DNA of 64,000 nt from positions 1,240,001 through 1,304,000 of the forward strand of contig NZ_LR215048.1 in the NCBI RefSeq assembly GCF_900660745.1, given 5' to 3'. The position numbers and the translations under genes are program-made. The notes under the pieces are model-generated. The model worked only from the letters and a program-made list of their open reading frames with translations, had not been told where the DNA came from and ran no database searches. Source of the stretch: Haploplasma axanthum. GTDB lineage: Bacteria; Bacillota_I; Bacilli_A; Acholeplasmatales; Acholeplasmataceae. Shown here one piece after another: positions 1 to 64,000 of this stretch (the first letter of the stretch is position 1; every line of letters begins with the position of its first letter).

Positions 1-220
1 GAATGTGCATTTATCAGTTGCAGCAGCAGCAATTATTGCTAGATATGCATTTTTATATTCACTTCAAAAATACGGCAAGAAAATTGGTATTTCTCTTGTA
101 AAAGGAGCATCTAAAAATGCAGATATCCAAATTAATGAAATACATCAAAAATTTGGACAACAAACATTATTTAAATTAGTAAAAAAGAATTTTAAGAATG
201 TTACTAAACTAAATCTTTAA
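1..220 (+). CDS. rnhC: Ribonuclease HIII, C-terminal fragment (5' end outside window)
   Basis: The reading frame is open from the left edge to a TAA at 218-220, giving about 72 residues of the C-terminus. The stretch VHLSVAAAAIIARYAF matches the end of the RNase HII/HIII catalytic domain. The following KGASKNADIQINEI region and short tail resemble RNase HIII (RnhC), which removes RNA from RNA-DNA hybrids. The N-terminal substrate-binding domain lies outside the window, so HIII rather than HII is inferred from the tail. The end overlaps the convergent rluD gene by 17 bp, leaving no room for a terminator between them. Confidence 0.75.
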   Translation, partial: NVHLSVAAAAIIARYAFLYSLQKYGKKIGISLVKGASKNADIQINEIHQKFGQQTLFKLVKKNFKNVTKLNL

Positions 221-1121
221 TTACATCTTTAAAGTATAAGGGCAATTCTGTCTCAAAGGACATTTGCTCTTTTTTTATTGGATGCATAAAACTAATTTTA
301 TATGCATGTAAGAATTGACCACTCTTCCCAAATGCTTTTTTAGGTCCATATGTTTGGTCACCTAGTATTGGATGGCCTATTTTTGACATATGAACACGAA
401 TTTGATGAGTTCTTCCCGTTTCTAGTTCAACATCAACTAAAGAGTGATTTAAGTATTGTTCTAAAACTTTAAAATGTGTAACAGCATTTCTTCCACCTTC
501 AAGTGCTGCCATTTTTATTCTGTTGCTTGGATCACGTTTTATTGGCATATTGATTGTTCCAGTTGAATTTTCGAAAGTTCCATAAACAATAGCATAATAT
601 CCTCTAACAACTTTATGTTTACTAATATCTTTAGCTAATTCTTTGTGCGCCTCATCTGATTTAGCAACTATCATTAATCCACTTGTATCTTTATCTAATC
701 TATGAACTATTCCAGGTCTATTTTTCCCATTAATTGTACTTAATTTATCTACTTGATAAACTAATCCATTAATAAGTGTAACACCTTTGTATGAACTAGC
801 CGGATGTACAACTAAATCCTTTGGCTTATTAACAACTAATAAATCATCATCCTCGTAGATAATATCAAGATTTAAATTAACTTTTTCAATCGAATCATCA
901 ATAACTGGTGCAACTTCTATTTCAGTCATTAATATTTCATCATTTTCTCTTAATATATATCCAGTTTTGACTTTTTCGTTATTAACTAAGACATCACTTG
1001 ATTTAATCATTGTTTGAATTTTATTACGGCTTAAATCCGGAAATTTATTTAATAAGACAATATCTAATCTCAAACCAATATCTTCATTATTCAGTTGTAA
1101 TTTCTTCAATGTTTTTTCCAT
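204..1121 (-). CDS. rluD: RluD-family 23S rRNA pseudouridine synthase
   Basis: This 305-residue protein has an S4 RNA-binding domain at about residues 13-75 and a pseudouridine synthase domain from about 85. The catalytic motif HRLDKDTSGL is near residue 140, with the Asp as nucleophile, and the later RTHQIRVHM motif is intact. The family converts uridines in helix 69 or nearby positions of 23S rRNA; the exact site cannot be read here. The start lies 35 bp inside the end of lspA and has only a weak purine-rich ribosome site, which suggests translational coupling. It is the last gene of the long operon that starts behind the T-box near 7160. Confidence 0.9.
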   Translation of the reverse strand: MEKTLKKLQLNNEDIGLRLDIVLLNKFPDLSRNKIQTMIKSSDVLVNNEKVKTGYILRENDEILMTEIEVAPVIDDSIEKVNLNLDIIYEDDDLLVVNKPKDLVVHPASSYKGVTLINGLVYQVDKLSTINGKNRPGIVHRLDKDTSGLMIVAKSDEAHKELAKDISKHKVVRGYYAIVYGTFENSTGTINMPIKRDPSNRIKMAALEGGRNAVTHFKVLEQYLNHSLVDVELETGRTHQIRVHMSKIGHPILGDQTYGPKKAFGKSGQFLHAYKISFMHPIKKEQMSFETELPLYFKDVIKDLV

Positions 1122-1617
1122 TTTCTTTTTCTCTTTTTCCTTCTAAAAACAGTATATCAATAATAAATAATACAATAGCAACATTCATATAAACATCCGC
1201 TACATTAAATATAAATGGTGCAATACCAACTTTACTTAAAATATTATTTAAAATTGGCATATTAATCATATCAACTACTCCACCATCTCTAAAAAGTCTA
1301 TCAATTGCATTTCCAAATGTTCCAGCAATTAACAAAACAACTGAGAGTGAATATACTCTTTTTTTCTTAAAATCTATATGTGTAAATAAGTATCCAAAGA
1401 TACATAAAGCAACAATTGTTATTATTGCAAACAATGATTGTTTTCCATTTAACATTCCAAATGATGCACCTCTATTAATAATATAATGGAACTCAAAAAC
1501 ATTTGGAATTATTATTTTCATATAAGATTCATTTCCACCTGAAGCTAAAATGCTTACTAGTTTTATGATTTGATCAAATCCAATTAATCCAAAGATCAAT
1601 AAATAACCTAATAACAT
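1087..1617 (-). CDS. lspA: Lipoprotein signal peptidase II
   Basis: This 176-residue membrane protein has four predicted membrane helices and the two LspA signature segments: GNAIDRLFRDGGVVDM (about residues 103-118) and FNVADVYMNVA (about 137-147). The two Asp residues in them form the aspartyl protease pair. LspA cleaves the signal peptides of diacylglyceryl-modified prolipoproteins such as the three at 40.3-42.5 kb. A strong AGGAGG site precedes the ATG. The charged, Glu/Lys-rich C-terminal tail is longer than in many LspA proteins and its coding region contains the start of rluD. Confidence 0.95.
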   Translation of the reverse strand: MLLGYLLIFGLIGFDQIIKLVSILASGGNESYMKIIIPNVFEFHYIINRGASFGMLNGKQSLFAIITIVALCIFGYLFTHIDFKKKRVYSLSVVLLIAGTFGNAIDRLFRDGGVVDMINMPILNNILSKVGIAPFIFNVADVYMNVAIVLFIIDILFLEGKREKENGKNIEEITTE

Positions 1618-1626
1618 ACTAACCTC

Positions 1627-2001
1627 CTACAATAAACTCATAACAACAGCAGTAAATATCACAAGAATACTAGCTGTTAAAATGGAGTCAAATATAATAA
1701 GCAATTTAAAATTCATTTGTTCTAGTCTTTCATAATATGTTCTAATAACTTTAATATAAATAAACTGATACGTAAATGAAAAACAAATAACTAAAATAAA
1801 TATTATAATTTTTAATAAAATAATTAATGAATCAAAGATAAATAGATTATAAACTAATAACACAGGTATTAAATAAATAACTAAATTAATAGCAATTGAC
1901 CATATAGTCGCTAGTAAAACATCTTTTGTCGTTGTTGTTGAATCCATTTTAGTTTTTAGAGTTTTATATTCACTCATTAAATAAGATAATTTTTTAATCA
2001 T
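1627..2001 (-). CDS. Small membrane protein of unknown function
   Basis: This 124-residue protein is not recognised. It has a polar N-terminus of about 27 residues with a TTTTTK stretch, then about three hydrophobic segments (roughly residues 28-50, 53-80 and 102-124), with a charged loop between the second and third. Its start overlaps the stop of the PDZ-Lon-like protease gene by one base (TAATG) and it ends 9 bp before lspA, so it is co-transcribed with membrane and secretion genes. An AAGAGGT site lies about 9 bp before the ATG. No catalytic motif is visible. Confidence 0.7.
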   Translation of the reverse strand: MIKKLSYLMSEYKTLKTKMDSTTTTKDVLLATIWSIAINLVIYLIPVLLVYNLFIFDSLIILLKIIIFILVICFSFTYQFIYIKVIRTYYERLEQMNFKLLIIFDSILTASILVIFTAVVMSLL

Positions 2002-3026
2002 TATTTATTACCTCTTACATTAATAACTTTCGTAATTACATCTTCAAAACTTGAGACAGTAACAACTTCAACATTTGTTTGTTTAGATACTTGTTCTTTG
2101 ATTTCATTATATTGGCTTTCAGGAACTATAAATAAATCGACTTTAGCTTTTTTTATAGTAATAAACTTTTGTGGCAACCCACCAATTTTACCAACAGTTG
2201 AATTTGAATCCATTTCAATTGTTCCTGTTCCTGCAATTTTTAGATTATCAAACTTTATATCTAAAAGTGAAGTATAGATTGCAAGTGTTTGAATCATCCC
2301 ACCACTTGGGCCACCTACATTTCCTTGATCCTTAGTTCCATTATAGGATGGTGTCGCACTATTAATTTTATAATTTGGATAAAATTGAATTCTCTGATTA
2401 TTTTTAACATTTATCTTAATCTCTTCTTTATTTCTTAAAACATTAAAACTATAGTCTTTATTTGTATCTATCACTGTTAAGTAGTTTTCATTTAAGATTT
2501 CAAGATTATTTAAAAAACTTATATAATCATTATTATTAAATTTACTATCATTAATCCCAATAATTAAATCACCAATTTTTAAATCCGGATTATTTGTTCC
2601 ATAAACACTTAGACCTTCTAAACTATAATCAATTGTAACATTTGAATTAACTTTATTAGCATAAGTATAAGCTGTTATAATTGCATTATTATTAGAACTA
2701 TCATGAGAAATCTTACCACGTAATGATAATTCATTGCGTGATAGACTCTTTTCATATTCACTTTCAGTAAAAAAATCATAGTTTTTATTATCTTCAATTA
2801 GCCATTTTTGAAAAATAGATATTTTTTGCCAACTATAAACAGCAACAGTATTTATATCATTTTCAAATTCTTTTCCTTCAATCTTATATACATTAGCAGT
2901 CTTCATTACTTCTCCAGGTGTTATTGCACTATATCCACTTGGAGCAATCAGCATAAAGACAATATATACGTATGCAAAACTAAAAATTATAATCCATTTC
3001 TTATATTTATTTAGGATTTTTAACAT
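2001..3026 (-). CDS. PDZ / Lon-like serine protease, YlbL type
   Basis: The protein has one N-terminal membrane anchor (about residues 10-30), a degenerate PDZ region (about 125-200) and a C-terminal Lon-type protease domain. GGPSGGMIQTL holds the catalytic Ser, and the AGTGTIEMD...GKIGGLPQKF segment holds the Lys of the Ser-Lys dyad. This matches Bacillus YlbL-like membrane-anchored proteases. The ATG at 3026 is chosen because GGAGAG lies about 8 bp upstream; an earlier in-frame start at 3074 has no ribosome site. It overlaps the dCMP deaminase gene by 20 bp. Substrate unknown. Confidence 0.85.
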   Translation of the reverse strand: MLKILNKYKKWIIIFSFAYVYIVFMLIAPSGYSAITPGEVMKTANVYKIEGKEFENDINTVAVYSWQKISIFQKWLIEDNKNYDFFTESEYEKSLSRNELSLRGKISHDSSNNNAIITAYTYANKVNSNVTIDYSLEGLSVYGTNNPDLKIGDLIIGINDSKFNNNDYISFLNNLEILNENYLTVIDTNKDYSFNVLRNKEEIKINVKNNQRIQFYPNYKINSATPSYNGTKDQGNVGGPSGGMIQTLAIYTSLLDIKFDNLKIAGTGTIEMDSNSTVGKIGGLPQKFITIKKAKVDLFIVPESQYNEIKEQVSKQTNVEVVTVSSFEDVITKVINVRGNK

Positions 3027-3486
3027 AAATAATCTCTCCAAACTCCATTTGGCGGTATTTAACACCTGCTGCATCTAACATTTTTAAAGCAGCTTTATGT
3101 GACTCAGTATTTTTATACTTGTTTGATGCATAAACAATTTCTTTAATTCCACTTTGAATTATTAATTTTGTACATTCATGACATGGAAATAATGTTACAT
3201 AAACTGTTGAACCTGAAACAGTAGTTCGTGCATTTAAGATAGCATTTGCTTCTGCATGAACAACATACGCATATTTAGTATCAACAACTCCACCTTCTTT
3301 TTCCCAAGGAAATGTATCATCACTTGCTCCTCTTGGGAAACCATTGTATCCAATACTAATAATTCGTTTTTCATCATTAACAATACATGCACCAACTTGT
3401 GTATTTGGATCTTTACTTCTTTGAGCAGATAAACTTGCTACTCCCATAAAATATTCTTCCCAAGATAGATACTCGCTTCGCTTCAT
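3007..3486 (-). CDS. comEB: dCMP deaminase (ComEB-like)
   Basis: This 159-residue zinc cytidine/deoxycytidylate deaminase carries HAEANAI (His ligand and catalytic Glu) and PCHECTK (two Cys ligands). The N-terminal SAQRSKDPNTQVGA segment is typical of dCMP deaminases. It makes dUMP, the substrate of ThyA, from dCMP, so it feeds the thymidylate pathway completed by thyA and folA at 20.4-21.7 kb. It overlaps aspS by one base (TAATG). ComEB is the name of the Bacillus homologue encoded next to competence genes; no competence genes are visible here. Confidence 0.92.
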   Translation of the reverse strand: MKRSEYLSWEEYFMGVASLSAQRSKDPNTQVGACIVNDEKRIISIGYNGFPRGASDDTFPWEKEGGVVDTKYAYVVHAEANAILNARTTVSGSTVYVTLFPCHECTKLIIQSGIKEIVYASNKYKNTESHKAALKMLDAAGVKYRQMEFGEIIYVKNPK

Positions 3487-5192
3487 TATTTAGATACCTT
3501 AATACTTAATTCAACCAATTGTTCTTCTTCAACAAAATTTGGAGCCTCCATCATTAAGTCTCTCGCATTTTGTGTTTTAGGGAATGCAATAACATCTCTA
3601 ATATTATCAGTCTTAGTCATAAGCATTACAAGTCTATCAAGACCTAATGCTATACCTCCATGAGGTGGAGTTCCGTATTGTAATGCATTTACAAAGAATC
3701 CAAATCTTTGTTTAATTTCTTCATCTGTAAATCCTAATGTTTTAAACATTAAATCTTGCATCTCTTTATTATGAATTCTAATTGATCCACCACCAAGTTC
3801 ATAGCCATTTAAAACAACGTCATATGCACGTGCTAAAGCATTTTTAGGGTCATTTCTTAAAGCATCAATACTGTTTGGTGCTGTAAATGGATGATGCATA
3901 GCAAAGAATCTTTTCGCTTCTTCGTCATATTCTAATAATGGCCAATTAATAACCCATAAGAAGTTAAATTTATTTGAATCAATCAAATTAAGATCTCTTG
4001 CTACTTGGTTTCTTAATGCACCTAAACTATTTGAAACATTGCTGAAATCACCTGGAACTAAAAAGAGAATTTCATTTTCTTTCAATCCTAAACTTAATAA
4101 CTCTTCACTAGTCAAATTTTTCACAATGCTACCGGCAAATTCACCATCTTGTAGTTTAATAAATGCTAGTGCTTTACCATGATTTTTCTTAACTAAGTGA
4201 GTTAGTTCATCTATTTTTTTGCGTGTATAATATTTTGCATCATTTGCACTAATACCAGCAATGTATTCTTCATTTTCAAATAATGGAACATTAGTTTCAC
4301 TAAATGTTTTAGTATAGTCTTTAATTAGCATTTCAAATCTTGTATCAGGTTTGTCAGAACCATAGAATTTAATTGCATCGCTATATTCCATTCTTTCAAA
4401 TGGAACTTTAATATCTAAATCTAAAACTTTTTTAAAAGTATTTTTTAAAAGTTTTTCAATTAATGTTTGAATTTCAACTTCACTTAAAAATGATGCTTCA
4501 ATATCTATTTGTGAAAATTCAGGTTGTCTATCTGCTCTTAAATCTTCGTCTCTAAAACATTTAGTAAATTGGAAGTATTTTTCAAATCCTGCAACCATAA
4601 ATAATTGTTTATACATTTGAGGTGATTGTGGTAATGCATAAAATTGCCCTTCATGTATTCTTGATGGAACTAAATAGTCTCTAGCTCCTTCAGGTGTTGA
4701 ACGACCAAGAATTGGAGTTTCTAATTCATAAAATCCTTCTTTAACTAAAACTTCTCTTGCTGCTTGAATAATTTCATGACGTTTCAATAAATAACTTTGC
4801 ACCTTTGGTCTTCTAAGATCTAGATAACGATATTTTAATCTTGTTTCTTCTAAAATATTTTCATCATCACTAATAATGATTGGTGGTTGACTTGCTGTAT
4901 TTAAAATATTTAATTCAGATACTAAAACTTCAATATCACCAGTTGATATATTCTTATTTTTACTTTGACGTTCAATAACTTTTCCTTTAACTTCAATAAC
5001 ATATTCATTTTTTAATTTGTTTGCTTCTGCAAATAATGTATCTGGGAATGTTAATTGTGTTATTCCAAATCTATCTCTTAAGTCAACAAACATCAAACTC
5101 CCTAAATTACGTGCTTTTGCAACCCATCCGTTTAAAACTACATTTTCGCCAACATTTTTAATTGTCAATTCATGATTATAATGTGTTCTCAT
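3486..5192 (-). CDS. aspS: Aspartyl-tRNA synthetase
   Basis: This 568-residue class II synthetase of bacterial type has an N-terminal OB-fold anticodon-binding domain (about residues 1-105), class II motif 2 (FRDEDLRADRQPEF), the GAD insertion domain (about 280-410) and motif 3 (GIALGLDRLVML). It charges tRNA-Asp in the cytoplasm. Its ATG overlaps the hisS TGA as ATGA, so the two synthetases are translationally coupled, the usual hisS-aspS order in Firmicutes. Expression is expected to follow the T-box leader upstream of the GNAT gene. Confidence 0.97.
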   Translation of the reverse strand: MRTHYNHELTIKNVGENVVLNGWVAKARNLGSLMFVDLRDRFGITQLTFPDTLFAEANKLKNEYVIEVKGKVIERQSKNKNISTGDIEVLVSELNILNTASQPPIIISDDENILEETRLKYRYLDLRRPKVQSYLLKRHEIIQAAREVLVKEGFYELETPILGRSTPEGARDYLVPSRIHEGQFYALPQSPQMYKQLFMVAGFEKYFQFTKCFRDEDLRADRQPEFSQIDIEASFLSEVEIQTLIEKLLKNTFKKVLDLDIKVPFERMEYSDAIKFYGSDKPDTRFEMLIKDYTKTFSETNVPLFENEEYIAGISANDAKYYTRKKIDELTHLVKKNHGKALAFIKLQDGEFAGSIVKNLTSEELLSLGLKENEILFLVPGDFSNVSNSLGALRNQVARDLNLIDSNKFNFLWVINWPLLEYDEEAKRFFAMHHPFTAPNSIDALRNDPKNALARAYDVVLNGYELGGGSIRIHNKEMQDLMFKTLGFTDEEIKQRFGFFVNALQYGTPPHGGIALGLDRLVMLMTKTDNIRDVIAFPKTQNARDLMMEAPNFVEEEQLVELSIKVSK

Positions 5193-6460
5193 TTTAAATT
5201 CTCCAATTCATTTTTAATTGTTTCATATATTTTTTGATTTTCAACAGTAACTTGTTTTTCAGTTTTAGTATTTTTAATTGTGACAGTATTATTTTTAACT
5301 TCATCTTCACCAACAATGACAAGTACTTTAGCATTTTTATTAATTGCTTTTTTTAATTGTGCTTTAAAAGATTTATTATCAAATTCAATATCAACGGTTA
5401 AACCTTTATTTCTAAGTCCATTTAATATTTTTGTACCATATATTTTTTCATTTTCACCAAAAGTTATTACAAATACATCTAAATTATCTTCTTCATTTGG
5501 AAGAACATTTTCATATTCTAAAGCCAGCAATAGTCTTTCCATTCCAAATGCTACACCAATTGCACTAGTTTTTGGTCCTCCTAGTTCAGAAACTAAATTT
5601 TCATACCTACCGCCACCACCAAGAACATTTTGAGCACCAAAACCTTCAATTTGTGCTTTAACTTCAAAGACGATTTCACTATAATAATCTAGACCTCTCA
5701 CTAAGGTATTATTAACCTGATAAACTATATTAAATGCTTCTAAATATTTTATTACATCTTCAAAATATTTCTTAGATTCATCACTTAAATAATCAATCGG
5801 TTTAGGAGCATTTTTAACTATCTCTTGATCTTTACTATCTTTACTATCTAAAATCCTTAAAGGATTTTTAATTAATCTTTCTTTTGAATCAAATGATAAT
5901 TCTTCCTTGAATGGCGTTAGATAGTTAATTAATGCTTCTTGATACTTCATTCTTGAATCAACATCACCAATTGAATTCAATTCAATAACAACATTCTTTA
6001 ATCCTAAACTTGAGATAAAGTCACTTGACATCGCGATAACTTCTGCATCTAAAAGAGGACTCTTTGAACCAATCGCTTCAATACCAAATTGCATAAACTG
6101 TCTATAACGACCTTTTTGAGGACGCTCATATCTAAACATTGCTTCAATGTAGTATGCTTTAATTAAATCATTTTGAGCATATAACTTATTTTCAACATAT
6201 GATCTAATTACACCAGCTGTTCCTTCTGGTCTAAGTGTTACTTCACGATTCCCTTTATCAATAAAATTATACGTTTCTTTAGTAACCATATCAGATAATT
6301 CTGTTTCTCTATGAATTACACCACTATATTCCATTATTGGTGTTCTAATTTCTTTAAAATTATATTTTTTTGTTATTTCTCGAATTTTTTGTTCTAAATA
6401 TTGCCATTTATATGATTCATTCGGAAGTACATCATAAGTACCTTTAACTTTGTTTATCAT
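5189..6460 (-). CDS. hisS: Histidyl-tRNA synthetase
   Basis: The 423-residue class II synthetase begins KVKGTYDVLPNES, as HisRS usually does. It contains class II motif 2 (FRYERPQKGRYRQF), the histidine-specific RGLDYYSEIVFEV motif and motif 3 (SAIGVAFGMERLL), followed by a C-terminal anticodon-binding domain. The start at 6460 is preferred because AAAGGAG lies about 10 bp upstream; the extended start at 6487 has no such site and lies inside the GNAT gene. The gene overlaps GNAT by 17 bp and ends in TGA, which is direct evidence that TGA is a stop codon here. Confidence 0.97.
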   Translation of the reverse strand: MINKVKGTYDVLPNESYKWQYLEQKIREITKKYNFKEIRTPIMEYSGVIHRETELSDMVTKETYNFIDKGNREVTLRPEGTAGVIRSYVENKLYAQNDLIKAYYIEAMFRYERPQKGRYRQFMQFGIEAIGSKSPLLDAEVIAMSSDFISSLGLKNVVIELNSIGDVDSRMKYQEALINYLTPFKEELSFDSKERLIKNPLRILDSKDSKDQEIVKNAPKPIDYLSDESKKYFEDVIKYLEAFNIVYQVNNTLVRGLDYYSEIVFEVKAQIEGFGAQNVLGGGGRYENLVSELGGPKTSAIGVAFGMERLLLALEYENVLPNEEDNLDVFVITFGENEKIYGTKILNGLRNKGLTVDIEFDNKSFKAQLKKAINKNAKVLVIVGEDEVKNNTVTIKNTKTEKQVTVENQKIYETIKNELENLK

Positions 6461-6998
6461 TATAGTAATCTCCTTTATCCATTTCATAGTACATTACGTC
6501 TACATGTTCATTTTTTTGTTGTAAAAAATAATTATAAATTGTGTATTTATATTTAAAGTTGTTCTTTTCAATTACTCTTTTTGAGCCCAAATTACTAACC
6601 ATATGTGAAATGCCAATAACATCGAATCTTAATTCCTCAAATCCTATTTTGACTATCTCCTTAAGGGCTAATGTCATTATTCCTTTTCCCCAATATTTTG
6701 GATTCATAAAGTATCCAATTTCAGGTGGATCAGTTTCATTATCAAGTAAATAGTCAATGACTCCTATTACCTTTTTATTCTGCTTATCAACAATTACAAA
6801 ACTAGCTGGTAAACCTTGTTTTATTTTAGCAAGATAAAATTTTTTTATAACCATTTTTGTTTCCTTAACATTTGTATGACTATTCCATGTTAAGTATTTA
6901 GTTACCTCATTATTCTTTGAAAAATCATATAGTTCTTTTGCATCACGAACTTTAACTTTTCTTAAATAATAATCCTCATTTAATACATATTTTTTCAT
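6444..6998 (-). CDS. RimJ/RimL-type GNAT N-acetyltransferase
   Basis: This 184-residue protein has the GNAT fold. The acetyl-CoA-binding motif is near residues 98-125 (MNPKYWGKGIMTLALKEIV), followed by the SNLGSKRVIEKNNFKY segment seen in RimJ/RimL-type enzymes. The substrate is not predictable and could be a ribosomal protein, an antibiotic or a metabolite. An AGGAGGAAC site sits before the ATG. It is the first gene after the T-box terminator and overlaps hisS, so an acetyltransferase is placed under tRNA-responsive control ahead of the two synthetases. Confidence 0.8.
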   Translation of the reverse strand: MKKYVLNEDYYLRKVKVRDAKELYDFSKNNEVTKYLTWNSHTNVKETKMVIKKFYLAKIKQGLPASFVIVDKQNKKVIGVIDYLLDNETDPPEIGYFMNPKYWGKGIMTLALKEIVKIGFEELRFDVIGISHMVSNLGSKRVIEKNNFKYKYTIYNYFLQQKNEHVDVMYYEMDKGDYYNDKQS

Positions 6999-7014
6999 AT
7001 GTTCCTCCTAAAAT

Positions 7015-7158
7015 AAAAAAACGTCCCTAAAAAATCTAAGGACGTAAAATACGCGGTACCACCTTAGTTCTGAAATTCTTTCAGCCCTCTAAATCATAAT
7101 TGTCTCCAAAGGTGTCACAGTTGTTTCCAACATCCTAATTCACAGACTATTTATTTAT
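7015..7158 (-). promoter_or_regulatory. T-box leader with shortened stem I, upstream of GNAT-hisS-aspS
   Basis: The minus strand carries the T-box sequence AAGGTGGTACCGCG at 7065-7052. It is followed by a 9-bp terminator hairpin (ACGTCCTTA pairing with the segment ending GGGACGT) and a run of T at 7045-7015. A competing antiterminator can form because CTAAGG before the T-box pairs with CCTTAG in the terminator. Stem III (CTGAAA/TTTCAG) is clear. Stem I is only about 46 nt (7147-7102), closed by GTCT/AGAC and capped by a GTTG-GAAA-CAAC hairpin. The specifier loop reads TGTGACA, so GAC (Asp, 7116-7114) followed by A is the best specifier; CAC (His, 7114-7112) overlaps it. Confidence 0.9.
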
Positions 7159-7164
7159 ATTAAT

Positions 7165-7193
7165 ATTTTATATTAAACAAGATACTTTGTCAA
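7165..7193 (-). promoter_or_regulatory. Promoter of the T-box operon
   Basis: TTGACA at 7193-7188, a 17-bp spacer and TAAAAT at 7170-7165 form a near-consensus housekeeping promoter. It starts immediately after the dtd stop codon and places the transcript start at about 7158, just before the T-box stem I. Confidence 0.85.
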
Positions 7194-7631
7194 TTATAAG
7201 TTTTCAAGAATGATTGTTACTGGACCATCATTTACAGATTCAACTTGCATATCAGCTCCAAAAACACCAGTTTCAACATTAAACGAATTCTTTAAAGTAT
7301 CAATGAATAACTCATATAACGGAATAGCAACTTCAGGTCGTGCAGCTTCAATAAATGAAGGTCTATTACCTTTTTTAGCATCACCATACAAAGTAAACTG
7401 TGAGACTATTAGAAAATCGCCATTAACACTTTTAATATCTTTATTCATCTTACCATCTTCATCTTCAAAAACACGTAAATTAGATATCTTATTAACATAT
7501 TTAAAAACATCATTTTTTGTATCATTAATATGAATTCCTAAATATACTAAAAAACCTTTTTCAATCGAACCAACAATTTCATTATTAATTTTTACATTTG
7601 CTTTTTTAACTCTTTGAATAACTAATTTCAT
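7194..7631 (-). CDS. dtd: D-aminoacyl-tRNA deacylase
   Basis: This 145-residue DTD protein has the family motifs SQFTL (about residues 78-82, within LIVSQFTLYGDAKKGNRPSF) and NDGPVT near the C-terminus. It removes D-amino acids (and Gly) mischarged on tRNAs. Its start overlaps the rel stop (ATGA), and rel-dtd adjacency is common in Firmicutes. The promoter of the T-box operon begins at its stop codon. Confidence 0.95.
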   Translation of the reverse strand: MKLVIQRVKKANVKINNEIVGSIEKGFLVYLGIHINDTKNDVFKYVNKISNLRVFEDEDGKMNKDIKSVNGDFLIVSQFTLYGDAKKGNRPSFIEAARPEVAIPLYELFIDTLKNSFNVETGVFGADMQVESVNDGPVTIILENL

Positions 7632-9805
7632 CGATAATCACGTTCCACACTGTATACATCACTTATCTTTTTAATATTCACAATTAGTTTTTCTAATTGT
7701 GGTAAGTTTTCTACTAATATTTTTAATCTAACTGTTGTCTCTAGACTTTGTGTTGCTTGCGAGTTCATTTCAGCAACTGGGACATTAGATGCATTAATTG
7801 CTGTTACGACACTAAACAAGAAATTTGGTGTGCTTCTTCCAACAATTTTCAATAATGCTGGAAACTTACGATCAATTTTTTCTGCCCAATATACTTCAAT
7901 TTTACGGCTTAAATCTAGGCTACTGTTATTAGGACAATTTGTCGTATGAACTACTAATCCGCCTTGTTTTGAAACATATCCCATAATTTCATCGCCAGGA
8001 ATAGGTAAGCAACAATTTGCAAGTTTAATTTGAGGATTAGTTAATCCCTCAACGATAACGCCTGTTTCACTGGTTGCTTTTAAGTTTCTAGTTGCTTTCT
8101 CCATTTGCTTATGTAAATAGAAATCTTTATCAATTTCTTGACCAGTTAACTTAGCAGCAATTGTTTTCGCACTAATATTATTTTTAGCAATTTCGATATA
8201 TAAATCATCAACACTTTTAATTGCTTGCTTACTAAAATTCTTTTTAACAAACTCATCATTAAAATCAGTAACAAGTTTTTGAGTACTTAATTCACGCTCT
8301 AAAATATCTTTTCCTTGTAATAATAGCGTATCTGCATTTCGTTTATTCAAGAATGCTTTAATCTTATGTCTTGCATGATTTGACTTTGCAATTTTAAGCC
8401 ATGAATCACTTGGACCAAATGAATTCTTACTTGTTCTAACTGTGATAATGTCTCCGGTTTTTAATTCATAATCCAGTGTAACAATTTTATTATTTACACT
8501 AGCCCCAACCATTTTATTTCCCACATCACTATGAATTCGATATGCAAAATCGATTGGAGTTGCACCTTTGGGAAGTTCAATTACTTCACCTTTAGGAGTA
8601 AAAACATAAACATTTGCTCCTAAAATATCACCTTTAACACTTTCAACAAACTCTTTACTTCCAACTGTTGAATCATCAACATCTTCACTCATCTTTAATA
8701 ATTCGCCATACCATTTGAATTTCTGTGCAATTTCAAATTGTTCTTTTTCCTTAGAATAAACTTTGTTTTCTTTATATGCCCAGTGTGCAGCAACCCCCAT
8801 TTCAGCAACTTCATCCATTTGTTTAGTACGAATTTGGACTTCAAATAAAGTTCCATCATTTGATAAAACTGTTGTATGAAGTGACTGATAAAGGTTTGGT
8901 TTTGGTACAGCTATGTAATCTTTAAAACGTCGTGGAATTGGTGTAAAATTAGCATGAATGATTCCTAATGCTTGGTAACATTCTTCAACTTTATCAACGA
9001 TAACTCTAATTGCTAATAAATCATAAATATCTTCAAATGAACGTTCATTAACATACATCTTTTTATAGATACTAAAAATATTTTTAATTCTTCCCTTTAT
9101 TTCATATGAATGAAGACCATTCTCTGCAAATAGTTCATTAATATTTTCGATAATATTTTCAATATTTTTTTCACGTTCATCTTTTTTACTTTGAATTAAT
9201 CTAGAAACTTCAAAATATCTATTTGGTTCAGTATATTTAAGTGAACGATCTTCTAATTCTGCTTTAATAACGAATAACCCTAGTTTATGGGCAATTGGTG
9301 CATATATCTCTAAAGTTTCTTGTGCAATTCTTACTTGTCTATCACTTGGCATCGACTCAAGCGTTCTAATATTATGTAATCTATCAGCAATCTTTATAAG
9401 AATAACGCGAATATCTTTCGCCATAGCAATCAACATTTTTTGATGATTATCGGCTTGAGATGGTTCTGTAATGAATGCTAATTTAGAAAGTTTTGTCACA
9501 CCATCTACTAATGTAGCAATATCTTCACCAAAAAGTTTTGTTAAATCATCAAATGTAACTTCAGTATCTTCAACTACATCATGTAATAATGCAGCTGCTA
9601 AAGTATTAGGTCCAGCACCTAAGTGTGCAAGAATGATTGCTACTGCTACAGGATGTGTAATATATGGTTCACCAGATCTACGCATTTGTCCTTGATGTTT
9701 TTCACGTGAAAAAAGATAAGCCCTATATATTAGTTCAATATCTTCTTCTAAATGAATGTAGTTGTTAAAAACATCATATAATGATTGAAAAAGTGAATCA
9801 TACAT
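7628..9805 (-). CDS. rel: Bifunctional (p)ppGpp synthetase/hydrolase
   Basis: This 725-residue RelA/SpoT homologue is full length. The hydrolase domain (about residues 30-195) keeps the HD metal motif (THPVAVA, LLHDVVEDT) and the ADRLHNIRTL motif. The synthetase domain (about 235-360) has RFKDYIAVPKPNLYQSLHTT, of the RxKD type found in bifunctional enzymes. TGS (about 390-450) and ACT (about 640-720) regulatory domains follow. It controls the stringent alarmone. An AAAGGAG site lies 10 bp before the ATG, and the gene sits between apt and dtd in one unit. Confidence 0.96.
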   Translation of the reverse strand: MYDSLFQSLYDVFNNYIHLEEDIELIYRAYLFSREKHQGQMRRSGEPYITHPVAVAIILAHLGAGPNTLAAALLHDVVEDTEVTFDDLTKLFGEDIATLVDGVTKLSKLAFITEPSQADNHQKMLIAMAKDIRVILIKIADRLHNIRTLESMPSDRQVRIAQETLEIYAPIAHKLGLFVIKAELEDRSLKYTEPNRYFEVSRLIQSKKDEREKNIENIIENINELFAENGLHSYEIKGRIKNIFSIYKKMYVNERSFEDIYDLLAIRVIVDKVEECYQALGIIHANFTPIPRRFKDYIAVPKPNLYQSLHTTVLSNDGTLFEVQIRTKQMDEVAEMGVAAHWAYKENKVYSKEKEQFEIAQKFKWYGELLKMSEDVDDSTVGSKEFVESVKGDILGANVYVFTPKGEVIELPKGATPIDFAYRIHSDVGNKMVGASVNNKIVTLDYELKTGDIITVRTSKNSFGPSDSWLKIAKSNHARHKIKAFLNKRNADTLLLQGKDILERELSTQKLVTDFNDEFVKKNFSKQAIKSVDDLYIEIAKNNISAKTIAAKLTGQEIDKDFYLHKQMEKATRNLKATSETGVIVEGLTNPQIKLANCCLPIPGDEIMGYVSKQGGLVVHTTNCPNNSSLDLSRKIEVYWAEKIDRKFPALLKIVGRSTPNFLFSVVTAINASNVPVAEMNSQATQSLETTVRLKILVENLPQLEKLIVNIKKISDVYSVERDYR

Positions 9806-9821
9806 AAACTAAAAACTCCTT

Positions 9822-10334
9822 TTAATATTTTATTAACGACAAAACATTATAATTTTTAAGTAAATCTCTACCATTTAAGTCTACAAGTTCAATTAAAAAA
9901 GCAACACCAGCAACAATTCCACCTTGACTTTCAACTAAATCAATAGTTGCTTTGATAGTTCCACCTGTTGCAAGTAAATCATCAACAATTAAAACACGGC
10001 TTCCTTTTTTAATATCTCCTTTATGAATTGATAACTCGTTATGTCCATATTCAAGTGCATATTTAACATCAACTGTTTCACGTGGTAATTTACCTGGTTT
10101 TCTAACTGGAATAAATCCTGTATTCAATTCATAAGCAACAGGACAACCAAAAATAAAGCCTCTTGCTTCAGGTCCAACAACTAAATTAACATCTTTATTT
10201 TTTGCAAACTCAACAATTTGGTCAGTTGCATATTTAAATGCTTTACCATCTGCCATTAATGGCGTAATATCTCTAAATAAAATACCTTCTTTTGGAAAAT
10301 TTTCAACACTTGCAATATAATCTTTTAAATTCAT
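9822..10334 (-). CDS. apt: Adenine phosphoribosyltransferase
   Basis: This 170-residue type I phosphoribosyltransferase has the PRPP-binding motif [13 protein letters not shown] near residues 115-127, and the N-terminal [23 protein letters not shown] block is characteristic of Apt. It converts adenine and PRPP to AMP. An apt-rel order is standard in Firmicutes. GGAGG lies just before the ATG and a strong promoter lies 37 bp upstream of the start. Confidence 0.96.
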
Positions 10335-10370
10335 AACTTGCCTCCAATAAATTAAAATCGTCTACTTACC

Positions 10371-10399
10371 ATTTTACTCTATTTTCATCATTTTTTCAA
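10371..10399 (-). promoter_or_regulatory. Promoter of apt-rel-dtd
   Basis: TTGAAA at 10399-10394, a 17-bp spacer and TAAAAT at 10376-10371 give a good sigma-A-type promoter for the apt-rel-dtd unit, divergent from rarA. Confidence 0.75.
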
Positions 10400-10444
10400 C
10401 AAACCAAAGTTTTATTGAATATGTTTTTTTGATTGTTAGAATGA

Positions 10445-10453
10445 TGTTATAAT
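10445..10453 (+). promoter_or_regulatory. Extended -10 promoter of rarA
   Basis: TGTTATAAT is a perfect extended -10 element (TGnTATAAT); no good -35 lies at 17 bp. Transcription would start near 10460, only about 11 nt before the ATG, with the GGGTGA ribosome site at the very 5' end of the message. Confidence 0.7.
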
Positions 10454-10470
10454 ATATACGGGTGATATTT

Positions 10471-11706
10471 ATGCAACAACCATTAGCATACCTTATGCGA
10501 CCAAAAACGTTTGATGATGTTTTAGGTCAAGAGCATTTAATTGGAAAAGATGGTATTCTAAGTGCAATGATAAAAAAACAAAAGCCATTATCATTTATAT
10601 TGTATGGTCCTCCTGGTACTGGAAAAACAACAATTGCTAATATCTTTGCTGAAAGTTTTGATATGGAAACTTATTTTTTTAATGCATCAACAGACAATAA
10701 AGCACGTTTAATGGATATACTTAACACAACAAATTTTACAAACATTCTACTTATTATTGATGAAATTCATCGTATGAAAACCGATGTTCAAGACTATCTT
10801 TTACCTTTTGTTGAAAGTGGTAAAGCTACTTTTATTGGACTAACAACACTTAACCCTTACCATAGTATAAACTGGGCAATTAGATCTAGATGCCATCTTT
10901 ATGAAGTTAAAAAGTTAAATGATGATGATATTAAAAAAGCAATCCAAAAAGGATTACATATGTTAGATATTGATATTAAGATTGAGCCTAATGCATTAGA
11001 CTCATTAGTAAGATATTCAAATCACGAAATTAGGTCAGCATTAAATCTTTTAGAAAGTGTTAGTCTTGTTTTAAAAGATGGTGATACACTAACTAATAGC
11101 CTTTTACTTAGAATTGCTGGTAATCCAAAATACTCATTGGATAAAAGTGATGACAATTATTATCAACTTCTAAGTGCCCTCCAAAAATCAATTAGAGGTT
11201 CAGATGTTGATGCCTCATTACATTATCTTGCTAGATTGCTTGTCCTTGAAGATTTAAATAGTTTAACTAGAAGATTATTAGTAATCACTTATGAAGATAT
11301 TGGACTTGCTAATCCAAACATTGCGCCAAAAGTTTTAGCTGCATGTGAAGCTGCTAAAATGGTAGGAATGCCTGAGGCGAGAATTATTTTTTCAAATATA
11401 GTTATTGAACTGGCAATCAGTCCTAAATCTAATTCTGCTTATCTAGCTATTGCTGCAGCTTTAGACGATTATAGTAATAATGATACTGGTGAAATTCCTA
11501 ATCATGTCGATAATAATAAAATTAAGCTTGATCCATCAATTTATCATTACCCACATGATGACAATGGTTCATTAAATGATCAAATTTATTTACCAGACAA
11601 AATTAAAGAAAAAACATATTATCTTCCTAAAGAAGAAACTAAGTATGAAGCTGCTTTAAAAGTACGTTTAGATTTAATCGATAAAATCAAAGGAAAAAAA
11701 CGTTAA
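10471..11706 (+). CDS. rarA: Replication-associated recombination protein A (AAA+ ATPase)
   Basis: The 411-residue protein has the RarA/MgsA start PLAYLMRPKTFDDVLGQEHL, Walker A (YGPPGTGKTT) and Walker B (LLIIDEIHRM), and a C-terminal tetramerisation region containing YEDIGLANP and a terminal YLPKEE segment. RarA acts at stalled replication forks. The ATG at 10471 is used because GGGTGA precedes it; the upstream in-frame GTG at 10462 lies inside that ribosome site. It is monocistronic, with its own terminator. Confidence 0.94.
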   Translation: MQQPLAYLMRPKTFDDVLGQEHLIGKDGILSAMIKKQKPLSFILYGPPGTGKTTIANIFAESFDMETYFFNASTDNKARLMDILNTTNFTNILLIIDEIHRMKTDVQDYLLPFVESGKATFIGLTTLNPYHSINWAIRSRCHLYEVKKLNDDDIKKAIQKGLHMLDIDIKIEPNALDSLVRYSNHEIRSALNLLESVSLVLKDGDTLTNSLLLRIAGNPKYSLDKSDDNYYQLLSALQKSIRGSDVDASLHYLARLLVLEDLNSLTRRLLVITYEDIGLANPNIAPKVLAACEAAKMVGMPEARIIFSNIVIELAISPKSNSAYLAIAAALDDYSNNDTGEIPNHVDNNKIKLDPSIYHYPHDDNGSLNDQIYLPDKIKEKTYYLPKEETKYEAALKVRLDLIDKIKGKKR

Positions 11707-11716
11707 TATTAAATGA

Positions 11717-11743
11717 AAAAGCGAAATAAAATCGCTTTTTTTT
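11717..11743 (+). terminator. Terminator of rarA
   Basis: AAAAGCGA and TCGCTTTT form a hairpin followed by a run of eight T, 10 bp after the rarA stop codon. Confidence 0.85.
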
Positions 11744-11786
11744 ATAACTATTCACTTATGATTAGTTTTAATGTTATTTATTAATA

Positions 11787-11839
11787 AAAAAAACCACTTA
11801 AGTTTTCTAGTATTATATCTAGTTGAAACTAAATGGTTT
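11787..11839 (-). terminator. Terminator of the speA-speB unit
   Basis: A long imperfect hairpin (AAACCA...TGGTTT arms with inner AGTTT and CTAG pairings) ends on the minus strand in a run of T, just beyond the speB stop codon. Confidence 0.75.
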
Positions 11840-11846
11840 TTTCTTG

Positions 11847-12725
11847 TTATTTTTGTTTCTTTTCAATATTTTTGTGTAATAATAGTACCATTTCTCTTAA
11901 AGTTTTTGCAGCAACAGCAGTTGATGCACCACTTGGATCTAACATTGGTGCTAATTCAACAAAATCAGCAGCAACAATATTATTCAATTTTTCAAATTGA
12001 TCAATCGCCCATAATAAATCTTTATATTGCATTCCACCTGGTTCAGGAGTTCCCGTTCCTGGGAAAACAGCAGGATCTAAAACATCTAAATCAATTGTTA
12101 TATATACTGGTTTATCTTTTAATTTTTCTACTGCTTCAACTAAACCTTCAAAATCAAATTTTCTTTGATGGATATGCTTTTTAGCCCATTCAAATTCTGG
12201 TTTTTCACCACTTCTTATTCCAAATTGATAAATCTTACCATCACCAACAAATTTATGAACATGTCTCATAAATGTTGCATGTGATAAATCTCTACCAAAA
12301 AAGTGTTCTCTCAAATCTGTATGTGCATCTAAATGAATAATATGTAAATCAGGATATTTTTCAAAAGTTGCTTTAATTGTTGGATAGGAAACTAAATGTT
12401 CTCCTCCAACCATCATTGGAACTTTATTATCATTTAAAATTTCTTTTGTTGTTTCATAAACTATATCAAGTGCATCTTCAACAGCACCAATAGGTAAATC
12501 TAAATCACCAATATCAACAGTTTTATAGTCTTTTAAATCACGATCACGGTATGGTGAATACCATTCAACTCCAAAAGAGTCAACTCTAATTGCATTTCCT
12601 GCAAATCTTGTTCCAGGTCTAAACGATGTTGTAGCATCCATCGGTACGCTAAATATAACAACATCTGACTCATCATAGTTGCTATTGCAACTTTGAAATG
12701 ATAAATCTACTTTTTCAAATTTCAT
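11847..12725 (-). CDS. speB: Agmatinase / ureohydrolase family enzyme
   Basis: This 292-residue member of the arginase/agmatinase family keeps the manganese-ligand motifs GGEHLVSYP, HLDAHTDLRE and DLDVLDPAVFPGTGTPEPGG. Its position behind a decarboxylase of the arginine/lysine type makes agmatinase (agmatine to putrescine plus urea) the most likely activity. The start at 12725 is preferred because AAAGGAAG lies about 8 bp upstream; the alternative start at 12752 has none and lies deeper in the upstream gene, which it overlaps by 11 bp. Confidence 0.9.
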   Translation of the reverse strand: MKFEKVDLSFQSCNSNYDESDVVIFSVPMDATTSFRPGTRFAGNAIRVDSFGVEWYSPYRDRDLKDYKTVDIGDLDLPIGAVEDALDIVYETTKEILNDNKVPMMVGGEHLVSYPTIKATFEKYPDLHIIHLDAHTDLREHFFGRDLSHATFMRHVHKFVGDGKIYQFGIRSGEKPEFEWAKKHIHQRKFDFEGLVEAVEKLKDKPVYITIDLDVLDPAVFPGTGTPEPGGMQYKDLLWAIDQFEKLNNIVAADFVELAPMLDPSGASTAVAAKTLREMVLLLHKNIEKKQK

Positions 12726-14199
12726 TTGGATCTTCCTTTCTATCCCATTCATCTCTATCGACTATTTTTACATAACCTCGATCAGTATCACTTAAGATAA
12801 CTGATCCACTTTTTTGATAAAACTTTAAATCACTTAAGATTTTTTTAGTTATTACTTCACCAGGAATCACAAGTGGTATTCCAGGTGGATAAATCATAAT
12901 CATTTCTGCTGCAATTTCATTAAGAGCATCTTTAAATCTAACATACTTTTTTGGTGCATGATATGCAACACGTGGTCTTATTGAACTTACAGGTTCAGTA
13001 TAAATAATTTTATGTTTTAATGGTTTAGCATTTTCATAATATCTTTCACTTAGTTTTTTTAATGCTTCCACTAGTGCATCTAAATCTTTCTTTTTTGTTC
13101 CAATTGATAGAACAGCTAAAATCAAATGAGTTTCTGCAAGTTCTAATTGAATATGGAAATCATCAAATAGTTCTTTATACGCTTGGAATCCTGTTATACC
13201 TAGATTTGATACCTTAACAATAATTTTTGTTTGATCATAATCTTTAGCACCTAACTCAAGAAAATCTTTTTTAGTTATAGCTTTCAATCCTGGTATTTTA
13301 CCTATTTCATCACGCGTTTTTTTAGCCATCTTAACAATATTAGGTAATTCTTCAGGACCTTTAAAGTAAATTGTTTTTCTTGCAACATCTAAACTTGCAA
13401 GTAATAAACTACTTGGTGAAGTACTTTGCAGCATATTAATTGTTGATCTTAATCTTACATGATCAACTTTTTTACCTTTCGTTAGAATTATTGAACTTTG
13501 AGTAAGTGAACCAACTGTTTTATGTAATGAACATGCAGCGATATCTGCACCTGCTTTCATTGCTGACATTGGTAATTCTTTACTAAATTTAAAATGTGAT
13601 CCATGTGCTTCATCAGCAAGAACAAACATATCATGCTCATGGGCTAATTTAACAATCTCTTTTATTTTAGTTGTTACACCAAAATATGTAGGATTAATTA
13701 TGAAAACTGCTTTTGCATCTAAGTTATTCTTGATTGCTTCTTCATATGTTTCATAAGTTACATGGTTTGCAATACCTAAATTCTCATCAATTTTAGGTTC
13801 AACAAAAACTGGAACTGCCCCACTTAAAATTAGTGCATTAATTGCAGATTTATGAACATTTCTGGGCATAATGATTTTATCATTTGCACGACATACTGCC
13901 ATAATCATTGCAAGTATTCCCATTGTAGTACCACCTGTTAAAAAATACGCTTTATCTGAACCAAAAGCATCAGCCATTAATATAGCAGCTTCTTTTATAA
14001 CAGTCTTAGGCTTATTTAAGTTATCTAAACCTCTTGGTGCATTAGCATCTAATCTAAACATGTTAATACCAACATAATCAAGTAACTCATTATCAATTTG
14101 TCCAAGCTTATGCCCAGGCACATCATGTGACGTTGTATTACTATTCGCATACTGTAGTAATTTTGAATAGAACGGGGTTGCTTCTTGTTTCTTATTCAT
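12715..14199 (-). CDS. speA: PLP-dependent Orn/Lys/Arg decarboxylase, probably arginine decarboxylase
   Basis: This 494-residue protein is of the Bacillus SpeA/YaaO type (fold-type I, short form). The PLP-binding Lys is in SLHKTVGS near residue 230, the preceding ADEAHGSHF holds the cofactor Asp, and a C-terminal domain contains YPPGIPLVIPGE. The adjacent agmatinase implies arginine decarboxylation to agmatine, giving putrescine in two steps. Lysine or ornithine as substrate cannot be excluded from sequence alone. A ribosome site AAAGGTGATGG precedes the ATG. Confidence 0.88.
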   Translation of the reverse strand: MNKKQEATPFYSKLLQYANSNTTSHDVPGHKLGQIDNELLDYVGINMFRLDANAPRGLDNLNKPKTVIKEAAILMADAFGSDKAYFLTGGTTMGILAMIMAVCRANDKIIMPRNVHKSAINALILSGAVPVFVEPKIDENLGIANHVTYETYEEAIKNNLDAKAVFIINPTYFGVTTKIKEIVKLAHEHDMFVLADEAHGSHFKFSKELPMSAMKAGADIAACSLHKTVGSLTQSSIILTKGKKVDHVRLRSTINMLQSTSPSSLLLASLDVARKTIYFKGPEELPNIVKMAKKTRDEIGKIPGLKAITKKDFLELGAKDYDQTKIIVKVSNLGITGFQAYKELFDDFHIQLELAETHLILAVLSIGTKKKDLDALVEALKKLSERYYENAKPLKHKIIYTEPVSSIRPRVAYHAPKKYVRFKDALNEIAAEMIMIYPPGIPLVIPGEVITKKILSDLKFYQKSGSVILSDTDRGYVKIVDRDEWDRKEDPNEI

Positions 14200-14269
14200 C
14201 TATTTATCCATCACCTTTCAAAAACATATTTATTGTATCATTAATTAAAAACAAATCATACATATATAA

Positions 14270-14295
14270 AAAAAACAACTTCAAAAAAGAAGTTA
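14270..14295 (-). terminator. Terminator of rnj
   Basis: AACTTC/GAAGTT with a six-A loop is followed on the minus strand by a run of T, 8 bp after the rnj stop codon. Confidence 0.85.
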
Positions 14296-14302
14296 TTTTA
14301 AT

Positions 14303-15979
14303 TTAATTAGAACTTTCAGTTGAGATAATAACTGGAATTGTGATTGGATTACGTTTTGTTTCTTGGAAAACAAATTTTGCAAGTGCATTTCTAGCATCTT
14401 TTTTATATTCACTCCAGTTAATATATTTACTATTTAAATACTTTTCACTTATTTTCATAAATTCATCTTTAATAGAATTTAATAATTCTTCTGATTCTTT
14501 TACATAAACAAATCCTTTAGTAACTATTTCTACATCACCAACAATTTGTTTCTTACGAGGATCAACATGAGCTACAATAATTAATGCCCCATCTTCAGCT
14601 AATAATTCACGATCTCTTAATACATAATCATTAACATCACCAACTGCAGTACCATCAATTAGAATTTCTCCAACAGCGATATCATTTTTACTTACAAATG
14701 GTTTTTCTTCAAATGTTAGAACATCACCATTATCCATTAAGAATACTTCATCTTCTTTATATCCTAATTGCATTGCAAGTTTTCTAACACTATATTGATG
14801 ACGATATTCACCAATAACGGGAATAATATATTTAGGTTTTAACATATTAATCATCATCTTTATTTCATCAGCATTAGCATGTGAGAATGACAATAATTTT
14901 TTATCAATAACTTCAACATGTGCATCACTTCTAAATAATACATCAAGTGTTCTAGCAGCCATTTTTTCTGTTCCTGGAACAGGTGCAGTCATAATAATAA
15001 CTGTATCTCGTTCATTAATATGAATTAATCTATCTGATTTTTTACACATTCTTTGAATCATGTAAAATGGTTCATGTCTTGATCCAGTAATTAATGCAAC
15101 TATATCTTTTCCTTCATTATTATTTTTTTCATCAATAAAGCGTAGATTAGTTAATGATTCTTCAGGAATCTCTAAATAACCTTCTTTAATCGCAATATCA
15201 ACAATTCTTTGAGCTTTTCTACCAATAATTGCAATCTTTTTCTTATGTGCAATAGCAATATCAATAACTCTTTGAATTTTTAATAAATCAGATGAAAATA
15301 AAGAAACTAAAATTCTTCCTTCCGCATTAGAAAAAATACTATTTAACTTATGGTCTAATTCAAAGTTTGTATGACTTGTTTTAGCTTCTGTTGAACCAAC
15401 AGACTCAGTTAGTAATGCTAATACTTTCTTTTCAGTTAATTCATTGATTTTACCAAAATCAGTTTGATATTTAATATCACCAGATTGGTCAAAAGTAAAA
15501 TCACTAGTATAAACGATACTTCCTCTTGTTGTTTGAATAGCAATCCCAACAGATTCAGGAATTGAATGGGTAGTATTAAAGAAAGTAACTCTGACATTAC
15601 CAAATTTGATAATACTATTTTGGTTGATAATATTTAAGGTCAATTTACTTAAATCATAACCTGCTTCTTTTAAATTGTCTTTTATTATTTCCATTGTAAA
15701 ATTTGTTGCGTATACAGGAATGTTTAAGTCTTTTAATACATGTGATAAAGCTGCTATATGATCTTCATGGGCATGAGACATAAAAATACCTTTAACTCGG
15801 TCTTTTATTCTAAGTAGTCCACGATAATCAGGAATGATTTCATCAACACCATATAATTCACTACTTGGATACTTTATACCTGCATCCAAAATGAATAAAT
15901 CTTTATCTACTTCAACTATAAACATATTTTTACCGTTTTCGGCTAATCCACCTAACGCAAAAAAACGAATTTGACTCAT
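14303..15979 (-). CDS. rnj: Ribonuclease J
   Basis: This 558-residue metallo-beta-lactamase/beta-CASP nuclease begins with the RNase J pattern RFFALGGLAENGKNMF and has the zinc motif SHAHEDHIAAL near residue 70. Later beta-CASP motifs include SGSRHEP-like ITGSRHEPFY and the HANADEI segment. A C-terminal domain of about 120 residues follows. It performs 5'-3' exonucleolytic and endonucleolytic mRNA decay. The ATG at 15979 is chosen because AAGGATGTG precedes it at normal spacing; the GTG at 15988 overlaps that site. Confidence 0.95.
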   Translation of the reverse strand: MSQIRFFALGGLAENGKNMFIVEVDKDLFILDAGIKYPSSELYGVDEIIPDYRGLLRIKDRVKGIFMSHAHEDHIAALSHVLKDLNIPVYATNFTMEIIKDNLKEAGYDLSKLTLNIINQNSIIKFGNVRVTFFNTTHSIPESVGIAIQTTRGSIVYTSDFTFDQSGDIKYQTDFGKINELTEKKVLALLTESVGSTEAKTSHTNFELDHKLNSIFSNAEGRILVSLFSSDLLKIQRVIDIAIAHKKKIAIIGRKAQRIVDIAIKEGYLEIPEESLTNLRFIDEKNNNEGKDIVALITGSRHEPFYMIQRMCKKSDRLIHINERDTVIIMTAPVPGTEKMAARTLDVLFRSDAHVEVIDKKLLSFSHANADEIKMMINMLKPKYIIPVIGEYRHQYSVRKLAMQLGYKEDEVFLMDNGDVLTFEEKPFVSKNDIAVGEILIDGTAVGDVNDYVLRDRELLAEDGALIIVAHVDPRKKQIVGDVEIVTKGFVYVKESEELLNSIKDEFMKISEKYLNSKYINWSEYKKDARNALAKFVFQETKRNPITIPVIISTESSN

Positions 15980-16023
15980 TTTTTTCACATCCTTAACTTT
16001 TTCGTTTCGAATATTTCATAACC

Positions 16024-16032
16024 ATTATAACA
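16024..16032 (-). promoter_or_regulatory. Extended -10 promoter of rnj
   Basis: The minus strand reads TGTTATAAT at 16032-16024, a perfect extended -10 element about 45 bp before the rnj start. Confidence 0.65.
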
Positions 16033-16072
16033 TATAAATCGTAACTGTTTCCAAAGATTTGCGTAAATAATG

Positions 16073-16081
16073 TGTTAAAAT
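16073..16081 (+). promoter_or_regulatory. Extended -10 promoter of recU
   Basis: TGTTAAAAT lies 15 bp before the recU ATG. As at rarA, the predicted transcript start (about 16088) coincides with the GGTGAT ribosome site, giving a leader of about 10 nt. Confidence 0.55.
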
Positions 16082-16096
16082 ATAATTGGTGATAAA

Positions 16097-16666
16097 ATGA
16101 AATATCCAATTAAACGCAAATCTTCAACTATTACTACAAATTATTCCAATCTTGGAATGACTTTAGAAAGTGATATTGAACTAACAAATGAATACTATTT
16201 AGCAAATGGGATTGCTATTATCCATAAAAAACCAACACCTGTTCAAGTTGTTAATGTTGATTATCCTGCTAGAAATAAAGCGAAGATTACTGAAGCTTAC
16301 TATAAAACACCTTCTACAACTGATTTTAATGGTATATATAAATCTAGATATATTGATTTTGATGCTAAAGAAACAAAATCTAAAACTTCTTTTCCACTTA
16401 GAAACATTCATTCTCATCAAGTGGAACATTTAAAGAACATTTCAAAACATGGTGGAATTGCTTTTCTAATAATTAATTGGAAAAGCTATAATAAATACTT
16501 CTTTTTACCAATAGATGTAATATTAAAATATTGGGATAATAAAAAGGATGGAAGAAAATCCATCCCTTATCAAGAATTCTTAGACAATGCTTATGAAATA
16601 AAATTCAATTACAACCCTCGTCTAGATTATTTAAAGATTATTGATGAATACTACTTGAAGGATTAA
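16097..16666 (+). CDS. recU: Holliday junction resolvase RecU
   Basis: This 189-residue RecU protein has the catalytic residues in STTDFNGIY and YIDFDAKETKS (Asp and Glu-x-Lys of the nuclease core). The conserved HSHQVEHLKNISKHGGIAF block follows, then the LPIDVI segment. RecU resolves Holliday junctions and works with RuvAB in Firmicutes and Mollicutes. The ATG is preceded by GGTGAT. Its 3' end overlaps the convergent thiT gene by 29 bp, and no terminator is visible between them. Confidence 0.93.
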   Translation: MKYPIKRKSSTITTNYSNLGMTLESDIELTNEYYLANGIAIIHKKPTPVQVVNVDYPARNKAKITEAYYKTPSTTDFNGIYKSRYIDFDAKETKSKTSFPLRNIHSHQVEHLKNISKHGGIAFLIINWKSYNKYFFLPIDVILKYWDNKKDGRKSIPYQEFLDNAYEIKFNYNPRLDYLKIIDEYYLKD

Positions 16667-17348
16667 GATTTAATTGTTCAGTAATATCCAATAATCTTTT
16701 TCTTATTAAAATGATTATTAATGTAACAACAATACCTGTTGATAAAATATATATACTATTATATATTCCACTATAAAGAACTAAATTACCATTCATACTT
16801 TCAAATATTTTAGTTGCAATATCAGCGTTTGCAGTACCTTCATTTACTTTATCTACTGCGTATTTGATTGATGAACCCCATAATAATACACCACTAAAAG
16901 TTGCTGATACCCATCTAACTAAACTTACTAGAAGTACTGAATAAACAACATTTTTAATACTCTTTAAATTATCTTTATAAAATAAACCTGAAAGACCAAA
17001 TGCAGTAAATGGAATTAAATAGTCAAATGCTATTAACCCTATTATATGCCATACTGTCCAATTTGTACCTGTCCATGATTCAAGTGTTGATTTTAAAACT
17101 GAAAGATAAATCAGATAATCAAACGAGAAATTATATAATGCATATATAAATCCTCCAAGTAATCCATACTTAAGTCCAAAGATTAGACCTATTAGAATAA
17201 GTGGTATCATTGAAATACCGAAAAACTTTCCGCCCATAGGCATGCTTAAATTTAAGCCTGGAATGTAACTTATTATTACATCCACTACAATTGCAACTGC
17301 AACTAAAACTGCTGTTACAATCAATTTACGAAGATCAAATTTCTTCAT
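16638..17348 (-). CDS. thiT: ECF thiamine transporter S component
   Basis: This 236-residue membrane protein has about six hydrophobic segments, with an ECF S-component start (KLIVTAVLVAVAIVVD) and a GISMIPLILIGLIFGLKYG block like ThiT/YuaJ. The TPP riboswitch directly upstream supports thiamine as substrate. The energising EcfAA'T module is not in this window. The start at 17348 is set by GGAGGAAATGTT; an in-frame extension to 17426 would run through the riboswitch expression platform and is rejected. It is somewhat longer than Bacillus ThiT (192 residues). Confidence 0.88.
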   Translation of the reverse strand: MKKFDLRKLIVTAVLVAVAIVVDVIISYIPGLNLSMPMGGKFFGISMIPLILIGLIFGLKYGLLGGFIYALYNFSFDYLIYLSVLKSTLESWTGTNWTVWHIIGLIAFDYLIPFTAFGLSGLFYKDNLKSIKNVVYSVLLVSLVRWVSATFSGVLLWGSSIKYAVDKVNEGTANADIATKIFESMNGNLVLYSGIYNSIYILSTGIVVTLIIILIRKRLLDITEQLNLNPSSSIHQ

Positions 17349-17373
17349 AACATTTCCTCCTTTAAAAATAAAA

Positions 17374-17397
17374 ATTTCTTTGGTTTCCCAAAGAAAT
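17374..17397 (-). terminator. Riboswitch-controlled terminator before thiT
   Basis: ATTTCTTTGG-GAAA-CCAAAGAAAT forms a perfect 10-bp hairpin followed by a T-rich run on the minus strand, between the TPP aptamer and the thiT ribosome site. It is the likely off-switch when TPP is bound. Confidence 0.8.
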
Positions 17398-17427
17398 AGC
17401 ATCAAAAAAAGATTCTTTTTTCTCAAC

Positions 17428-17504
17428 TATCCCTCCGCTGGTATAACCCAGATCAGGTTCTTCGGGTCGACTATTGTCCTCTCAGCCTATTGGCTCCCCG
17501 TAGT
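17428..17504 (-). promoter_or_regulatory. TPP riboswitch (THI element)
   Basis: The minus strand contains the conserved THI blocks in order: ACGGGGAGC, GGCTGAGAGG, GACCCG, GAACCTGATCTGGGTTA and CCAGCGGAGGGA. These match the thiamine pyrophosphate aptamer core. With the downstream terminator it should repress thiT when thiamine pyrophosphate is plentiful. Confidence 0.97.
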
Positions 17505-17514
17505 GATCATAATT

Positions 17515-17523
17515 ATTATAGCA
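17515..17523 (-). promoter_or_regulatory. Extended -10 promoter of thiT
   Basis: TGCTATAAT on the minus strand ends about 10 bp before the riboswitch core, fitting a transcript that starts at the aptamer. Confidence 0.65.
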
Positions 17524-17551
17524 TATAAAAATAAATAATAAAATATAATGC

Positions 17552-17586
17552 AAAAAAGGATGATATTTTTTAAAATACCATCCTTT
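17552..17586 (-). terminator. Terminator of pdp
   Basis: AAAGGATGGTATTTT pairs with AAAATATCATCCTTTT (one mismatch or wobble) and is followed by T residues on the minus strand, just after the pdp stop codon. Confidence 0.85.
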
Positions 17587-17589
17587 ATT

Positions 17590-18885
17590 TTATTTAACTG
17601 TTCCTAAAATTAGTTTAAAATCTTGTTTCTTGCTACCTATTGTAATACTCTTTTTAATAAGTTCGGTTGCTTCTTCAACACCTTTTTCACTTACATAGAG
17701 AGTAACCAGTACATCTCCAACTTTAACCTTATCACCAATTTTTTTATGAAGATCAAGACCAACTTTCAAATCAATAACATCTTCTTTTGTTTCTCTACCA
17801 GCACCTAATCTGGATGCTGCAACACCAATACCTAATGCATCAATTTTTGTTATATAACCCTCTTTAGTAGATTTTACTTCAACTGTCTTATCGGTAATTA
17901 ATTTACTTGGGTTATCAACATAACTTACATCTCCACCTTGGGCAATAACCATTTCTCTAAATTTATTCAATGCTTTACCATCATGAAGTGACTTAGCAAG
18001 TTTTCTTTTTGCTACTTCAAAATCAGTTTCAATTTTTGCATCTAATAATAATTGTGCACCAATTGTAGTAGTAACTTCTACAACATCTCTTGGTCCTTTT
18101 CCATTCATTGTTTCAATTGATTCAAATACTTCCAATCCGTTACCAATTTTATGTCCTAAGGGCTCATCCATGCTTGTTAAAATTGCGGTTACTTTTTTAC
18201 CAGCTAACTTTCCAATATTCACCATTAATTTAGCAAGTTTTTTAGCTTCATCTAAAGTTTTCATAAATGCTCCAGAACCAACCTTAACATCTAAACATAT
18301 AGCATCAGAACCACTTGCTAGTTTCTTTGACATAATACTTGAAGCAATAAGTGGTATTATATCAACAGTTCCCGTAACATCTCTTAGGGCATAAAGTTTT
18401 TTATCTGCCGGAGCAACATCTCCACTTTGACCAATAACAGATAAACCTATTTCATTAACTTGTCTTTCAAAATCTTCAAATGATAATTCTGTCTTAAATC
18501 CTGGAATACTTTCTAATTTATCAATGGTTCCACCAGTATGCCCTAATCCTCTACCACTCATTTTAGCTACTTTAGCACCATGTGCTGCAAGTAATGGTGC
18601 AAGTATTAAAGTTACTTTATCACCAACTCCACCAGTTGAATGCTTGTCTACTTTAATTCCATTAATTTTTGATAAATCGAAAACATCGCCACTATCGCGC
18701 ATTGATAATGCAAGATTAGTAGCTTCTTCATCATTCATTCCTTGAAAAAATAAAGTCATTAAGAATGAACTCATTTGATAATCTTTAATTGTTCCATTTG
18801 TATAATTTTTAACTAAATATTGAATTTCCTCTTTCGTTAAAGCGTTCCCTGCACGCTTTTTTAGAATCAAATCAACTATGTGCAT
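17590..18885 (-). CDS. pdp: Pyrimidine-nucleoside phosphorylase
   Basis: This 431-residue protein, close to the 433 residues of Bacillus Pdp, has the family signature SGRGLGHTGGTIDKLESIPG near residue 110 and the phosphate-binding KHSTGGVGDK segment near 82. It phosphorolyses uridine, deoxyuridine and thymidine. With deoC and deoD (25 kb) it forms the nucleoside salvage set. The ATG follows AAGGAGTG. It is transcribed divergently from the phosphatase gene from a shared 67-bp spacer. Confidence 0.94.
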   Translation of the reverse strand: MHIVDLILKKRAGNALTKEEIQYLVKNYTNGTIKDYQMSSFLMTLFFQGMNDEEATNLALSMRDSGDVFDLSKINGIKVDKHSTGGVGDKVTLILAPLLAAHGAKVAKMSGRGLGHTGGTIDKLESIPGFKTELSFEDFERQVNEIGLSVIGQSGDVAPADKKLYALRDVTGTVDIIPLIASSIMSKKLASGSDAICLDVKVGSGAFMKTLDEAKKLAKLMVNIGKLAGKKVTAILTSMDEPLGHKIGNGLEVFESIETMNGKGPRDVVEVTTTIGAQLLLDAKIETDFEVAKRKLAKSLHDGKALNKFREMVIAQGGDVSYVDNPSKLITDKTVEVKSTKEGYITKIDALGIGVAASRLGAGRETKEDVIDLKVGLDLHKKIGDKVKVGDVLVTLYVSEKGVEEATELIKKSITIGSKKQDFKLILGTVK

Positions 18886-18905
18886 ATAATCACTCCTTCA
18901 CATAT

Positions 18906-18914
18906 ATTCTACCA
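18906..18914 (-). promoter_or_regulatory. Extended -10 promoter of pdp
   Basis: TGGTAGAAT on the minus strand, 21 bp before the pdp ATG, is an extended -10-like element facing away from the phosphatase promoter. Confidence 0.45.
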
Positions 18915-18922
18915 TATTTTTA

Positions 18923-18931
18923 TGTTATAAT
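18923..18931 (+). promoter_or_regulatory. Extended -10 promoter of the histidine phosphatase gene
   Basis: TGTTATAAT is a perfect extended -10 element 21 bp before the ATG at 18953; no convincing -35 is present. Confidence 0.65.
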
Positions 18932-18952
18932 AGAGTTTGAAAGGTGATTATT

Positions 18953-19537
18953 ATGAAAATATATTTAGTTAGACATGGTCAAACAAATTATAACTCTCAA
19001 AGATTAATTCAAGGTAGAGTTGATGCCCCTTTAAATAATGTTGGTCAAAAACAAGCTAAAACTGCTGGGCAAAAATTAAAAAGTTTAGGAGTTACTTTTG
19101 ATCGAGTAGTTTCTAGTCCACTATCAAGAGCATTAGAAACAGGCTATTTGATTAGTAAAAAAATTAATTATAAAGGACACATATTAATTGAACCAAACTT
19201 TGTTGAACGTGATTTTGGTAATTACGAGTTAACAAAAATTGCTGATAATTTCCCTAAAGTCATGGTTGAAGGATTTAGTGAAGTTGGTTTTGAAGATAAT
19301 GAACAAATTAGAGAACGTATCGCATATGGATTAGTAAATCTTTATAATCGTTTTCCAGATGAGACAATCGTACTTACAACACATGCGCATGCTATAAGAA
19401 CAGTATATCTATTATTTGATAATAAAAAATATACATATACTAATTTCTTTTTAGGTAATGGATCAATTCATCTATTCGAATTTGATGGTAAAAAACTTAA
19501 TTTGATTGAAACATATCTAAATGAAGAGGAACAATAA
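18953..19537 (+). CDS. Histidine phosphatase family protein (phosphoglycerate mutase-like)
   Basis: This 194-residue protein opens with MKIYLVRHGQTNYN, the RHG phosphohistidine motif, and has the catalytic SSPLSRALET and VERDFGNYE segments and the second catalytic His in LTTHAHAIRT. It belongs to the branch that includes cofactor-dependent phosphoglycerate mutase and broad-specificity phosphatases such as PhoE. At this length a small-molecule phosphatase is more likely than a glycolytic mutase; the substrate is unknown. The ATG at 18953 follows AAAGGTGA; the in-frame GTG at 18944 lies inside that site. Confidence 0.85.
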   Translation: MKIYLVRHGQTNYNSQRLIQGRVDAPLNNVGQKQAKTAGQKLKSLGVTFDRVVSSPLSRALETGYLISKKINYKGHILIEPNFVERDFGNYELTKIADNFPKVMVEGFSEVGFEDNEQIRERIAYGLVNLYNRFPDETIVLTTHAHAIRTVYLLFDNKKYTYTNFFLGNGSIHLFEFDGKKLNLIETYLNEEEQ

Positions 19538-19564
19538 GGATTGCTTTATAGCAATCTTTTTTTA
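19538..19564 (+). terminator. Terminator of the histidine phosphatase gene
   Basis: GATTGC-tttata-GCAATC followed by T8, directly after the stop codon. Confidence 0.9.
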
Positions 19565-19565
19565 T

Positions 19566-19592
19566 TAAAAAAAGACCGATTTAATCGATCTT
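19566..19592 (-). terminator. Terminator of plsC
   Basis: On the minus strand AAGATCGAT-taa-ATCGGTCTT, with one T-G wobble, is followed by T7. The hairpin includes part of the plsC stop codon. Confidence 0.85.
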
Positions 19593-20382
19593 ATTTATCT
19601 AACCTGCTATTTATTATTTCAAACATTTTTTCACCAATTTCTTGAGTAGTTAAATCTTTAATTTCTTCATATTTAACAACTGGATGAAAAATTATTTTAA
19701 TATGTAATCTTTGAAAGAACTTCTTTTTTGCTATCTTACTATTATTAATAATTGAAACTGGTAAAAAATCAGATTCAGATTTAACACCTATTTTATAAGC
19801 ACCTGCTTTAATACCAACCATTGAATCTTGTTCTCTCGATAAAATCCCACCTTCTGGGAATATGAGCATTGCCAAACCTTCTTCAACATTTTTAATTGCT
19901 TGAATCATTGTCTTAGCTGTTCTTCTATTATCATCACGATCAATCGGAAGGCAACCTAAATAATCCATATATTGTGAAACAAGTGGCAACTTATACAATG
20001 AAATTTTCGGTGTAAATGCTAATGCACGATTCATGTATGCCATAATTAAGAATGGATCATCTTTAGATTTATGGTTTCCATATACTGTTAATTTTCCTGT
20101 TTTTGGAATATTTTCAGTTCCTTCTGCTGTTACTTTCAAACCTAAAACAATCCCATTTAAAAATCTTGAGAGATTCTTTAATAGTTTATGTTTAAACTTT
20201 GTATTTGGTTTTGATTTTTTCATAAATGGTAATAATAAATATAATCCAATAATAATCACGATAATACTAGTTAAAAATCCCGCAATTAACCAAACTGGTA
20301 TTAGATATAGAATATCACTAATTAAGAAAAAGTATAGTGCACTACTCCCAAACCAAAGAAAGAAAAATATAAAAGTAAACAT
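19591..20382 (-). CDS. plsC: 1-acyl-sn-glycerol-3-phosphate acyltransferase
   Basis: The 263-residue protein has two N-terminal membrane segments (about residues 1-22 and 28-52), then the acyltransferase motifs NHKSKDD (HX4D, near residue 112), the IDRDDNRR segment, FPEGG (near residue 176) and the following GAYKIG. PlsC acylates lysophosphatidic acid to phosphatidic acid in membrane lipid synthesis. It overlaps folA by one base (TAATG) and is the last gene of the LOG-pepV-thyA-folA-plsC run. Confidence 0.9.
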   Translation of the reverse strand: MFTFIFFFLWFGSSALYFFLISDILYLIPVWLIAGFLTSIIVIIIGLYLLLPFMKKSKPNTKFKHKLLKNLSRFLNGIVLGLKVTAEGTENIPKTGKLTVYGNHKSKDDPFLIMAYMNRALAFTPKISLYKLPLVSQYMDYLGCLPIDRDDNRRTAKTMIQAIKNVEEGLAMLIFPEGGILSREQDSMVGIKAGAYKIGVKSESDFLPVSIINNSKIAKKKFFQRLHIKIIFHPVVKYEEIKDLTTQEIGEKMFEIINSRLDK

Positions 20383-20855
20383 TAATGTTTTCTCCTTTCA
20401 TAGGTTGCAAATATTAAACTATCAGTATTTGAATAATTAACTAACTGATAATCATTCAAATCAAATTTTTTAAAATATCTATTTCCTTCAAATCTTCCAA
20501 GGACAAATGTAATATATAATCTATCAGCATAAGGTAATGCAAGATTATATATTGTTGGTCCACCAATAACGAAGATTTCTTCATTATTATTCTTTAAAAA
20601 ATGATTTACATCTTTAACTAATATTGCATCTTCATATACTTTATCAATTAAATTTGCTACATAAATTTTTTTAAATGGGAAAGGTTTAGTTTTATAATAT
20701 CCTTTCATTGATTCATAAGTTAAATCACCCATTAAAACAATCTTATCTTTTGTAACATTTTTAAAATAAGTTAAATCTTTAGGGAAATGCCAAGGTAGTT
20801 TATCATTATTACCAACTAACCAGTTTTCATCCATAGCCCAAATCAGATTTATCAT
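20382..20855 (-). CDS. folA: Dihydrofolate reductase
   Basis: This 157-residue DHFR starts [28 protein letters not shown], which holds the substrate-loop Trp and the acidic active-site residue, and has the NADPH-binding [15 protein letters not shown] segment. It regenerates tetrahydrofolate from the dihydrofolate made by ThyA. Its start overlaps the thyA stop (ATGA). Confidence 0.95.
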
Positions 20856-21718
20856 ACAGCAACCACTCCTTTAATTAAGGGATGCGGATTATAGTCTGTA
20901 AGGCTGAAATCTTCATATTTAAAGTCTAAAATGTTCTTAATTTCAGGATTAATAATCATTTTCGGAAGTTTTCTTATTTCTCTAGTTAATTGAAGATTAA
21001 CCTGATCTAAGTGATTTAAATATATATGAGCGTCCCCAATAGTATGAACAAATGTTTTTGGCTTTAAATTAGTAACTTGGGCTACCATCATTAATAGTAA
21101 TGAATATGATGCAATATTAAATGGAATTCCAAGGAATACATCACCACTTCTTTGATATAGTTGAAGTGATAGTTCACCATTATTTACATAAAATTGCATG
21201 AAAGCATGACATGGGGGTAACGCCATATTCTTAATTTCGCTTGGATTCCATGCAGAAATAATATGACGTCTTGAATTAGGATTCTTCTTTATATCATCAA
21301 TTACATTAAGAAGTTGGTCAACACCTAAAAAGTTTCTCCATTGTTTTCCATAAACAGGGCCTAGTTCACCATGTTTTTTAGCAAACTCTTCATCATTTTT
21401 TATTTTATCAATAAATTCTACTAGAGATTCATTCTGATAATCATTACTTTTCTTAAATATTTCGTACGGCCATTCATTCCAGATATTAACTTTATTATCT
21501 ACTAAATATTTAATATTTGTATCTCCACTTATAAACCATAAAAGTTCATGAATAATCGATTTTAAATGGACTTTTTTTGTTGTTAGTAAAGGGAACCCTT
21601 CATCTAAATCATATTTAGTTTGATAACCAAAAACACTAATTGTTCCAGTGTTAGTACGATCATCTTTTGTATCACCATTTTTTAAAATATATTCACACAT
21701 TTCTAAATACTGTTTCAT
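20852..21718 (-). CDS. thyA: Thymidylate synthase
   Basis: The 288-residue classical ThyA carries the catalytic Cys in [12 protein letters not shown], the dUMP-binding [17 protein letters not shown] segment and a C-terminal [10 protein letters not shown]. It methylates dUMP to dTMP with methylene-tetrahydrofolate. A GGGGG ribosome site precedes the ATG. Together with folA and the dCMP deaminase at 3.0-3.5 kb it gives a complete dCMP to dTMP route. Confidence 0.97.
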
Positions 21719-21736
21719 TATGTCCCCCTAAATACT

Positions 21737-23113
21737 TTATTTTGCTAATTCGTATAGTGCTTCTGTATATATAATTGTTGCTAGAATTAAATCATCAATT
21801 TCAATGTATTCATCTTTTTGATGAATATATGAAGGTTTACCTAAGAAGTGTGGTCCAAAAGCAACCACATTAGGCATAGCACGTGCAAACGTACCACCAC
21901 CAATTGTTATTGGTTTAGCCTCTACATCATTTGTATGTTTACGATATACTGTCATTAATTTTTGAACTAATTCTGAATTTGGATCATTGTAAAGTAATTT
22001 TTGATGATGATTATATGAAACATTAAATCCTTTAAATGTATCTTTTAATGAATTAAACATTTCATCAAAAACTACTCCGTTAGGATATCTAACATTTAAA
22101 ACAACTTTAAAATCATTATTATTAACTTCTAGAACACCTAAATTAACTGTTAAATCACCCATTTCATCATCATGATAGTTAATCCCTAGTTTATTACCTC
22201 TAGTATCTTTAGTTAGATATTTATCAATTAAAATTGTTAATTCATTTTTAATTCCTTCTTGAATTAAAAAATCGTTTAATAAATGAATTGCATTTTTACC
22301 AAGTTCTGGTAATGAACCATGGGCACTAATACCATCTAAATCAAGTTTGATTCCATTAGTTGTTTTTTCAGTATTTCCATTTAAGTTATTTTCTTTTAAA
22401 TACTTTTCAAAAGAATCTACAAATTTATCATTAACATTCTTAACAATTGCTGTTGCATGATCTGGAACCATATTATCTCTAAGTCCACCAGTAAATGAAA
22501 CTAATGAGCTATTATCATACTTGCCTTCAATATTTATTCTTACAATCCCTTTTTCAGCATAGATTAATGGGAAATCTGCATCAGGAATAAATCCAGATAC
22601 TGGTGCTTCAGGAAATCTTTTGAAATAATGATTAACACATCTCCAACCAGATTCTTCATCAATACCTAAAACAAGTTTAACTCTTTTTGATAATGGAACA
22701 TTTAATTCTTTTAAGATTTTTAATGCATAATATGCAGCAATAGTTGGTCCTTTATCATCTTCAGTTCCACGACCAAACATTTTTCCATCATGAATTTCTG
22801 CTCCATATGCTGGATAGCTCCATCCAGATCCTGCTGGTACAACATCTAAATGTCCTATTATCCCAACAAATTCATTTTGTTTACCATATTCAATATGACC
22901 TGCATATCCATCAACATTAAGTGTTTCAAATCCATCTTTATTTCCTAAACTTAACATATAATCTAATGCTTCTTTATTACCTTCACCAAATGGAGCACCA
23001 ACTCTATTTGGATCAAATGTTGTTAGTTCAGAATTTATTTGAATTAATTTTTGTAAATCTTTGATTAAATCATCTTTTCTTTTCAATACTTCTGCTTTAA
23101 AATCTATTTTCAT
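21737..23113 (-). CDS. pepV: Dipeptidase PepV (M20 family)
   Basis: The 458-residue M20 metallopeptidase of PepV type has the zinc motifs GHLDVVPAG, GRGTEDDKGP and DEESGWRC, the catalytic-domain lid with SAHGSLPELGKNA, and a C-terminal FARAMPNVVAFGP block. It hydrolyses dipeptides in the cytoplasm. The second ATG (23113) is preferred because the first one (23122) directly abuts the GGAG ribosome site. Confidence 0.93.
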   Translation of the reverse strand: MKIDFKAEVLKRKDDLIKDLQKLIQINSELTTFDPNRVGAPFGEGNKEALDYMLSLGNKDGFETLNVDGYAGHIEYGKQNEFVGIIGHLDVVPAGSGWSYPAYGAEIHDGKMFGRGTEDDKGPTIAAYYALKILKELNVPLSKRVKLVLGIDEESGWRCVNHYFKRFPEAPVSGFIPDADFPLIYAEKGIVRINIEGKYDNSSLVSFTGGLRDNMVPDHATAIVKNVNDKFVDSFEKYLKENNLNGNTEKTTNGIKLDLDGISAHGSLPELGKNAIHLLNDFLIQEGIKNELTILIDKYLTKDTRGNKLGINYHDDEMGDLTVNLGVLEVNNNDFKVVLNVRYPNGVVFDEMFNSLKDTFKGFNVSYNHHQKLLYNDPNSELVQKLMTVYRKHTNDVEAKPITIGGGTFARAMPNVVAFGPHFLGKPSYIHQKDEYIEIDDLILATIIYTEALYELAK

Positions 23114-23152
23114 ATTGTTCATCTCCTATTTACTATTTTAACATAAATTTCA

Positions 23153-23716
23153 TTATTTAAATGTTCTAAACTTTGGTGGTTCATAATTATTAATAAATTC
23201 ATTTATAGTTTTAACATTATCACTAAATAATATTTTATCAAATGTTTCTTTACTGAAAAAACCAGTATCAGTCATAACTTTATATTGTTCATATAAGTGT
23301 TTATAAAAATTATTAACATTATATAAAATACATGGACTAGCATTTTGACCAATACCTGCCCATGAAATCACTTCAGTAATTTCTTCAAGTGTTCCTGCAC
23401 CACCAGGCATTGCTATAAAGGCATCAGATAGTTCAAACATTTTATGTTTTCTAATACTCATATTATCAACGATAATAAACTCCGTAATTTCTTTAAATGC
23501 AAGTTCTTTATCAATTAAGAATTGTGGCATAATACCAATTACTAATCCACCATACTCAAGAACAGTTTTAGCAATTAGTCCCATTAAACCTCTTTTACCC
23601 CCACCATATACTAGTGTATGGTTATTTTCACCAATCCATTTGCCGAGTTCAAAAGCTTTCTTTGCATAGATTTCATTATCTCCACTGTTTGCTCCACAAT
23701 ATACTGCTATCTTCAA
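23153..23716 (-). CDS. LOG-family nucleotide phosphoribohydrolase (TIGR00730)
   Basis: The roughly 187-residue protein has the lysine-decarboxylase-like/LOG signature: YGGGKRGLMG near residue 42 and MPGGAGTLEEITEV near 105. LOG proteins cleave the N-glycosidic bond of nucleotide monophosphates (cytokinin riboside monophosphates in the type enzymes); the bacterial physiological substrate is usually unclear. The ribosome site AAGGAG abuts the upstream ATG (23725) but is 9 bp from an in-frame TTG at 23716, which is therefore the better start. Confidence 0.82.
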   Translation of the reverse strand: MKIAVYCGANSGDNEIYAKKAFELGKWIGENNHTLVYGGGKRGLMGLIAKTVLEYGGLVIGIMPQFLIDKELAFKEITEFIIVDNMSIRKHKMFELSDAFIAMPGGAGTLEEITEVISWAGIGQNASPCILYNVNNFYKHLYEQYKVMTDTGFFSKETFDKILFSDNVKTINEFINNYEPPKFRTFK

Positions 23717-23745
23717 ACTAATCATCTCCTTAATATACTTGACTT

Positions 23746-23754
23746 ATTATAACA
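23746..23754 (-). promoter_or_regulatory. Extended -10 promoter before the LOG gene
   Basis: TGTTATAAT on the minus strand is a perfect extended -10 element about 30 bp before the LOG gene start; it probably drives LOG-pepV-thyA-folA-plsC. Confidence 0.65.
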
Positions 23755-23766
23755 AAATATCATGTT

Positions 23767-23792
23767 AAAAAAAAGAAATCATTTGATTTCTT
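23767..23792 (-). terminator. Terminator of ssb
   Basis: AAGAAATC-aaat-GATTTCTT followed by T residues on the minus strand; the hairpin contains the ssb stop codon. Confidence 0.85.
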
Positions 23793-24126
23793 CTTCTAAT
23801 TTTGCTTTACTTGTCGATAAATATGTAATCTTTTCAGCAATCACTTCAAGCATACTAATTTTTTTATCATCTGTAACTTGATACTGCCATGTTTGAATTC
23901 TTGCTTTTACTGCTAACATTACACCTTTTTTTACAAATGACTCAACAATAGTTGCTAAACCTTCCCAAGCAGTTACTTGAATGAAGTCAGTATCATATTC
24001 TCCATCATAGTTTTTAAAACCTCTTTGCACTGCTAATTGGAATCTTAACACCTTTTTACCATCTTCAAGTATTACCGCTTCTGGTTCATGTGTAATTCTT
24101 CCTATTAATACTAATTGATTAAGCAT
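23779..24126 (-). CDS. ssb: Short single-stranded DNA-binding protein
   Basis: This 115-residue single OB-fold SSB starts NQLVLIGRITHEPEA and has the WEGLATIVESFVKKG core block. It ends just after the fold with LEEEIK and lacks the flexible linker and acidic DDDIPF-type tip that recruits partners in the main housekeeping SSB. It may therefore be a paralogue (as the short SsbB is in Bacillus), with the primary ssb next to rpsF/rpsR elsewhere. It has its own promoter region and terminator. Confidence 0.88.
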   Translation of the reverse strand: MLNQLVLIGRITHEPEAVILEDGKKVLRFQLAVQRGFKNYDGEYDTDFIQVTAWEGLATIVESFVKKGVMLAVKARIQTWQYQVTDDKKISMLEVIAEKITYLSTSKAKLEEEIK

Positions 24127-24129
24127 AAT

Positions 24130-24149
24130 AATCTCTCCTTTTAAGAGAG
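24130..24149 (-). other. Small hairpin covering the ssb ribosome site
   Basis: On the minus strand CTCTC-ttaaaa-GGAGAG can fold into a short hairpin that contains the ssb Shine-Dalgarno sequence about 7 bp before the ATG. Only 5 bp, so weak; it could dampen translation. Confidence 0.35.
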
Positions 24150-24220
24150 TATACTAATAACTTAACTTATATTAAAATCATCAAATTTCAAATAAAATTA
24201 ATATAAAAACAATCTTTAAA

Positions 24221-24260
24221 TAAAAAAATAGTAGAGAGTATTTCTTTTAATCTCTACTAT
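24221..24260 (-). terminator. Terminator of the ileS-to-deoD operon
   Basis: TAGTAGAGA and TCTCTACTA arms with a 13-nt loop are followed by seven T residues on the minus strand, 32 bp after the deoD stop. Confidence 0.85.
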
Positions 24261-24291
24261 ATAATTATTTATAAATTTTCTCTTAAATTGA

Positions 24292-25002
24292 TTAAATACT
24301 ATTTAAAGCAACTAACATCATTTCTTTGAAAGCTTCTTGTCTTTCTTGTGCAGTTGTTGCTTCATGTGTTACAAGCGAATCAGAGATTGTTAATAGACAT
24401 GCAGCTTTCTTACCTAATGCTTTTGCATTAGTAAACAAAGCAAATGATTCCATTTCCACACAAACAGCATTATGTTTTTCATAAATATCTTTAAACTCAT
24501 CTGGATTTACACGGTAAAAAACATCTGATGAATGAATTGTTTCAGTATGTAATGTAACTCCAACTTTTGCAGCTGATTTTAACAATCGATTATTTAATGA
24601 TTTAGTTGCAGGTAATGTTTTTCTTCCTGTCACTCCCATTGTCTTAGCATAACTTGATTCACTCCAAGCATCTTTAGCTAATACAACATCATATAATTTC
24701 AATTTATCAGTATAAGCACCAGCAGAACCTACTCTAATGATTGCTTCTACATCATAGAATTTAAATAATTCATATGAATAAATACCAATACTTGGCATTC
24801 CCATTCCAGAACCCATAACTGTTACTTTTTTACCATTAAACTTACCAGTATAACCAAACATGTTTCTTACTCCATTAATTTGAACTACATCTTTAAGAAA
24901 AGTTTCAGCGATATACTTAGCTCTTAATGGATCTCCAGGCATAATAACTGTTTTAGCAATTAAATCTTTGTCTTTCAACTCAATATGTGGTGTTGGTATC
25001 AT
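24292..25002 (-). CDS. deoD: Purine-nucleoside phosphorylase, DeoD type
   Basis: This 236-residue trimeric/hexameric-type PNP (NP-I family) begins [35 protein letters not shown]. It has the phosphate/ribose-binding [14 protein letters not shown] and [10 protein letters not shown] segments and the VEMESFALF ribose site. It phosphorolyses purine (deoxy)ribonucleosides. The start at 25002 follows AAAAAGGAG; an in-frame extension to 25071 is wholly inside deoC. The two genes overlap by 23 bp. Confidence 0.95.
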
Positions 25003-25654
25003 TTTTTTTCTCCTTTTTAAGTACAATGTCAACGCCATTTGAAGTACCAATTCTTGTCGCACCTGCTTCAATCATTGCCATAGCATCTTCATACGTTCTA
25101 ACTCCACCTGATGCTTTTACTTCAGCATCTTTTCCAACTGTTTCTTTCATCAATTTAACATCTTCAACTTTAGCACCACCTGTACCAAATCCTGTTGAAG
25201 TTTTTACAAAGTCTGCTCCAGCTTCAACTGTTAGTTCAGAAGCTTTGATAATTTCTTCTTTTGTTAAATAACAAGTTTCAATAATAACTTTAACGGTTCT
25301 ACCACCAGCAGCAATTACTACACCTTCTAATTCATCTAAAATAGTTTCATAATTGCCTTGTTTTAAGGCTGTAACATTAATAACAACATCTATTTCATCA
25401 GCACCATTAATAACAGCATCAAGTGTTTCTTGTGTTTTGATTATTGGTGTATGTGTTCCATGTGGAAAACCAATAACAGTACAAACTAAAACATCAGTTC
25501 CTTTTAATTGTTCTTTTGCATATGCAACCCAAATAGGATTAACACAAACACTTTTAAAGTTATATTCTTTTGCTTCTTTAATTAGTTTATCAATTTGCTC
25601 TTTTGAAACGTTTGCTCCAAGTTTAGTATGATCAATATATTTATTCAATTGCAT
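24980..25654 (-). CDS. deoC: Deoxyribose-phosphate aldolase
   Basis: This 224-residue class I aldolase begins [19 protein letters not shown] and has the Schiff-base Lys in [15 protein letters not shown] (near residue 155) and the second Lys in [14 protein letters not shown]. It splits deoxyribose-5-phosphate into glyceraldehyde-3-phosphate and acetaldehyde; the latter can be used by AdhE (57.9 kb). The ATG at 25654 follows AAAGGAAAAG. The C-terminal tail is Lys/Asn rich and read through by the deoD start. Confidence 0.95.
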
Positions 25655-26303
25655 TTTTCTTTTCCTTTCTTTTTTCATAAATTCTTAATATGAAATTAAT
25701 TGTTGGACCAACACCTATAACTACAATTATTGTGAAGAAATTAATTTGTGTAGTTAATAATTTAGTTATTAATCCTAGAATTATCGCCAATATTAAGAAA
25801 AATGTATCTAGTAAAACTTTAGTTTTATGGTAAGAACCAATTTTTTTACTTAGATAAAGTGTTAGTTCATCATATGATGACATTGGTAGTTTTTCTATTA
25901 TTAATATTGCTGCACCAATAGCTACTATAACAATTGATACAAGTCCAAATGGAATACTAAACCAATAATGATTCATTATACTATTCGCATCTCCAATATT
26001 AAAGATATTATTAAGTAGTGGCTGCCAAAAGTTTATACATAATCCAATTAATATTCCTACAACAATACTAAAAACTAATTTAAAGTTTCTTGTTAGTGCA
26101 AACAATATGACGGCAATTACTGCATTTGTAATAAGGGTAGCTGTTCCTGTTTCTATTTTCACTAGTTTTCCAAAGAAAACGTTAAATGCATCAAGTGAAC
26201 TTGCACCTAATTCAGTTACAATAATTCCTGTAACACCCAAAGCTAAAAGTATTATTCCGATTATTTCAAATACTACTTTCCTGATAATTATTTTTTTATC
26301 CAT
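25641..26303 (-). CDS. YczE-like multi-pass membrane protein
   Basis: This 220-residue protein has about five to six membrane segments and resembles the YczE/YyaS family: [21 protein letters not shown] near the N-terminus and a [15 protein letters not shown] segment in the middle. Its function is not established. It lies immediately before deoC (14-bp overlap with the deoC ATG at 25654), so a nucleoside or base transport role is possible but speculative. GGAG lies before the ATG. Confidence 0.65.
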
Positions 26304-26311
26304 TTTGCTCC

Positions 26312-27166
26312 TTAATCAATTAATTGAAAGTGATCGACTTTTGTCAAAACTTCAATTACCTTAGTAAATTTATTCTTTTTTAAAATCTTATTAACTTTTT
26401 TTAAGTTTTTCTTTGAAACAACTTTTGAATCTTTTAAAAACCCAGGTACATCATCTAAAAATTTACTTGCTTGTTCATAAAATTCTTGATACTTAATTAT
26501 TGAAACATCATTACCTCGATTTAAAAATATGAAATCAACATATGGAGGTATCACGGTTAAAGTATCGTATTTCCATTCAAAACCGATTCTTAGTCTATTA
26601 TCTGCATTTGCTAAAAATAAATAAAATGGAACATATGTACTTGCTTCTTGATAGTATTTTTGCAAACTAAAATTATCATCCATATATCTTAAGACACTAT
26701 TTAACTTATCTTTTGAAATTAAATAATTTTCTTGCAAGAACTTAGGATGTAATTCTAAATATCTTTCTTTTACCATATTAAATATTTTCATAACCAAATC
26801 TAATCTAAAAGGTAATACATCTTCAAAATAATCTTGATATACAAAATAATCAAATTTTTCAACAAGTCTTTTAACAATATGGAAGACATGATCAGCAAAA
26901 TAATCTGGAACAGTAAGTGGTAACTCTAATTGAAAATTCAAATCTAAATACCTTGGATTTAAACGATAAATATCTTTAACTTGTGATTTAGGCATAATTA
27001 AAAAACAGGCTTTATAACCTAAACGTGGATGTTTGTAGTTTATTCTTACACTTCGCTCATCCATTTCAATTTCCATTCCTTCAATAACTTCAAAGAATGC
27101 TAACAAAGCTTCAACATCTAAATCTCTTGTTTTCTCACGAAAAAAATGCACTTGAAACTTTTCCAT
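26312..27166 (-). CDS. Conserved-looking protein of unknown function, 284 residues
   Basis: I do not recognise a family. The protein is soluble (no signal or membrane segment), rich in aromatic residues (many Phe/Tyr), and ends in a Lys-rich helix region with KKNLKKVNKILKKNKFTK. The N-terminal half contains a segment like an Arg-rich domain (RSVRINYKHPRLGYKACFLI). A GAGGTGAGG ribosome site precedes the ATG. It sits between surE and the YczE-like gene, inside the ileS operon, with an 8-bp gap downstream and a 31-bp gap upstream. Confidence 0.75.
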   Translation of the reverse strand: MEKFQVHFFREKTRDLDVEALLAFFEVIEGMEIEMDERSVRINYKHPRLGYKACFLIMPKSQVKDIYRLNPRYLDLNFQLELPLTVPDYFADHVFHIVKRLVEKFDYFVYQDYFEDVLPFRLDLVMKIFNMVKERYLELHPKFLQENYLISKDKLNSVLRYMDDNFSLQKYYQEASTYVPFYLFLANADNRLRIGFEWKYDTLTVIPPYVDFIFLNRGNDVSIIKYQEFYEQASKFLDDVPGFLKDSKVVSKKNLKKVNKILKKNKFTKVIEVLTKVDHFQLID

Positions 27167-27197
27167 TGCCTCACCTCTTACAATAATTTTATCATAA

Positions 27198-27935
27198 TTA
27201 CTTAGTTTTCTTTAATTTATTTAACATTTCATGATGAGTACGATTAAGTGTTAAAGGTGTTATTGAAATATAACCATTGTTATATGCCCATACATCACTA
27301 TCTAAATCTTCCTCAAATTGACTAATGCTTCCTTTTAAATAGTAATGATCTTCAATACTATTCTTTTTAATTAACTCTGAATGAAAATAACGTTTTCCTT
27401 GATTAGTGAATAAAACACCAAGTGGTTTAGCAAATGTATATTTTGGAAAATTAACATTTAAAATACCATCAAATTCATATAATTTGTTTTCAATTATTTC
27501 ATCTAATGTTTTAATAGTTTCATCATATAAATATTCAAGTTCAAGTCCATCAGCAGAAATAGCAATCGCATTTACACCATAAATCTTTGCTTCAAATGCA
27601 GCACCGACAGTTCCAGAATATAAAATATCTTTTGCAATATTTGGTCCATCATTTATTCCTGAAACAACTAAGTCAAAATCAACATTAAATAATCTTAAAC
27701 CTGCTTTTGTTGCATCAGCTGGTGATCCATTAACAGCAATTGTTCCAATTGTTCCAGCTAATAAAGGCATTTGAACAACTTCAAGTGTGTTATAGATTGT
27801 TATTGCGTGACTTTTACCACTTTGTTGATTCATTGGTGCAGAAACATAGATTTTACCATGAGGAGCAAGTGCTCTAGCTAAAACTTCTAATCCTTTAGAT
27901 TCAATTCCATCATCATTAACAATTAAAATGTTCAT
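27198..27935 (-). CDS. surE: 5'/3'-nucleotidase SurE
   Basis: This 245-residue SurE protein starts MNILIVNDDGIESKGLE, with the metal-binding NDDG, followed by APMNQQSGKSHAIT and SGINDGPNIAKDILYSGTVGAA motifs. It dephosphorylates nucleoside monophosphates, in line with the deo genes downstream. It overlaps ileS by 4 bp. Confidence 0.95.
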   Translation of the reverse strand: MNILIVNDDGIESKGLEVLARALAPHGKIYVSAPMNQQSGKSHAITIYNTLEVVQMPLLAGTIGTIAVNGSPADATKAGLRLFNVDFDLVVSGINDGPNIAKDILYSGTVGAAFEAKIYGVNAIAISADGLELEYLYDETIKTLDEIIENKLYEFDGILNVNFPKYTFAKPLGVLFTNQGKRYFHSELIKKNSIEDHYYLKGSISQFEEDLDSDVWAYNNGYISITPLTLNRTHHEMLNKLKKTK

Positions 27936-30631
27936 TTAAAATCCTCCACGATTTTATTACATCTATCACATAAATGTTTTTCATTTAACACTTTGAAAGT
28001 TCGCCAACATCTTTCACAAACTTCCCCTTCAAATTTAGACACTTTAACTCTAAATGAATCACTTTCTTCTACATTAACATTAGAAGAGATTAATACTAAT
28101 TCTAAATCAACTTCTAAATATTTAATTGCATCAATTTGTTCCTTAGTTAATTGTAAATCAATTCTTGATTCTAATGATTTACCAATCACTTTTTCATTTC
28201 TAGCAATTTCTAATTCTTTTAAGACTTTTTCACGCATTTCTTCAAATATTTCAAAATTCTTTAATAATACTTCATCAGTAAATTCATTTTTACTTGGCAT
28301 ACTTTCTAAATAAATATCTTCTTCTTTATGGAAAGGTAATTCCCAATATGCTTCTGAAGTAGTATGTGGAATTATTGGATTTAAAACTTTTAATAATCCT
28401 AAGATGATATCATACAATGTTGATTGGATTGCTCTTCTTTCAAAATTGTTTTGTGCTTCAATATATAAAACATCTTTTGCAAAATCCAAATAGAATGCTG
28501 ATAAATCATTAATTATAAATGGCATTATAATACGATATACTTTATCAAATTCATATGCATCATAAGCATCAATAACAGCATTAATTACACTTCTGTATTT
28601 CAATGTCATTACACGATTAATTCTTCCACGCATTGAATAAGAAATATAATTTTCTTCCGGATTGAAATCAAATAAATTTCCTAAAACAAATCTAAATGTA
28701 TTTCTAATTTTACGATATGATTCTGCTGTTTGCTTAATTAATTCATCACTTATTCTAACATCACTTTGATATGCTGTAGTTGCTGCCCAAAGTCTAATAA
28801 TATCAGCACCTTGTTGTTTCATTATTTTAAGTGGATCAATAGTATTACCAAGTGACTTACTCATTTTATAACCTTTACCATCTAAAACAAATCCATGACT
28901 AACTACATTTTTATATGGAGCAACACCGTTAATAGCAACACTAGTAATTAATGAAGAATTAAACCACCCACGATATTGATCAGAACCTTCCAAATATAAA
29001 TCTGCTGGGAATGGTAGTCCTCTTTCATCTAACACTTTATATGATGAGCCACTATCAAACCAAACGTCCATAATATCCATTTCTTTTTCATAGATATTAT
29101 TAGGACTTAATGCATTTTTATATCCTTTAGGTAATAAGTCTTTAGCATCCCATTCATACCAAATATTTGCTCCATATTCTCTAAATAAATCAGAAACATG
29201 TTTAATAACTTGATAATCTAAAATTGCTTCTCCATTTTCTAAATAGAAGATTGGAAGTGGTACTCCCCAAACTCTTTGGCGTGAAATAACCCAGTCTCCT
29301 CTTCCTTCTATCATGTTTGACAATCTAACTTCACCCCAACTTGGAGTCCAATTTACTTTTTTAATTTCTTCTAACAAATCTTTTCTTAATGGATCAATAC
29401 TTGCAAACCATTGTGGTGTTGCTCTAAAAATAACTGGTTTTCTAGTTCTCCAGTCATGTGGATACGAGTGAGTAATTATGTCTTGTTTTAATAAGAATCC
29501 TAATTCATCCATATCTTTAACAATTTCTTTATTAGCATCTTCATAGAACATTCCAGCATATTTACCAGCTTCTTCAGTCATATATCCTTTAGCATCTACA
29601 GGGCTTAAAATATCTAATTTATATAATAAACCTACTTGATAGTCATCATCACCATGACCAGGAGCAGTATGAACAAGTCCTGTACCGTCAGTATCAGTAA
29701 CGTGTTCTCCTAAAATTACAGGTGAAACTCTATTATATAATGGGTGTCTGTATTTAACATATTCTAGGTCTTTGCCTAAGAATTCTTTCAATACTTCAAC
29801 ATTTTCCCATCCTAGTTTTTCTTTTAATGTATTAAGTAATGAATTTAAGATAACATATTTTTTTCCATCAGCATTTACTAATACATAATTCATTCTTGGG
29901 TGTACTGAAACAGCTAAGTTTGCAGGTAATGTCCATGGTGTTGTTGTCCAAACTAAAAGATTAGCACCTTTTAATTCTTCATTTTCAACAATTGGTAATG
30001 CAAAGTAAATTGAAATTGAATTTTTATCTTGGTACTCAATTTCTGCTTCTGCAAATGCTGATTCACTTGAAGGAGACCAATAAACTGGCTTTAATCCACG
30101 ATAAATTAAATTTCTTTCAACCATTTTACCGAAAACTTGAATTTGATCAGCAATAAATGATTTATCTAATGTTAAATAAGGATTGTCCCAATCCCCTAAA
30201 ACACCTAATCTCATAAATTGTTCTTTTTGTTTTTGAACTTGTTGTAACGCAAATTCTTCACATTTTTCTCTAAATTCTTTTCTTGATACTTCACTACGTT
30301 TTAAACCTTTTTTAACTACTTCATTTTCAATTGGTAAACCATGTGTATCCCAACCAGGTATAAAAGGAACATAAAAACCAGCCATTGTTTTGTATCTTAA
30401 AACAAAGTCTTTAAGTGTTTTTTGTAATGCGTGTCCAACATGGATATTTCCATTTGCATATGGAGGACCATCATGTAGGATAAATGGTGTATTATCCTTA
30501 TTTTTTTCTAAGACTTTATTATATAAGTCCATTTCTTTCCATCTTTTTTGAAACTCTTCTTCTCTTACACCTAAATTTCCTCTCATTTGAAATTCAGTTT
30601 TAGGCATTAATAATGTATCTTTTAATTCCAT
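27932..30631 (-). CDS. ileS: Isoleucyl-tRNA synthetase
   Basis: This 899-residue class I synthetase has the HIGH-type motif HVGH in DGPPYANGNIHVGHALQKT, the CP1 editing domain with TTTPWTLPANL, the KMSKS motif in GYKMSKSLGNTI, and a C-terminal zinc finger with CERCWRTF and CDRCNKIV. It charges tRNA-Ile. A GAGGTGAG site precedes the ATG and the T-box leader lies directly upstream. surE, the unknown gene, the YczE-like gene, deoC and deoD follow without a terminator, so nucleoside salvage is co-transcribed. Confidence 0.98.
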   Translation of the reverse strand: MELKDTLLMPKTEFQMRGNLGVREEEFQKRWKEMDLYNKVLEKNKDNTPFILHDGPPYANGNIHVGHALQKTLKDFVLRYKTMAGFYVPFIPGWDTHGLPIENEVVKKGLKRSEVSRKEFREKCEEFALQQVQKQKEQFMRLGVLGDWDNPYLTLDKSFIADQIQVFGKMVERNLIYRGLKPVYWSPSSESAFAEAEIEYQDKNSISIYFALPIVENEELKGANLLVWTTTPWTLPANLAVSVHPRMNYVLVNADGKKYVILNSLLNTLKEKLGWENVEVLKEFLGKDLEYVKYRHPLYNRVSPVILGEHVTDTDGTGLVHTAPGHGDDDYQVGLLYKLDILSPVDAKGYMTEEAGKYAGMFYEDANKEIVKDMDELGFLLKQDIITHSYPHDWRTRKPVIFRATPQWFASIDPLRKDLLEEIKKVNWTPSWGEVRLSNMIEGRGDWVISRQRVWGVPLPIFYLENGEAILDYQVIKHVSDLFREYGANIWYEWDAKDLLPKGYKNALSPNNIYEKEMDIMDVWFDSGSSYKVLDERGLPFPADLYLEGSDQYRGWFNSSLITSVAINGVAPYKNVVSHGFVLDGKGYKMSKSLGNTIDPLKIMKQQGADIIRLWAATTAYQSDVRISDELIKQTAESYRKIRNTFRFVLGNLFDFNPEENYISYSMRGRINRVMTLKYRSVINAVIDAYDAYEFDKVYRIIMPFIINDLSAFYLDFAKDVLYIEAQNNFERRAIQSTLYDIILGLLKVLNPIIPHTTSEAYWELPFHKEEDIYLESMPSKNEFTDEVLLKNFEIFEEMREKVLKELEIARNEKVIGKSLESRIDLQLTKEQIDAIKYLEVDLELVLISSNVNVEESDSFRVKVSKFEGEVCERCWRTFKVLNEKHLCDRCNKIVEDFK

Positions 30632-30655
30632 CTTTTCTCACCTCAATATTTTAAT

Positions 30656-30843
30656 AAAAAAATACGTCCTTATAAAAGCTAAGGACGTATTACTACGCGG
30701 TACCACCTTAGTTCCAGATTTCTCTAGCACTCAAATTTATATGTTACTCCAAGTTGATACATAATATCTTATTTAATTAGGCTTTCACCATTCCCTAACT
30801 CGCTAATAAACGTTAATAATATGCTTGTTCTTTTCACTGTAAC
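30656..30843 (-). promoter_or_regulatory. Isoleucine T-box leader of ileS
   Basis: The canonical T-box AAGGTGGTACCGCG lies at 30709-30696, followed by a 10-bp terminator hairpin (ATACGTCCTT/AAGGACGTAT) and T7. Stem I spans about 101 nt (30843-30743, closed by GTTAC/GTAAC), with a GA-type motif near its base and an apical GGGAATGGTGAAAGC segment. The specifier reads ATC (30758-30756) followed by A, which is Ile. The UGGU in the T-box bulge fits the A discriminator of tRNA-Ile. Confidence 0.95.
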
Positions 30844-30849
30844 TATTTA

Positions 30850-30855
30850 ATTATA
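30850..30855 (-). promoter_or_regulatory. -10 element of the ileS promoter
   Basis: TATAAT on the minus strand overlaps the sepF stop codon; the predicted start near 30843 coincides with the base of T-box stem I. The -35 is weak (TGTAAG). Confidence 0.5.
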
Positions 30856-31180
30856 GATTCTCTAATAACTTTCTTACACTACCATCAGTATAAACATCAG
30901 TTGGTCCAAACAAGAAAATTTTTTCTTTAATGTTGGAGATTTCACCTTCAATAGTATAAATAACTCCTGATAAAAAGGCAATAACCTTATTAGCACCATC
31001 TATATCTAACTGTTCTAAATTAATAACTAATGGTTTTCCATTAATTAACTCAGTAGCAAGTCTTGTTAAATGGGTATCATCTGCATCTTCTAATTGTTCA
31101 AAAATTATTAGTTCAACAGTCTCCTGTTTTTTTATAGCTTCCTCTTTTGGTTTCTTCTTGAAAAAACTAAATAATCCCAT
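30851..31180 (-). CDS. sepF: Cell division protein SepF
   Basis: This 109-residue protein has the membrane-binding amphipathic N-terminus GLFSFFKKKPKEE and the SepF core VINLEQLDIDGANKVIAFLSG...IFLFGP. SepF tethers FtsZ to the membrane and can substitute for FtsA. The second of two adjacent ATGs is used because the first is only 2 bp from AGGAGG. It lies downstream of ftsZ in the same transcriptional run (ftsZ-ychF-yggS-sepF) after a likely terminator. No ftsA is seen here. Confidence 0.93.
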   Translation of the reverse strand: MGLFSFFKKKPKEEAIKKQETVELIIFEQLEDADDTHLTRLATELINGKPLVINLEQLDIDGANKVIAFLSGVIYTIEGEISNIKEKIFLFGPTDVYTDGSVRKLLENL

Positions 31181-31781
31181 CATTTCCTCCTACTAAATTT
31201 TTAAAATATGTTCCAAGTCTTAAATGCGTTGATCCATGCTTAATAGCAAGCTCATAATCACCAGTCATTCCCATTGAAAGATATTTTAAATTATATTTAT
31301 CTTTTAATTTTGATAGTTCGTTAAAAACTTTTTCGGTTTTTTCTAAGTTATCTAAAACACCGATTGTCATTAAACCTATCAACACTATTTTATCATATTT
31401 TTTTAATTCATTGATAAATTGAGCTAAATTATTAGGATTTATACCACTTTTTTGTTCTTCATCACTAATATTTACTTGAATAAATACAAAAAGTGGTTTA
31501 TCTCGGTATTTTTCAATTAACTCTGCTTGAGCAATTGATTCTAAACTATGTAAATAATCAATTGTATTTATCATACTTTTAATTTTATTAGTTTGTAATT
31601 TACCAATAAAATGCCAAATAATGTTTGATTCAACTAATTCTTTTTGTTTAGCAAGTAAATCTTGAACACGATTTTCGCCAAAATCATTAATACCAAGTTT
31701 CTTTATTTCAAGCATTTCTGATGGATTAAAGTATTTGCTTGCACAAACAATTACCCCATCAAAATTATCAATTTTAAACAT
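31167..31781 (-). CDS. PLP homeostasis protein, YggS/YlmE family (short N-terminus)
   Basis: This 204-residue PLPBP protein has the PLP-Lys in CASKYF (near residue 15), FGENRVQDL, WHFIGKLQTNK and the C-terminal MGMTGDYELAIKHGSTHLRLGTYF. The homologue usually has about 20-30 more N-terminal residues including a first helix. Here an in-frame TAA five codons before the ATG rules out an extension. No clear ribosome site precedes the start, which overlaps ychF by 8 bp, so translation is probably coupled. yggS next to sepF is the normal Firmicutes arrangement. Confidence 0.9.
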   Translation of the reverse strand: MFKIDNFDGVIVCASKYFNPSEMLEIKKLGINDFGENRVQDLLAKQKELVESNIIWHFIGKLQTNKIKSMINTIDYLHSLESIAQAELIEKYRDKPLFVFIQVNISDEEQKSGINPNNLAQFINELKKYDKIVLIGLMTIGVLDNLEKTEKVFNELSKLKDKYNLKYLSMGMTGDYELAIKHGSTHLRLGTYFKNLVGGNDGII

Positions 31782-32871
31782 TAAATCTAAAATTTAATAT
31801 ATCGCCATCTTTTACGATATATTCTTTTCCTTCAATTCTAACTTTTCCTAATTCTTTAGCTTTTTGTCTACTTCCAGCAGCTATTAAATCATCGTATGAA
31901 ATAGTTTCTGCAGCAATAAAACCTTTTTCAAAATCAGTATGAATAATTCCAGCACATTGTGGTGCTTTCATTCCATTAATAAATGTCCAAGCTCTTACTT
32001 CTTTTTCACCTGCAGTAAAATATGTTCTAAGTCCTAATAAATTATATGCTTCTTTAATTAATTTATTTAAACCCGATTCTTTAATACCATATTCTTCTAA
32101 AAACATTAATTGATCTTCATATCCTAGATGAGCAATTTCCATTTCTAATTGAGCACTGATTGGAATAACAATTGTATTATCCTTTTTAGCATATTCTAAT
32201 AAATCTAAATAATGTTTATTCGAATTTGGATCACTAAGTTCAAAATCAGCAACATTAGCAACATATATTGATGGCTTTAAAGATAATAAATGGTAGTTTG
32301 CAATTAATTTATTTTCTTCTTCACTAATATCTAATGTTTTAGGATCAATATCATTTTCAATTGCTGTTTTAATTCTATTTAAAACATCATGTTCGATCTG
32401 TGCATCACGATCATTTTGTTTTAACATTTTTGCTAATCTTGGAATTCTTCTTTCAATTTGATCTAAATCAGCAAGATAAAGTTCCATTTTAATAGTTTCT
32501 AAATCTCCAACAGGATCTATTTTATTAGAAACATGTGTAATATTTTCATCTTCAAAACAACGTACTACGTGACAAATCGCATCTACTTCACGAATATGAC
32601 TTAAGAATTGATTTCCAAGTCCTTCACCTTTAGACGCTCCTTTAACTAAACCAGCAATATCAGTAAACTCAAAAGTTGTTGGTAAGATTCTTTGTGGATT
32701 AACAATTTTTGCTAATTCATTTAAACGTTCATCTTGAACAAGAACAACTCCAACATTTGGTTCAATAGTTGCAAACGGATAATTTGCAGCTAAAACATCT
32801 GCTTTAGTAATTGCATTAAATAATGTTGATTTTCCAACATTTGGTAAACCAACGATTCCAGCTTTTAACAT
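31774..32871 (-). CDS. ychF: Redox-regulated ATPase YchF (Obg-like)
   Basis: This 365-residue P-loop protein begins KAGIVGLPNVGKSTLFNAIT (G1), has FTDIAGLVKGASKGEGLGNQFL (G3) and the NxxD-equivalent NVAD of YchF, then a coiled-coil insert and a C-terminal TGS domain (TFINGMKAPQCAG onward). It hydrolyses ATP and associates with ribosomes. It is placed between ftsZ and yggS. Confidence 0.97.
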   Translation of the reverse strand: MLKAGIVGLPNVGKSTLFNAITKADVLAANYPFATIEPNVGVVLVQDERLNELAKIVNPQRILPTTFEFTDIAGLVKGASKGEGLGNQFLSHIREVDAICHVVRCFEDENITHVSNKIDPVGDLETIKMELYLADLDQIERRIPRLAKMLKQNDRDAQIEHDVLNRIKTAIENDIDPKTLDISEEENKLIANYHLLSLKPSIYVANVADFELSDPNSNKHYLDLLEYAKKDNTIVIPISAQLEMEIAHLGYEDQLMFLEEYGIKESGLNKLIKEAYNLLGLRTYFTAGEKEVRAWTFINGMKAPQCAGIIHTDFEKGFIAAETISYDDLIAAGSRQKAKELGKVRIEGKEYIVKDGDILNFRFNV

Positions 32872-32889
32872 AAATTCACACTTCTTTCA

Positions 32890-32912
32890 TTAAAAAAGGC
32901 TTGTTAGCCTAT
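32890..32912 (-). terminator. Terminator of ftsZ
   Basis: AGGCT-aaca-AGCCT followed by T6 on the minus strand, overlapping the ftsZ stop codon. Confidence 0.8.
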
Positions 32913-34045
32913 TTTTTATTTCCAGTTAACCATGAAGGCAGATTAATTTTTTTATCTGTTTTATCAGGTTTAACTTCATTTTCCACTTCACCTTTAGCCA
33001 TCAAACCTTCTTTAGTAATAACTACTTGCTCGTTTGATGTTTTATTAAATAATTCACTTGCAAAATTATCAAATGTATTATCTTTAGCTTTTAATTCATA
33101 TCCAGTTGCTATAACTGTAACAATCATTTCATCACCTAAATCGGCATTTACTGTTGTTCCATAAATAATATTTAAATCATTATCAACAGCATTCTTAATT
33201 TCGTCTAACGCTTGTTGTGTTTCAAACAAGGTAATATTTGAACCAGAAGCAATATTAACGATAGCATCAGTTGCTCCATCAATTGTTACTTCTAATAATT
33301 TAGAATGAATTGCTTTTCTTGCTGCTTCGATTGCACGATTTTCTCCAGAAGACAATCCAATACCCATAAGTGCAGTCCCTTTATCTTCCATTACTGTTCT
33401 AACATCAGCAAAGTCAACATTAATAATTCCTGGAATTGCAATAATCTCAGCAATTCCTTGAACACCTTGTCTTAAAACATTATCCGATTCTCTAAACGCA
33501 TCTAATAATTGTGTTTCAGGTCCAGAGATTAGTAATAATCTTTCATTTGGAATAACGATTAATGTATCAACATATGGTCTTATTTCTTCAAGTCCGTATA
33601 TCGCTGCTTTCATTCTTCCAGGTCCTTCAAAACCAAATGGTTTAGTCACAATAGCAACCGTTAAAATCCCCATATCTTTAGCAAGTTTAGCAATAACTGG
33701 CGCAGCACCTGTTCCAGTTCCGCCACCCATACCAGCAGTAATGAAAACCATATCAACGCCTTCTAACATTTCCTTTAGTTCATCCATTGATTCTAATGCT
33801 GCCTCACGACCTACTTCAAACTTAGCTCCAGCACCTAGACCTCTAGTCAGTTTTTTTCCGATTTGGATTCTTTCGTTTGCTTTTGATAGTTTTAATACTT
33901 GTGCATCTGTATTTACAGCAACAAAAGAAACACCTTTGACGTCGTTTTCTATCATTCGGTCAATAGCATTTCCTCCGCCACCACCGACACCAATAACTTT
34001 AATAATTGGCTTTTGATCAAAATTGTTAGATTCTCCGAACACCAC
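32909..34045 (-). CDS. ftsZ: Cell division protein FtsZ
   Basis: This 378-residue FtsZ has the GTP-binding [13 protein letters not shown] segment, the tubulin signature [10 protein letters not shown] and the T7 loop NVDFADVR. A short variable linker leads to the C-terminal peptide [10 protein letters not shown], the anchor-binding motif for SepF/FtsA. The GTG start is preceded by AAGGAGG. It has its own promoter and terminator, so the division ring genes ftsZ and sepF lie close but in separate units. Confidence 0.98.
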
Positions 34046-34085
34046 AGTATAACCTCCTTGTTTTACTAGTAAATACTTACTATAT

Positions 34086-34115
34086 ATTATACTATACTTT
34101 CATTCATTTTTTCAA
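34086..34115 (-). promoter_or_regulatory. Promoter of ftsZ
   Basis: TTGAAA at 34115-34110, an 18-bp spacer and TATAAT at 34091-34086, about 40 bp before the GTG start. The promoter lies directly after the tgt stop; no terminator separates tgt from ftsZ. Confidence 0.75.
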
Positions 34116-34125
34116 ACATTTAAGT

Positions 34126-35235
34126 TTATTTAAAATAATTAGTTTTTTCTTTCATTTCTTCTAAATAATCTAATAAACGATCTTCTTTAATAGCATTTCT
34201 AATTTCACCCATTAAATGTTTTAAATACGCTAAATTTTGGTAAGTCATAAGACGCATTCCTAAATACTCTTCAGCTTTAAATAAATGTCTTAAGTACGAT
34301 TTTGTATAATTATTAACTGGCGTATTTAATCCCTTATCAATTGGTTCCATATCATCTTCATATTTTTTATTTTTAATATTAACTTTACCTTCTGTTGTAA
34401 AGATAGAACCATGTCTAGCATTTCTAGATGGTAATACACAATCAAACATATCAACACCATTAATAACATTCATTATTAAATCTTCTGGTGCTCCAACTCC
34501 CATTAAATATCTTGGTTTATCAAAAGGTAAAATTGGATTTAAAAACTTCGTAATTTCATACATTTCTTCTTTTGTTTCCCCAACAGATAAACCACCAATT
34601 GAATATCCTGGAAAATCAAGTTTGATTAATTCTTCAGCACAATGTTGTCTTAATTCTTTATTTAATCCACCTTGAACAATTCCAAATAATGCTTGATCTG
34701 TAGTTAGTGCATCCTTACCTCTTTTAGCCCATCTAATAGTACGTTCAATACTATCTTTCATATATTCATATGTTTCGTATGGTGGTGGACACTCATCAAA
34801 ACTCATAATTATATCAGCAGCTAAATCCTCTTGAACTTTAATTGAATCTTCTGGACTCATAAAGAGTTTTGCTCCATTTTTATGATGTCTAAAATGAACT
34901 CCCTCTTCAGTTATTTTTCTTAATGAACTAAGAGAAAAAACTTGGAATCCACCACTATCAGTTAATAGTGCTCCATCCCATTTCATAAAACCTCTAATTC
35001 CACCATGTTTTCTTACTATTTCATTTCCTGGTTGTAGCCATAAATGATAGGTATTTCCAAGTATTAATCCTTCTGAAACTTCTTTTACTTCATCAACAGT
35101 TAATGTTTTGACTGTTGCTTGTGTTCCAACTGGCATAAAAAAAGGTGTTTCAAAAACACCATGAGGTGTTGTTAATTTTCCTAATCTTGCTCCACTTTGT
35201 TTACATACATGTAAAACTTCAAATTTTATTGACAT
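34126..35235 (-). CDS. tgt: tRNA-guanine transglycosylase without the zinc site
   Basis: The 369-residue Tgt is complete: D93 in [12 protein letters not shown], the IGGLSVGE substrate loop, and the nucleophile Asp265 in [14 protein letters not shown]. It exchanges guanine-34 for preQ1 in queuosine tRNAs. Unusually, the zinc cluster is gone: in [15 protein letters not shown] the three Cys of the CxCxxC motif (residues 302, 304, 307) are Gly, Asn and Val, and the fourth ligand His333 is Gln (TYQNL). Flanking sequence is well conserved, so it is not a frameshift. The ATG at 35235 follows GGAGTGAT; the in-frame GTG at 35244 lies inside that site. Confidence 0.95.
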
Positions 35236-35256
35236 AAATATCACTCCGCATTTGTA

Positions 35257-35265
35257 ATTATAGCA
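35257..35265 (-). promoter_or_regulatory. Extended -10 promoter of tgt
   Basis: TGCTATAAT on the minus strand; it forms the left arm of a perfect 9-bp inverted repeat whose right arm is the queT promoter. Confidence 0.7.
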
Positions 35266-35271
35266 TATTTT

Positions 35272-35280
35272 TGCTATAAT
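35272..35280 (+). promoter_or_regulatory. Extended -10 promoter of queT
   Basis: TGCTATAAT on the plus strand, 6 bp from the tgt element; predicted transcript start near 35287, just before the preQ1-like pseudoknot. Confidence 0.7.
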
Positions 35281-35291
35281 ACAAAAGTATA

Positions 35292-35336
35292 TTTGCTGTA
35301 CCCTAGGAAACCAGCAAAAAATAAAAACAGGGAGGA
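35292..35336 (+). promoter_or_regulatory. Probable preQ1-I-type riboswitch overlapping the queT ribosome site
   Basis: TTTGCTG (35292-35298) pairs with CAGCAAA (35312-35318); the 13-nt loop contains CCCT (35301-35304), which can pair with AGGG (35329-35332) across an A-rich linker. This H-type pseudoknot with an A-rich third loop is the preQ1-I layout, and the AGGG arm is part of the GGGAGGA ribosome site. Ligand binding would hide the site and reduce QueT synthesis. The loop sequence is not a textbook match, so the class is inferred from structure and from the gene it controls. Confidence 0.6.
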
Positions 35337-35343
35337 TTTCATC

Positions 35344-35838
35344 GTGAAAAAATTTACGATTGAAGATCTAGCAATTAATGCCATTATTGGGGCTTTTTAT
35401 GTTGCTTTGGTCTTTATTTTTAGTTTTACAAGTTTTGAAGTTGTTCAATTTAGAATTGCTGAATTTCTATTAATTCTCGTTCTCTTTAACCCAAAACTTG
35501 CACCAGGTTTAATACTTGGAACATTCTTGTCAAATCTAAACAGTCCATTTGGAATTGTCGATACTTTAGTTGGTACTTTAGCATCAACACTTGCAATAAC
35601 TGCAATGATTTTATTAAGAAAAATTCCATTGCTTGCATTACTAATGCCTGCATTATTTAATGGTTTAGTAGTTGGTTATATGATTTACTACTTATCATTA
35701 ACAGAAACAATAGTGCCATTTATTGGAGCATTCAGTTGGGTATTTTTAGGAGAATTTGTCGTTATGTTTGTTATTGGTTTACCAGTATATTATTACATAC
35801 GGAAGAATAAAAATATTCATGATTTACTAACAAAATAA
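35344..35838 (+). CDS. queT: Queuosine precursor ECF transporter S component
   Basis: This 164-residue membrane protein of the QueT family has about five hydrophobic segments and the conserved [17 protein letters not shown] segment with the following [16 protein letters not shown]. It supplies a queuine precursor (preQ1 or queuine) for the adjacent tgt. The GTG at 35344 is the start: GGGAGGA lies 7 bp upstream, and an extension to 35293 would run through the pseudoknot. Confidence 0.9.
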
Positions 35839-35868
35839 AATTGAATTATTACTAGGAATTATTCATTC

Positions 35869-35893
35869 AGAGCTATTTAATAGCTCTTTTTCT
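35869..35893 (+). terminator. Terminator of queT
   Basis: GAGCTA-tttaa-TAGCTC followed by T5 and a further T-rich stretch, 30 bp after the stop codon. Confidence 0.85.
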
Positions 35894-35927
35894 TTATATA
35901 ACATTAAAACCAATGTATATAATATTC

Positions 35928-35956
35928 AAAAGAGAGCAATTTTCATTACTCCCTCT
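35928..35956 (-). terminator. Probable terminator of the large surface protein operon
   Basis: On the minus strand AGAGGGAGTAAT and TTGCTCTCT form an imperfect stem followed by TTTT. It is about 45 bp after the stop codon and less regular than the other terminators here. Confidence 0.5.
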
Positions 35957-35999
35957 ATTTGTAGATTCAAAGATATTTTATATTTTTTTAAAATTTATC

Positions 36000-38900
36000 T
36001 TATACGTAAAGTGCAATAAACAGTTTATCAAATGCATATGAAATGTTTCTAACACCTGAACTTGTTTGTTCTGTATTATAACCTGTAGTACCAGATGAGC
36101 CTGTTGATCCATATGAACCCATTGATCCTGAAGATCCATTATTACCATCAGCACCATTGCTTCCAGCGTCACCACCAGATCCGCCATATCCACCACTATT
36201 ACCTGAGCCTCCTGAACCACCAGCGCCCCCTACTCCAAATACATAAAGAGCATTTGTTGCAGCACTTCCATTTCCACCGCGGCCTCCAGAGCCACCGTTA
36301 CCACCATTTCCGCCATCTCCTGGATCACCAACTCCATTCCAGATATTAGTACTAGTATCACTAGCACCAGTTCCACCATTACCTCCAGAGCCTCCTTGAC
36401 CACCGTTACCACCGGCTCCTCCAGTAAATCTATAGTTACTAATTGTACTTACTTTTATCGATTCTTTTCCAACAACTCTAATAGCTAAACCACCTTCACC
36501 GCCGGCTCCTCCAGTTCCGCCATTTCCTCCTCTTGCTCCATTATCACCTTTTTTCGGTTTAAGCCAACTACCATTTGGATTTTGTACACCATTTGATCCA
36601 TATTGTCCATCTCCACCGCGGCCACCATTACCACCATTACCTCCAACAACAGTAATCCATGATTTATTATCATATTCACTAAAAGTAACTTTTGTAGCAT
36701 ATATTCCAGTTCCACCGGCCGATCCTGCCCCACCATACTTGCCAGTTATACCATTAGAATTTCCTATCGCCTGATTTTCAGTCCTATAATAACTAAGTCC
36801 ATTACCACCTAATCCACCAACTATCTTATTATGATTCTTATATATAATATACAGTTCAAAATTTGAACTTGCATCTATAGCATTAAATCCTCTTCCATTT
36901 ATATTCTGTTTTGGTCTAAAGTCCATTGAATCAAATCCCATTATCAATGCTGTACTTCTTGATGCTACTTCAATTGACATATTAGTCATTTCTCTATTAT
37001 CGCCAATAAAGGTTACTGACTTAACAGTAGCAGCAATTTTATACAAATATATACTTGTTCTTGATGCATTTTGTAAATCAATAATTACATATTCATCACC
37101 TATTGCAATAGTACCAGATAGATTTCTACTAATTCTTTCCCCTAACCATTTGGCTTCTATTCTTATATCTTTATAAATACCGAATGTTGTTTTAAATTCT
37201 TTATCGTTATATCTCCAATAATCAAAAATGTATCCAAAACGTCTTACCTCTGATATTTGATTGGTTGTAATTGGATTTTCAACAGTAAATGTATATCTGT
37301 TTCCACCTACAAATTCACCTTGATTAGTAACATATTCGATAGTATACTCAATTATTTCATAACGTGCATATAAGTATTCAACTTCATTAGTTCTATACCA
37401 TACAACTTCTCCTGATGCATTAATTACTTGATTACCATTATTCTCACTATCATACCATCCAATAAATTCATATCCATCTTTTCTTGGAACATCTAATTTT
37501 AAAACAGAACCATACGTTATTTCAATTTCAGAATTATCTTGATCATTAAATATATTTAAAGTATATTTTGATTCTTCATATTTTGGATAGAGTTTAATAT
37601 CTTCATAGATATCTAAATAACTATTTAAATGATATATTTTTCCATCTTCATCAAACCAATATAGAAAGTCCATACCTTTTATTTTTGGCGCTTCAATTGC
37701 TTGATCAAATGAGGATCCATATTTTTCAGTTCTACTTCCTAGTTTATTACCATTTTCATCAAAGAAGTCTATTATTATTGGTTTAACTTTTATTTGATTC
37801 TTTACTTCACTATAATAAATACTATTAATATAATAGTTATAATTACCTTCACTAACAAATAGTTCAACATCACTTGAACTTATAGTTCCATCTAATATTG
37901 CAGGTCGTGTTGATTTAAAGAGAATTGATTCTAAATTCAAACATTTTGTAAATGCATCTTTACCTATATTCTCAAGTGTTGTTGGTAAGATAATATTTTT
38001 TATCAAATTACTATTAAAACTATTTCCTGATATCTTTTTAATTCCTTCTGGAATAACTACATCAGTTTCTTCCCCGTTATATTGTATTAAAACCATTCCT
38101 AATGTAATAAAATCACTATTTTGGTTTTCTAACCATGGCGTATTTGAAAATGCATTGTCATCAGTATTTTTTAAATTTTGACCACCATTAATAACAGTTA
38201 ATGTACTATTAGAAAATGTATTAAGACCAACATGTTCAACATTATTCAAATCAATTTTTTGAATTATCTGATTATTCTCAAAAATATACGGTGACAAAAT
38301 TTTCACTTTTGATGGAACAATAAACTCAGTTACATTAGGATTAGCATAGATTGCTATTTGAGTATTTATATTAGAAGTATCCTTATCAATAAGAAAATTA
38401 TTTTCCCATGAATAATATCTATTGTTAGGTATATTGAAATTAGAAATGCCACTATGTAAAAAGGCACTTTCTCCTATATGGTGTAGACCGTTTGGAATAT
38501 CAAAACTAGTTAAATTAGGCATATATGAAAATGCACCTTTATCAATTTCAAGTAATCCAGAATTATTCTCAAATGTAATACTAGTTATATTTTCACTATT
38601 ATAAAAAGCATTTTTTCCTATACTAATTACAGTCTTTGGTATTACTACTTTAGTTAAATTCACTTGTCCATAAGCATTATTTGCAAATGCATAATCACCA
38701 ATAGCAACAACCTTCTTACCATTTATGTATGTAGGTATTACTAATGTATCTGAAATTGGTTTGCCTATGTATGAGCCAATTCCAATTTCATTATTACCAA
38801 CTTCATAAGTTTCATAGTCATTATTCAACTTTATTCCCATTGAAATATCTGAAAGAATATAAGTTCCTAATTCTTTATCTCTAGCTTCCAAGTTATGAGC

Positions 38901-40277
38901 AACAGCAGGCAGTGTCATCGATGTATTATTAAACTCACTATTAGAAAGCATAAAAGTCTTAGTAACTCTTTTAAACCCTAAATATTGCTCACCTGTACCT
39001 AAGTATAATCCTTCATATCCTAGCTGTGAACCTAAATCAACTAATCCATCATTATACCAAGATAAAAATGGTGGATGATAATCAAAATTAATCTCATTAG
39101 CTAATATTTGAACTACATCATCAAATACCACATCAGTTAAATCAAAAACTTTTGCAAGTTCTGAATATATTCCTATAGCTGTTTTTATTGCAGTTAGGAC
39201 TCCAAAAGGATTTTTTAATACATTAAGATTTAAACTAACAATTGCTGTATATATTCCAGCCATTAAAACAGTCTTATCAATATTAACTTTACCGTTAGTT
39301 TTATCACTTATTAGTTCTTGTAAATACTCTAGACTATGCTCTGTTGTTAAAGCTCCTGCAATCTGTAAAAGTGTTGCTTTCCCAGCAAGTGCCATAACAT
39401 TTATATGTGAGTATCTTGTTTCATAGTTCGAATTCCATCTATCCATATATTTCCCATATACACTTTTAGATGTTATATCTTCTGATGCTTCTTTGCTACC
39501 ACTAAAATTGAAATTGAAAAAAAATCTATCTAATGATGCAGATGTTGAGCCAGTATATGGTGTTCCCAAACTATACATTGAATGAACTAAATCTGGATGA
39601 TCAAGTGCATATTGCATATTTGTTATTCCACCTCTTGAGTGTCCTATTAAATTTATTTTTGGAAGTAATCCATTATTTAATACACGAATATCATATACTA
39701 ATTGACTTATTGCATAGTTAAATTCATCATATACAGCATCGTTTCTTCCAGCAGTAGCAGTTTCTGAAGCCTCAAAAAGTATTATACTATGTTTTGATAT
39801 ATCAGTAATGTTTCTTACAATCTTACCAGAATAATTAGTATGAGTATGACTAGCTCGTAACGAATCATAAAGTTCATCAGTTATATCTCTAATTTCCATT
39901 TGTCCATCAATTTTAACCCAATAGATATTAGAGTCAGTAATTTTAGCCATTCTAGTTATAATTGAATCTTTTGAATATGAGAATAAACTATTTTCGTTAT
40001 TTGACCAATGCGATGCACTGCCTTGAAGTCCATGTGTAAAGACTGTCAGTAAAGGTTCATTATCATCAACTACTATATTAGTTTTACTATTAAAATCATA
40101 TCTATCTTCGTTTGGTTGATAACTATCTTTGTATGTATATGTATTTGTTTCATTATATAATTCTTTATCTCCAATATTAAATCTTTTCATTTCTAACGCA
40201 TTAACACTTCTAGTTACATTTACTAAAAAAAACATTAAAATAAAACACGCTATTAATCCACTTATTATTTTTTTCAT
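36000..40277 (-). CDS. Giant secreted lipase / leucine-rich / InlB / Gly-rich surface protein
   Basis: The 1425-residue protein has a signal peptide (cleavage after about residue 27, VNA). An alpha/beta-hydrolase domain (about 70-470) follows with GHSRGG at 212-217 (Ser214) and candidate Asp410 (YNDGLVD) and His461 (AVAHNLE). BspA-type leucine-rich repeats (about 500-800, IGDYAFANN, IGKNAFYNS, IGESAFLHS) and about three InlB/Listeria-Bacteroides repeats (about 835-1045, GYEFIGWYDSE) come next. A Gly-rich region of GGN/GGS/GGT triplets (about 1150-1400) and a short C-terminal NISYAFDKLFIALYV end it. It has no LPxTG. It probably hydrolyses an ester such as a lipid and binds surfaces. AGGAGAT precedes the ATG, 2 bp after the lipoprotein cluster. 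Confidence 0.88.
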   Translation of the reverse strand: MKKIISGLIACFILMFFLVNVTRSVNALEMKRFNIGDKELYNETNTYTYKDSYQPNEDRYDFNSKTNIVVDDNEPLLTVFTHGLQGSASHWSNNENSLFSYSKDSIITRMAKITDSNIYWVKIDGQMEIRDITDELYDSLRASHTHTNYSGKIVRNITDISKHSIILFEASETATAGRNDAVYDEFNYAISQLVYDIRVLNNGLLPKINLIGHSRGGITNMQYALDHPDLVHSMYSLGTPYTGSTSASLDRFFFNFNFSGSKEASEDITSKSVYGKYMDRWNSNYETRYSHINVMALAGKATLLQIAGALTTEHSLEYLQELISDKTNGKVNIDKTVLMAGIYTAIVSLNLNVLKNPFGVLTAIKTAIGIYSELAKVFDLTDVVFDDVVQILANEINFDYHPPFLSWYNDGLVDLGSQLGYEGLYLGTGEQYLGFKRVTKTFMLSNSEFNNTSMTLPAVAHNLEARDKELGTYILSDISMGIKLNNDYETYEVGNNEIGIGSYIGKPISDTLVIPTYINGKKVVAIGDYAFANNAYGQVNLTKVVIPKTVISIGKNAFYNSENITSITFENNSGLLEIDKGAFSYMPNLTSFDIPNGLHHIGESAFLHSGISNFNIPNNRYYSWENNFLIDKDTSNINTQIAIYANPNVTEFIVPSKVKILSPYIFENNQIIQKIDLNNVEHVGLNTFSNSTLTVINGGQNLKNTDDNAFSNTPWLENQNSDFITLGMVLIQYNGEETDVVIPEGIKKISGNSFNSNLIKNIILPTTLENIGKDAFTKCLNLESILFKSTRPAILDGTISSSDVELFVSEGNYNYYINSIYYSEVKNQIKVKPIIIDFFDENGNKLGSRTEKYGSSFDQAIEAPKIKGMDFLYWFDEDGKIYHLNSYLDIYEDIKLYPKYEESKYTLNIFNDQDNSEIEITYGSVLKLDVPRKDGYEFIGWYDSENNGNQVINASGEVVWYRTNEVEYLYARYEIIEYTIEYVTNQGEFVGGNRYTFTVENPITTNQISEVRRFGYIFDYWRYNDKEFKTTFGIYKDIRIEAKWLGERISRNLSGTIAIGDEYVIIDLQNASRTSIYLYKIAATVKSVTFIGDNREMTNMSIEVASRSTALIMGFDSMDFRPKQNINGRGFNAIDASSNFELYIIYKNHNKIVGGLGGNGLSYYRTENQAIGNSNGITGKYGGAGSAGGTGIYATKVTFSEYDNKSWITVVGGNGGNGGRGGDGQYGSNGVQNPNGSWLKPKKGDNGARGGNGGTGGAGGEGGLAIRVVGKESIKVSTISNYRFTGGAGGNGGQGGSGGNGGTGASDTSTNIWNGVGDPGDGGNGGNGGSGGRGGNGSAATNALYVFGVGGAGGSGGSGNSGGYGGSGGDAGSNGADGNNGSSGSMGSYGSTGSSGTTGYNTEQTSSGVRNISYAFDKLFIALYV

Positions 40278-40279
40278 TA

Positions 40280-41035
40280 CTATTTATCTCCTATTCTTTC
40301 CCACTTAGCATATATTTTAGTTTCTATAAACTGATACACTCCTTCTTCATCATATTGCTTGCTTGGTATAATATCATTTTCAAAATCCCATTTATTTATT
40401 CCTTCTAACTCTTTATACCATCCCATAAAGTTATATCCTTCTTTATATGGATCTGGTGGTATTACATTTACTTTTGTTCCATCCGCATCATCTACAAAGA
40501 ATAAGTCATATTCTTCATTTCCTATATAATATGTAATATTTGCTGGTATGTAATTATATTTTTTATATACGTCAATATTTTGAATCTCTTTTAAAAAATT
40601 ATAATTAACAAAAAGTTTACTATATTTTAATGTGTAAATTTGTGCATAAAAACTTATCATTGGCGATATAGAACTAAGGTATACATTCACTTCTTGTTCT
40701 GCAGTATGGTTATATTTGATTGAAGTGCTTAAATTTATTGTTGATGGAAAATAAATGTTTTTTGCATTATCGATTTCAATTGGTTTATTACCACTTGCTA
40801 ATCTAGTCCCAATAAACTTAGCATGAAAACCATCAAGTATTGTAGGAAATATCAATGTTTCTTTTTTCTTTCCTTCTTCACTTAACCCTACTATTGCTAA
40901 ATTAACATCTGGATTTGTTACACCAAGTTTCGTATAAAGGAAATCTCCAGACTCTCTTGGATAATATCTACCCTTACAACTTATCAATGCTACAGATATA
41001 AATAATATTATTATTGCTAAAATTATTTTTTTCAT
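40280..41035 (-). CDS. InlB-repeat lipoprotein, copy A
   Basis: This 251-residue lipoprotein has a signal peptide with lipobox LISC (Cys near residue 20), so it is lipidated and cleaved by LspA. A central domain of about 150 residues, not recognised, is followed by an InlB-type repeat near the C-terminus (GYNFMGWYKELEG, ending KIYAKWE). The middle (about residues 100-155) is the most diverged of the three copies. The ATG at 41035 follows GGAGGTGA; the upstream in-frame start at 41050 has no site. It overlaps copy B by 4 bp. Confidence 0.9.
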   Translation of the reverse strand: MKKIILAIIILFISVALISCKGRYYPRESGDFLYTKLGVTNPDVNLAIVGLSEEGKKKETLIFPTILDGFHAKFIGTRLASGNKPIEIDNAKNIYFPSTINLSTSIKYNHTAEQEVNVYLSSISPMISFYAQIYTLKYSKLFVNYNFLKEIQNIDVYKKYNYIPANITYYIGNEEYDLFFVDDADGTKVNVIPPDPYKEGYNFMGWYKELEGINKWDFENDIIPSKQYDEEGVYQFIETKIYAKWERIGDK

Positions 41036-41784
41036 TGTTTCACCTCCCACTTAGCATATATTTTAGTTTCTATAAACTGATACTCTCCTTCTTCATCATA
41101 TTGCTTGCTTGGTATAATATCATTCTCAAAATCCCATTTATTTATTCCTTCTATCTCTTTATACCATCCTATAAAGTTATATCCTTCTTTATATGGATCT
41201 GGTGGTATTACATTCACCTTTGTTCCATCTGTATCATCTACAAAGAATAAATCATCTTCCTCATTATTGCCTATATAATATGCAATATTAGCTGGTATGT
41301 AGTTATATCTATTATCATATCCAAGTGCAATTTCTTCCATTAAATACTCGTACTTAACAAATATTTTACTGTTTTTTATTTGTTCTTTATATGGATACAT
41401 AGCTGGATCTGGAAATCTATATCCAAAATATATGTTAAGATTTTGTTCTTCTGTATGTTGGTATTTAATTGAACTTCTTAAGATTATAGTCGATGGAAAA
41501 TAAACACTTTTTGCATTACTAATTTCTATCGGTTTATTACCACTTGCAAATCTAGTTCCAATAAACTTAGCATGAAAACCATCAAGTATTGTAGGAAATA
41601 TCAAAGTTTCTTTTTTCTTTCCTTCTTCACTTAACCCTACTATTGCTAAATTTACATCAGGATTTACAACACCAAGTTTTGTATATAAGAAATCTCCAGA
41701 CTCTCTCGGATAATATCTACCCTTACAACTTATCAGAGTCATTGATATAAATACTAGTATTATTGCTAAAATTATTTTTTTCAT
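41032..41784 (-). CDS. InlB-repeat lipoprotein, copy B
   Basis: This 250-residue paralogue of copies A and C has the same signal peptide (lipobox LISC), central domain and C-terminal InlB-type repeat (GYNFIGWYKEIEG, ending KIYAKWE). It is closest to copy C through the IKYQHTEEQ segment, then differs in a variable stretch of about 50 residues (around 105-155). The ATG at 41784 follows GGTGGTGA. It overlaps copy C by 4 bp (ATGA). Confidence 0.9.
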   Translation of the reverse strand: MKKIILAIILVFISMTLISCKGRYYPRESGDFLYTKLGVVNPDVNLAIVGLSEEGKKKETLIFPTILDGFHAKFIGTRFASGNKPIEISNAKSVYFPSTIILRSSIKYQHTEEQNLNIYFGYRFPDPAMYPYKEQIKNSKIFVKYEYLMEEIALGYDNRYNYIPANIAYYIGNNEEDDLFFVDDTDGTKVNVIPPDPYKEGYNFIGWYKEIEGINKWDFENDIIPSKQYDEEGEYQFIETKIYAKWEVKQ

Positions 41785-42530
41785 TGTTTCACCACCCACT
41801 TAGCATATATTTTAGTTTCTATAAACTGATACTCTCCTTCTTCATCATATTGCTTGCTTGGTATAATATCATTCTCAAAATCCCATTTATTTATTCCTTC
41901 TATCTCTTTATACCATCCCATAAAGTTATATCCTTCTTTATATGGATCTGGTGGTATTACATTTACTTTTGTTCCATCCGCATCATCTACAAAGAATAAA
42001 TCTCTTTCTTCATTTCCAATATAATATGCAATATTAGCTGGTATATAGTTATACCACGCATCATGTCCTATTTTTTCTTCTTCAATCAAGTATTCATAGT
42101 TGATAAATATTTTACTGTTTTTTAAATACTCCTTTATTGGATACAAATTTGTATCAGGAAATCTTGATCCAATATATACATTCACTTCTTGTTCTTCTGT
42201 ATGTTGGTATTTAATTGAACTTCTTAAGATTATAGTCGATGGAAAATAAACACTTTTTGCATTACTAATTTCTATTGGTTTACTACCACTAGCAAATATA
42301 GTTCCAATTTTAGTAACATAAAAACCATCAAGTATAGTAGGAAATATTAGTGTTTCTTTTTTCTTTCCTTCTTCACTTAATCCAATTATCGCTATATTTA
42401 CATCTGGATTTGCAACTCCAATTTTTGAATAAAGAAAATCTCCAGACTCATAAGGATAGTGTTTACCACTACAACTTATTAACGTTACTGATATAAATAA
42501 TATTATTATTGCTAAAACTATTTTTTTCAT
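41781..42530 (-). CDS. InlB-repeat lipoprotein, copy C
   Basis: This 249-residue first gene of the cluster has a lipobox LISC signal peptide and the same domain plan as copies A and B. Its processed N-terminus reads CSGKHYPYESGDFLY, against CKGRYYPRESGDFLY in the others. A GGGGGAT site lies before the ATG, which is 34 bp downstream of the -10 element at 42564-42569. It begins an operon of C, B, A and the giant surface protein. Confidence 0.9.
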   Translation of the reverse strand: MKKIVLAIIILFISVTLISCSGKHYPYESGDFLYSKIGVANPDVNIAIIGLSEEGKKKETLIFPTILDGFYVTKIGTIFASGSKPIEISNAKSVYFPSTIILRSSIKYQHTEEQEVNVYIGSRFPDTNLYPIKEYLKNSKIFINYEYLIEEEKIGHDAWYNYIPANIAYYIGNEERDLFFVDDADGTKVNVIPPDPYKEGYNFMGWYKEIEGINKWDFENDIIPSKQYDEEGEYQFIETKIYAKWVVKQ

Positions 42531-42563
42531 CTACATATCCCCCAACATGTGTATTATAATTTG

Positions 42564-42592
42564 AGTATATCATTATTTTATTTTATTTTCAA
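42564..42592 (-). promoter_or_regulatory. Promoter of the lipoprotein / giant-protein operon
   Basis: TTGAAA at 42592-42587, a 17-bp spacer and TATACT at 42569-42564. No other promoter or terminator is visible before 36 kb, so a transcript of about 6.5 kb is likely. Confidence 0.75.
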
Positions 42593-42644
42593 GAATATTT
42601 AACATGTTAATTGAATTGGGCTCTTATTACATTTATATATATAA

Positions 42645-42674
42645 ACAAAAAAGCTGTTTGTAAAACAGCCTTTA
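42645..42674 (-). terminator. Terminator of lrgAB
   Basis: GGCTGTTTT-ac-AAAACAGCT-like hairpin (GCTGTTT/AAACAGC) followed by T7 on the minus strand, 20 bp after the lrgB stop. Confidence 0.85.
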
Positions 42675-42690
42675 ATAATACAAATTTATT

Positions 42691-43380
42691 TTAAAATAAA
42701 CTAACAATAATATTATATACTAATGGGGATATAATAACGGTTGTTATTCCTGTAATAATTAAAGATAATGTTGCCATGCTTGCATGAACTTCTCCAAGTT
42801 CAGCAGCTCTTGAAGTTCCAACAGCATGTGCTGCTGATCCTAATGATAAGCCTTGTGCAATTGGGCTATTAATTTTAAATACTTTAAAGATAAATGGTGA
42901 TACTACTGCACCAAGAATTCCAGTAATAATCACGATGGCAACCGTTAAGTTCTCAATTCCTGATAATCCCTTTGAGATATCAAGGGCAATTGCTGTTGTT
43001 ACTGATTTTGGTACTACTGTAGCAACCATTGCATCACTTAATCTTAGAATTACTGCTAATACTCCAATAACTAATGCATGAACAATTACTCCCGAAAAAA
43101 TAGTTAATAAAACAATTTTCCAATTCTTTTTTAATAATTCTAAGTTTTGATATAGTGGGACAGCTAATGAAACAGTTGCAGGTCCTATTAAAAATGTAAT
43201 GAAACTTGCACCAGTTTTATATCTATGATAATCAATTTTAAAAACAATTAAAATAATCATGATAAATATTGAACTAATTAATAATGGATTTAGTACTGAA
43301 AGTTTCGTTTTCTTTTGAATAAACGTACATAATAAATATATTCCGAAAGTTATTGTTATACTCCATGTTATATCATTCAT
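42691..43380 (-). CDS. lrgB: LrgB/CidB-family membrane protein
   Basis: This 229-residue protein with about seven membrane segments has the LrgB-type motifs PATVSLAVPLYQNLE, MVATVVPKSVTTAIALDISKG and GSAAHAVGTSRAAELGE. LrgA/LrgB homologues affect murein hydrolase export and, in several Firmicutes and plants, organic-acid (pyruvate or glycolate) transport; in a possibly wall-less cell the transport role is more attractive. The ATG at 43380 follows AAGGGTG; it overlaps lrgA by 8 bp. Confidence 0.9.
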   Translation of the reverse strand: MNDITWSITITFGIYLLCTFIQKKTKLSVLNPLLISSIFIMIILIVFKIDYHRYKTGASFITFLIGPATVSLAVPLYQNLELLKKNWKIVLLTIFSGVIVHALVIGVLAVILRLSDAMVATVVPKSVTTAIALDISKGLSGIENLTVAIVIITGILGAVVSPFIFKVFKINSPIAQGLSLGSAAHAVGTSRAAELGEVHASMATLSLIITGITTVIISPLVYNIIVSLF

Positions 43381-43717
43381 GTTTAACACCCTTTTCTGCA
43401 ATAACTGCGGTTGTTATTAATGTTATGATTGTTGATACAACTAAAATTAAAAGGATTTCAAACCAGCTTACTTTTATAATATCAAAGTATTGCATAATAC
43501 CAACGCATAATGGAACAAACAAAAATGCCATGTTCTTTTGTAACCATTTTGAAACATCTTTTATTTGATCAACTTTAACTATTTTAGTCATTAAAGCAAC
43601 AAATAAAAGTAATAATCCAATTACACTTCCAGGAAAACTAAAAGGCAAAATTGAAGCAATTAATTCTCCTAGTAAAGTAAAGATTAAAATAATAAATAAT
43701 TCTAAAACTATTTTCAT
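43373..43717 (-). CDS. lrgA: LrgA/CidA-family holin-like protein
   Basis: This 114-residue protein with four membrane segments has the CidA/LrgA motif LGELIASILPFSFPGSVIGLLLLFVAL. The ATG at 43717 is preferred because GGGT lies about 8 bp upstream; an in-frame ATG at 43735 is a weaker alternative. It is the partner of lrgB, in a two-gene operon divergent from the nitroreductase gene. Confidence 0.88.
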   Translation of the reverse strand: MKIVLELFIILIFTLLGELIASILPFSFPGSVIGLLLLFVALMTKIVKVDQIKDVSKWLQKNMAFLFVPLCVGIMQYFDIIKVSWFEILLILVVSTIITLITTAVIAEKGVKHE

Positions 43718-43752
43718 ATTATCTACCCGATTCATTCAAATTTTCTTCTTTA

Positions 43753-43761
43753 ATTATAGCA
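43753..43761 (-). promoter_or_regulatory. Extended -10 promoter of lrgAB
   Basis: TGCTATAAT on the minus strand, about 35 bp before the lrgA start; -35 weak. Confidence 0.6.
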
Positions 43762-43825
43762 CAAAATAATAATTCAACTTAAGCATTTTCTTATTTTCAT
43801 ATTTAAGGTTATTTTTTTTACTGTA

Positions 43826-43834
43826 TGTTATAAT
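43826..43834 (+). promoter_or_regulatory. Extended -10 promoter of the nitroreductase gene
   Basis: TGTTATAAT, 24 bp before the ATG at 43859. Confidence 0.65.
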
Positions 43835-43858
43835 TTATCAAGAAACGGAGGAATATAG

Positions 43859-44464
43859 ATGTCGATATTTTTAGATAGACGTTCAATAAGAAAATATAAA
43901 AAAGATGTAAAAATTGATAAAAATACTTTAAATGAAATGATTGAAGTTGCAATGCGTGCACCAAGTTCAATGAATCTACAACCAACTCGTTTAGTTGTTT
44001 TAGAAAGTAATGAAGCGAAAGAAAAAATTAGACCAATTCTTTTTGGTAATCAACTTCAGTTAGATACTGCTTCTCACTTCATTGTCATTTTTACAGATTT
44101 AAATAAATATGATAAGGCAGATAAAATTTTTAAATCAGCATTTGATTTAGGAATAATACCTAAAGAAGTAATGGATTCACAATTATCAAGAATTAGTGAA
44201 ATCAAAAAAACAGTTCCAGAAACAAAAGTACTACATGATGGTATATTAGATGGTGGATTGTTTGCTATGCAATTCATGTTGGTTGCGAGAGAATATGGTT
44301 ATGATACTTGCCCAATTGGTGGCTTTAATAGATCATTAATAAATGAGGCATTAAACATCGATAAGCATTTACATCCGGTACTAATCCTTTCAGTTGGTAA
44401 AAGTGATGAGTCTGGGTATCAATCATACCGATTACCATTAAGTGATACAGTGATTTATAAGTAA
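43859..44464 (+). CDS. Nitroreductase-family flavoprotein
   Basis: This 201-residue protein with the nitroreductase fold starts RRSIRKYKKDVKIDKNTLNEMIE and has the FMN-binding APSSMNLQPTRLVV motif and the C-terminal CPIGGFN and LSVGKSDESG segments. It is likely an NAD(P)H-dependent FMN oxidoreductase of unknown substrate. GGAGGAATATAG precedes the ATG. It is monocistronic, with a terminator shared with the convergent flavin reductase gene. Confidence 0.9.
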   Translation: MSIFLDRRSIRKYKKDVKIDKNTLNEMIEVAMRAPSSMNLQPTRLVVLESNEAKEKIRPILFGNQLQLDTASHFIVIFTDLNKYDKADKIFKSAFDLGIIPKEVMDSQLSRISEIKKTVPETKVLHDGILDGGLFAMQFMLVAREYGYDTCPIGGFNRSLINEALNIDKHLHPVLILSVGKSDESGYQSYRLPLSDTVIYK

Positions 44465-44468
44465 AAAT

Positions 44469-44503
44469 AAAAGATTAGAGTTTGAAATTCTAATCTTTTT
44501 TTA
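44469..44503. terminator. Bidirectional terminator, nitroreductase / flavin reductase
   Basis: AAGATTAGA and TCTAATCTT arms with a 9-nt loop, T7 on the plus strand and T-rich on the minus strand; lies between two convergent genes. Confidence 0.85.
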
Positions 44504-44506
44504 TCG

Positions 44507-45049
44507 TTAAAAGTCAAATTCAGGCTTAATTGACTTTTGATATGTAATTGTATCAATCATTCTTTTAGATAGTGCTTCTAATCTTAAAGATATTCCATCA
44601 TCGTTTATTTTATTTCCATCATAAGAAAGAGGTGTAATATAAACATATTTATTTATTACATTTGCTTTCATATAATTCAAGATTGGTAATAACATTTGTT
44701 CTGGAACTAAATAATGTTTTTCTGAACCTGCAGCTGCTACTATTCCAACAGTTTTATTTATCAGTGTATCTTGAGGCATTAAATCAAACAAATTCTTTAA
44801 TGCTCCTGGAATTGATGCTTGAAAGATTGGTGTACCAATAACTAATCCATCTGCATCACTAATTTTATTAATCAGTTCTTGTGTTTTTAGATCATAGTCT
44901 AAAAGCACTCTTCCATCTGCAAATGGTAAATCAGTATAATTTGCTAAGTCAATTATTTCATATTCTACTTTACTATTAAATTCTAATGCTTCTAAAGCGA
45001 TTTTTGTTTTAGAACCAAAAACAGTTCCATTTATACCTAATATTTTCAT
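44507..45049 (-). CDS. NADPH-dependent FMN reductase
   Basis: This 180-residue flavodoxin-like protein starts MKILGINGTVFGSKTK and has the FMN-binding GLVIGTPIFQASIPGALKN and the AAAGSEKHY segments typical of the SsuE/MsuE-type flavin reductases. It overlaps the luciferase-like gene by one base (TAATG) and would supply it with reduced flavin, as in two-component monooxygenases. Confidence 0.9.
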   Translation of the reverse strand: MKILGINGTVFGSKTKIALEALEFNSKVEYEIIDLANYTDLPFADGRVLLDYDLKTQELINKISDADGLVIGTPIFQASIPGALKNLFDLMPQDTLINKTVGIVAAAGSEKHYLVPEQMLLPILNYMKANVINKYVYITPLSYDGNKINDDGISLRLEALSKRMIDTITYQKSIKPEFDF

Positions 45050-46083
45050 TATTCTTCCTCACTTAATATTTTGTTGACACCCGGAATAATTTCTTCACCT
45101 ATAACTTTAATCATTCTTTTAACTTCATTAAATGGCATTCCACCTAAATCAATTTGGAATAAATGACGTTCATGCTTATATACACGATATTGGTAAACTA
45201 TCTTTTTAATAATTGTTTCAACACTACCAACAAGCATTACATCTCTAACATCTAAAACATTCATATATGATTCTTTTCTAAGACCAGTACCATTTGCCAT
45301 TTTTAATGAATGGTTTGCATATTGATAATATGTTTTAAATGCTTCTTCATCTGTATCGGCAACATATAAGAATGTATCAATAGCAACTCTAGGTTTTAAA
45401 TTAGGATGATTGTCAGTAAAAAACTTTCGATATGCTTGAACATTTTGATTAAAATACATAACCGGACCAGCGAGTGTTGCAAGTGTCATTGGAACTCCTT
45501 GTCTACCTGCCATTACAGCGCTATTAATTGTTCCACCTACTGCTCTCCAAATCGGGAAATCTTTTTGGAGAGGTTTAGGATAAACAACTGCATCATTAAG
45601 TGGTGCTCTAAATTTACCTTCCCATGTTATTTTTTTCTCTTTAAATAATTTAAGTAATAATTGAAATTTTTCTTCAAATAATTCTTCATAATCACGCAAA
45701 TCATATCCTAATAAACTAAATAATCCAACTCTTGATGCTCTTCCAGCTACTAGTTCAGTTCTTCCATTTGATAATATATCTAGGGTTGCAAAATCTTCAT
45801 AAACTCTAACTGGATCTGATGTTGAAATAATTGTTGCCGAACTTGAGATTCGAATGTTTTTTGTTTCACGTGCCATTGCTGCTAATATTAAAGCATGTGC
45901 TTGTGATATAAAGTGTTCTTGATGTGATTCACCTAGGGAAAAAACATCTAATCCATATTGTTCTGCTAGTTTTGCAGCTTCGATAATATTTTCAATTCTT
46001 TCTTGTTCACTAATTTTCAAACCACTTTTTGCATCACTTACGTAATCTCCAAGTGAATATAATCCAAACTCTAATTTCTTCAT
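45049..46083 (-). CDS. Luciferase-like (LLM class) flavin-dependent oxidoreductase
   Basis: This 344-residue TIM-barrel protein of the bacterial luciferase/alkanesulfonate monooxygenase superfamily has GLDVFSLGESHQEHF and the GRTELVAGRASRVGLF segment near residue 112, and a C-terminal HLFQIDLGGMPFNEV. With the flavin reductase it could form a two-component monooxygenase; the substrate is unknown. Transcription is divergent from an HxlR regulator, with a palindrome in its promoter. Confidence 0.88.
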   Translation of the reverse strand: MKKLEFGLYSLGDYVSDAKSGLKISEQERIENIIEAAKLAEQYGLDVFSLGESHQEHFISQAHALILAAMARETKNIRISSSATIISTSDPVRVYEDFATLDILSNGRTELVAGRASRVGLFSLLGYDLRDYEELFEEKFQLLLKLFKEKKITWEGKFRAPLNDAVVYPKPLQKDFPIWRAVGGTINSAVMAGRQGVPMTLATLAGPVMYFNQNVQAYRKFFTDNHPNLKPRVAIDTFLYVADTDEEAFKTYYQYANHSLKMANGTGLRKESYMNVLDVRDVMLVGSVETIIKKIVYQYRVYKHERHLFQIDLGGMPFNEVKRMIKVIGEEIIPGVNKILSEEE

Positions 46084-46115
46084 ATTTGCTTTCTCCTTAA
46101 ATCTAATGTATAATA

Positions 46116-46124
46116 ATTATATCA
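46116..46124 (-). promoter_or_regulatory. Extended -10 promoter of the luciferase-like / flavin reductase unit
   Basis: TGATATAAT on the minus strand, 33 bp before the start. The palindrome at 46131-46147 occupies the spacer and -35 region, so a bound repressor would block this promoter. Confidence 0.6.
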
Positions 46125-46130
46125 CTAGGT

Positions 46131-46147
46131 ACTATAAAAAGTATAGT
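46131..46147. promoter_or_regulatory. Palindromic operator candidate between hxlR and the LLM gene
   Basis: ACTATA-aaaag-TATAGT is a perfect 6-bp inverted repeat in the 95-bp divergent spacer. Its position and the adjacent HxlR-type regulator make it a probable auto-operator. Confidence 0.6.
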
Positions 46148-46178
46148 TAATGCTTTTTATATAGTAAAAGGAGTAAAA

Positions 46179-46496
46179 ATGAAAAAAACAAATTGTGAAG
46201 TTAATGATGCATTATCAATTATATCTGGTAAATGGAAGCCTGCAATTCTTTTCACTTTAATATCTAACGGTTCTAAAAGATTTAATGAACTCGAGCGTTT
46301 AATTAATGGAATTACTCCTAGAATGCTTGCTAAGGAGTTAAAAGAACTTGAAAATAATCAGATTGTAAAAAGAACTCAGTATGAAACAATTCCTCTAAAA
46401 GTTACTTATGAAATGACTGAATATGGAATGAGTTTAAAAGATATTTTAATAAAATTACATGAGTGGGGAATAAATCATAATCGTTTATATAAATAA
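46179..46496 (+). CDS. HxlR-family transcriptional regulator with single Cys6
   Basis: This 105-residue winged-helix regulator has the HxlR core ALSIISGKWKPAILFTLISNGSKRFNELE and the RMLAKELKELE recognition segment. The only cysteine is Cys6 (KKTNCEV), the position used as thiol or quinone sensor in Bacillus YodB and relatives. It probably controls the divergent flavin-dependent pair and itself. An AAAAGGAG site lies before the ATG. Confidence 0.92.
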   Translation: MKKTNCEVNDALSIISGKWKPAILFTLISNGSKRFNELERLINGITPRMLAKELKELENNQIVKRTQYETIPLKVTYEMTEYGMSLKDILIKLHEWGINHNRLYK

Positions 46497-46523
46497 AACA
46501 CAGAATAAAATCTGTGTTTTTAC
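46495..46523. terminator. Bidirectional terminator, hxlR / DUF1801
   Basis: AAACACAG-aataaaat-CTGTGTTT hairpin with T5 on the plus strand, overlapping the hxlR stop; convergent DUF1801 gene ends in it. Confidence 0.85.
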
Positions 46524-46861
46524 TTTAAATTATTAATATTGAATGTAACTAATTCTTTAATTAAATCAAAAGGAATATCTTGATCAATTGGAATTTGAAA
46601 TGCACCTTTTGATTTCTTGTATTTGGTAAGTTTATCACTAAAATGTGTAATTGAATCGGGTAATGGGTATATTCCAATATGTTTTTCATACGCATAAAAA
46701 TAAAATACTGGTTTTCCAATTTTATATGTTGGCATATTATAACTAATTGATTCTTCAATTCTTTTATCTAACGATAAGACAAATTTTCTTAACTCTTCTA
46801 ATTTAGTTTTAACATCAATAGGAAGGGTATTTAGGTACTCAGAAACATTATTCCATTTCAT
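46520..46861 (-). CDS. DUF1801-family protein
   Basis: This 113-residue protein has the YdhG/DUF1801 pattern: VKTKLEELRKFVLSLDKRIEESISYNMPTYK, then KPVFYFYAYEKHIGIYPLP and a C-terminal GAFQIPIDQDIPFDLI. These proteins are of unknown biochemistry. An AAAAGGTGG site precedes the ATG. It sits between hxlR and the helicase gene as a single gene. Confidence 0.82.
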   Translation of the reverse strand: MKWNNVSEYLNTLPIDVKTKLEELRKFVLSLDKRIEESISYNMPTYKIGKPVFYFYAYEKHIGIYPLPDSITHFSDKLTKYKKSKGAFQIPIDQDIPFDLIKELVTFNINNLK

Positions 46862-46903
46862 AATAAAACCACCTTTTTGTTTTATTATATCATGAACAAA
46901 AGA

Positions 46904-48214
46904 TTATTTATTTCCTTTTGGATAATACCTTCTTTTTTTATTTTTATCATTATTTGTTTTTGATTTATTTTGATTACTTCTTTTATTACCAAAATTATTA
47001 TTGCTTCTAGTAGTATTCTTAGAGCTACTGTTTTTATTTGAATTACTTTTTGGAGTTACTTTTTGTGACTCAATATTTTTAATATGATCAGGATGGTCTG
47101 TAATAACAGTAATTTTTTGTTTAATATGCTTTTCAATTTCTTTCAATAACCCAAGTTCTGATGGATCACAAAATGAAATAGATTTTCCAAGTTCTCCTGC
47201 TCTACCAGTTCTTCCAATTCTATGGATGTAAGTTTCTGGTGTATCAGGTAAATCATAATTAAACACATATTGCAGTTTATCAATATCAATTCCTCTTGCT
47301 GCAATATCAGTAGCAACTAAAACTCTTGTTGTTCCTTTTTTAAAATTATCTAATGCTTTTTCTCTAGCGTTTTGTGACTTATTACCATGAATTGCTAAAG
47401 CGTTCATTCCACCATCAATTAAATCTTTAGCAATTGCATTAGCGCCACGCTTTGTTTTAGCAAATACTAAAACAGAAGTCATTTTATTATCGACAATTAA
47501 ATCAAATAAAAGTTTTAATTTTTGTTTTTTAGGAACATAATATAATTCTTGTGTAATTACATCTAATGTTTTAGCAACCGGTGTAACTGCAACCCTAATT
47601 GGATTATTTAATATATCATTTGACAATTCTTCAATACTTTTTGGCATTGTTGCTGAAAAGAGCATTGTTTGTCTTTCTTTTGGTATATATTTAATAATAC
47701 GATATACATCTTTAATAAATCCCATATCAAGCATTTGATCTGCTTCGTCTAAAACTAAGAACTTAACTTTTGATAAGTTAATAATTCTTTGATTAATTAA
47801 ATCTAATAATCTTCCTGGAGTAGCAACTAAAATATCAGTTCCTTTAGCAAGATTATCTTCTTGTCTTTTTTGAGATACTCCACCATATATTACATTAGTT
47901 TTGATTTTTAAATATTTACTATAATTATTAAAATTATCAAATATTTGGTTAGCTAATTCTCTTGTTGGTGTTAAGATTAACCCTTTTATATCATGCTTTT
48001 TAGCATCAACATTTAAATTATTTATATGTTCAATCATTGGAATTGCAAAAGCAGCTGTTTTACCTGTTCCTGTTTGAGCGCTCGCAAGTAAATCCGCCCC
48101 TTCCAATAACTTAGGTATCGCTTGTTTCTGGATTGGTGTTGGATTAATATATCCACTTTCTTTAATTGCTTTTAATATTAATTCATTAATTTTTAAATCA
48201 TTAAATTCGTTCAT
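46904..48214 (-). CDS. DEAD-box RNA helicase
   Basis: This 436-residue DEAD-box protein has the Q motif YINPTPIQKQAIP, Walker A ASAQTGTGKTAAF, PTRELANQ, DEAD in VLDEADQMLD, SAT, and the helicase motif VI HRIGRTGRAGE. The C-terminus from about residue 375 is Lys/Asn/Ser rich and basic, as in CshA-like helicases that remodel rRNA or mRNA. The start at 48214 is set by GAGAGA; an ATG at 48226 has only a poor site. Confidence 0.93.
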   Translation of the reverse strand: MNEFNDLKINELILKAIKESGYINPTPIQKQAIPKLLEGADLLASAQTGTGKTAAFAIPMIEHINNLNVDAKKHDIKGLILTPTRELANQIFDNFNNYSKYLKIKTNVIYGGVSQKRQEDNLAKGTDILVATPGRLLDLINQRIINLSKVKFLVLDEADQMLDMGFIKDVYRIIKYIPKERQTMLFSATMPKSIEELSNDILNNPIRVAVTPVAKTLDVITQELYYVPKKQKLKLLFDLIVDNKMTSVLVFAKTKRGANAIAKDLIDGGMNALAIHGNKSQNAREKALDNFKKGTTRVLVATDIAARGIDIDKLQYVFNYDLPDTPETYIHRIGRTGRAGELGKSISFCDPSELGLLKEIEKHIKQKITVITDHPDHIKNIESQKVTPKSNSNKNSSSKNTTRSNNNFGNKRSNQNKSKTNNDKNKKRRYYPKGNK

Positions 48215-48293
48215 TAAATCTCTCATTTCTTTTTATCAAATTTTATAACAAAAAGAGTATACCATAAAAGATAATTTAAAACTAATTAAAAAG

Positions 48294-48316
48294 AAAAATA
48301 CACCTAAATAGATGTA
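48294..48316 (-). terminator. Terminator of the histidine phosphatase gene
   Basis: AATACATCT-att-AGGTGTATT hairpin with a wobble, then T5-C-T5 on the minus strand, just after the stop codon at 48323. Confidence 0.8.
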
Positions 48317-48322
48317 TTTACG

Positions 48323-48841
48323 CTATAATTCGATCTCTCTAACTCCACAATGTTCAATCATGTCATCAATACTTGTCATACTTCCCATAACAATCCCATG
48401 ACAAACGACAATAATCTTTTCAAAATGTTGATATTTATTTAAAACATTTAGAACTCTCTTTCTAATAATATCAATCGGTTCAAAACGATATTTACTATTA
48501 TTAGTTAATATTCCTTTATTAGCATAAAACTCTTCTGAAGCTTTAAAAACATCATAATCAAATAAAAATTTTGTATCTGCAAACCATTCATGTAAATCCG
48601 TTTCAACTTCTAATGATATATTAAGATTTTTTGATAGAATTGCTGCTGTTTGTAATGCTCTAGTATATGGTGAAGAAATAATTAGATCCGCATCAAATAA
48701 ACTTTCATCTTTTGATCTATCTTCTGCTTGCTTTACACCCTTATCAGTTAGTTTTGCTAATTCAAATCCTAACCCAATATTTCCCCATTTTCTAACTTCT
48801 TCATAGTTTGGTTCACCATGTCTAATCAATATGATCTTCAT
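48323..48841 (-). CDS. Histidine phosphatase family protein
   Basis: This 172-residue protein starts MKIILIRHGEPNYEE and has SSPYTRALQTA and the second His in VVCHGIVMGS. It is of the same superfamily as the phosphatase at 18.9 kb but not a close copy. Substrate unknown. It has its own terminator and a spacer of about 180 bp upstream toward a divergent gene. Confidence 0.87.
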   Translation of the reverse strand: MKIILIRHGEPNYEEVRKWGNIGLGFELAKLTDKGVKQAEDRSKDESLFDADLIISSPYTRALQTAAILSKNLNISLEVETDLHEWFADTKFLFDYDVFKASEEFYANKGILTNNSKYRFEPIDIIRKRVLNVLNKYQHFEKIIVVCHGIVMGSMTSIDDMIEHCGVREIEL

Positions 48842-48913
48842 ATAAACTCCTTTTTATTTTTATTATAAATCATTTAATCTGAATATTATATATAATACCG
48901 TTATTATAATAGT

Positions 48914-48930
48914 TTGATAGTGTCTATCAA
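48914..48930. promoter_or_regulatory. Palindrome TTGATAG-tgt-CTATCAA
   Basis: A perfect 7-bp inverted repeat with a 3-bp centre lies in the 193-bp divergent spacer between the phosphatase and the secreted membrane protein. It is 105 bp before the ATG at 49035, an operator-like position. Confidence 0.55.
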
Positions 48931-49034
48931 CACTTATATTTATACTTAAATTTTACTCAAATTTGCATTAGATGCATTTTTAGGATATAATCATTTTATA
49001 AGATACTAACAAAAATTAAATATTGGAGGTTGAA

Positions 49035-49901
49035 ATGAAAAAAAGGATAATTTTAATATTATTATTTGTTTTAAGTTTCATATCAATAGGTCCTTTAGTT
49101 AAAGCAGATATGGGTCCTAAACCATCATTAAAACTAATGATTAATAGTTATAGTGATAAAAGACTTTATATTGAACTTTTAATTAAAGGGAATAATAGAG
49201 AATATGAATTTGATGTATTGGAAGAACGAAATGATAGTTTTGAATACTTAAAAGATTTCCTTGTTGATAAATCATATAATGGTTATGTTTCAGCAACCAT
49301 TAATAATGGTGCACCATTTTGGTCTAAGTATTTGGAGAGCAAAGGTAACAGTCATTATTATAATTTCGGATATCGTATGCCTAGAACTTTTAAAGTAATG
49401 ATCTACGACTTAGAATCTAATACAATGTTTATTACAAATGAAATAAGTGTTAGAGCTTTTGATTCATCAACAACAATCGATTTGTCTAATTTAAAAGTTG
49501 AAAAATCTGATAGTTTAGTAATCTATGATCAAAACATCACTATAAGAGAAGTTCATAATTATTGGAAAACTCTTTCTGGTCTTTTAGTAAGATTAGTACT
49601 TACAGTCATTATTGAAGTTTTCGTCTTATTCTTATTTAGCTACAAAAAGAAAGCATCATATGTACTTGTAATAATTACAAATTTAATTACTCAAATAATT
49701 TTAACATTTGGATTATTCATTGCAATATATTATAATGGTAGTTTTGCGTATATAGCTGCATTAATTATTGGTGAAATTCTAGTTCTTCTTTCAGAAATAG
49801 TCATTTATAGATTATATCTAAAAGAGCATGGAAAATATCGTTCGTTACTTTATGCAGTTGTTGCTAATATTTTAAGTTTAGTTTTTTCATTGTTAATTTA
49901 A
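49035..49901 (+). CDS. Secreted / membrane protein of unknown function
   Basis: This 288-residue protein has a signal peptide (cleavage after about residue 24, VKA), an extracytoplasmic domain of about 145 residues starting DMGPKPSLKLMI, and four membrane segments in the last 110 residues. The DMGPKPS start after a signal peptide is a pattern I have met in Firmicutes proteins of unknown function; I cannot name a family. The ATG at 49035 follows GGAGGT; the in-frame TTG at 49023 is just before that site. Monocistronic. Confidence 0.85.
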   Translation: MKKRIILILLFVLSFISIGPLVKADMGPKPSLKLMINSYSDKRLYIELLIKGNNREYEFDVLEERNDSFEYLKDFLVDKSYNGYVSATINNGAPFWSKYLESKGNSHYYNFGYRMPRTFKVMIYDLESNTMFITNEISVRAFDSSTTIDLSNLKVEKSDSLVIYDQNITIREVHNYWKTLSGLLVRLVLTVIIEVFVLFLFSYKKKASYVLVIITNLITQIILTFGLFIAIYYNGSFAYIAALIIGEILVLLSEIVIYRLYLKEHGKYRSLLYAVVANILSLVFSLLI

Positions 49902-49945
49902 TAGTTATTTCAAATATGCTTATTCTAACAATAATAATATTTAAA

Positions 49946-49985
49946 AAGCTTAATCATCAATTAAGGTGATCAAGCTCTTTTTTTA
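49946..49985. terminator. Terminator, secreted protein / DUF1295 gene
   Basis: AGCTTAATCATC and GTGATCAAGCT form an imperfect stem, followed by T7 on the plus strand. The convergent DUF1295 gene ends within it. Confidence 0.75.
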
Positions 49986-50933
49986 GTCTTTATACTTTCT
50001 AAGTGGAACATACTTAGAAACTTTATTAATATAATTTTCGTATTCAGGATATTTTTTCAAAGTAATACTTTCAGAAAACTTTGAACTACCTATAAATAGT
50101 AAGATTAATAACATAGAACCAACTAAAGTCCAGTTGAATAAGAAATGCGTTGTTACTCCTGCACTAATTGTAAATAGGTATAAAACAACCCAGATTGATT
50201 GTTCTGAAAAATAGTTTGGATGTCTTGAACGTCCCCATAAACCTTGTGTATTAAATCCTTTATTATAAGGACTTGGTAACTTGCTTAAGTCTTTTTCTTT
50301 CTTTAGTAATTCATACTTCTTAGTTTGAAATGCCATTTGTTGCCTATCAGCAACAGACTCTAATACAATAAAACCAAACAAAAGAACTGCAACTAAAATA
50401 TCAAATACGTTAAGTGCAACTGTAGACTCCATAACAGCAAGTAATGGTAATGTAATTGCTAGGATTAATGCGTTTTGGTATAAAGATATAAAGAAGAAAT
50501 TAAATAATCCCCATTTCCATCTTTTATTTAACTTAGGATTATTCTTTAATACAACCCATCGATAATCTTCTTCACCTGACCAAAATTTAATTGAATATGC
50601 ACCTTTTTTAGCAAAATTATATGTAAGTCTAATACCCCAAAGAGTAATAAGAACTGCCATAATAACTATTCTTAGATCCATACCACCTTTTATAGCCATA
50701 ACCCATGCATATGCTATAGGCAAAATTGACCATAATTTATCCACCTGAGAATTATTCATTGTTAGTTCACCAACTATGAAGCAAAATAATACACTGAATG
50801 CACAGATAGCAGCCAATATCAATAATGTCTCTAATTGAAGTTTACTAAATTCAAATCCACCTAAGACAAAACCTAATACCGCTAAAGAAAGGGTGATGAT
50901 TACAGTTATCATCGTTATTAAATTTTTTTTCAT
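49983..50933 (-). CDS. DUF1295-family membrane protein (steroid 5-alpha-reductase-like)
   Basis: This 316-residue protein has about seven membrane segments with the DUF1295 pattern: a WGIRLTYNFAKKG segment, then EEDYRW near residue 119, and the C-terminal GLWGRSRHPNYFSEQSIWV motif. The fold resembles 3-oxo-5-alpha-steroid 4-dehydrogenases and isoprenylcysteine methyltransferases; the bacterial substrate is unknown. A GAGG site precedes the ATG. Confidence 0.88.
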   Translation of the reverse strand: MKKNLITMITVIITLSLAVLGFVLGGFEFSKLQLETLLILAAICAFSVLFCFIVGELTMNNSQVDKLWSILPIAYAWVMAIKGGMDLRIVIMAVLITLWGIRLTYNFAKKGAYSIKFWSGEEDYRWVVLKNNPKLNKRWKWGLFNFFFISLYQNALILAITLPLLAVMESTVALNVFDILVAVLLFGFIVLESVADRQQMAFQTKKYELLKKEKDLSKLPSPYNKGFNTQGLWGRSRHPNYFSEQSIWVVLYLFTISAGVTTHFLFNWTLVGSMLLILLFIGSSKFSESITLKKYPEYENYINKVSKYVPLRKYKD

Positions 50934-50956
50934 ACTTCCTCCTCTATTACTAGTTA

Positions 50957-50970
50957 TTGTTAATTAACAA
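50957..50970. promoter_or_regulatory. Perfect 14-bp palindrome upstream of the DUF1295 gene
   Basis: TTGTTAATTAACAA, 24 bp before the ATG of the DUF1295 gene. It could be an operator, but AT-rich palindromes also arise by chance here. Confidence 0.4.
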
Positions 50971-51027
50971 CTTCATTTTTAATGCATTGTAATTATTAAT
51001 TATTCTATCATAAACTAATTACTTAAT

Positions 51028-51387
51028 CTAGTAATTTTGTTTTTTTAGAATTTTAAAAAAAAACTCACCATTATATTTCAAGTCATTCAAGTCTACAATG
51101 TAAAACTTAATCCCATAAAACGGCGCAAATATGAACCCTAAAAATCTCCTAATTCCAACTTCATATCCCAAACTCACACTATATTTTATTTTAGAATTTT
51201 TTATTTTGAAAAAATAATAAGTTAACATTTGTGGAATTGAACAAATCCAAATAGATATAAAGATAAATGAAGTAATTTTTTCTATATTCCAATCCATAGA
51301 ATTGTCAGTGCAATATAAAACTATATCTATAGCAAATAACATTATTGATAAAATAGTAACTATTAATTTTATTTTTAAATTTTTCAT
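51028..51387 (-). CDS. Small membrane protein of unknown function
   Basis: This 119-residue protein has two or three hydrophobic segments (about residues 5-27, 38-62 and possibly 88-105) and a basic, Lys/Tyr-rich remainder. Not recognised. GGTGAG precedes the ATG. It lies at the start of a low-gene-density zone, which is compatible with accessory DNA. Confidence 0.6.
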   Translation of the reverse strand: MKNLKIKLIVTILSIMLFAIDIVLYCTDNSMDWNIEKITSFIFISIWICSIPQMLTYYFFKIKNSKIKYSVSLGYEVGIRRFLGFIFAPFYGIKFYIVDLNDLKYNGEFFFKILKKQNY

Positions 51388-51423
51388 TTTTACTCACCAC
51401 TTATTTAACCATTCATTTGTTTT

Positions 51424-51785
51424 TTAGTTAGTCGTAGATGCATCATTTACTTCTTTGTTTTGGATAATCCATTTGATTCTTGGATGACTCATTAATTTGT
51501 CAGCAGTCTCTTTTTCAAAAAGCAATTCTAAATGAAAAATACTATTTTGTGCCAACTCCAGAAATTGATATTCTTTGTCTGTTAATATCATCATTTCATT
51601 CAAGAAATCATTCACAATTGCTGATGATGATACAACATTAAACTTATCATTTTTTGTTTAAAACAGGTATCAATGTTTTTTTAATCATATTAAAACTCAT
51701 TTTTGAAAGGTTGCTTTTTAAATTCTCAAGGCTTTTAGTAAATGATTGATTGTGATTAGATAGAGCATAATAAAAAGTATAATTT
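51424..51785 (-). pseudogene. Decayed AbiEii/AbiGii-type nucleotidyltransferase toxin (C-terminal remnant)
   Basis: Two consecutive minus-strand frames make one protein-like stretch. First comes YYALSNHNQSFTKSLENLKS...LIPVLNKK (about 51785-51650). Then, after a shift in an A6 run at 51655-51650, KFNVVSSSAIVNDFLNEMMILTDKEYQFL...LLFEKETADKLMSHPRIKW to a stop at 51424. The end resembles the C-terminal LLTDxxxxxxxIxxHPALxWK pattern of AbiEii-family toxin proteins. The N-terminal nucleotidyltransferase core is absent. I read it as a remnant; the family match is from memory of the motif and needs a search. Confidence 0.5.
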
Positions 51786-52078
51786 CATTTCCTTAAAGGT
51801 ATATATATATATATATACTCTATCATTAGTTTTTTTATACTTTGTTAAACAATAGCGACCGTGACTGTCACTATTTTTATCATCATTAATTATTCATATG
51901 ATCATATGATGTTTTAAGTGTTTTTTTTGATTAAAGTATTATTTTATAATTGAAGTATAAGGGCTATTAAGTTTTTTTCTAAATTCACTCGATATATTGT
52001 TTTTCCCAATTGTCATTGTACTACCAATCATATATATTTTTCATAATCAATTTCTTTTATAATAATCTTCCATATGTT
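51786..52078. other. Gene-poor stretch: TA repeat, palindrome, short minus-strand frames
   Basis: No convincing gene. It contains a TA microsatellite (51801-51817), a 16-bp palindrome TCATATGATCATATGA (51894-51909), and a possible hairpin AATAG...CTATT around 51851-51875. A 25-codon minus-strand frame, MTIGKNNISSEFRKKLNSP, may be a gene fragment. Probably eroded accessory DNA. Confidence 0.5.
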
Positions 52079-52327
52079 TTACTTAAGAAGTGACAATCTA
52101 TATTCATTAACAATTTCAACTAGAATATCAAGTGTAACTTCATCGTATCTTTCAAGTATTTTTTGTAAATCAATGTCGCTTTGACATGTATAAAGAATCA
52201 TATCAGCGACATCTGCATCTACTATTTCTTTTGTTAAATCGTATTCATAGGAGAACTTTAGTGTATTGTTATCAATACTTGTTTTTCGTTTATAAGTATA
52301 GTTTGAATCTGTTGTTTTATCAATCAT
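52079..52327 (-). CDS. Small hypothetical protein, 82 residues
   Basis: This is an acidic-to-neutral soluble protein with no signal or membrane segment: Lys/Thr-rich start, then KEIVDADVADMILYTCQSDIDLQKILERYDEVTLDILVEIV-like helices. A good AAAGGTGA site lies 5 bp before the ATG, which argues it is expressed. No family recognised. Confidence 0.6.
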   Translation of the reverse strand: MIDKTTDSNYTYKRKTSIDNNTLKFSYEYDLTKEIVDADVADMILYTCQSDIDLQKILERYDEVTLDILVEIVNEYRLSLLK

Positions 52328-52519
52328 ATTTTCACCTTTTCTTAGTTACTGGTTTTTTCCACTATTTATCTATCTATTAGCCTAAAAAGTACGACATTTT
52401 TCTATTTGAAAAATCATAAACAGTGATTATTATAAATGTAAAGATAAGAATGGACAAAAGGAGGTGCGGACAAAAAGTTGGACTTATAAGTCATTTAATC
52501 TAATTAGCATTATAATCCT
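52328..52519. other. Spacer with repeated GGACAAAA motif
   Basis: No gene is supported in this stretch. GGACAAAA occurs at 52452-52459 and 52468-52475, then GTTGGAC follows, the whole reading GGACAAAA-GGAGGTGC-GGACAAAAAGTTGGAC. This looks like the end of an insertion element, but no transposase or matching inverted end was found. A TATAAT-like box for the 82-residue gene lies on the minus strand near 52430. Confidence 0.4.
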
Positions 52520-53190
52520 TTATTTTTCTAATTTAATCTTATTTTCTTCTTTTTTTATAAATGGCTTAGCTCTACCACCAAGTGTTAACATCAATTTGTC
52601 TGACTTAACAATAGTTTTAAGTATTTTTCCTTCTCTTTCATAGTAAACCCTTATTTCATCAATTCGAAATTCATAACATCCAAAATCTTTTGTTGTAGAT
52701 GTAAATCATTAATAATCCTTAATTTACTCTTATAGAAAAACAATATTACATCTTTATTAGTTAGAAAATCATTTGAACTATTATAACATTTTGTAATTAT
52801 ATAATTACTTGATACTTTATAAAACTTCATTAATGATTTATTACACTCTTGAATCGTTTTTCTTGGAATATTACCAAGTGATTGATATGAGTAGTTATTT
52901 TCTAACTTTAAATATATAAAGATAACGAATACTCCGGGTACAATAAAGGTAATAAGTAATGTTACAACAGCTGTAAAGAACTTACCAATTGCTCGTCCAA
53001 TTTTTTCACTGAAAATAGCCATAACGATCAACAAAATAAAAACAACAACAACAAAAAGAACAGATAAAAGATTTCTAAATAATATATATGCTTTATACTT
53101 TTTCCTTTTTTCTTCATCTAGCAGCATAATTCTTTTTCTTAGTAACTTCTTATTTATTCTTTTTTGAAATGGATATTTGAATTTTCTCAT
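52520..53190 (-). pseudogene. Membrane protein with frameshifted PH-like C-terminal region
   Basis: The uninterrupted frame 53190-52651 encodes 179 residues: a basic N-terminus, two membrane segments (about 40-62 and 72-95), and a soluble part with NKDVILFFYKSKLRIIND. At 52690 or so the -1/+2 frame continues with a clearly protein-like sequence, DFGCYEFRIDEIRVYYEREGKIL...LTLGGRAKPFIKK, to a stop at 52520. Adding one A to the AAAA run in CAACAAAAG restores one frame of about 223 residues. Both parts together resemble a membrane-anchored PH-like domain. It is either a recent frameshift, a sequencing error or, less likely, programmed. Confidence 0.65.
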
Positions 53191-53376
53191 TAAATCCTCC
53201 TATGTTAATTTTGAAACTATAATCGAATATTTATTATATTATATCAATTACTACGCATTTTTAACATAACACACGGTATTAATACTACTATAAAAATATT
53301 TAAATGTAGTTTTACTTATATAGTTATACCAAAAACACAGTAAATTGCTAATAACTCTTTTTTTCAGTTTATATAC
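53191..53376. other. AT-rich spacer without genes
   Basis: I see no gene, repeat or regulatory element beyond general AT richness here; it separates the membrane protein gene from the tmRNA terminator. Confidence 0.5.
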
Positions 53377-53404
53377 AAATAAAAAACACCTCATAAATAG
53401 GTGT
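53377..53404 (-). terminator. Terminator of ssrA
   Basis: ACACCT-atttatg-AGGTGT followed by T6 on the minus strand, about 80 bp beyond the mature tmRNA 3' end; a second small hairpin GGCTT-tgtt-AAGCC lies in between. Confidence 0.75.
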
Positions 53405-53484
53405 AATTTATAATTTTAAGCACTTTTTAAGCACTCTTAAAATTTTTGTTGAATTTATGGCTTAACAAAGCCCTTAATTTTATA

Positions 53485-53826
53485 TGGTGGAGATGAGGGG
53501 AGTCGAACCCCTGTGCAAGACACTTTCAAATATACTTTCTACATGTTTAGTTCATTTATAATTTCATATCATTAACTAAATAAACAAAAGTTAATAATAC
53601 TATCCTTTTTAGTTTCGTCTAATATAAAGGAGTTTATTAGATATAACTTACTTCTTTGGGCGCCAATAAACCGTAAGTGAGCTTATTTTTGCCAGCTGAA
53701 CCTTATCTTAGGCAGCTAATTGTAAATTTTGGTTTCCGGTTATTAATTAACCTCGGCTTTTTTACTTGAGCAACCAAGACATGCTTATACATCATACGAT
53801 GCCCTGACGAATCCATTAACATCCCC
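53485..53826 (-). ncRNA. ssrA: Transfer-messenger RNA, tag GNQNLQLAA
   Basis: The 342-nt tmRNA on the minus strand starts GGGGATG and ends CATCTCCACCA with an encoded CCA. The arms form the 7-bp acceptor stem; the T-arm contains GGTTCGACTCC. Near the 5' end, GGATTCGTCAGGGCATC is the conserved tmRNA block. The resume codon GGA (53737-53735) opens a tag GNQNLQLAA with a TAA at 53710-53708, preceded by AATTAATAACC as in Bacillus. With the tRNA-borne Ala the added peptide is AGNQNLQLAA, ending in the LAA degron. Confidence 0.95.
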
Positions 53827-53834
53827 GCATTAAT

Positions 53835-53863
53835 ATAATACTATATTTTTACTTTATAGTAAA
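53835..53863 (-). promoter_or_regulatory. Promoter of ssrA
   Basis: TTTACT at 53863-53858, a 17-bp spacer and TATTAT at 53840-53835; position 8 bp downstream is the first G of the mature tmRNA. Confidence 0.65.
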
Positions 53864-53880
53864 GAATTAATAATATATTA

Positions 53881-53889
53881 TGATATAAT
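53881..53889 (+). promoter_or_regulatory. Extended -10 promoter of the AI-2E-type permease
   Basis: TGATATAAT, 30 bp before the GTG start. Confidence 0.6.
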
Positions 53890-53919
53890 TTCAGTATACA
53901 AAAGAAAATAGGTGATAAA

Positions 53920-55062
53920 GTGAAAAAGTTTTTAGGAATTATGCTTTGTATTATTTCAGTTTTAGCTTTTCTATATTTATTTCATCTTTTAAATGCTACA
54001 TTTCCAAACAATATTATTAGTCGTATTTTAAAAGGATTTAGCCTTGTTATAACTCCAGTTCTTTTTGCTTTAGTTTTAATGTATCTAGTGAATCCACTAG
54101 CAAGAAAGCTAATGCGACAAAAAGGTATAAGTAAAAAAGGTGCTATTATCATAACAATGACAATCTTATTTGCAGTAATTGCTGCATTAGTCTTCTTTAT
54201 CGTTAGTTTCTTAATTGATAAGGGAGTAGATCTTTATAATCAAATAACTAGTGAATCGTTTATACATTCTGTCCAAACTTGGTTTAGCAATAATAATCTA
54301 TATAAGGTTTATGAATGGATTGAAGAGCTTATAACTAGTTTAGATATTAAAGATTTTATTGGTAATACAAACTCAATTATAACAACAGTTCTACAAACAA
54401 TCTCAGTAATAATTCTTGTTCCTATTTTCTTATGGCACTTCTTAAATGCTCAAGAAGTCGTTGTTGATAAAATTAATGAAAACATTCCAACTAAGTGGCA
54501 AAAAAATATTATTCCAATTATTGAAGATTCAAACCAAGTTATTGTTTCATATTTTAAAAGTAAAATGATTTCAATTGTTATGTTATTTTCAATATTTGTT
54601 TTTGTTTACGCTCTTCTAGGTTTACCGATTGGATATGTAATTCTCTTTGCATTCTTAATTGCCATCTTAGATTTAGTTCCTTATATTGGTCCAGCAATTG
54701 GAATGATAATCCCAATTATCTATGTTTTCTCTGTTAATGGAACAAACCTCTTATATAATCCCAATTGGCATGTTAATGGTTTAATAGCTAATATTATTCT
54801 CTTTTCACTTAATGCATCAATTCAATTTTTACAAGATAATATTATAATGCCAAAACTTGCTGGAAAAGAAATGAATATTAATTCAGCAATGATCTTAGTA
54901 TTTATGTTATTCTTTGGTTATATTTTAGGAGTTTGGGGAATTATTCTTTCAATTCCGCTTGGAGGAATTATTTTAGTTGTTTGGAAACATTTAAAAGAAA
55001 GTGAATTCTTCTCATCTAAAAAGAAAACACGAACAAAAAAACAAGTTACACTAGATAAGTGA
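53920..55062 (+). CDS. AI-2E family transporter / PerM-type permease
   Basis: This 380-residue membrane protein of the UPF0118/AI-2E family has about eight membrane helices, with the conserved ILDLVPYIGPAIGMIIPI block near residue 250 and a C-terminal FGYILGVWGIILSIPLGGI block. Homologues include YtvI, TqsA and Na+/H+ antiporter-like members; substrate uncertain. The GTG start is preceded by AGGTGAT. It is divergent from ssrA and has its own terminator that includes the stop codon. Confidence 0.88.
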   Translation: MKKFLGIMLCIISVLAFLYLFHLLNATFPNNIISRILKGFSLVITPVLFALVLMYLVNPLARKLMRQKGISKKGAIIITMTILFAVIAALVFFIVSFLIDKGVDLYNQITSESFIHSVQTWFSNNNLYKVYEWIEELITSLDIKDFIGNTNSIITTVLQTISVIILVPIFLWHFLNAQEVVVDKINENIPTKWQKNIIPIIEDSNQVIVSYFKSKMISIVMLFSIFVFVYALLGLPIGYVILFAFLIAILDLVPYIGPAIGMIIPIIYVFSVNGTNLLYNPNWHVNGLIANIILFSLNASIQFLQDNIIMPKLAGKEMNINSAMILVFMLFFGYILGVWGIILSIPLGGIILVVWKHLKESEFFSSKKKTRTKKQVTLDK

Positions 55063-55085
55063 AAATAATCACTTATCTTTTTTTA
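55054..55085 (+). terminator. Terminator of the AI-2E-type permease
   Basis: GATAAGTGA-aaataa-TCACTTATC followed by T8. The TGA stop of the gene is inside the left arm. Confidence 0.9.
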
Positions 55086-55158
55086 TATGTAATAGTCCCA
55101 AAAAATGTTTAACTATCTTTGTTATTTAGTGTATAATGTTTAATAAGGAAGTGGTCAT

Positions 55159-57288
55159 ATGACACCATTACAAATAATAACTTTAATCTTTACCTCATTC
55201 ATTTTATTTAATACAATAAATACTTACTTTTTAACTTATAAAAAACTAAATCGTTATATTGCTCCATTCAAGCATACTTTTATTGGTGAGTTAAATGCTT
55301 TATTTGGAAATGTTGGTACATTACTTTTATTTTTAACAATTGGAATATTTATATTTAAAGATATGTATTCAATTACTATCTACCTTCTTATTCTATCGAT
55401 TGTTCTTAATATATTCTTTTTTGCTATTAGTGTTTTTAGCTTATATTATGGAAATGTATTTTCTAAATCAGGTTTTGATATTTTTAAAAATCCAAGTGCT
55501 GGAATATCAAAGGGCTTATTCGGTGAAATAATTGGTGAATTATTTAAATATTACCGAGTACTTCTTTTTATACCAACAATCAGTATGTCATTAGTTCTCG
55601 TTTTCATTGAAAGTAATGATTTAAAAAATATTGTTATTAACTTTGACTTTAGAACTTATTCTTTATATGTAACAATAACTCTTATTCTTTTAATAGTTTC
55701 ATATATTTTATACCGGAAAATGTTCATTAAAGAACTTCCAATTAAAAGTGCACAAACTACTTATGCTATTCAAAATTATGGAGTATACCCATATTATATT
55801 ATTCATTTGATATCACCAAATTTTGAACCAAATATCGAAAAACTTCTTAATATTCATAATCAAGACGAACTATTTTTAAAGATTTCTAAATATAATAAAA
55901 ATCAAAAAACTTATACAAACCAATTAGATAACAGCATACATAGTAATAGATTAACAAAAAATGACTTAGCAGAATCAATTACAATTAATGACTCACTAAT
56001 TAAAAATAGTGATTTACATGGCATTTTAAAAGGTAAAAATTTAGTTCTTATTCAAATGGAGTCGATGAATTCATTTTTATTAGATTTAAAAAATGATGAG
56101 GAAAACTTTCCATTTTTAAAAGAGCTTTTAAAAGAATCATTAGTCTTTGATAACTTCTACACTAGCGTTGGTATTGGTGTATCAAGTGATGCAGAAGTTA
56201 CAACTTTAACAGGATTATATCCTAGCGGTAGTGATAATTATTATTGGAAATCATTTAATCGTGTAACAAACAAATATAAATCATTTGTCCCTCTTACTAC
56301 CTTACCTAAATATTTTAACCAAAAGAATTATAAGACACTCGCTATTCATGGTGATCAAGCAATTTTTTATAACCGTAATCATGCTTATAAGAACTTAATC
56401 GATTTTAATGATTTTTATAGTTTAGAATCATTTGATAATCTAACTCCACACGGAAAAATCGGAACTGCACACTTATATAAATTTGAATATTTACCTAATA
56501 AATTTCATGTTAGTCCTTGGGCAAGTGATTACCAATTATTCGAAAAAACTAATGAGTTAATGAAAAATGAAAAAAATAATTACATGTACTTTCCAATAAC
56601 AATGATGCCTCATACACCATTTGAATATCATCCAAATGAAGAACTAATTGATCAAGATACTACACTTAATCCTCTAACAAATAAATATTTAAGTTTTGCA
56701 AGCTATTATGATAATATTATCAAAAGATTGTTTATAGATAGAAATGGTAATAATGTAACAGATTCAAATAACGTTTACTTATTCTATGGTGATCATGGAA
56801 GTGGTCTTAGAAATAACGATTTATACAAACTATTCAATAAAGATATTAAAAAAGATCCCCTTTTTGAACGTGATTTATTACAAAAAGTTATGTGCTTTTT
56901 ATATGTTCCAAGTAATGATATTGATCATGCTACAAACATCAAAAATGGTTTAATTACTGGTAACCAACCACTAGTAAGAGGTCAAATGGATATTTATAGA
57001 TCTGTAATTGAATTATTTGATTTAGATTGTAAAAATGACTTATATTTTGGAACACATCTTTTCAGTACTGAAAAAACTTTTGTTCTAGATAATAAAATGC
57101 TTGATGTTGCAACAGATGATGCTTTCTTCTCACTTAGAGACCCTAAGTATACAAGACCAACAAAATATCAAGTACCAATAAAAACTTTAAAAGTAATTAA
57201 AGAAACAAAACTAATTAATGATCTACTATTTCAAAAAGAAAGTCTACAAGAGAAAATTAATATCGAATTAAACAAAAAGAAAGACTAA
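55159..57288 (+). CDS. LTA-synthase-like membrane sulfatase
   Basis: This 709-residue protein has five N-terminal membrane segments (within residues 1-190) and a sulfatase/LtaS-fold domain (about 295-640). The metal site Glu301 (LVLIQMES) and Asp545/His546 (YGDHG) are present. At the nucleophile position of LtaS (Thr in GKTSDSE) this protein has Ser342 (GVSSDAE). The family transfers glycerol-phosphate or other phosphoalcohols onto envelope polymers or glycolipids. SD AAGGAAGTGG before the ATG. Whether the product is lipoteichoic acid or a modified glycolipid cannot be told from sequence. Confidence 0.88.
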   Translation: MTPLQIITLIFTSFILFNTINTYFLTYKKLNRYIAPFKHTFIGELNALFGNVGTLLLFLTIGIFIFKDMYSITIYLLILSIVLNIFFFAISVFSLYYGNVFSKSGFDIFKNPSAGISKGLFGEIIGELFKYYRVLLFIPTISMSLVLVFIESNDLKNIVINFDFRTYSLYVTITLILLIVSYILYRKMFIKELPIKSAQTTYAIQNYGVYPYYIIHLISPNFEPNIEKLLNIHNQDELFLKISKYNKNQKTYTNQLDNSIHSNRLTKNDLAESITINDSLIKNSDLHGILKGKNLVLIQMESMNSFLLDLKNDEENFPFLKELLKESLVFDNFYTSVGIGVSSDAEVTTLTGLYPSGSDNYYWKSFNRVTNKYKSFVPLTTLPKYFNQKNYKTLAIHGDQAIFYNRNHAYKNLIDFNDFYSLESFDNLTPHGKIGTAHLYKFEYLPNKFHVSPWASDYQLFEKTNELMKNEKNNYMYFPITMMPHTPFEYHPNEELIDQDTTLNPLTNKYLSFASYYDNIIKRLFIDRNGNNVTDSNNVYLFYGDHGSGLRNNDLYKLFNKDIKKDPLFERDLLQKVMCFLYVPSNDIDHATNIKNGLITGNQPLVRGQMDIYRSVIELFDLDCKNDLYFGTHLFSTEKTFVLDNKMLDVATDDAFFSLRDPKYTRPTKYQVPIKTLKVIKETKLINDLLFQKESLQEKINIELNKKKD

Positions 57289-57302
57289 AACCTTTCTTTT
57301 TA
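57273..57302. terminator. Bidirectional terminator between sulfatase and UDG genes
   Basis: AAAAAGAAAG and CTTTCTTTTT arms around the sulfatase stop codon, with T5 on the plus strand; it separates two convergent genes. Confidence 0.7.
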
Positions 57303-57878
57303 TTATATTATTATTTTAACAATCTCTTGTAACTCCTTTATTACATCACCAAACCACTTATTATTATTAAACCATCTAAAGTTTAATGGGGATGGATGAA
57401 CTAAAGGAAAATACTTTGGCAAATATGCTCTATATGCTCTGACTGTTTCAGTTAAGTTTTCTCTAAATGTATCTCCAAGATAATATTTACAGGCATATGT
57501 TCCAATTAAAATTGTAAGTTTAATATTAGGCATTTCATCAATAATTGATTTATGCCATTTTTCTGCAAACTCAATTCGAGGAGGTAAATCACCTGTCTTA
57601 GCTTTTCCAGGATAGTAAAAATCCAATGGAAGAACAGCTATTTCTCCTGAATTGTAAAAATAATCATATGTTATTCCTAGCCATTCTCTTAACTTATCAC
57701 CACTCTTATCCATAAAAACAAAACCTTTTTCTTGCGTTTTAAGACCTGGAGCTTGCCCAATAATTAAAATTTTCGCATTTTTATTTGCCATAAATATTGG
57801 TTGATATCCTTGTTTTTTGAACTGTAAATTTTCCGAGTCATTAATGATTTTATTTTTTATTATTTCAATATTATCCAT
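57303..57878 (-). CDS. Uracil-DNA-glycosylase family protein
   Basis: This 191-residue protein of the UDG superfamily has the motif GQAPGLKTQEKG near residue 40, followed by DKSGDKLREWLG, and the C-terminal HPSPLNFRWFNNNKWF motif, matching the family-4/5-related group in Firmicutes. It is likely a base-excision DNA repair enzyme, though some members lack activity. The ATG at 57878 follows GGAGGT; the adhE terminator lies just upstream. Confidence 0.85.
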   Translation of the reverse strand: MDNIEIIKNKIINDSENLQFKKQGYQPIFMANKNAKILIIGQAPGLKTQEKGFVFMDKSGDKLREWLGITYDYFYNSGEIAVLPLDFYYPGKAKTGDLPPRIEFAEKWHKSIIDEMPNIKLTILIGTYACKYYLGDTFRENLTETVRAYRAYLPKYFPLVHPSPLNFRWFNNNKWFGDVIKELQEIVKIII

Positions 57879-57889
57879 TATATACCTCC

Positions 57890-57917
57890 AAAAAAAAGCC
57901 ACTGTTTAACAGTGACT
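57890..57917 (-). terminator. Terminator of adhE
   Basis: AGTCACTG-ttaaa-CAGTGGCT followed by T8 on the minus strand, 16 bp after the adhE stop and 12 bp before the UDG-family start. Confidence 0.85.
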
Positions 57918-57933
57918 TAATTATAATATATTT

Positions 57934-60519
57934 TTAAATTTTATTTCCGTAATACGCAGCAATTAAGATTTTTTCCATTTCACTTACAAGTGGTAATCTT
58001 GGATTTGCAGGACTACATTGATCTTCATAGGCTAAGAATGCTAATTTTTCTGTATTTGCTAAGTATTCTTCTTCTGAAACATTTTGATCTTTGAAATTCA
58101 TCTTAATTCCAAGTGATTTTCCAAGTTCATAACAAGCATCTGCAAACATTGCAACACCTTCTTCAACAGTTTTAGGTTTTAGTCCGATTGCAAGTGCTAA
58201 ATCATAGTACTTTTCATCTGCATGATAGTAATTATATTTTGGCCATGTTGCAAGTTTTCCTTGTTTAACGCCATTATATCTAATTACATATGGTAATAAA
58301 ATTGCATTTATTCTACCATGAGGTACATGGAATAATCCACCAACTTTATGTGCCATAGAATGTGAAATACCTAAGAATGCATTACCAAATGCCATACCTG
58401 CCATTGTTGAGGCATTATGCATTTTTTCTCTTGCGTGGAAATTACTTCCATTATCAACACATTCTTTTAAATATTCAAATACAATCTTAATCGCTCCAAG
58501 TGCAAGCGCATCTGTATAATCATTTGCAAGTGTTGATACGTATGCTTCAACTGCATGAGTTAAGACATCCATTCCTGTATCTGCTGTAACACTTTTTGGC
58601 TGTGTTAAAGTTAATGCTGGGTCAACAATTGCAACCGTAGGTGTTAATGAATAGTCAGCAAGAGGGTATTTTTTATTATCTTTTTTATCAGTAATAACTG
58701 CAAATGGTGTTACTTCACTACCTGTTCCTGAAGTTGTAGGTATACAAACAAGTTTAGTCTTCTTTCCAAGTTCAGGATATCTAAATGCACGTTTTCTAAT
58801 ATCCATAAATTTTTGTTTCAAGTCATTAAAATCTACCTCTGGATGTTCATAGAATAACCACATAGCTTTTGCAGCATCCATTGGTGAACCACCACCGATT
58901 GCGATTATTGTATCTGGTTCAAAAGAACGCATTAACTCATAACCTTTTCTAACTGTTTCAATTGATGGATCTGGTTCTACATCACAGAATAATTGTACAC
59001 TAACTTTATTTCTTCTAAGTGCTAATTGATCTGTAACTTTTTGAACATATCCTAAATCAACCATCATTCTATCTGTAACTATGATTACTTTTTCAACATC
59101 ATGCATTTGACGAAGATATTCGATTGCATCTTTTTCAAAATAAATTTTAGAAGGAACTTTGAACCATTGCATATTATTTTTTCTTCTCCCAATTTTTTTA
59201 ATGTTTAGTAAATTAACTGCACTAACATTATCTCCAACAGAGTTTTTTCCATAAGAACCACATCCTAAAGTTAATGAAGGTATAAAACGATTATAAACAT
59301 TACCAATACCTCCAAAAGTTGCTGGTGAGTTCCAAATAATACGGATTGCTTTTAATCTTAGTCCAAATTCTTCAGCAATTTTTTCAGATTCAGTATGAAT
59401 AACTGCACTATGTCCTAATCCATTAAATTCAACCATTTTTTCTGCTAAATCAATTCCATCTTTAGTATCTTTAGCTTTTAAGAATGCTAAAACTGGTGAT
59501 AATTTTTCTCTTGTAAGTGGTTGTTTTTCAGAAACTTCACTACATTCAGCACCTAAAATTACTGTTGATTCAGGAACTTTAACTCCTGCATCTGCTGCAA
59601 TGCTAACTGCATTATGACCAACAATTTTGGCATTTAATGTTTTTCCATCTGGAAATAATAAGTTTTCGATTTTCACTTTTTCTTCTTTATTTAAGAAATA
59701 TACACCAAATTGTTTAAATCGATTTACCGCTTCAGTATAGATTTCTTTATCAATGATACATGCTTGTTCTGATGCACAAATCATTCCATTATCAAATGAT
59801 TTTGATAAAACAATATCGTTTACTGCTTGTTTTAGATTAGCAGTTTTTTCAATATATACTGGTACATTTCCTGCCCCTACACCAAGTGCTGGTTTACCAC
59901 AAGAATAAGCAGCCTTAACCATTGCATTTCCACCAGTTGCAAGAATAGTTGCAACATCTTCATGTTTCATTAAATTATTAGTATTTTCCATTGAAGGATT
60001 TTCAATCCATTGCACACAATATTTTGGTGCACCTGCAGCAACAGCAGCATCATAAACAACTTTTGCAGCTGCTTTAGAACATTGTTGAGCATTAGGATGA
60101 AATGCAAAAATAATTGGATTTCTAGTTTTTAAAGCAATCAAGCTTTTAAAGATTGCTGTAGATGTTGGATTAGTTACTGGTGTAATACCACAAATAACCC
60201 CAACTGGCTCTGCTACTTCTTTAATTCCTGTTACTTCATTATTACTAATCACACCAACAGTTTTTAAATGTCTAATGTGATTAACAACATATTCTACAGA
60301 AAATAAGTTTTTAGTTGCCTTATCTTCAAATACACCTCTTTTTGTTTCATCTACTGCAAGTTTCGCTAAAACTCCATGTGCATCAAGTGCAGCAACTGAA
60401 ACTTTTGCAATAATAAAATCTACTTGTTCTTGACTTAATTTTAAAAATTCGTCAAGAGCTAATTTAGCTTGATCAACTAATTGATCTACTTCATTTTTAA
60501 CTAAAGTATCTTCTTTCAT
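57934..60519 (-). CDS. adhE: Bifunctional acetaldehyde-CoA / alcohol dehydrogenase
   Basis: The 861-residue AdhE has both domains. The N-terminal ALDH domain (about 1-440) has the catalytic Cys in FDNGMICASEQ and TSTAIFK. The Fe-alcohol dehydrogenase domain (about 450-861) has GGGSPMDAAKAMW and the iron ligands in HAVEAYVSTLAND and MAHKVGGLFHVPHGR. It makes ethanol from acetyl-CoA with two NADH, which points to a fermentative life. It can also accept acetaldehyde from DeoC. A long spacer with cre-like sites lies upstream. Confidence 0.97.
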   Translation of the reverse strand: MKEDTLVKNEVDQLVDQAKLALDEFLKLSQEQVDFIIAKVSVAALDAHGVLAKLAVDETKRGVFEDKATKNLFSVEYVVNHIRHLKTVGVISNNEVTGIKEVAEPVGVICGITPVTNPTSTAIFKSLIALKTRNPIIFAFHPNAQQCSKAAAKVVYDAAVAAGAPKYCVQWIENPSMENTNNLMKHEDVATILATGGNAMVKAAYSCGKPALGVGAGNVPVYIEKTANLKQAVNDIVLSKSFDNGMICASEQACIIDKEIYTEAVNRFKQFGVYFLNKEEKVKIENLLFPDGKTLNAKIVGHNAVSIAADAGVKVPESTVILGAECSEVSEKQPLTREKLSPVLAFLKAKDTKDGIDLAEKMVEFNGLGHSAVIHTESEKIAEEFGLRLKAIRIIWNSPATFGGIGNVYNRFIPSLTLGCGSYGKNSVGDNVSAVNLLNIKKIGRRKNNMQWFKVPSKIYFEKDAIEYLRQMHDVEKVIIVTDRMMVDLGYVQKVTDQLALRRNKVSVQLFCDVEPDPSIETVRKGYELMRSFEPDTIIAIGGGSPMDAAKAMWLFYEHPEVDFNDLKQKFMDIRKRAFRYPELGKKTKLVCIPTTSGTGSEVTPFAVITDKKDNKKYPLADYSLTPTVAIVDPALTLTQPKSVTADTGMDVLTHAVEAYVSTLANDYTDALALGAIKIVFEYLKECVDNGSNFHAREKMHNASTMAGMAFGNAFLGISHSMAHKVGGLFHVPHGRINAILLPYVIRYNGVKQGKLATWPKYNYYHADEKYYDLALAIGLKPKTVEEGVAMFADACYELGKSLGIKMNFKDQNVSEEEYLANTEKLAFLAYEDQCSPANPRLPLVSEMEKILIAAYYGNKI

Positions 60520-60603
60520 ATTAAATTTTCCTTTCGATTTGTATTGTTGTTTCTATGCATATATAATACAAAAAAATCAAAGGAATTGCACCTACTTTTA
60601 GAA

Positions 60604-60638
60604 AGTAAACGTTTTCTTAAAGCGAGAAAACGTTTTTC
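60604..60638. promoter_or_regulatory. Two cre-like sites as a perfect inverted repeat upstream of adhE
   Basis: AAACGTTTTCT (60607-60617) and AGAAAACGTTT (60625-60635) are perfect reverse complements around a 7-bp centre. Read as cre sites (TGWAARCGYTWWCW), AGTAAACGTTTTCT at 60604-60617 matches 13 of 14 positions and the minus-strand copy 12 of 14. They lie about 85-120 bp before the adhE ATG, suitable for CcpA control; no CcpA gene is in this window. Confidence 0.6.
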
Positions 60639-60665
60639 AAAAAAATGAAAGGGATTACAAAAAAT

Positions 60666-60692
60666 AAAAAGATAACTTTTTATCGTTATCTC
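60666..60692 (-). terminator. Terminator of the PadR / DUF1700 / DUF4097 operon
   Basis: GATAAC-gataaaaa-GTTATC followed by T5 on the minus strand, 8 bp after the DUF4097 stop codon. Confidence 0.85.
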
Positions 60693-60698
60693 TAAATT

Positions 60699-61586
60699 TT
60701 AACTTATCGTGATACTTCCACTACTAATATTAATTTCATATATAATTTCAAATAATTCTAATCTATCAGATAGTTCATTATACTTTTCACCAAAGACTTT
60801 AATTGATCCGCTTGACGTCTTTGCTTTATATCCAATTTTATTTTTTTCTCTTTTATCTGTTACCCTAATACTACCACTATCAATTTTAAATTTATTCTTT
60901 TTTATATTATTATCAGTAATTCTTATTGAACCACTATCGATATTAATATCTAATATTTCACCAAAGATTTCAGCTATACTCACTCTTCCCGAATCAACAT
61001 CAAATTTAGCACTATTTGTAGTTAACTTTGTAATAGTTGTGCTTCCTGAATCAATTGAAACATTTGTATTATTTAATACACCATTTTCAATCTTTAGACT
61101 TCCTGAATTAATTTTAATATCTAAGAAATCTGCTTTAATATTTTCTAGTTCAACAGAGCCTGAACTTGTAGTTAATTTAAGTTTCTTAACATCATCATTA
61201 GTCAAATTAACAATAATTGTGCTTACTTTTTTAGTAGCTCCACCAATTGAAACCCAAGGAAATTTAAATCTTGAATCTTTTTGTTTAATACTTAGTTTAT
61301 TGTTATTTAATTCAAATCCAATTGTTTCTTTATTTTCATATAAATAATATTCGATAAAACTATTCTTTTCATCAGTTTTATTAATCTTAATATTTCTTGA
61401 ATCACTATTGATTTCAATTTCATTCACTGAATTATCAATTAAATAATTTTCTTGTTTTACGTATCTGGAATCCCAAACAAAAACATCTTTAACACCACTA
61501 ATGCTTCCACCTGCTACAAATCCAATAACAATTAAAAGGGCCCCAATAATAAACCCAAATAGTATGATTGCTTTAAATATCTTCAT
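60699..61586 (-). CDS. DUF4097-family beta-helical membrane-anchored protein
   Basis: This 295-residue protein has an N-terminal membrane segment (about residues 5-28) and then repeated short strands with SGS patterns (INIDSGSIRI, FKIDSGSIRV, FDVDSGRVSI), typical of DUF4097. Its function in Bacillus relatives is envelope-stress related. It overlaps the DUF1700 gene by one base (TAATG) and completes a PadR operon. Confidence 0.9.
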   Translation of the reverse strand: MKIFKAIILFGFIIGALLIVIGFVAGGSISGVKDVFVWDSRYVKQENYLIDNSVNEIEINSDSRNIKINKTDEKNSFIEYYLYENKETIGFELNNNKLSIKQKDSRFKFPWVSIGGATKKVSTIIVNLTNDDVKKLKLTTSSGSVELENIKADFLDIKINSGSLKIENGVLNNTNVSIDSGSTTITKLTTNSAKFDVDSGRVSIAEIFGEILDINIDSGSIRITDNNIKKNKFKIDSGSIRVTDKREKNKIGYKAKTSSGSIKVFGEKYNELSDRLELFEIIYEINISSGSITIS

Positions 61587-62143
61587 TATTTTTCACCTCT
61601 TTTTAAGACTTTACGACTAAAAACTTTTATTAGTGCATTATTAACTTTAACTGACCATTTCATAATATTATAGAAAATAACAACTAATATTGACATTACA
61701 ACCATATAAACACCACTTGAAATCAATAAATTTCCTATTTCAATCTTATCTCTAAACAGTCCAATTATATAAGCTACCAATCCAAATGGGACAGCCACCA
61801 TAACAATGATACTTGATAATATTAAAATATACATTACAATTATTATTACTAAATAAACCAATCCAATTGGAATTAGTAAAGGACTAGCAAACAAATATAA
61901 CAATAATTTTCCTGATGTTTTCAAGCTATCATTTACTGTTTTATTTTCCCTTTCATTAATTGTTTTCGGATAATAATTTTTTCTTATTTCACTATACTCA
62001 ATCGTTTTTTCTATATCTTCAAGTTTTTCACCATTATCAAGTCTATCATTAATCATTTCAACATAATATGAAATAATATCTTCTTTCTCTTCACTTCTTA
62101 AACCTCTGAGCTCATGCTCAATTTTTTTAATAATTTTTTTCAT
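61586..62143 (-). CDS. DUF1700 / HAAS-domain membrane protein
   Basis: The 185-residue protein has a soluble N-terminal HAAS-type helix bundle (IEHELRGLRSEEKEDIISYYVEMINDRLDNGE, about 5-40) and two to three membrane segments. DUF1700 proteins accompany PadR and DUF4097 genes and are thought to act as membrane partners. The ATG at 62143 is used because AAAGGTGA lies before it; the GTG at 62152 overlaps that site. Confidence 0.85.
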   Translation of the reverse strand: MKKIIKKIEHELRGLRSEEKEDIISYYVEMINDRLDNGEKLEDIEKTIEYSEIRKNYYPKTINERENKTVNDSLKTSGKLLLYLFASPLLIPIGLVYLVIIIVMYILILSSIIVMVAVPFGLVAYIIGLFRDKIEIGNLLISSGVYMVVMSILVVIFYNIMKWSVKVNNALIKVFSRKVLKRGEK

Positions 62144-62144
62144 T

Positions 62145-62453
62145 TCATTCACCTTTCACAATCTTGTGATATGTAATCATGATTTCTTCCCATGATGTTA
62201 CAAACTCATTTATATGATCTATTCCTTTTGGTTTTATCTTATAATATTTTCTATTTCTTCCATTATGAATAACATTATATGTTTCCAATTCATCAGCTTC
62301 TTCTAGTCTTCTTAATATTGGATATAATGTTGATTCTGATATTAGAATATATTTTGAAAGATTTGAAACTATTTCGTAACCATATGATTCTTTTTTTGAA
62401 AGTTCAGCTAGTACATAAATTTCAATAACACCCTTTTTTAATTGCACCTGCAA
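62145..62453 (-). CDS. PadR-family transcriptional regulator
   Basis: This 102-residue PadR-like winged-helix protein has the core QLKKGVIEIYVLAELSKKESYGYEIV and the recognition segment SESTLYPILRRLEEADEL. The TTG at 62453 is the likely start: GGTGGGATG lies upstream and it yields the normal PadR N-terminus. A GTG at 62447 is an alternative. It probably represses its own operon with DUF1700 and DUF4097. Confidence 0.88.
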   Translation of the reverse strand: MQVQLKKGVIEIYVLAELSKKESYGYEIVSNLSKYILISESTLYPILRRLEEADELETYNVIHNGRNRKYYKIKPKGIDHINEFVTSWEEIMITYHKIVKGE

Positions 62454-62528
62454 ACATCCCACCTGCTTCCTTACGCATAATATTATACAATGCATAGTAT
62501 AAGGTTGTCAATAGTATTGATTATAAAA

Positions 62529-62560
62529 ATAAAAAGACTTCTAAATATTAGTAGAAGTCC
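62529..62560 (-). terminator. Terminator of the AAA ATPase gene
   Basis: GACTTCT-actaatattt-AGAAGTC followed by T5 on the minus strand. Confidence 0.85.
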
Positions 62561-62582
62561 TTAATTACTTATGAGATCATAT

Positions 62583-63350
62583 TCATTCTTCTTCATCAAA
62601 CAAATACTTCATATACCGTGTAGGTGAACTTAAAAACGATGTATAATCTCTAACTATTGGGTGATTTTCATACTCAGTAATGCTAATTTTATCTGAAAAA
62701 TGATATATTAATGCATTTGGATATGCTAATAATATTGGTGAATGCGTACAAATAATAAACTGACTACCTTCATCAACATATTTTTTTATTAGTGAAATTA
62801 AGGTTAGTTGATTTTGAAATGATAACGGTGTTTCTGGTTCATCTAATAAATAGAGAGTCTTGCCTCTAAGTTTAGAAGAAAAAAAACTTATATAACCTTC
62901 TCCATGTGATGCCATCTTAAACTTGGAAACCATCGACTTCATTTTTTCAACATTTCCTTCATGCAATCCAATTTCTAGTATTTTCCCGAATGACTCTCTA
63001 TTTCCATGTTTTTTTATTGATTGATTCAACAAATCCTTATTTTCTTGTTCTTCTTTTTCAATCCAACTTAAAAATGTATAAAAATCTTCGCTTTGAAAAT
63101 AATAACCTCGCTTTAACTTAGTATTCCATGAAACAGAAAATCCCTTATACTTTTCAAATCTATAATCAATATTTTTAGAAACATTAATACTATTTGTTAA
63201 TTGACTTATTATTCTTAATATCGTTGATTTCCCAGATCCATTTTCACCTGTGAAAAACACAACAGGTGCATTTAAATCTAAAGATTTAAACGCTATTGTA
63301 CTATATGGATATTCATTTTTATCAATATCTTTCACTAGTTTTATTAGCAT
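62583..63350 (-). CDS. AAA-type ATPase with ABC-like nucleotide-binding fold
   Basis: This 255-residue protein has Walker A GENGSGKST near residue 40, and Walker B with the following Glu (LYLLDEPETPLS). The FIICTHSPILLAY segment provides the switch His. The signature is not a classic ABC transporter. Small ATPases of this type occur alone or with nucleases in defence-like modules; no partner nuclease is seen in the 72-bp gap or next gene. Function unknown. Confidence 0.8.
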   Translation of the reverse strand: MLIKLVKDIDKNEYPYSTIAFKSLDLNAPVVFFTGENGSGKSTILRIISQLTNSINVSKNIDYRFEKYKGFSVSWNTKLKRGYYFQSEDFYTFLSWIEKEEQENKDLLNQSIKKHGNRESFGKILEIGLHEGNVEKMKSMVSKFKMASHGEGYISFFSSKLRGKTLYLLDEPETPLSFQNQLTLISLIKKYVDEGSQFIICTHSPILLAYPNALIYHFSDKISITEYENHPIVRDYTSFLSSPTRYMKYLFDEEE

Positions 63351-63385
63351 AATATTACTCCTTGTTTAAACATTTATATATAATA

Positions 63386-63414
63386 AAAGATTCCTAAATT
63401 AATAGAAATCTTTT
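63386..63414 (-). terminator. Terminator of the winged-helix / Fic-related gene
   Basis: AAAGATTTCT and AGGAATCTTT form a stem followed by T residues on the minus strand, 9 bp after the stop codon. Confidence 0.7.
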
Positions 63415-63422
63415 AATCTTAT

Positions 63423-64000
63423 TTATTCATCAAAGATGGAAATTTGTGAAAAATCCTTTTCTTGATCAACTAATACTTGCCATTTAGAACTTCTTCCACT
63501 TCCAATTGGCATTATTTTTCTTTCATCACGTAATCTTTGAAGGGTTCTATTAATTGTAGAATCACTAACTGTCGGATGCGCTTCACGTAAATCTTCTTTT
63601 GAAAATAATCTTTTGAATTTTAAAATAGTATTTTCCAAATTATCAGATTTATTTAAATTCCGTTCAAACTCATATTGATGTGCAATTTCATCTATTTCAT
63701 TATAACTATCCATTAAGATCTTATAAACAATTTCCGTTAAATTATCAGTTTGTGAAAACTGACTTGCCCAATTATAGTTGGCTTGATTTAATGCGTATTG
63801 CCATGGCTCTTGATATTTAGCAAAGTAATGAAAAAATGAAACATATTTAAATATAGGGAAAGTTTGAAAAAGCATTGTATATAACAACATTAAAGCAATC
63901 AGTTCATTGTAATTATCAAATATTTTCATGTTAATAAAATCAACATAAAAGTTAGTTATTAATGTCGTTAATTCATATTTTTTTTCTTTAACAAGTTTTT
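63423..64000 (-). CDS. C-terminal part of a winged-helix protein, possibly Fic-related (5' end outside window)
   Basis: The frame is open from the right edge to the stop at 63423, so at least 192 residues are seen and the start lies beyond 64000. A helical part with IFKYVSFFHYFAKYQEPWQYAL is followed by a C-terminal winged helix (FSKEDLREAHPTVSDSTINRTLQRLRDERKI) ending in GSGRSSKW. The layout resembles the C-terminus of some Fic-family proteins, but the HPFxDGNGR motif would be outside the window, so the assignment is tentative. An internal ATG at 63929 is not the likely start. Confidence 0.55.
   Translation of the reverse strand, partial: KLVKEKKYELTTLITNFYVDFINMKIFDNYNELIALMLLYTMLFQTFPIFKYVSFFHYFAKYQEPWQYALNQANYNWASQFSQTDNLTEIVYKILMDSYNEIDEIAHQYEFERNLNKSDNLENTILKFKRLFSKEDLREAHPTVSDSTINRTLQRLRDERKIMPIGSGRSSKWQVLVDQEKDFSQISIFDE

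What the first reader, a model, noticed from the sequence alone, without database searches (positions are those of the whole stretch)
36000..40277. Giant surface protein joining lipase, leucine-rich, InlB-type and polyglycine modules
Seen: signal peptide, GHSRGG nucleophile elbow with downstream Asp/His candidates, BspA-type repeats, InlB-type repeats and a 250-residue GGX-rich domain. Known: LRR_5 and InlB-type repeats are common in adhesins; Gly-rich GGX sequences can form polyproline-II bundles, as in snow flea antifreeze protein and some phage tail tips. Inference: the protein may tether an esterase to host or lipid surfaces, which would be a new architecture for a nutrient-scavenging or host-interaction system.
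Basis: partly seen in the sequence, partly recalled or inferred. Interest (0 to 1): 0.7.

Follow-up and report, generated by a model that had tools for sequence, protein, structure and literature searches.

The report
Modular surface lipase with lipoprotein partners
This gene encodes a large secreted fat-cutting enzyme whose head is carried on a repeat-built stalk ending in a glycine-rich tip like those of some virus tail fibres, and it belongs to a scattered, apparently undescribed gut-bacterial family whose genes almost always sit next to genes for small membrane-anchored partner proteins.

Summary
ORF 36000-40277(-), 1425 aa, encodes signal peptide - lipase-fold head - LRR_5 solenoid - InlB-type repeats - beta-helix - glycine-rich polyproline-II bundle. 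The triad is Ser214-Asp410-His461, invariant in 22/22 aligned heads. Predicted structures support the head (Z 16-20 to lipases, esterases and a phospholipase) and the tip (snow flea antifreeze protein, 1.3 A over 81 residues; phage gp38, same beta-helix plus polyglycine anatomy). It is not a one-off: 28 named relatives in Bacilli/Clostridia, mostly MAGs, at least six with a glycine-rich end.

A small lipoprotein gene lies directly upstream in 18 of 23 relatives with upstream DNA, against 5/146 control genes. It tracks the stalk rather than the lipase head, and also occurs near a subtilase-LRR_5 gene. Heads and stalks have different histories, i.e. were exchanged.

Best explanation: a secreted lipase/phospholipase presented on an adhesive stalk, probably held or matured by the lipoprotein. 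Rival: the lipoproteins are immunity proteins, as TilA is for TslA. New variant of a known kind; catalysis, binding and partner role untested.

The parts
36000..40277 (-). Modular secreted lipase-fold protein, 1425 aa
   Evidence: Open ORF; Pfam Abhydrolase_1, LRR_5, Flg_new
40197..40277 (-). Signal peptide, residues 1-27 (VNA|LE)
   Evidence: Sequence inspection only; SPI-type, Cys11 not conserved in homologues
38838..40190 (-). Alpha/beta-hydrolase (lipase-fold) head, residues about 30-480, with a low-confidence helical insert about 310-405 (cap/lid candidate)
   Evidence: 3ds8 Z 20.2; BlEst2 Z 18.7; PlaB Z 18.1; family I lipases Z 16-17
39636..39638 (-). Ser214 codon, nucleophile elbow GHSRGG
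   Evidence: Invariant 22/22; between strand 183-188 and helix 190-201 of the model
39048..39050 (-). Asp410 codon, catalytic acid (YNDGLV)
   Evidence: Invariant 22/22; follows a strand
38895..38897 (-). His461 codon, catalytic base (AHNLE)
   Evidence: Invariant 22/22; follows a strand
37788..38837 (-). BspA-type LRR_5 solenoid, residues about 481-830
   Evidence: Pfam LRR_5 E=2e-36; 4oju Z 19.2, rmsd 1.9/129; PcpA 4cp6
37140..37787 (-). InlB-type (Flg_new/List_Bact_rpt) repeat stalk, residues 831-1046, about three modules
   Evidence: Pfam 913-952; first module matches InlB B-repeat 2y5p Z 9.3
36813..37139 (-). Beta-helix segment, residues about 1047-1155
   Evidence: Model m0f7078d3f920
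36108..36812 (-). Gly-rich polyproline-II (PGII) bundle, residues about 1156-1390, with two conserved loops NPNGSWLKP and GASDTSxNxxxGVGxPG
   Evidence: (7jjv Z 14.2; 2pne Z 10.2; gp38 9v85 Z 8.9, 6f45 Z 7.9)
36003..36107 (-). C-terminal tail, residues 1391-1425, low confidence; no LPXTG or transmembrane helix seen
   Evidence: pLDDT under 50 in residues 564-596 of the model
40280..41035 (-). Small lipoprotein 3 (LRR-like N-half + Flg_new); ends 2 nt before the lipase start
41032..41784 (-). Small lipoprotein 2, ATGA overlap with its neighbours
41781..42530 (-). Small lipoprotein 1, first gene of the operon; lipobox Cys20 invariant in the 15-member family
42564..42592 (-). Promoter-like site TTGAAA-17-TATACT with extended -10, 34 nt upstream of lipoprotein 1
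   Evidence: Consensus scan; no excess of such sites over shuffles
42649..42673 (-). Intrinsic-terminator-like hairpin separating the lrgB gene from the operon

Best explanation
The protein is exported by a signal peptide and works as an extracellular serine lipase-fold hydrolase (lipase, phospholipase A or ester hydrolase; triad Ser214-Asp410-His461). The head is displayed on an LRR_5 and InlB-type stalk that ends in a beta-helix plus polyglycine-II tip, anatomically like the phage gp38 receptor-binding tip. The tip most likely binds a surface (host cell, food particle or another microbe) and holds the enzyme there so that fatty acids or other lipids are released close to the cell. The protein lacks a visible anchor of its own, and the tandem lipoproteins encoded with it are its membrane-side partner: they most likely hold or assemble the stalk at the outer face of the membrane, since they accompany the stalk rather than the lipase head. 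Shown by computation: fold, triad conservation, domain order, operon, conserved gene pairing, head/stalk exchange. Inferred: catalysis, substrate, what the tip binds, and the role of the lipoproteins.
For: Head: Pfam Abhydrolase_1 in 22/22 relatives; triad invariant; model pLDDT 86, pTM 0.82, canonical order of Ser, Asp and His after strands; Z 16-20 to lipases, DUF915, BlEst2, PlaB phospholipase, PPT2. Stalk: LRR_5 and InlB folds. Tip: springtail AFP 7jjv Z 14.2 rmsd 2.2/112, snow flea AFP Z 10.2 rmsd 1.3/81, gp38 Z 7.9-8.9; PP01 gp38 is itself beta-helix plus PGII sandwich plus receptor loops (PMC12892980). Lipoprotein pairing: directly upstream in 18 of 23 loci against 5/146 controls. It tracks LRR_5: 17 of 18 LRR_5 lipases (window included) have it directly upstream, L065 has one directly downstream, and 2 of 6 lipases without LRR_5 have it (Fisher p=0.006, relatedness not corrected). 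A type-A lipoprotein lies two genes before a subtilase-LRR_5 gene in L082. Its N-half matches the LRR start of the lipase by profile (95%, E 3e-8).
Against: No biochemical evidence. The tip model rests on a 5-sequence alignment (mean pLDDT 74.9, pTM 0.58) and the five models differ (51.8-74.9). Full-length orphan lipoproteins exist without a lipase or LRR enzyme next door, so the partnership is not obligatory. L075 and L077 have the lipoprotein but no LRR_5 by Pfam. Tandem, lineage-specific lipoprotein duplications (within-locus identity mostly 55-84%, between loci mostly 28-49%) also fit immunity or antigen variation.
Confidence: 0.5

Rival explanations
1. The lipase attacks membranes (phospholipase A-like) and the tandem lipoproteins are membrane-anchored immunity proteins that stop self-damage, as TilA does for the S. 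aureus lipase toxin TslA.
For: Gene layout parallels tslA: a variable number of tandem lipoprotein genes directly upstream of a lipase gene (PMC10730906). Immunity lipoproteins are known for phospholipase effectors (Tle3/Tli3, PMC9860674). A wall-less cell would need protection from its own phospholipase. Lineage-specific duplication, orphan copies, head swapping and PlaB-like fold all fit.
Against: The lipoprotein is absent from four relatives that are lipases without an LRR_5 stalk (L073, L074, L080, L046) and occurs near a subtilase-LRR_5 gene, so it follows the stalk rather than the lipase. Its folds (LRR-like half, Flg_new) are stalk folds, not DUF576. No T7SS signal; ordinary signal peptide.
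Confidence: 0.25
2. The lipoprotein is a dedicated folding helper for the secreted lipase, analogous to the lipase-specific foldase of Burkholderia/Pseudomonas lipases.
For: Adjacent, probably translationally coupled gene; head is close to family I.1/I.2 lipases, whose known members need an adjacent foldase (2es4, 9g8u among the hits).
Against: The lipoprotein's folds are LRR-like plus Flg_new, not a helical foldase; it accompanies stalks and occurs near a subtilase gene; stalkless relatives lack it.
Confidence: 0.1
3. A non-enzymatic or vestigial adhesin/antigen in which the hydrolase fold only serves binding.
For: LRR_5 and InlB domains are typical adhesin parts; no substrate known.
Against: Complete triad conserved in 22/22 heads at 25-55% identity to the window argues for selection on catalysis.
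Confidence: 0.07
4. The Gly-rich end is not a folded domain but low-complexity or disordered sequence, and the fold match is a memorised AlphaFold pattern.
For: Thin alignment, one model clearly better than the rest.
Against: Strict lag-3 Gly periodicity; two non-Gly loops and strand-like segments conserved among distant relatives; per-block pLDDT mostly 84-92 across the bundle.
Confidence: 0.1

Closest known systems
Bacterial family I lipases and relatives (Burkholderia/Pseudomonas lipase 1ys1/1ex9, staphylococcal and I.5 lipases, BlEst2 6wpy, DUF915 3ds8, PlaB 6zth)
   Same: Alpha/beta-hydrolase fold, GHSxGG elbow, NDG-type Asp and His in canonical order
   Different: Only about 10-22% identity, large helical insert, fused to LRR_5/InlB/PGII stalk; no Pfam lipase family covers the whole head
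TslA/TilA lipase toxin and immunity lipoprotein, S. aureus (PMC10730906)
   Same: Lipase gene preceded by a variable number of tandem lipoprotein genes
   Different: TslA is a T7SS substrate with C-terminal helical domain and DUF576 immunity; here a signal-peptide protein with stalk, and LRR/Flg_new lipoproteins
Phage S16/PP01 gp38 adhesin tip (6f45, 9v85; PMC12892980)
   Same: Beta-helix plus polyglycine-II sandwich presenting loops
   Different: No sequence family match (PHROGs none); loops here are conserved, not hypervariable
Snow flea and springtail antifreeze proteins (2pne, 7jjv)
   Same: GGX polyproline-II bundle
   Different: Those are free-standing; ice binding not suggested here
BspA/HupY-type LRR adhesins and InlB
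   Same: LRR_5 and B-repeat modules
   Different: None of the named examples carries a lipase head
Mycobacterial PE_PGRS proteins and LipY (PE-type lipase; partly from memory)
   Same: Surface protein with GGX domain predicted as PPII (PMC13243192); lipase on a surface-targeting scaffold
   Different: PE domain and ESX-5 export; unrelated modules

Membership tests
Alpha/beta-hydrolase fold lipase/esterase | Ser-Asp-His triad in fold order with nucleophile elbow | tested here: met
   Ser214, Asp410, His461 invariant 22/22; strand/helix order in model; Z up to 20.2
Alpha/beta-hydrolase fold lipase/esterase | Hydrolytic activity on esters or lipids | not testable with these tools
   Needs assay
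BspA-type LRR_5 protein | LRR_5 Pfam match above cut-off | tested here: met
   125 bits against cut-off 27.7
InlB-type B-repeat (Flg_new) | Pfam match above cut-off and beta-grasp fold | tested here: met
   39.5 bits against 27; 2y5p Z 9.3
Gly-rich PPII/PGII bundle | GGX repeats packed as PPII helices | tested here: met
   By predicted model only: 7jjv Z 14.2, 2pne rmsd 1.3/81; periodicity
Phage gp38 adhesin family | Sequence family membership | tested here: inconclusive
   No PHROGs match; fold similarity only, Z 7.9-8.9
TslA/TilA toxin-immunity | Tandem lipoprotein genes upstream of the lipase gene | tested here: met
   PMC10730906
TslA/TilA toxin-immunity | Lipoprotein is DUF576 and protein carries the T7SS helical domain | tested here: not met
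   Lipoproteins match Flg_new only (plus LRR_5 in one of 15), no DUF576; ORF has a signal peptide and no such domain in Pfam
TslA/TilA toxin-immunity | Lipoprotein inhibits the lipase | not testable with these tools
   Needs assay
Lipase-foldase (Lif) pairs | Helical foldase encoded next to the lipase | tested here: not met
   Partner is LRR-like plus Flg_new

The most novel reading that the evidence does not exclude
A two-component surface-enzyme system of gut Bacilli, Clostridia and acholeplasmas: a membrane lipoprotein built of stalk folds acts as a docking or maturation partner for LRR_5-stalked secreted enzymes whose heads (lipase, subtilase) are exchangeable by recombination, in place of the cell-wall sorting that wall-less cells cannot use, with a gp38-like polyglycine tip as the target binder.
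Probability: 0.25. Interest if true: 0.75.

Novelty: new variant of a known kind. Interest (0 to 1): 0.5.

Why it matters
Acholeplasmas take up lipids from outside and have no cell wall on which to hang surface proteins (general knowledge). A displayed lipase with a conserved lipoprotein partner would suggest both how lipid is scavenged and how a large exoprotein stays on a bare membrane. It would also put the polyglycine-II adhesive tip, known from a phage receptor-binding protein and from springtail antifreeze proteins, on a bacterial enzyme, and it offers a clear choice (anchor, immunity or foldase) that simple co-expression tests can settle.

Tried and rejected
First genome-contig search with the single protein found nothing; an alignment query found 28. 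No relative in viral contigs, so no sign of phage origin. PHROGs and PADLOC: no match. NCBIfam gave only partial adhesin/hydrolase matches far below cut-offs. Considered and rejected: Cys11 'LIAC' as a lipobox (signal too short, Cys not conserved in homologues); chance ORF or assembly artefact (homologous architecture in independent assemblies); the lipoprotein as strictly lipase-specific (orphans, and a subtilase-LRR_5 gene nearby). Literature searches combining Acholeplasma, LRR and lipase, or BspA and lipase domain, returned no paper; InlB B-repeat with LRR and lipase returned one Erysipelothrix genome report, not read. Exact organism not established: the relative G015 contig is 1,554,229 bp, which I recall as Acholeplasma palmae; the window genome is in the same family.
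Full report
What is there. The ORF at 36000-40277(-) is real and uninterrupted, 1425 aa, single-copy in a 1.88-Mb complete genome. Pfam finds Abhydrolase_1, three LRR_5 stretches and a List_Bact_rpt/Flg_new repeat, all above the curated cut-offs. Ser214 is the serine of GHSRGG.

Head. Twenty-two aligned heads (the others at 25-55% identity to the window) keep Ser214, Asp410 in YNDGLV and His461 in AHNLE without exception. A model of residues 26-830 (25-row alignment, pLDDT 85.9, pTM 0.82) puts Ser between a strand and a helix, Asp after a strand and His after the next strand, the canonical alpha/beta-hydrolase order. The best structural neighbours are DUF915 protein lin2722 (Z 20.2, 3.0 A over 218), BlEst2 (Z 18.7), Legionella phospholipase PlaB (Z 18.1), PPT2 and family I lipases (Z 16-17). 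This fits lipase, phospholipase A or esterase and does not choose among them. A helical insert at about residues 310-405 is of low confidence and may be a cap.

Stalk and tip. LRR_5 matches solved BspA-like structures (4oju Z 19.2; 4cp6). The first InlB-like module matches the InlB B-repeat (Z 9.3). The C-terminal part was modelled from a 5-row alignment (pLDDT 74.9, pTM 0.58): a beta-helix segment, then a polyproline-II bundle. VIA-align gives the nine-helix springtail antifreeze protein (Z 14.2, 2.2 A over 112), snow flea antifreeze protein (Z 10.2, 1.3 A over all 81) and phage gp38 (Z 8.9 and 7.9). The gp38 receptor-binding domain of phage PP01 is described as a beta-helix, a PGII sandwich and receptor loops (PMC12892980), the same order as here. 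Gly periodicity at lag 3 is about ten standard deviations above shuffles. Two loops, NPNGSWLKP-like and GASDTSxNxxxGVGxPG, are conserved among distant relatives, unlike the hypervariable loops of gp38.

Distribution. The head is sparse: 15 of 296 class genomes at E<0.001, six of them (window included) with strong matches of E below 1e-40, and 4 of 295 phylum genomes at E<1e-10. A same-genus genome lacks it. Twenty-eight named relatives come from Bacilli, Clostridia, Anaeroplasma and Acholeplasmatales records, mostly MAGs, several from colon, caecum or rectum by their titles. At least L054, L055, L056 and L058 carry the same order including the Gly-rich end; L062 and L063 end in Gly-rich domains too. 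L055, L056 and L058 continue past it, with Big_2 domains in those scanned. Some relatives are bare heads of 443-467 aa (L073, L080).

Head and stalk are exchanged. The window head is closest to L055 (54%) while its InlB, beta-helix and PPII parts are closest to L054 (50, 42, 58% against 33, 28, 44% for L055). Trees disagree: in the head tree window+L055 are joined with high support, window+L054 is rejected (p-AU 0.005) and L055+L056+L058 is rejected (2e-5); in the C-terminal tree L055+L056+L058 are one clade (100/100) and window+L055 is rejected (0.002). The groups were named after seeing identities, so the p-values are somewhat optimistic.

Operon and partner. Three tandem lipoprotein genes precede the lipase gene on the same strand, joined by ATGA overlaps and a 2-nt gap, with a terminator-like hairpin and a promoter-like site before the first (promoter-like sites are no more frequent than in shuffles, so that site is weak evidence). 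They form a family (15 rows, lipobox Cys invariant, Flg_new in 15/15) whose N-half matches the LRR_5 start of the lipase by profile. Of 23 relatives with at least 600 bp upstream held, 18 have a roughly 200-310-aa lipoprotein-like gene directly upstream, counting a second, unrelated-looking type of about 205-228 aa, L061 and L075 (whose Cys missed the pattern used) and L079 (adjacent to a broken lipase start, read by eye); in L066 the gap is 195 bp; L065 has one directly downstream. The control rate is 5 of 146 genes by the pattern alone. The window (19 of 24 with it) was added for the tests. The lipoprotein accompanies the stalk: 17 of 18 LRR_5-bearing lipases have it upstream, 2 of 6 without LRR_5 do. 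A type-A lipoprotein gene also lies two genes before a subtilase-LRR_5 gene (L082). Copies within a locus are usually more alike than copies between loci, so tandem duplication is recurrent. Orphan copies occur.

Mechanism. Shown by computation: exported-looking protein, complete hydrolase head, stalk, PGII tip (predicted), conserved partner gene, modular exchange. Inferred: the tip binds a surface, the head releases lipids there, and the lipoprotein holds or assembles the stalk on the membrane, because the protein has no visible anchor and the partner tracks stalks. The main rival is immunity: the S. aureus lipase toxin TslA has a variable number of tandem lipoproteins upstream, and TilA neutralises it (PMC10730906). 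The two readings predict different binding sites (stalk or head) and can be separated by one pull-down and inhibition experiment.

Known or new. Every module is known. The combination, its recurrence across Bacilli and Clostridia, and the lipoprotein pairing were not found in the papers searched, a limited library. I rate it a new variant of a known kind.

Noticed in passing
L082:2972-6478: A type-A lipoprotein gene, then a 165-aa lipoprotein-like gene, then a secreted subtilase (Peptidase_S8) with LRR_5: the same partner type near a different enzyme.
   Followed up: partly
L054, L055, L056, L058: Head and stalk/tip of these lipases have conflicting trees, suggesting recombination between modules.
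   Followed up: yes
L060, L069, L061, L072, L079: A second type of small lipoprotein (about 205-228 aa, no clear Pfam match) occupies the same upstream position.
   Followed up: partly
L052:7205-10369(-): A 1054-aa lipoprotein-like protein with InlB-type repeats and its own Gly-rich C-terminal domain, without a lipase head.
   Followed up: no
L046:7745-11524: The same genome that carries L045 has a second, divergent LRR-less lipase (1259 aa) without an upstream lipoprotein gene.
   Followed up: partly
window 17413-17510: TPP riboswitch on the minus strand.
   Followed up: no
window 53485-53826: tmRNA gene with tag GNQNLQLAA.
   Followed up: no
L047:1929-3427: Two transposase-like ORFs directly before the lipoprotein-lipase operon of the same-family relative, a possible route of spread.
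   Followed up: no
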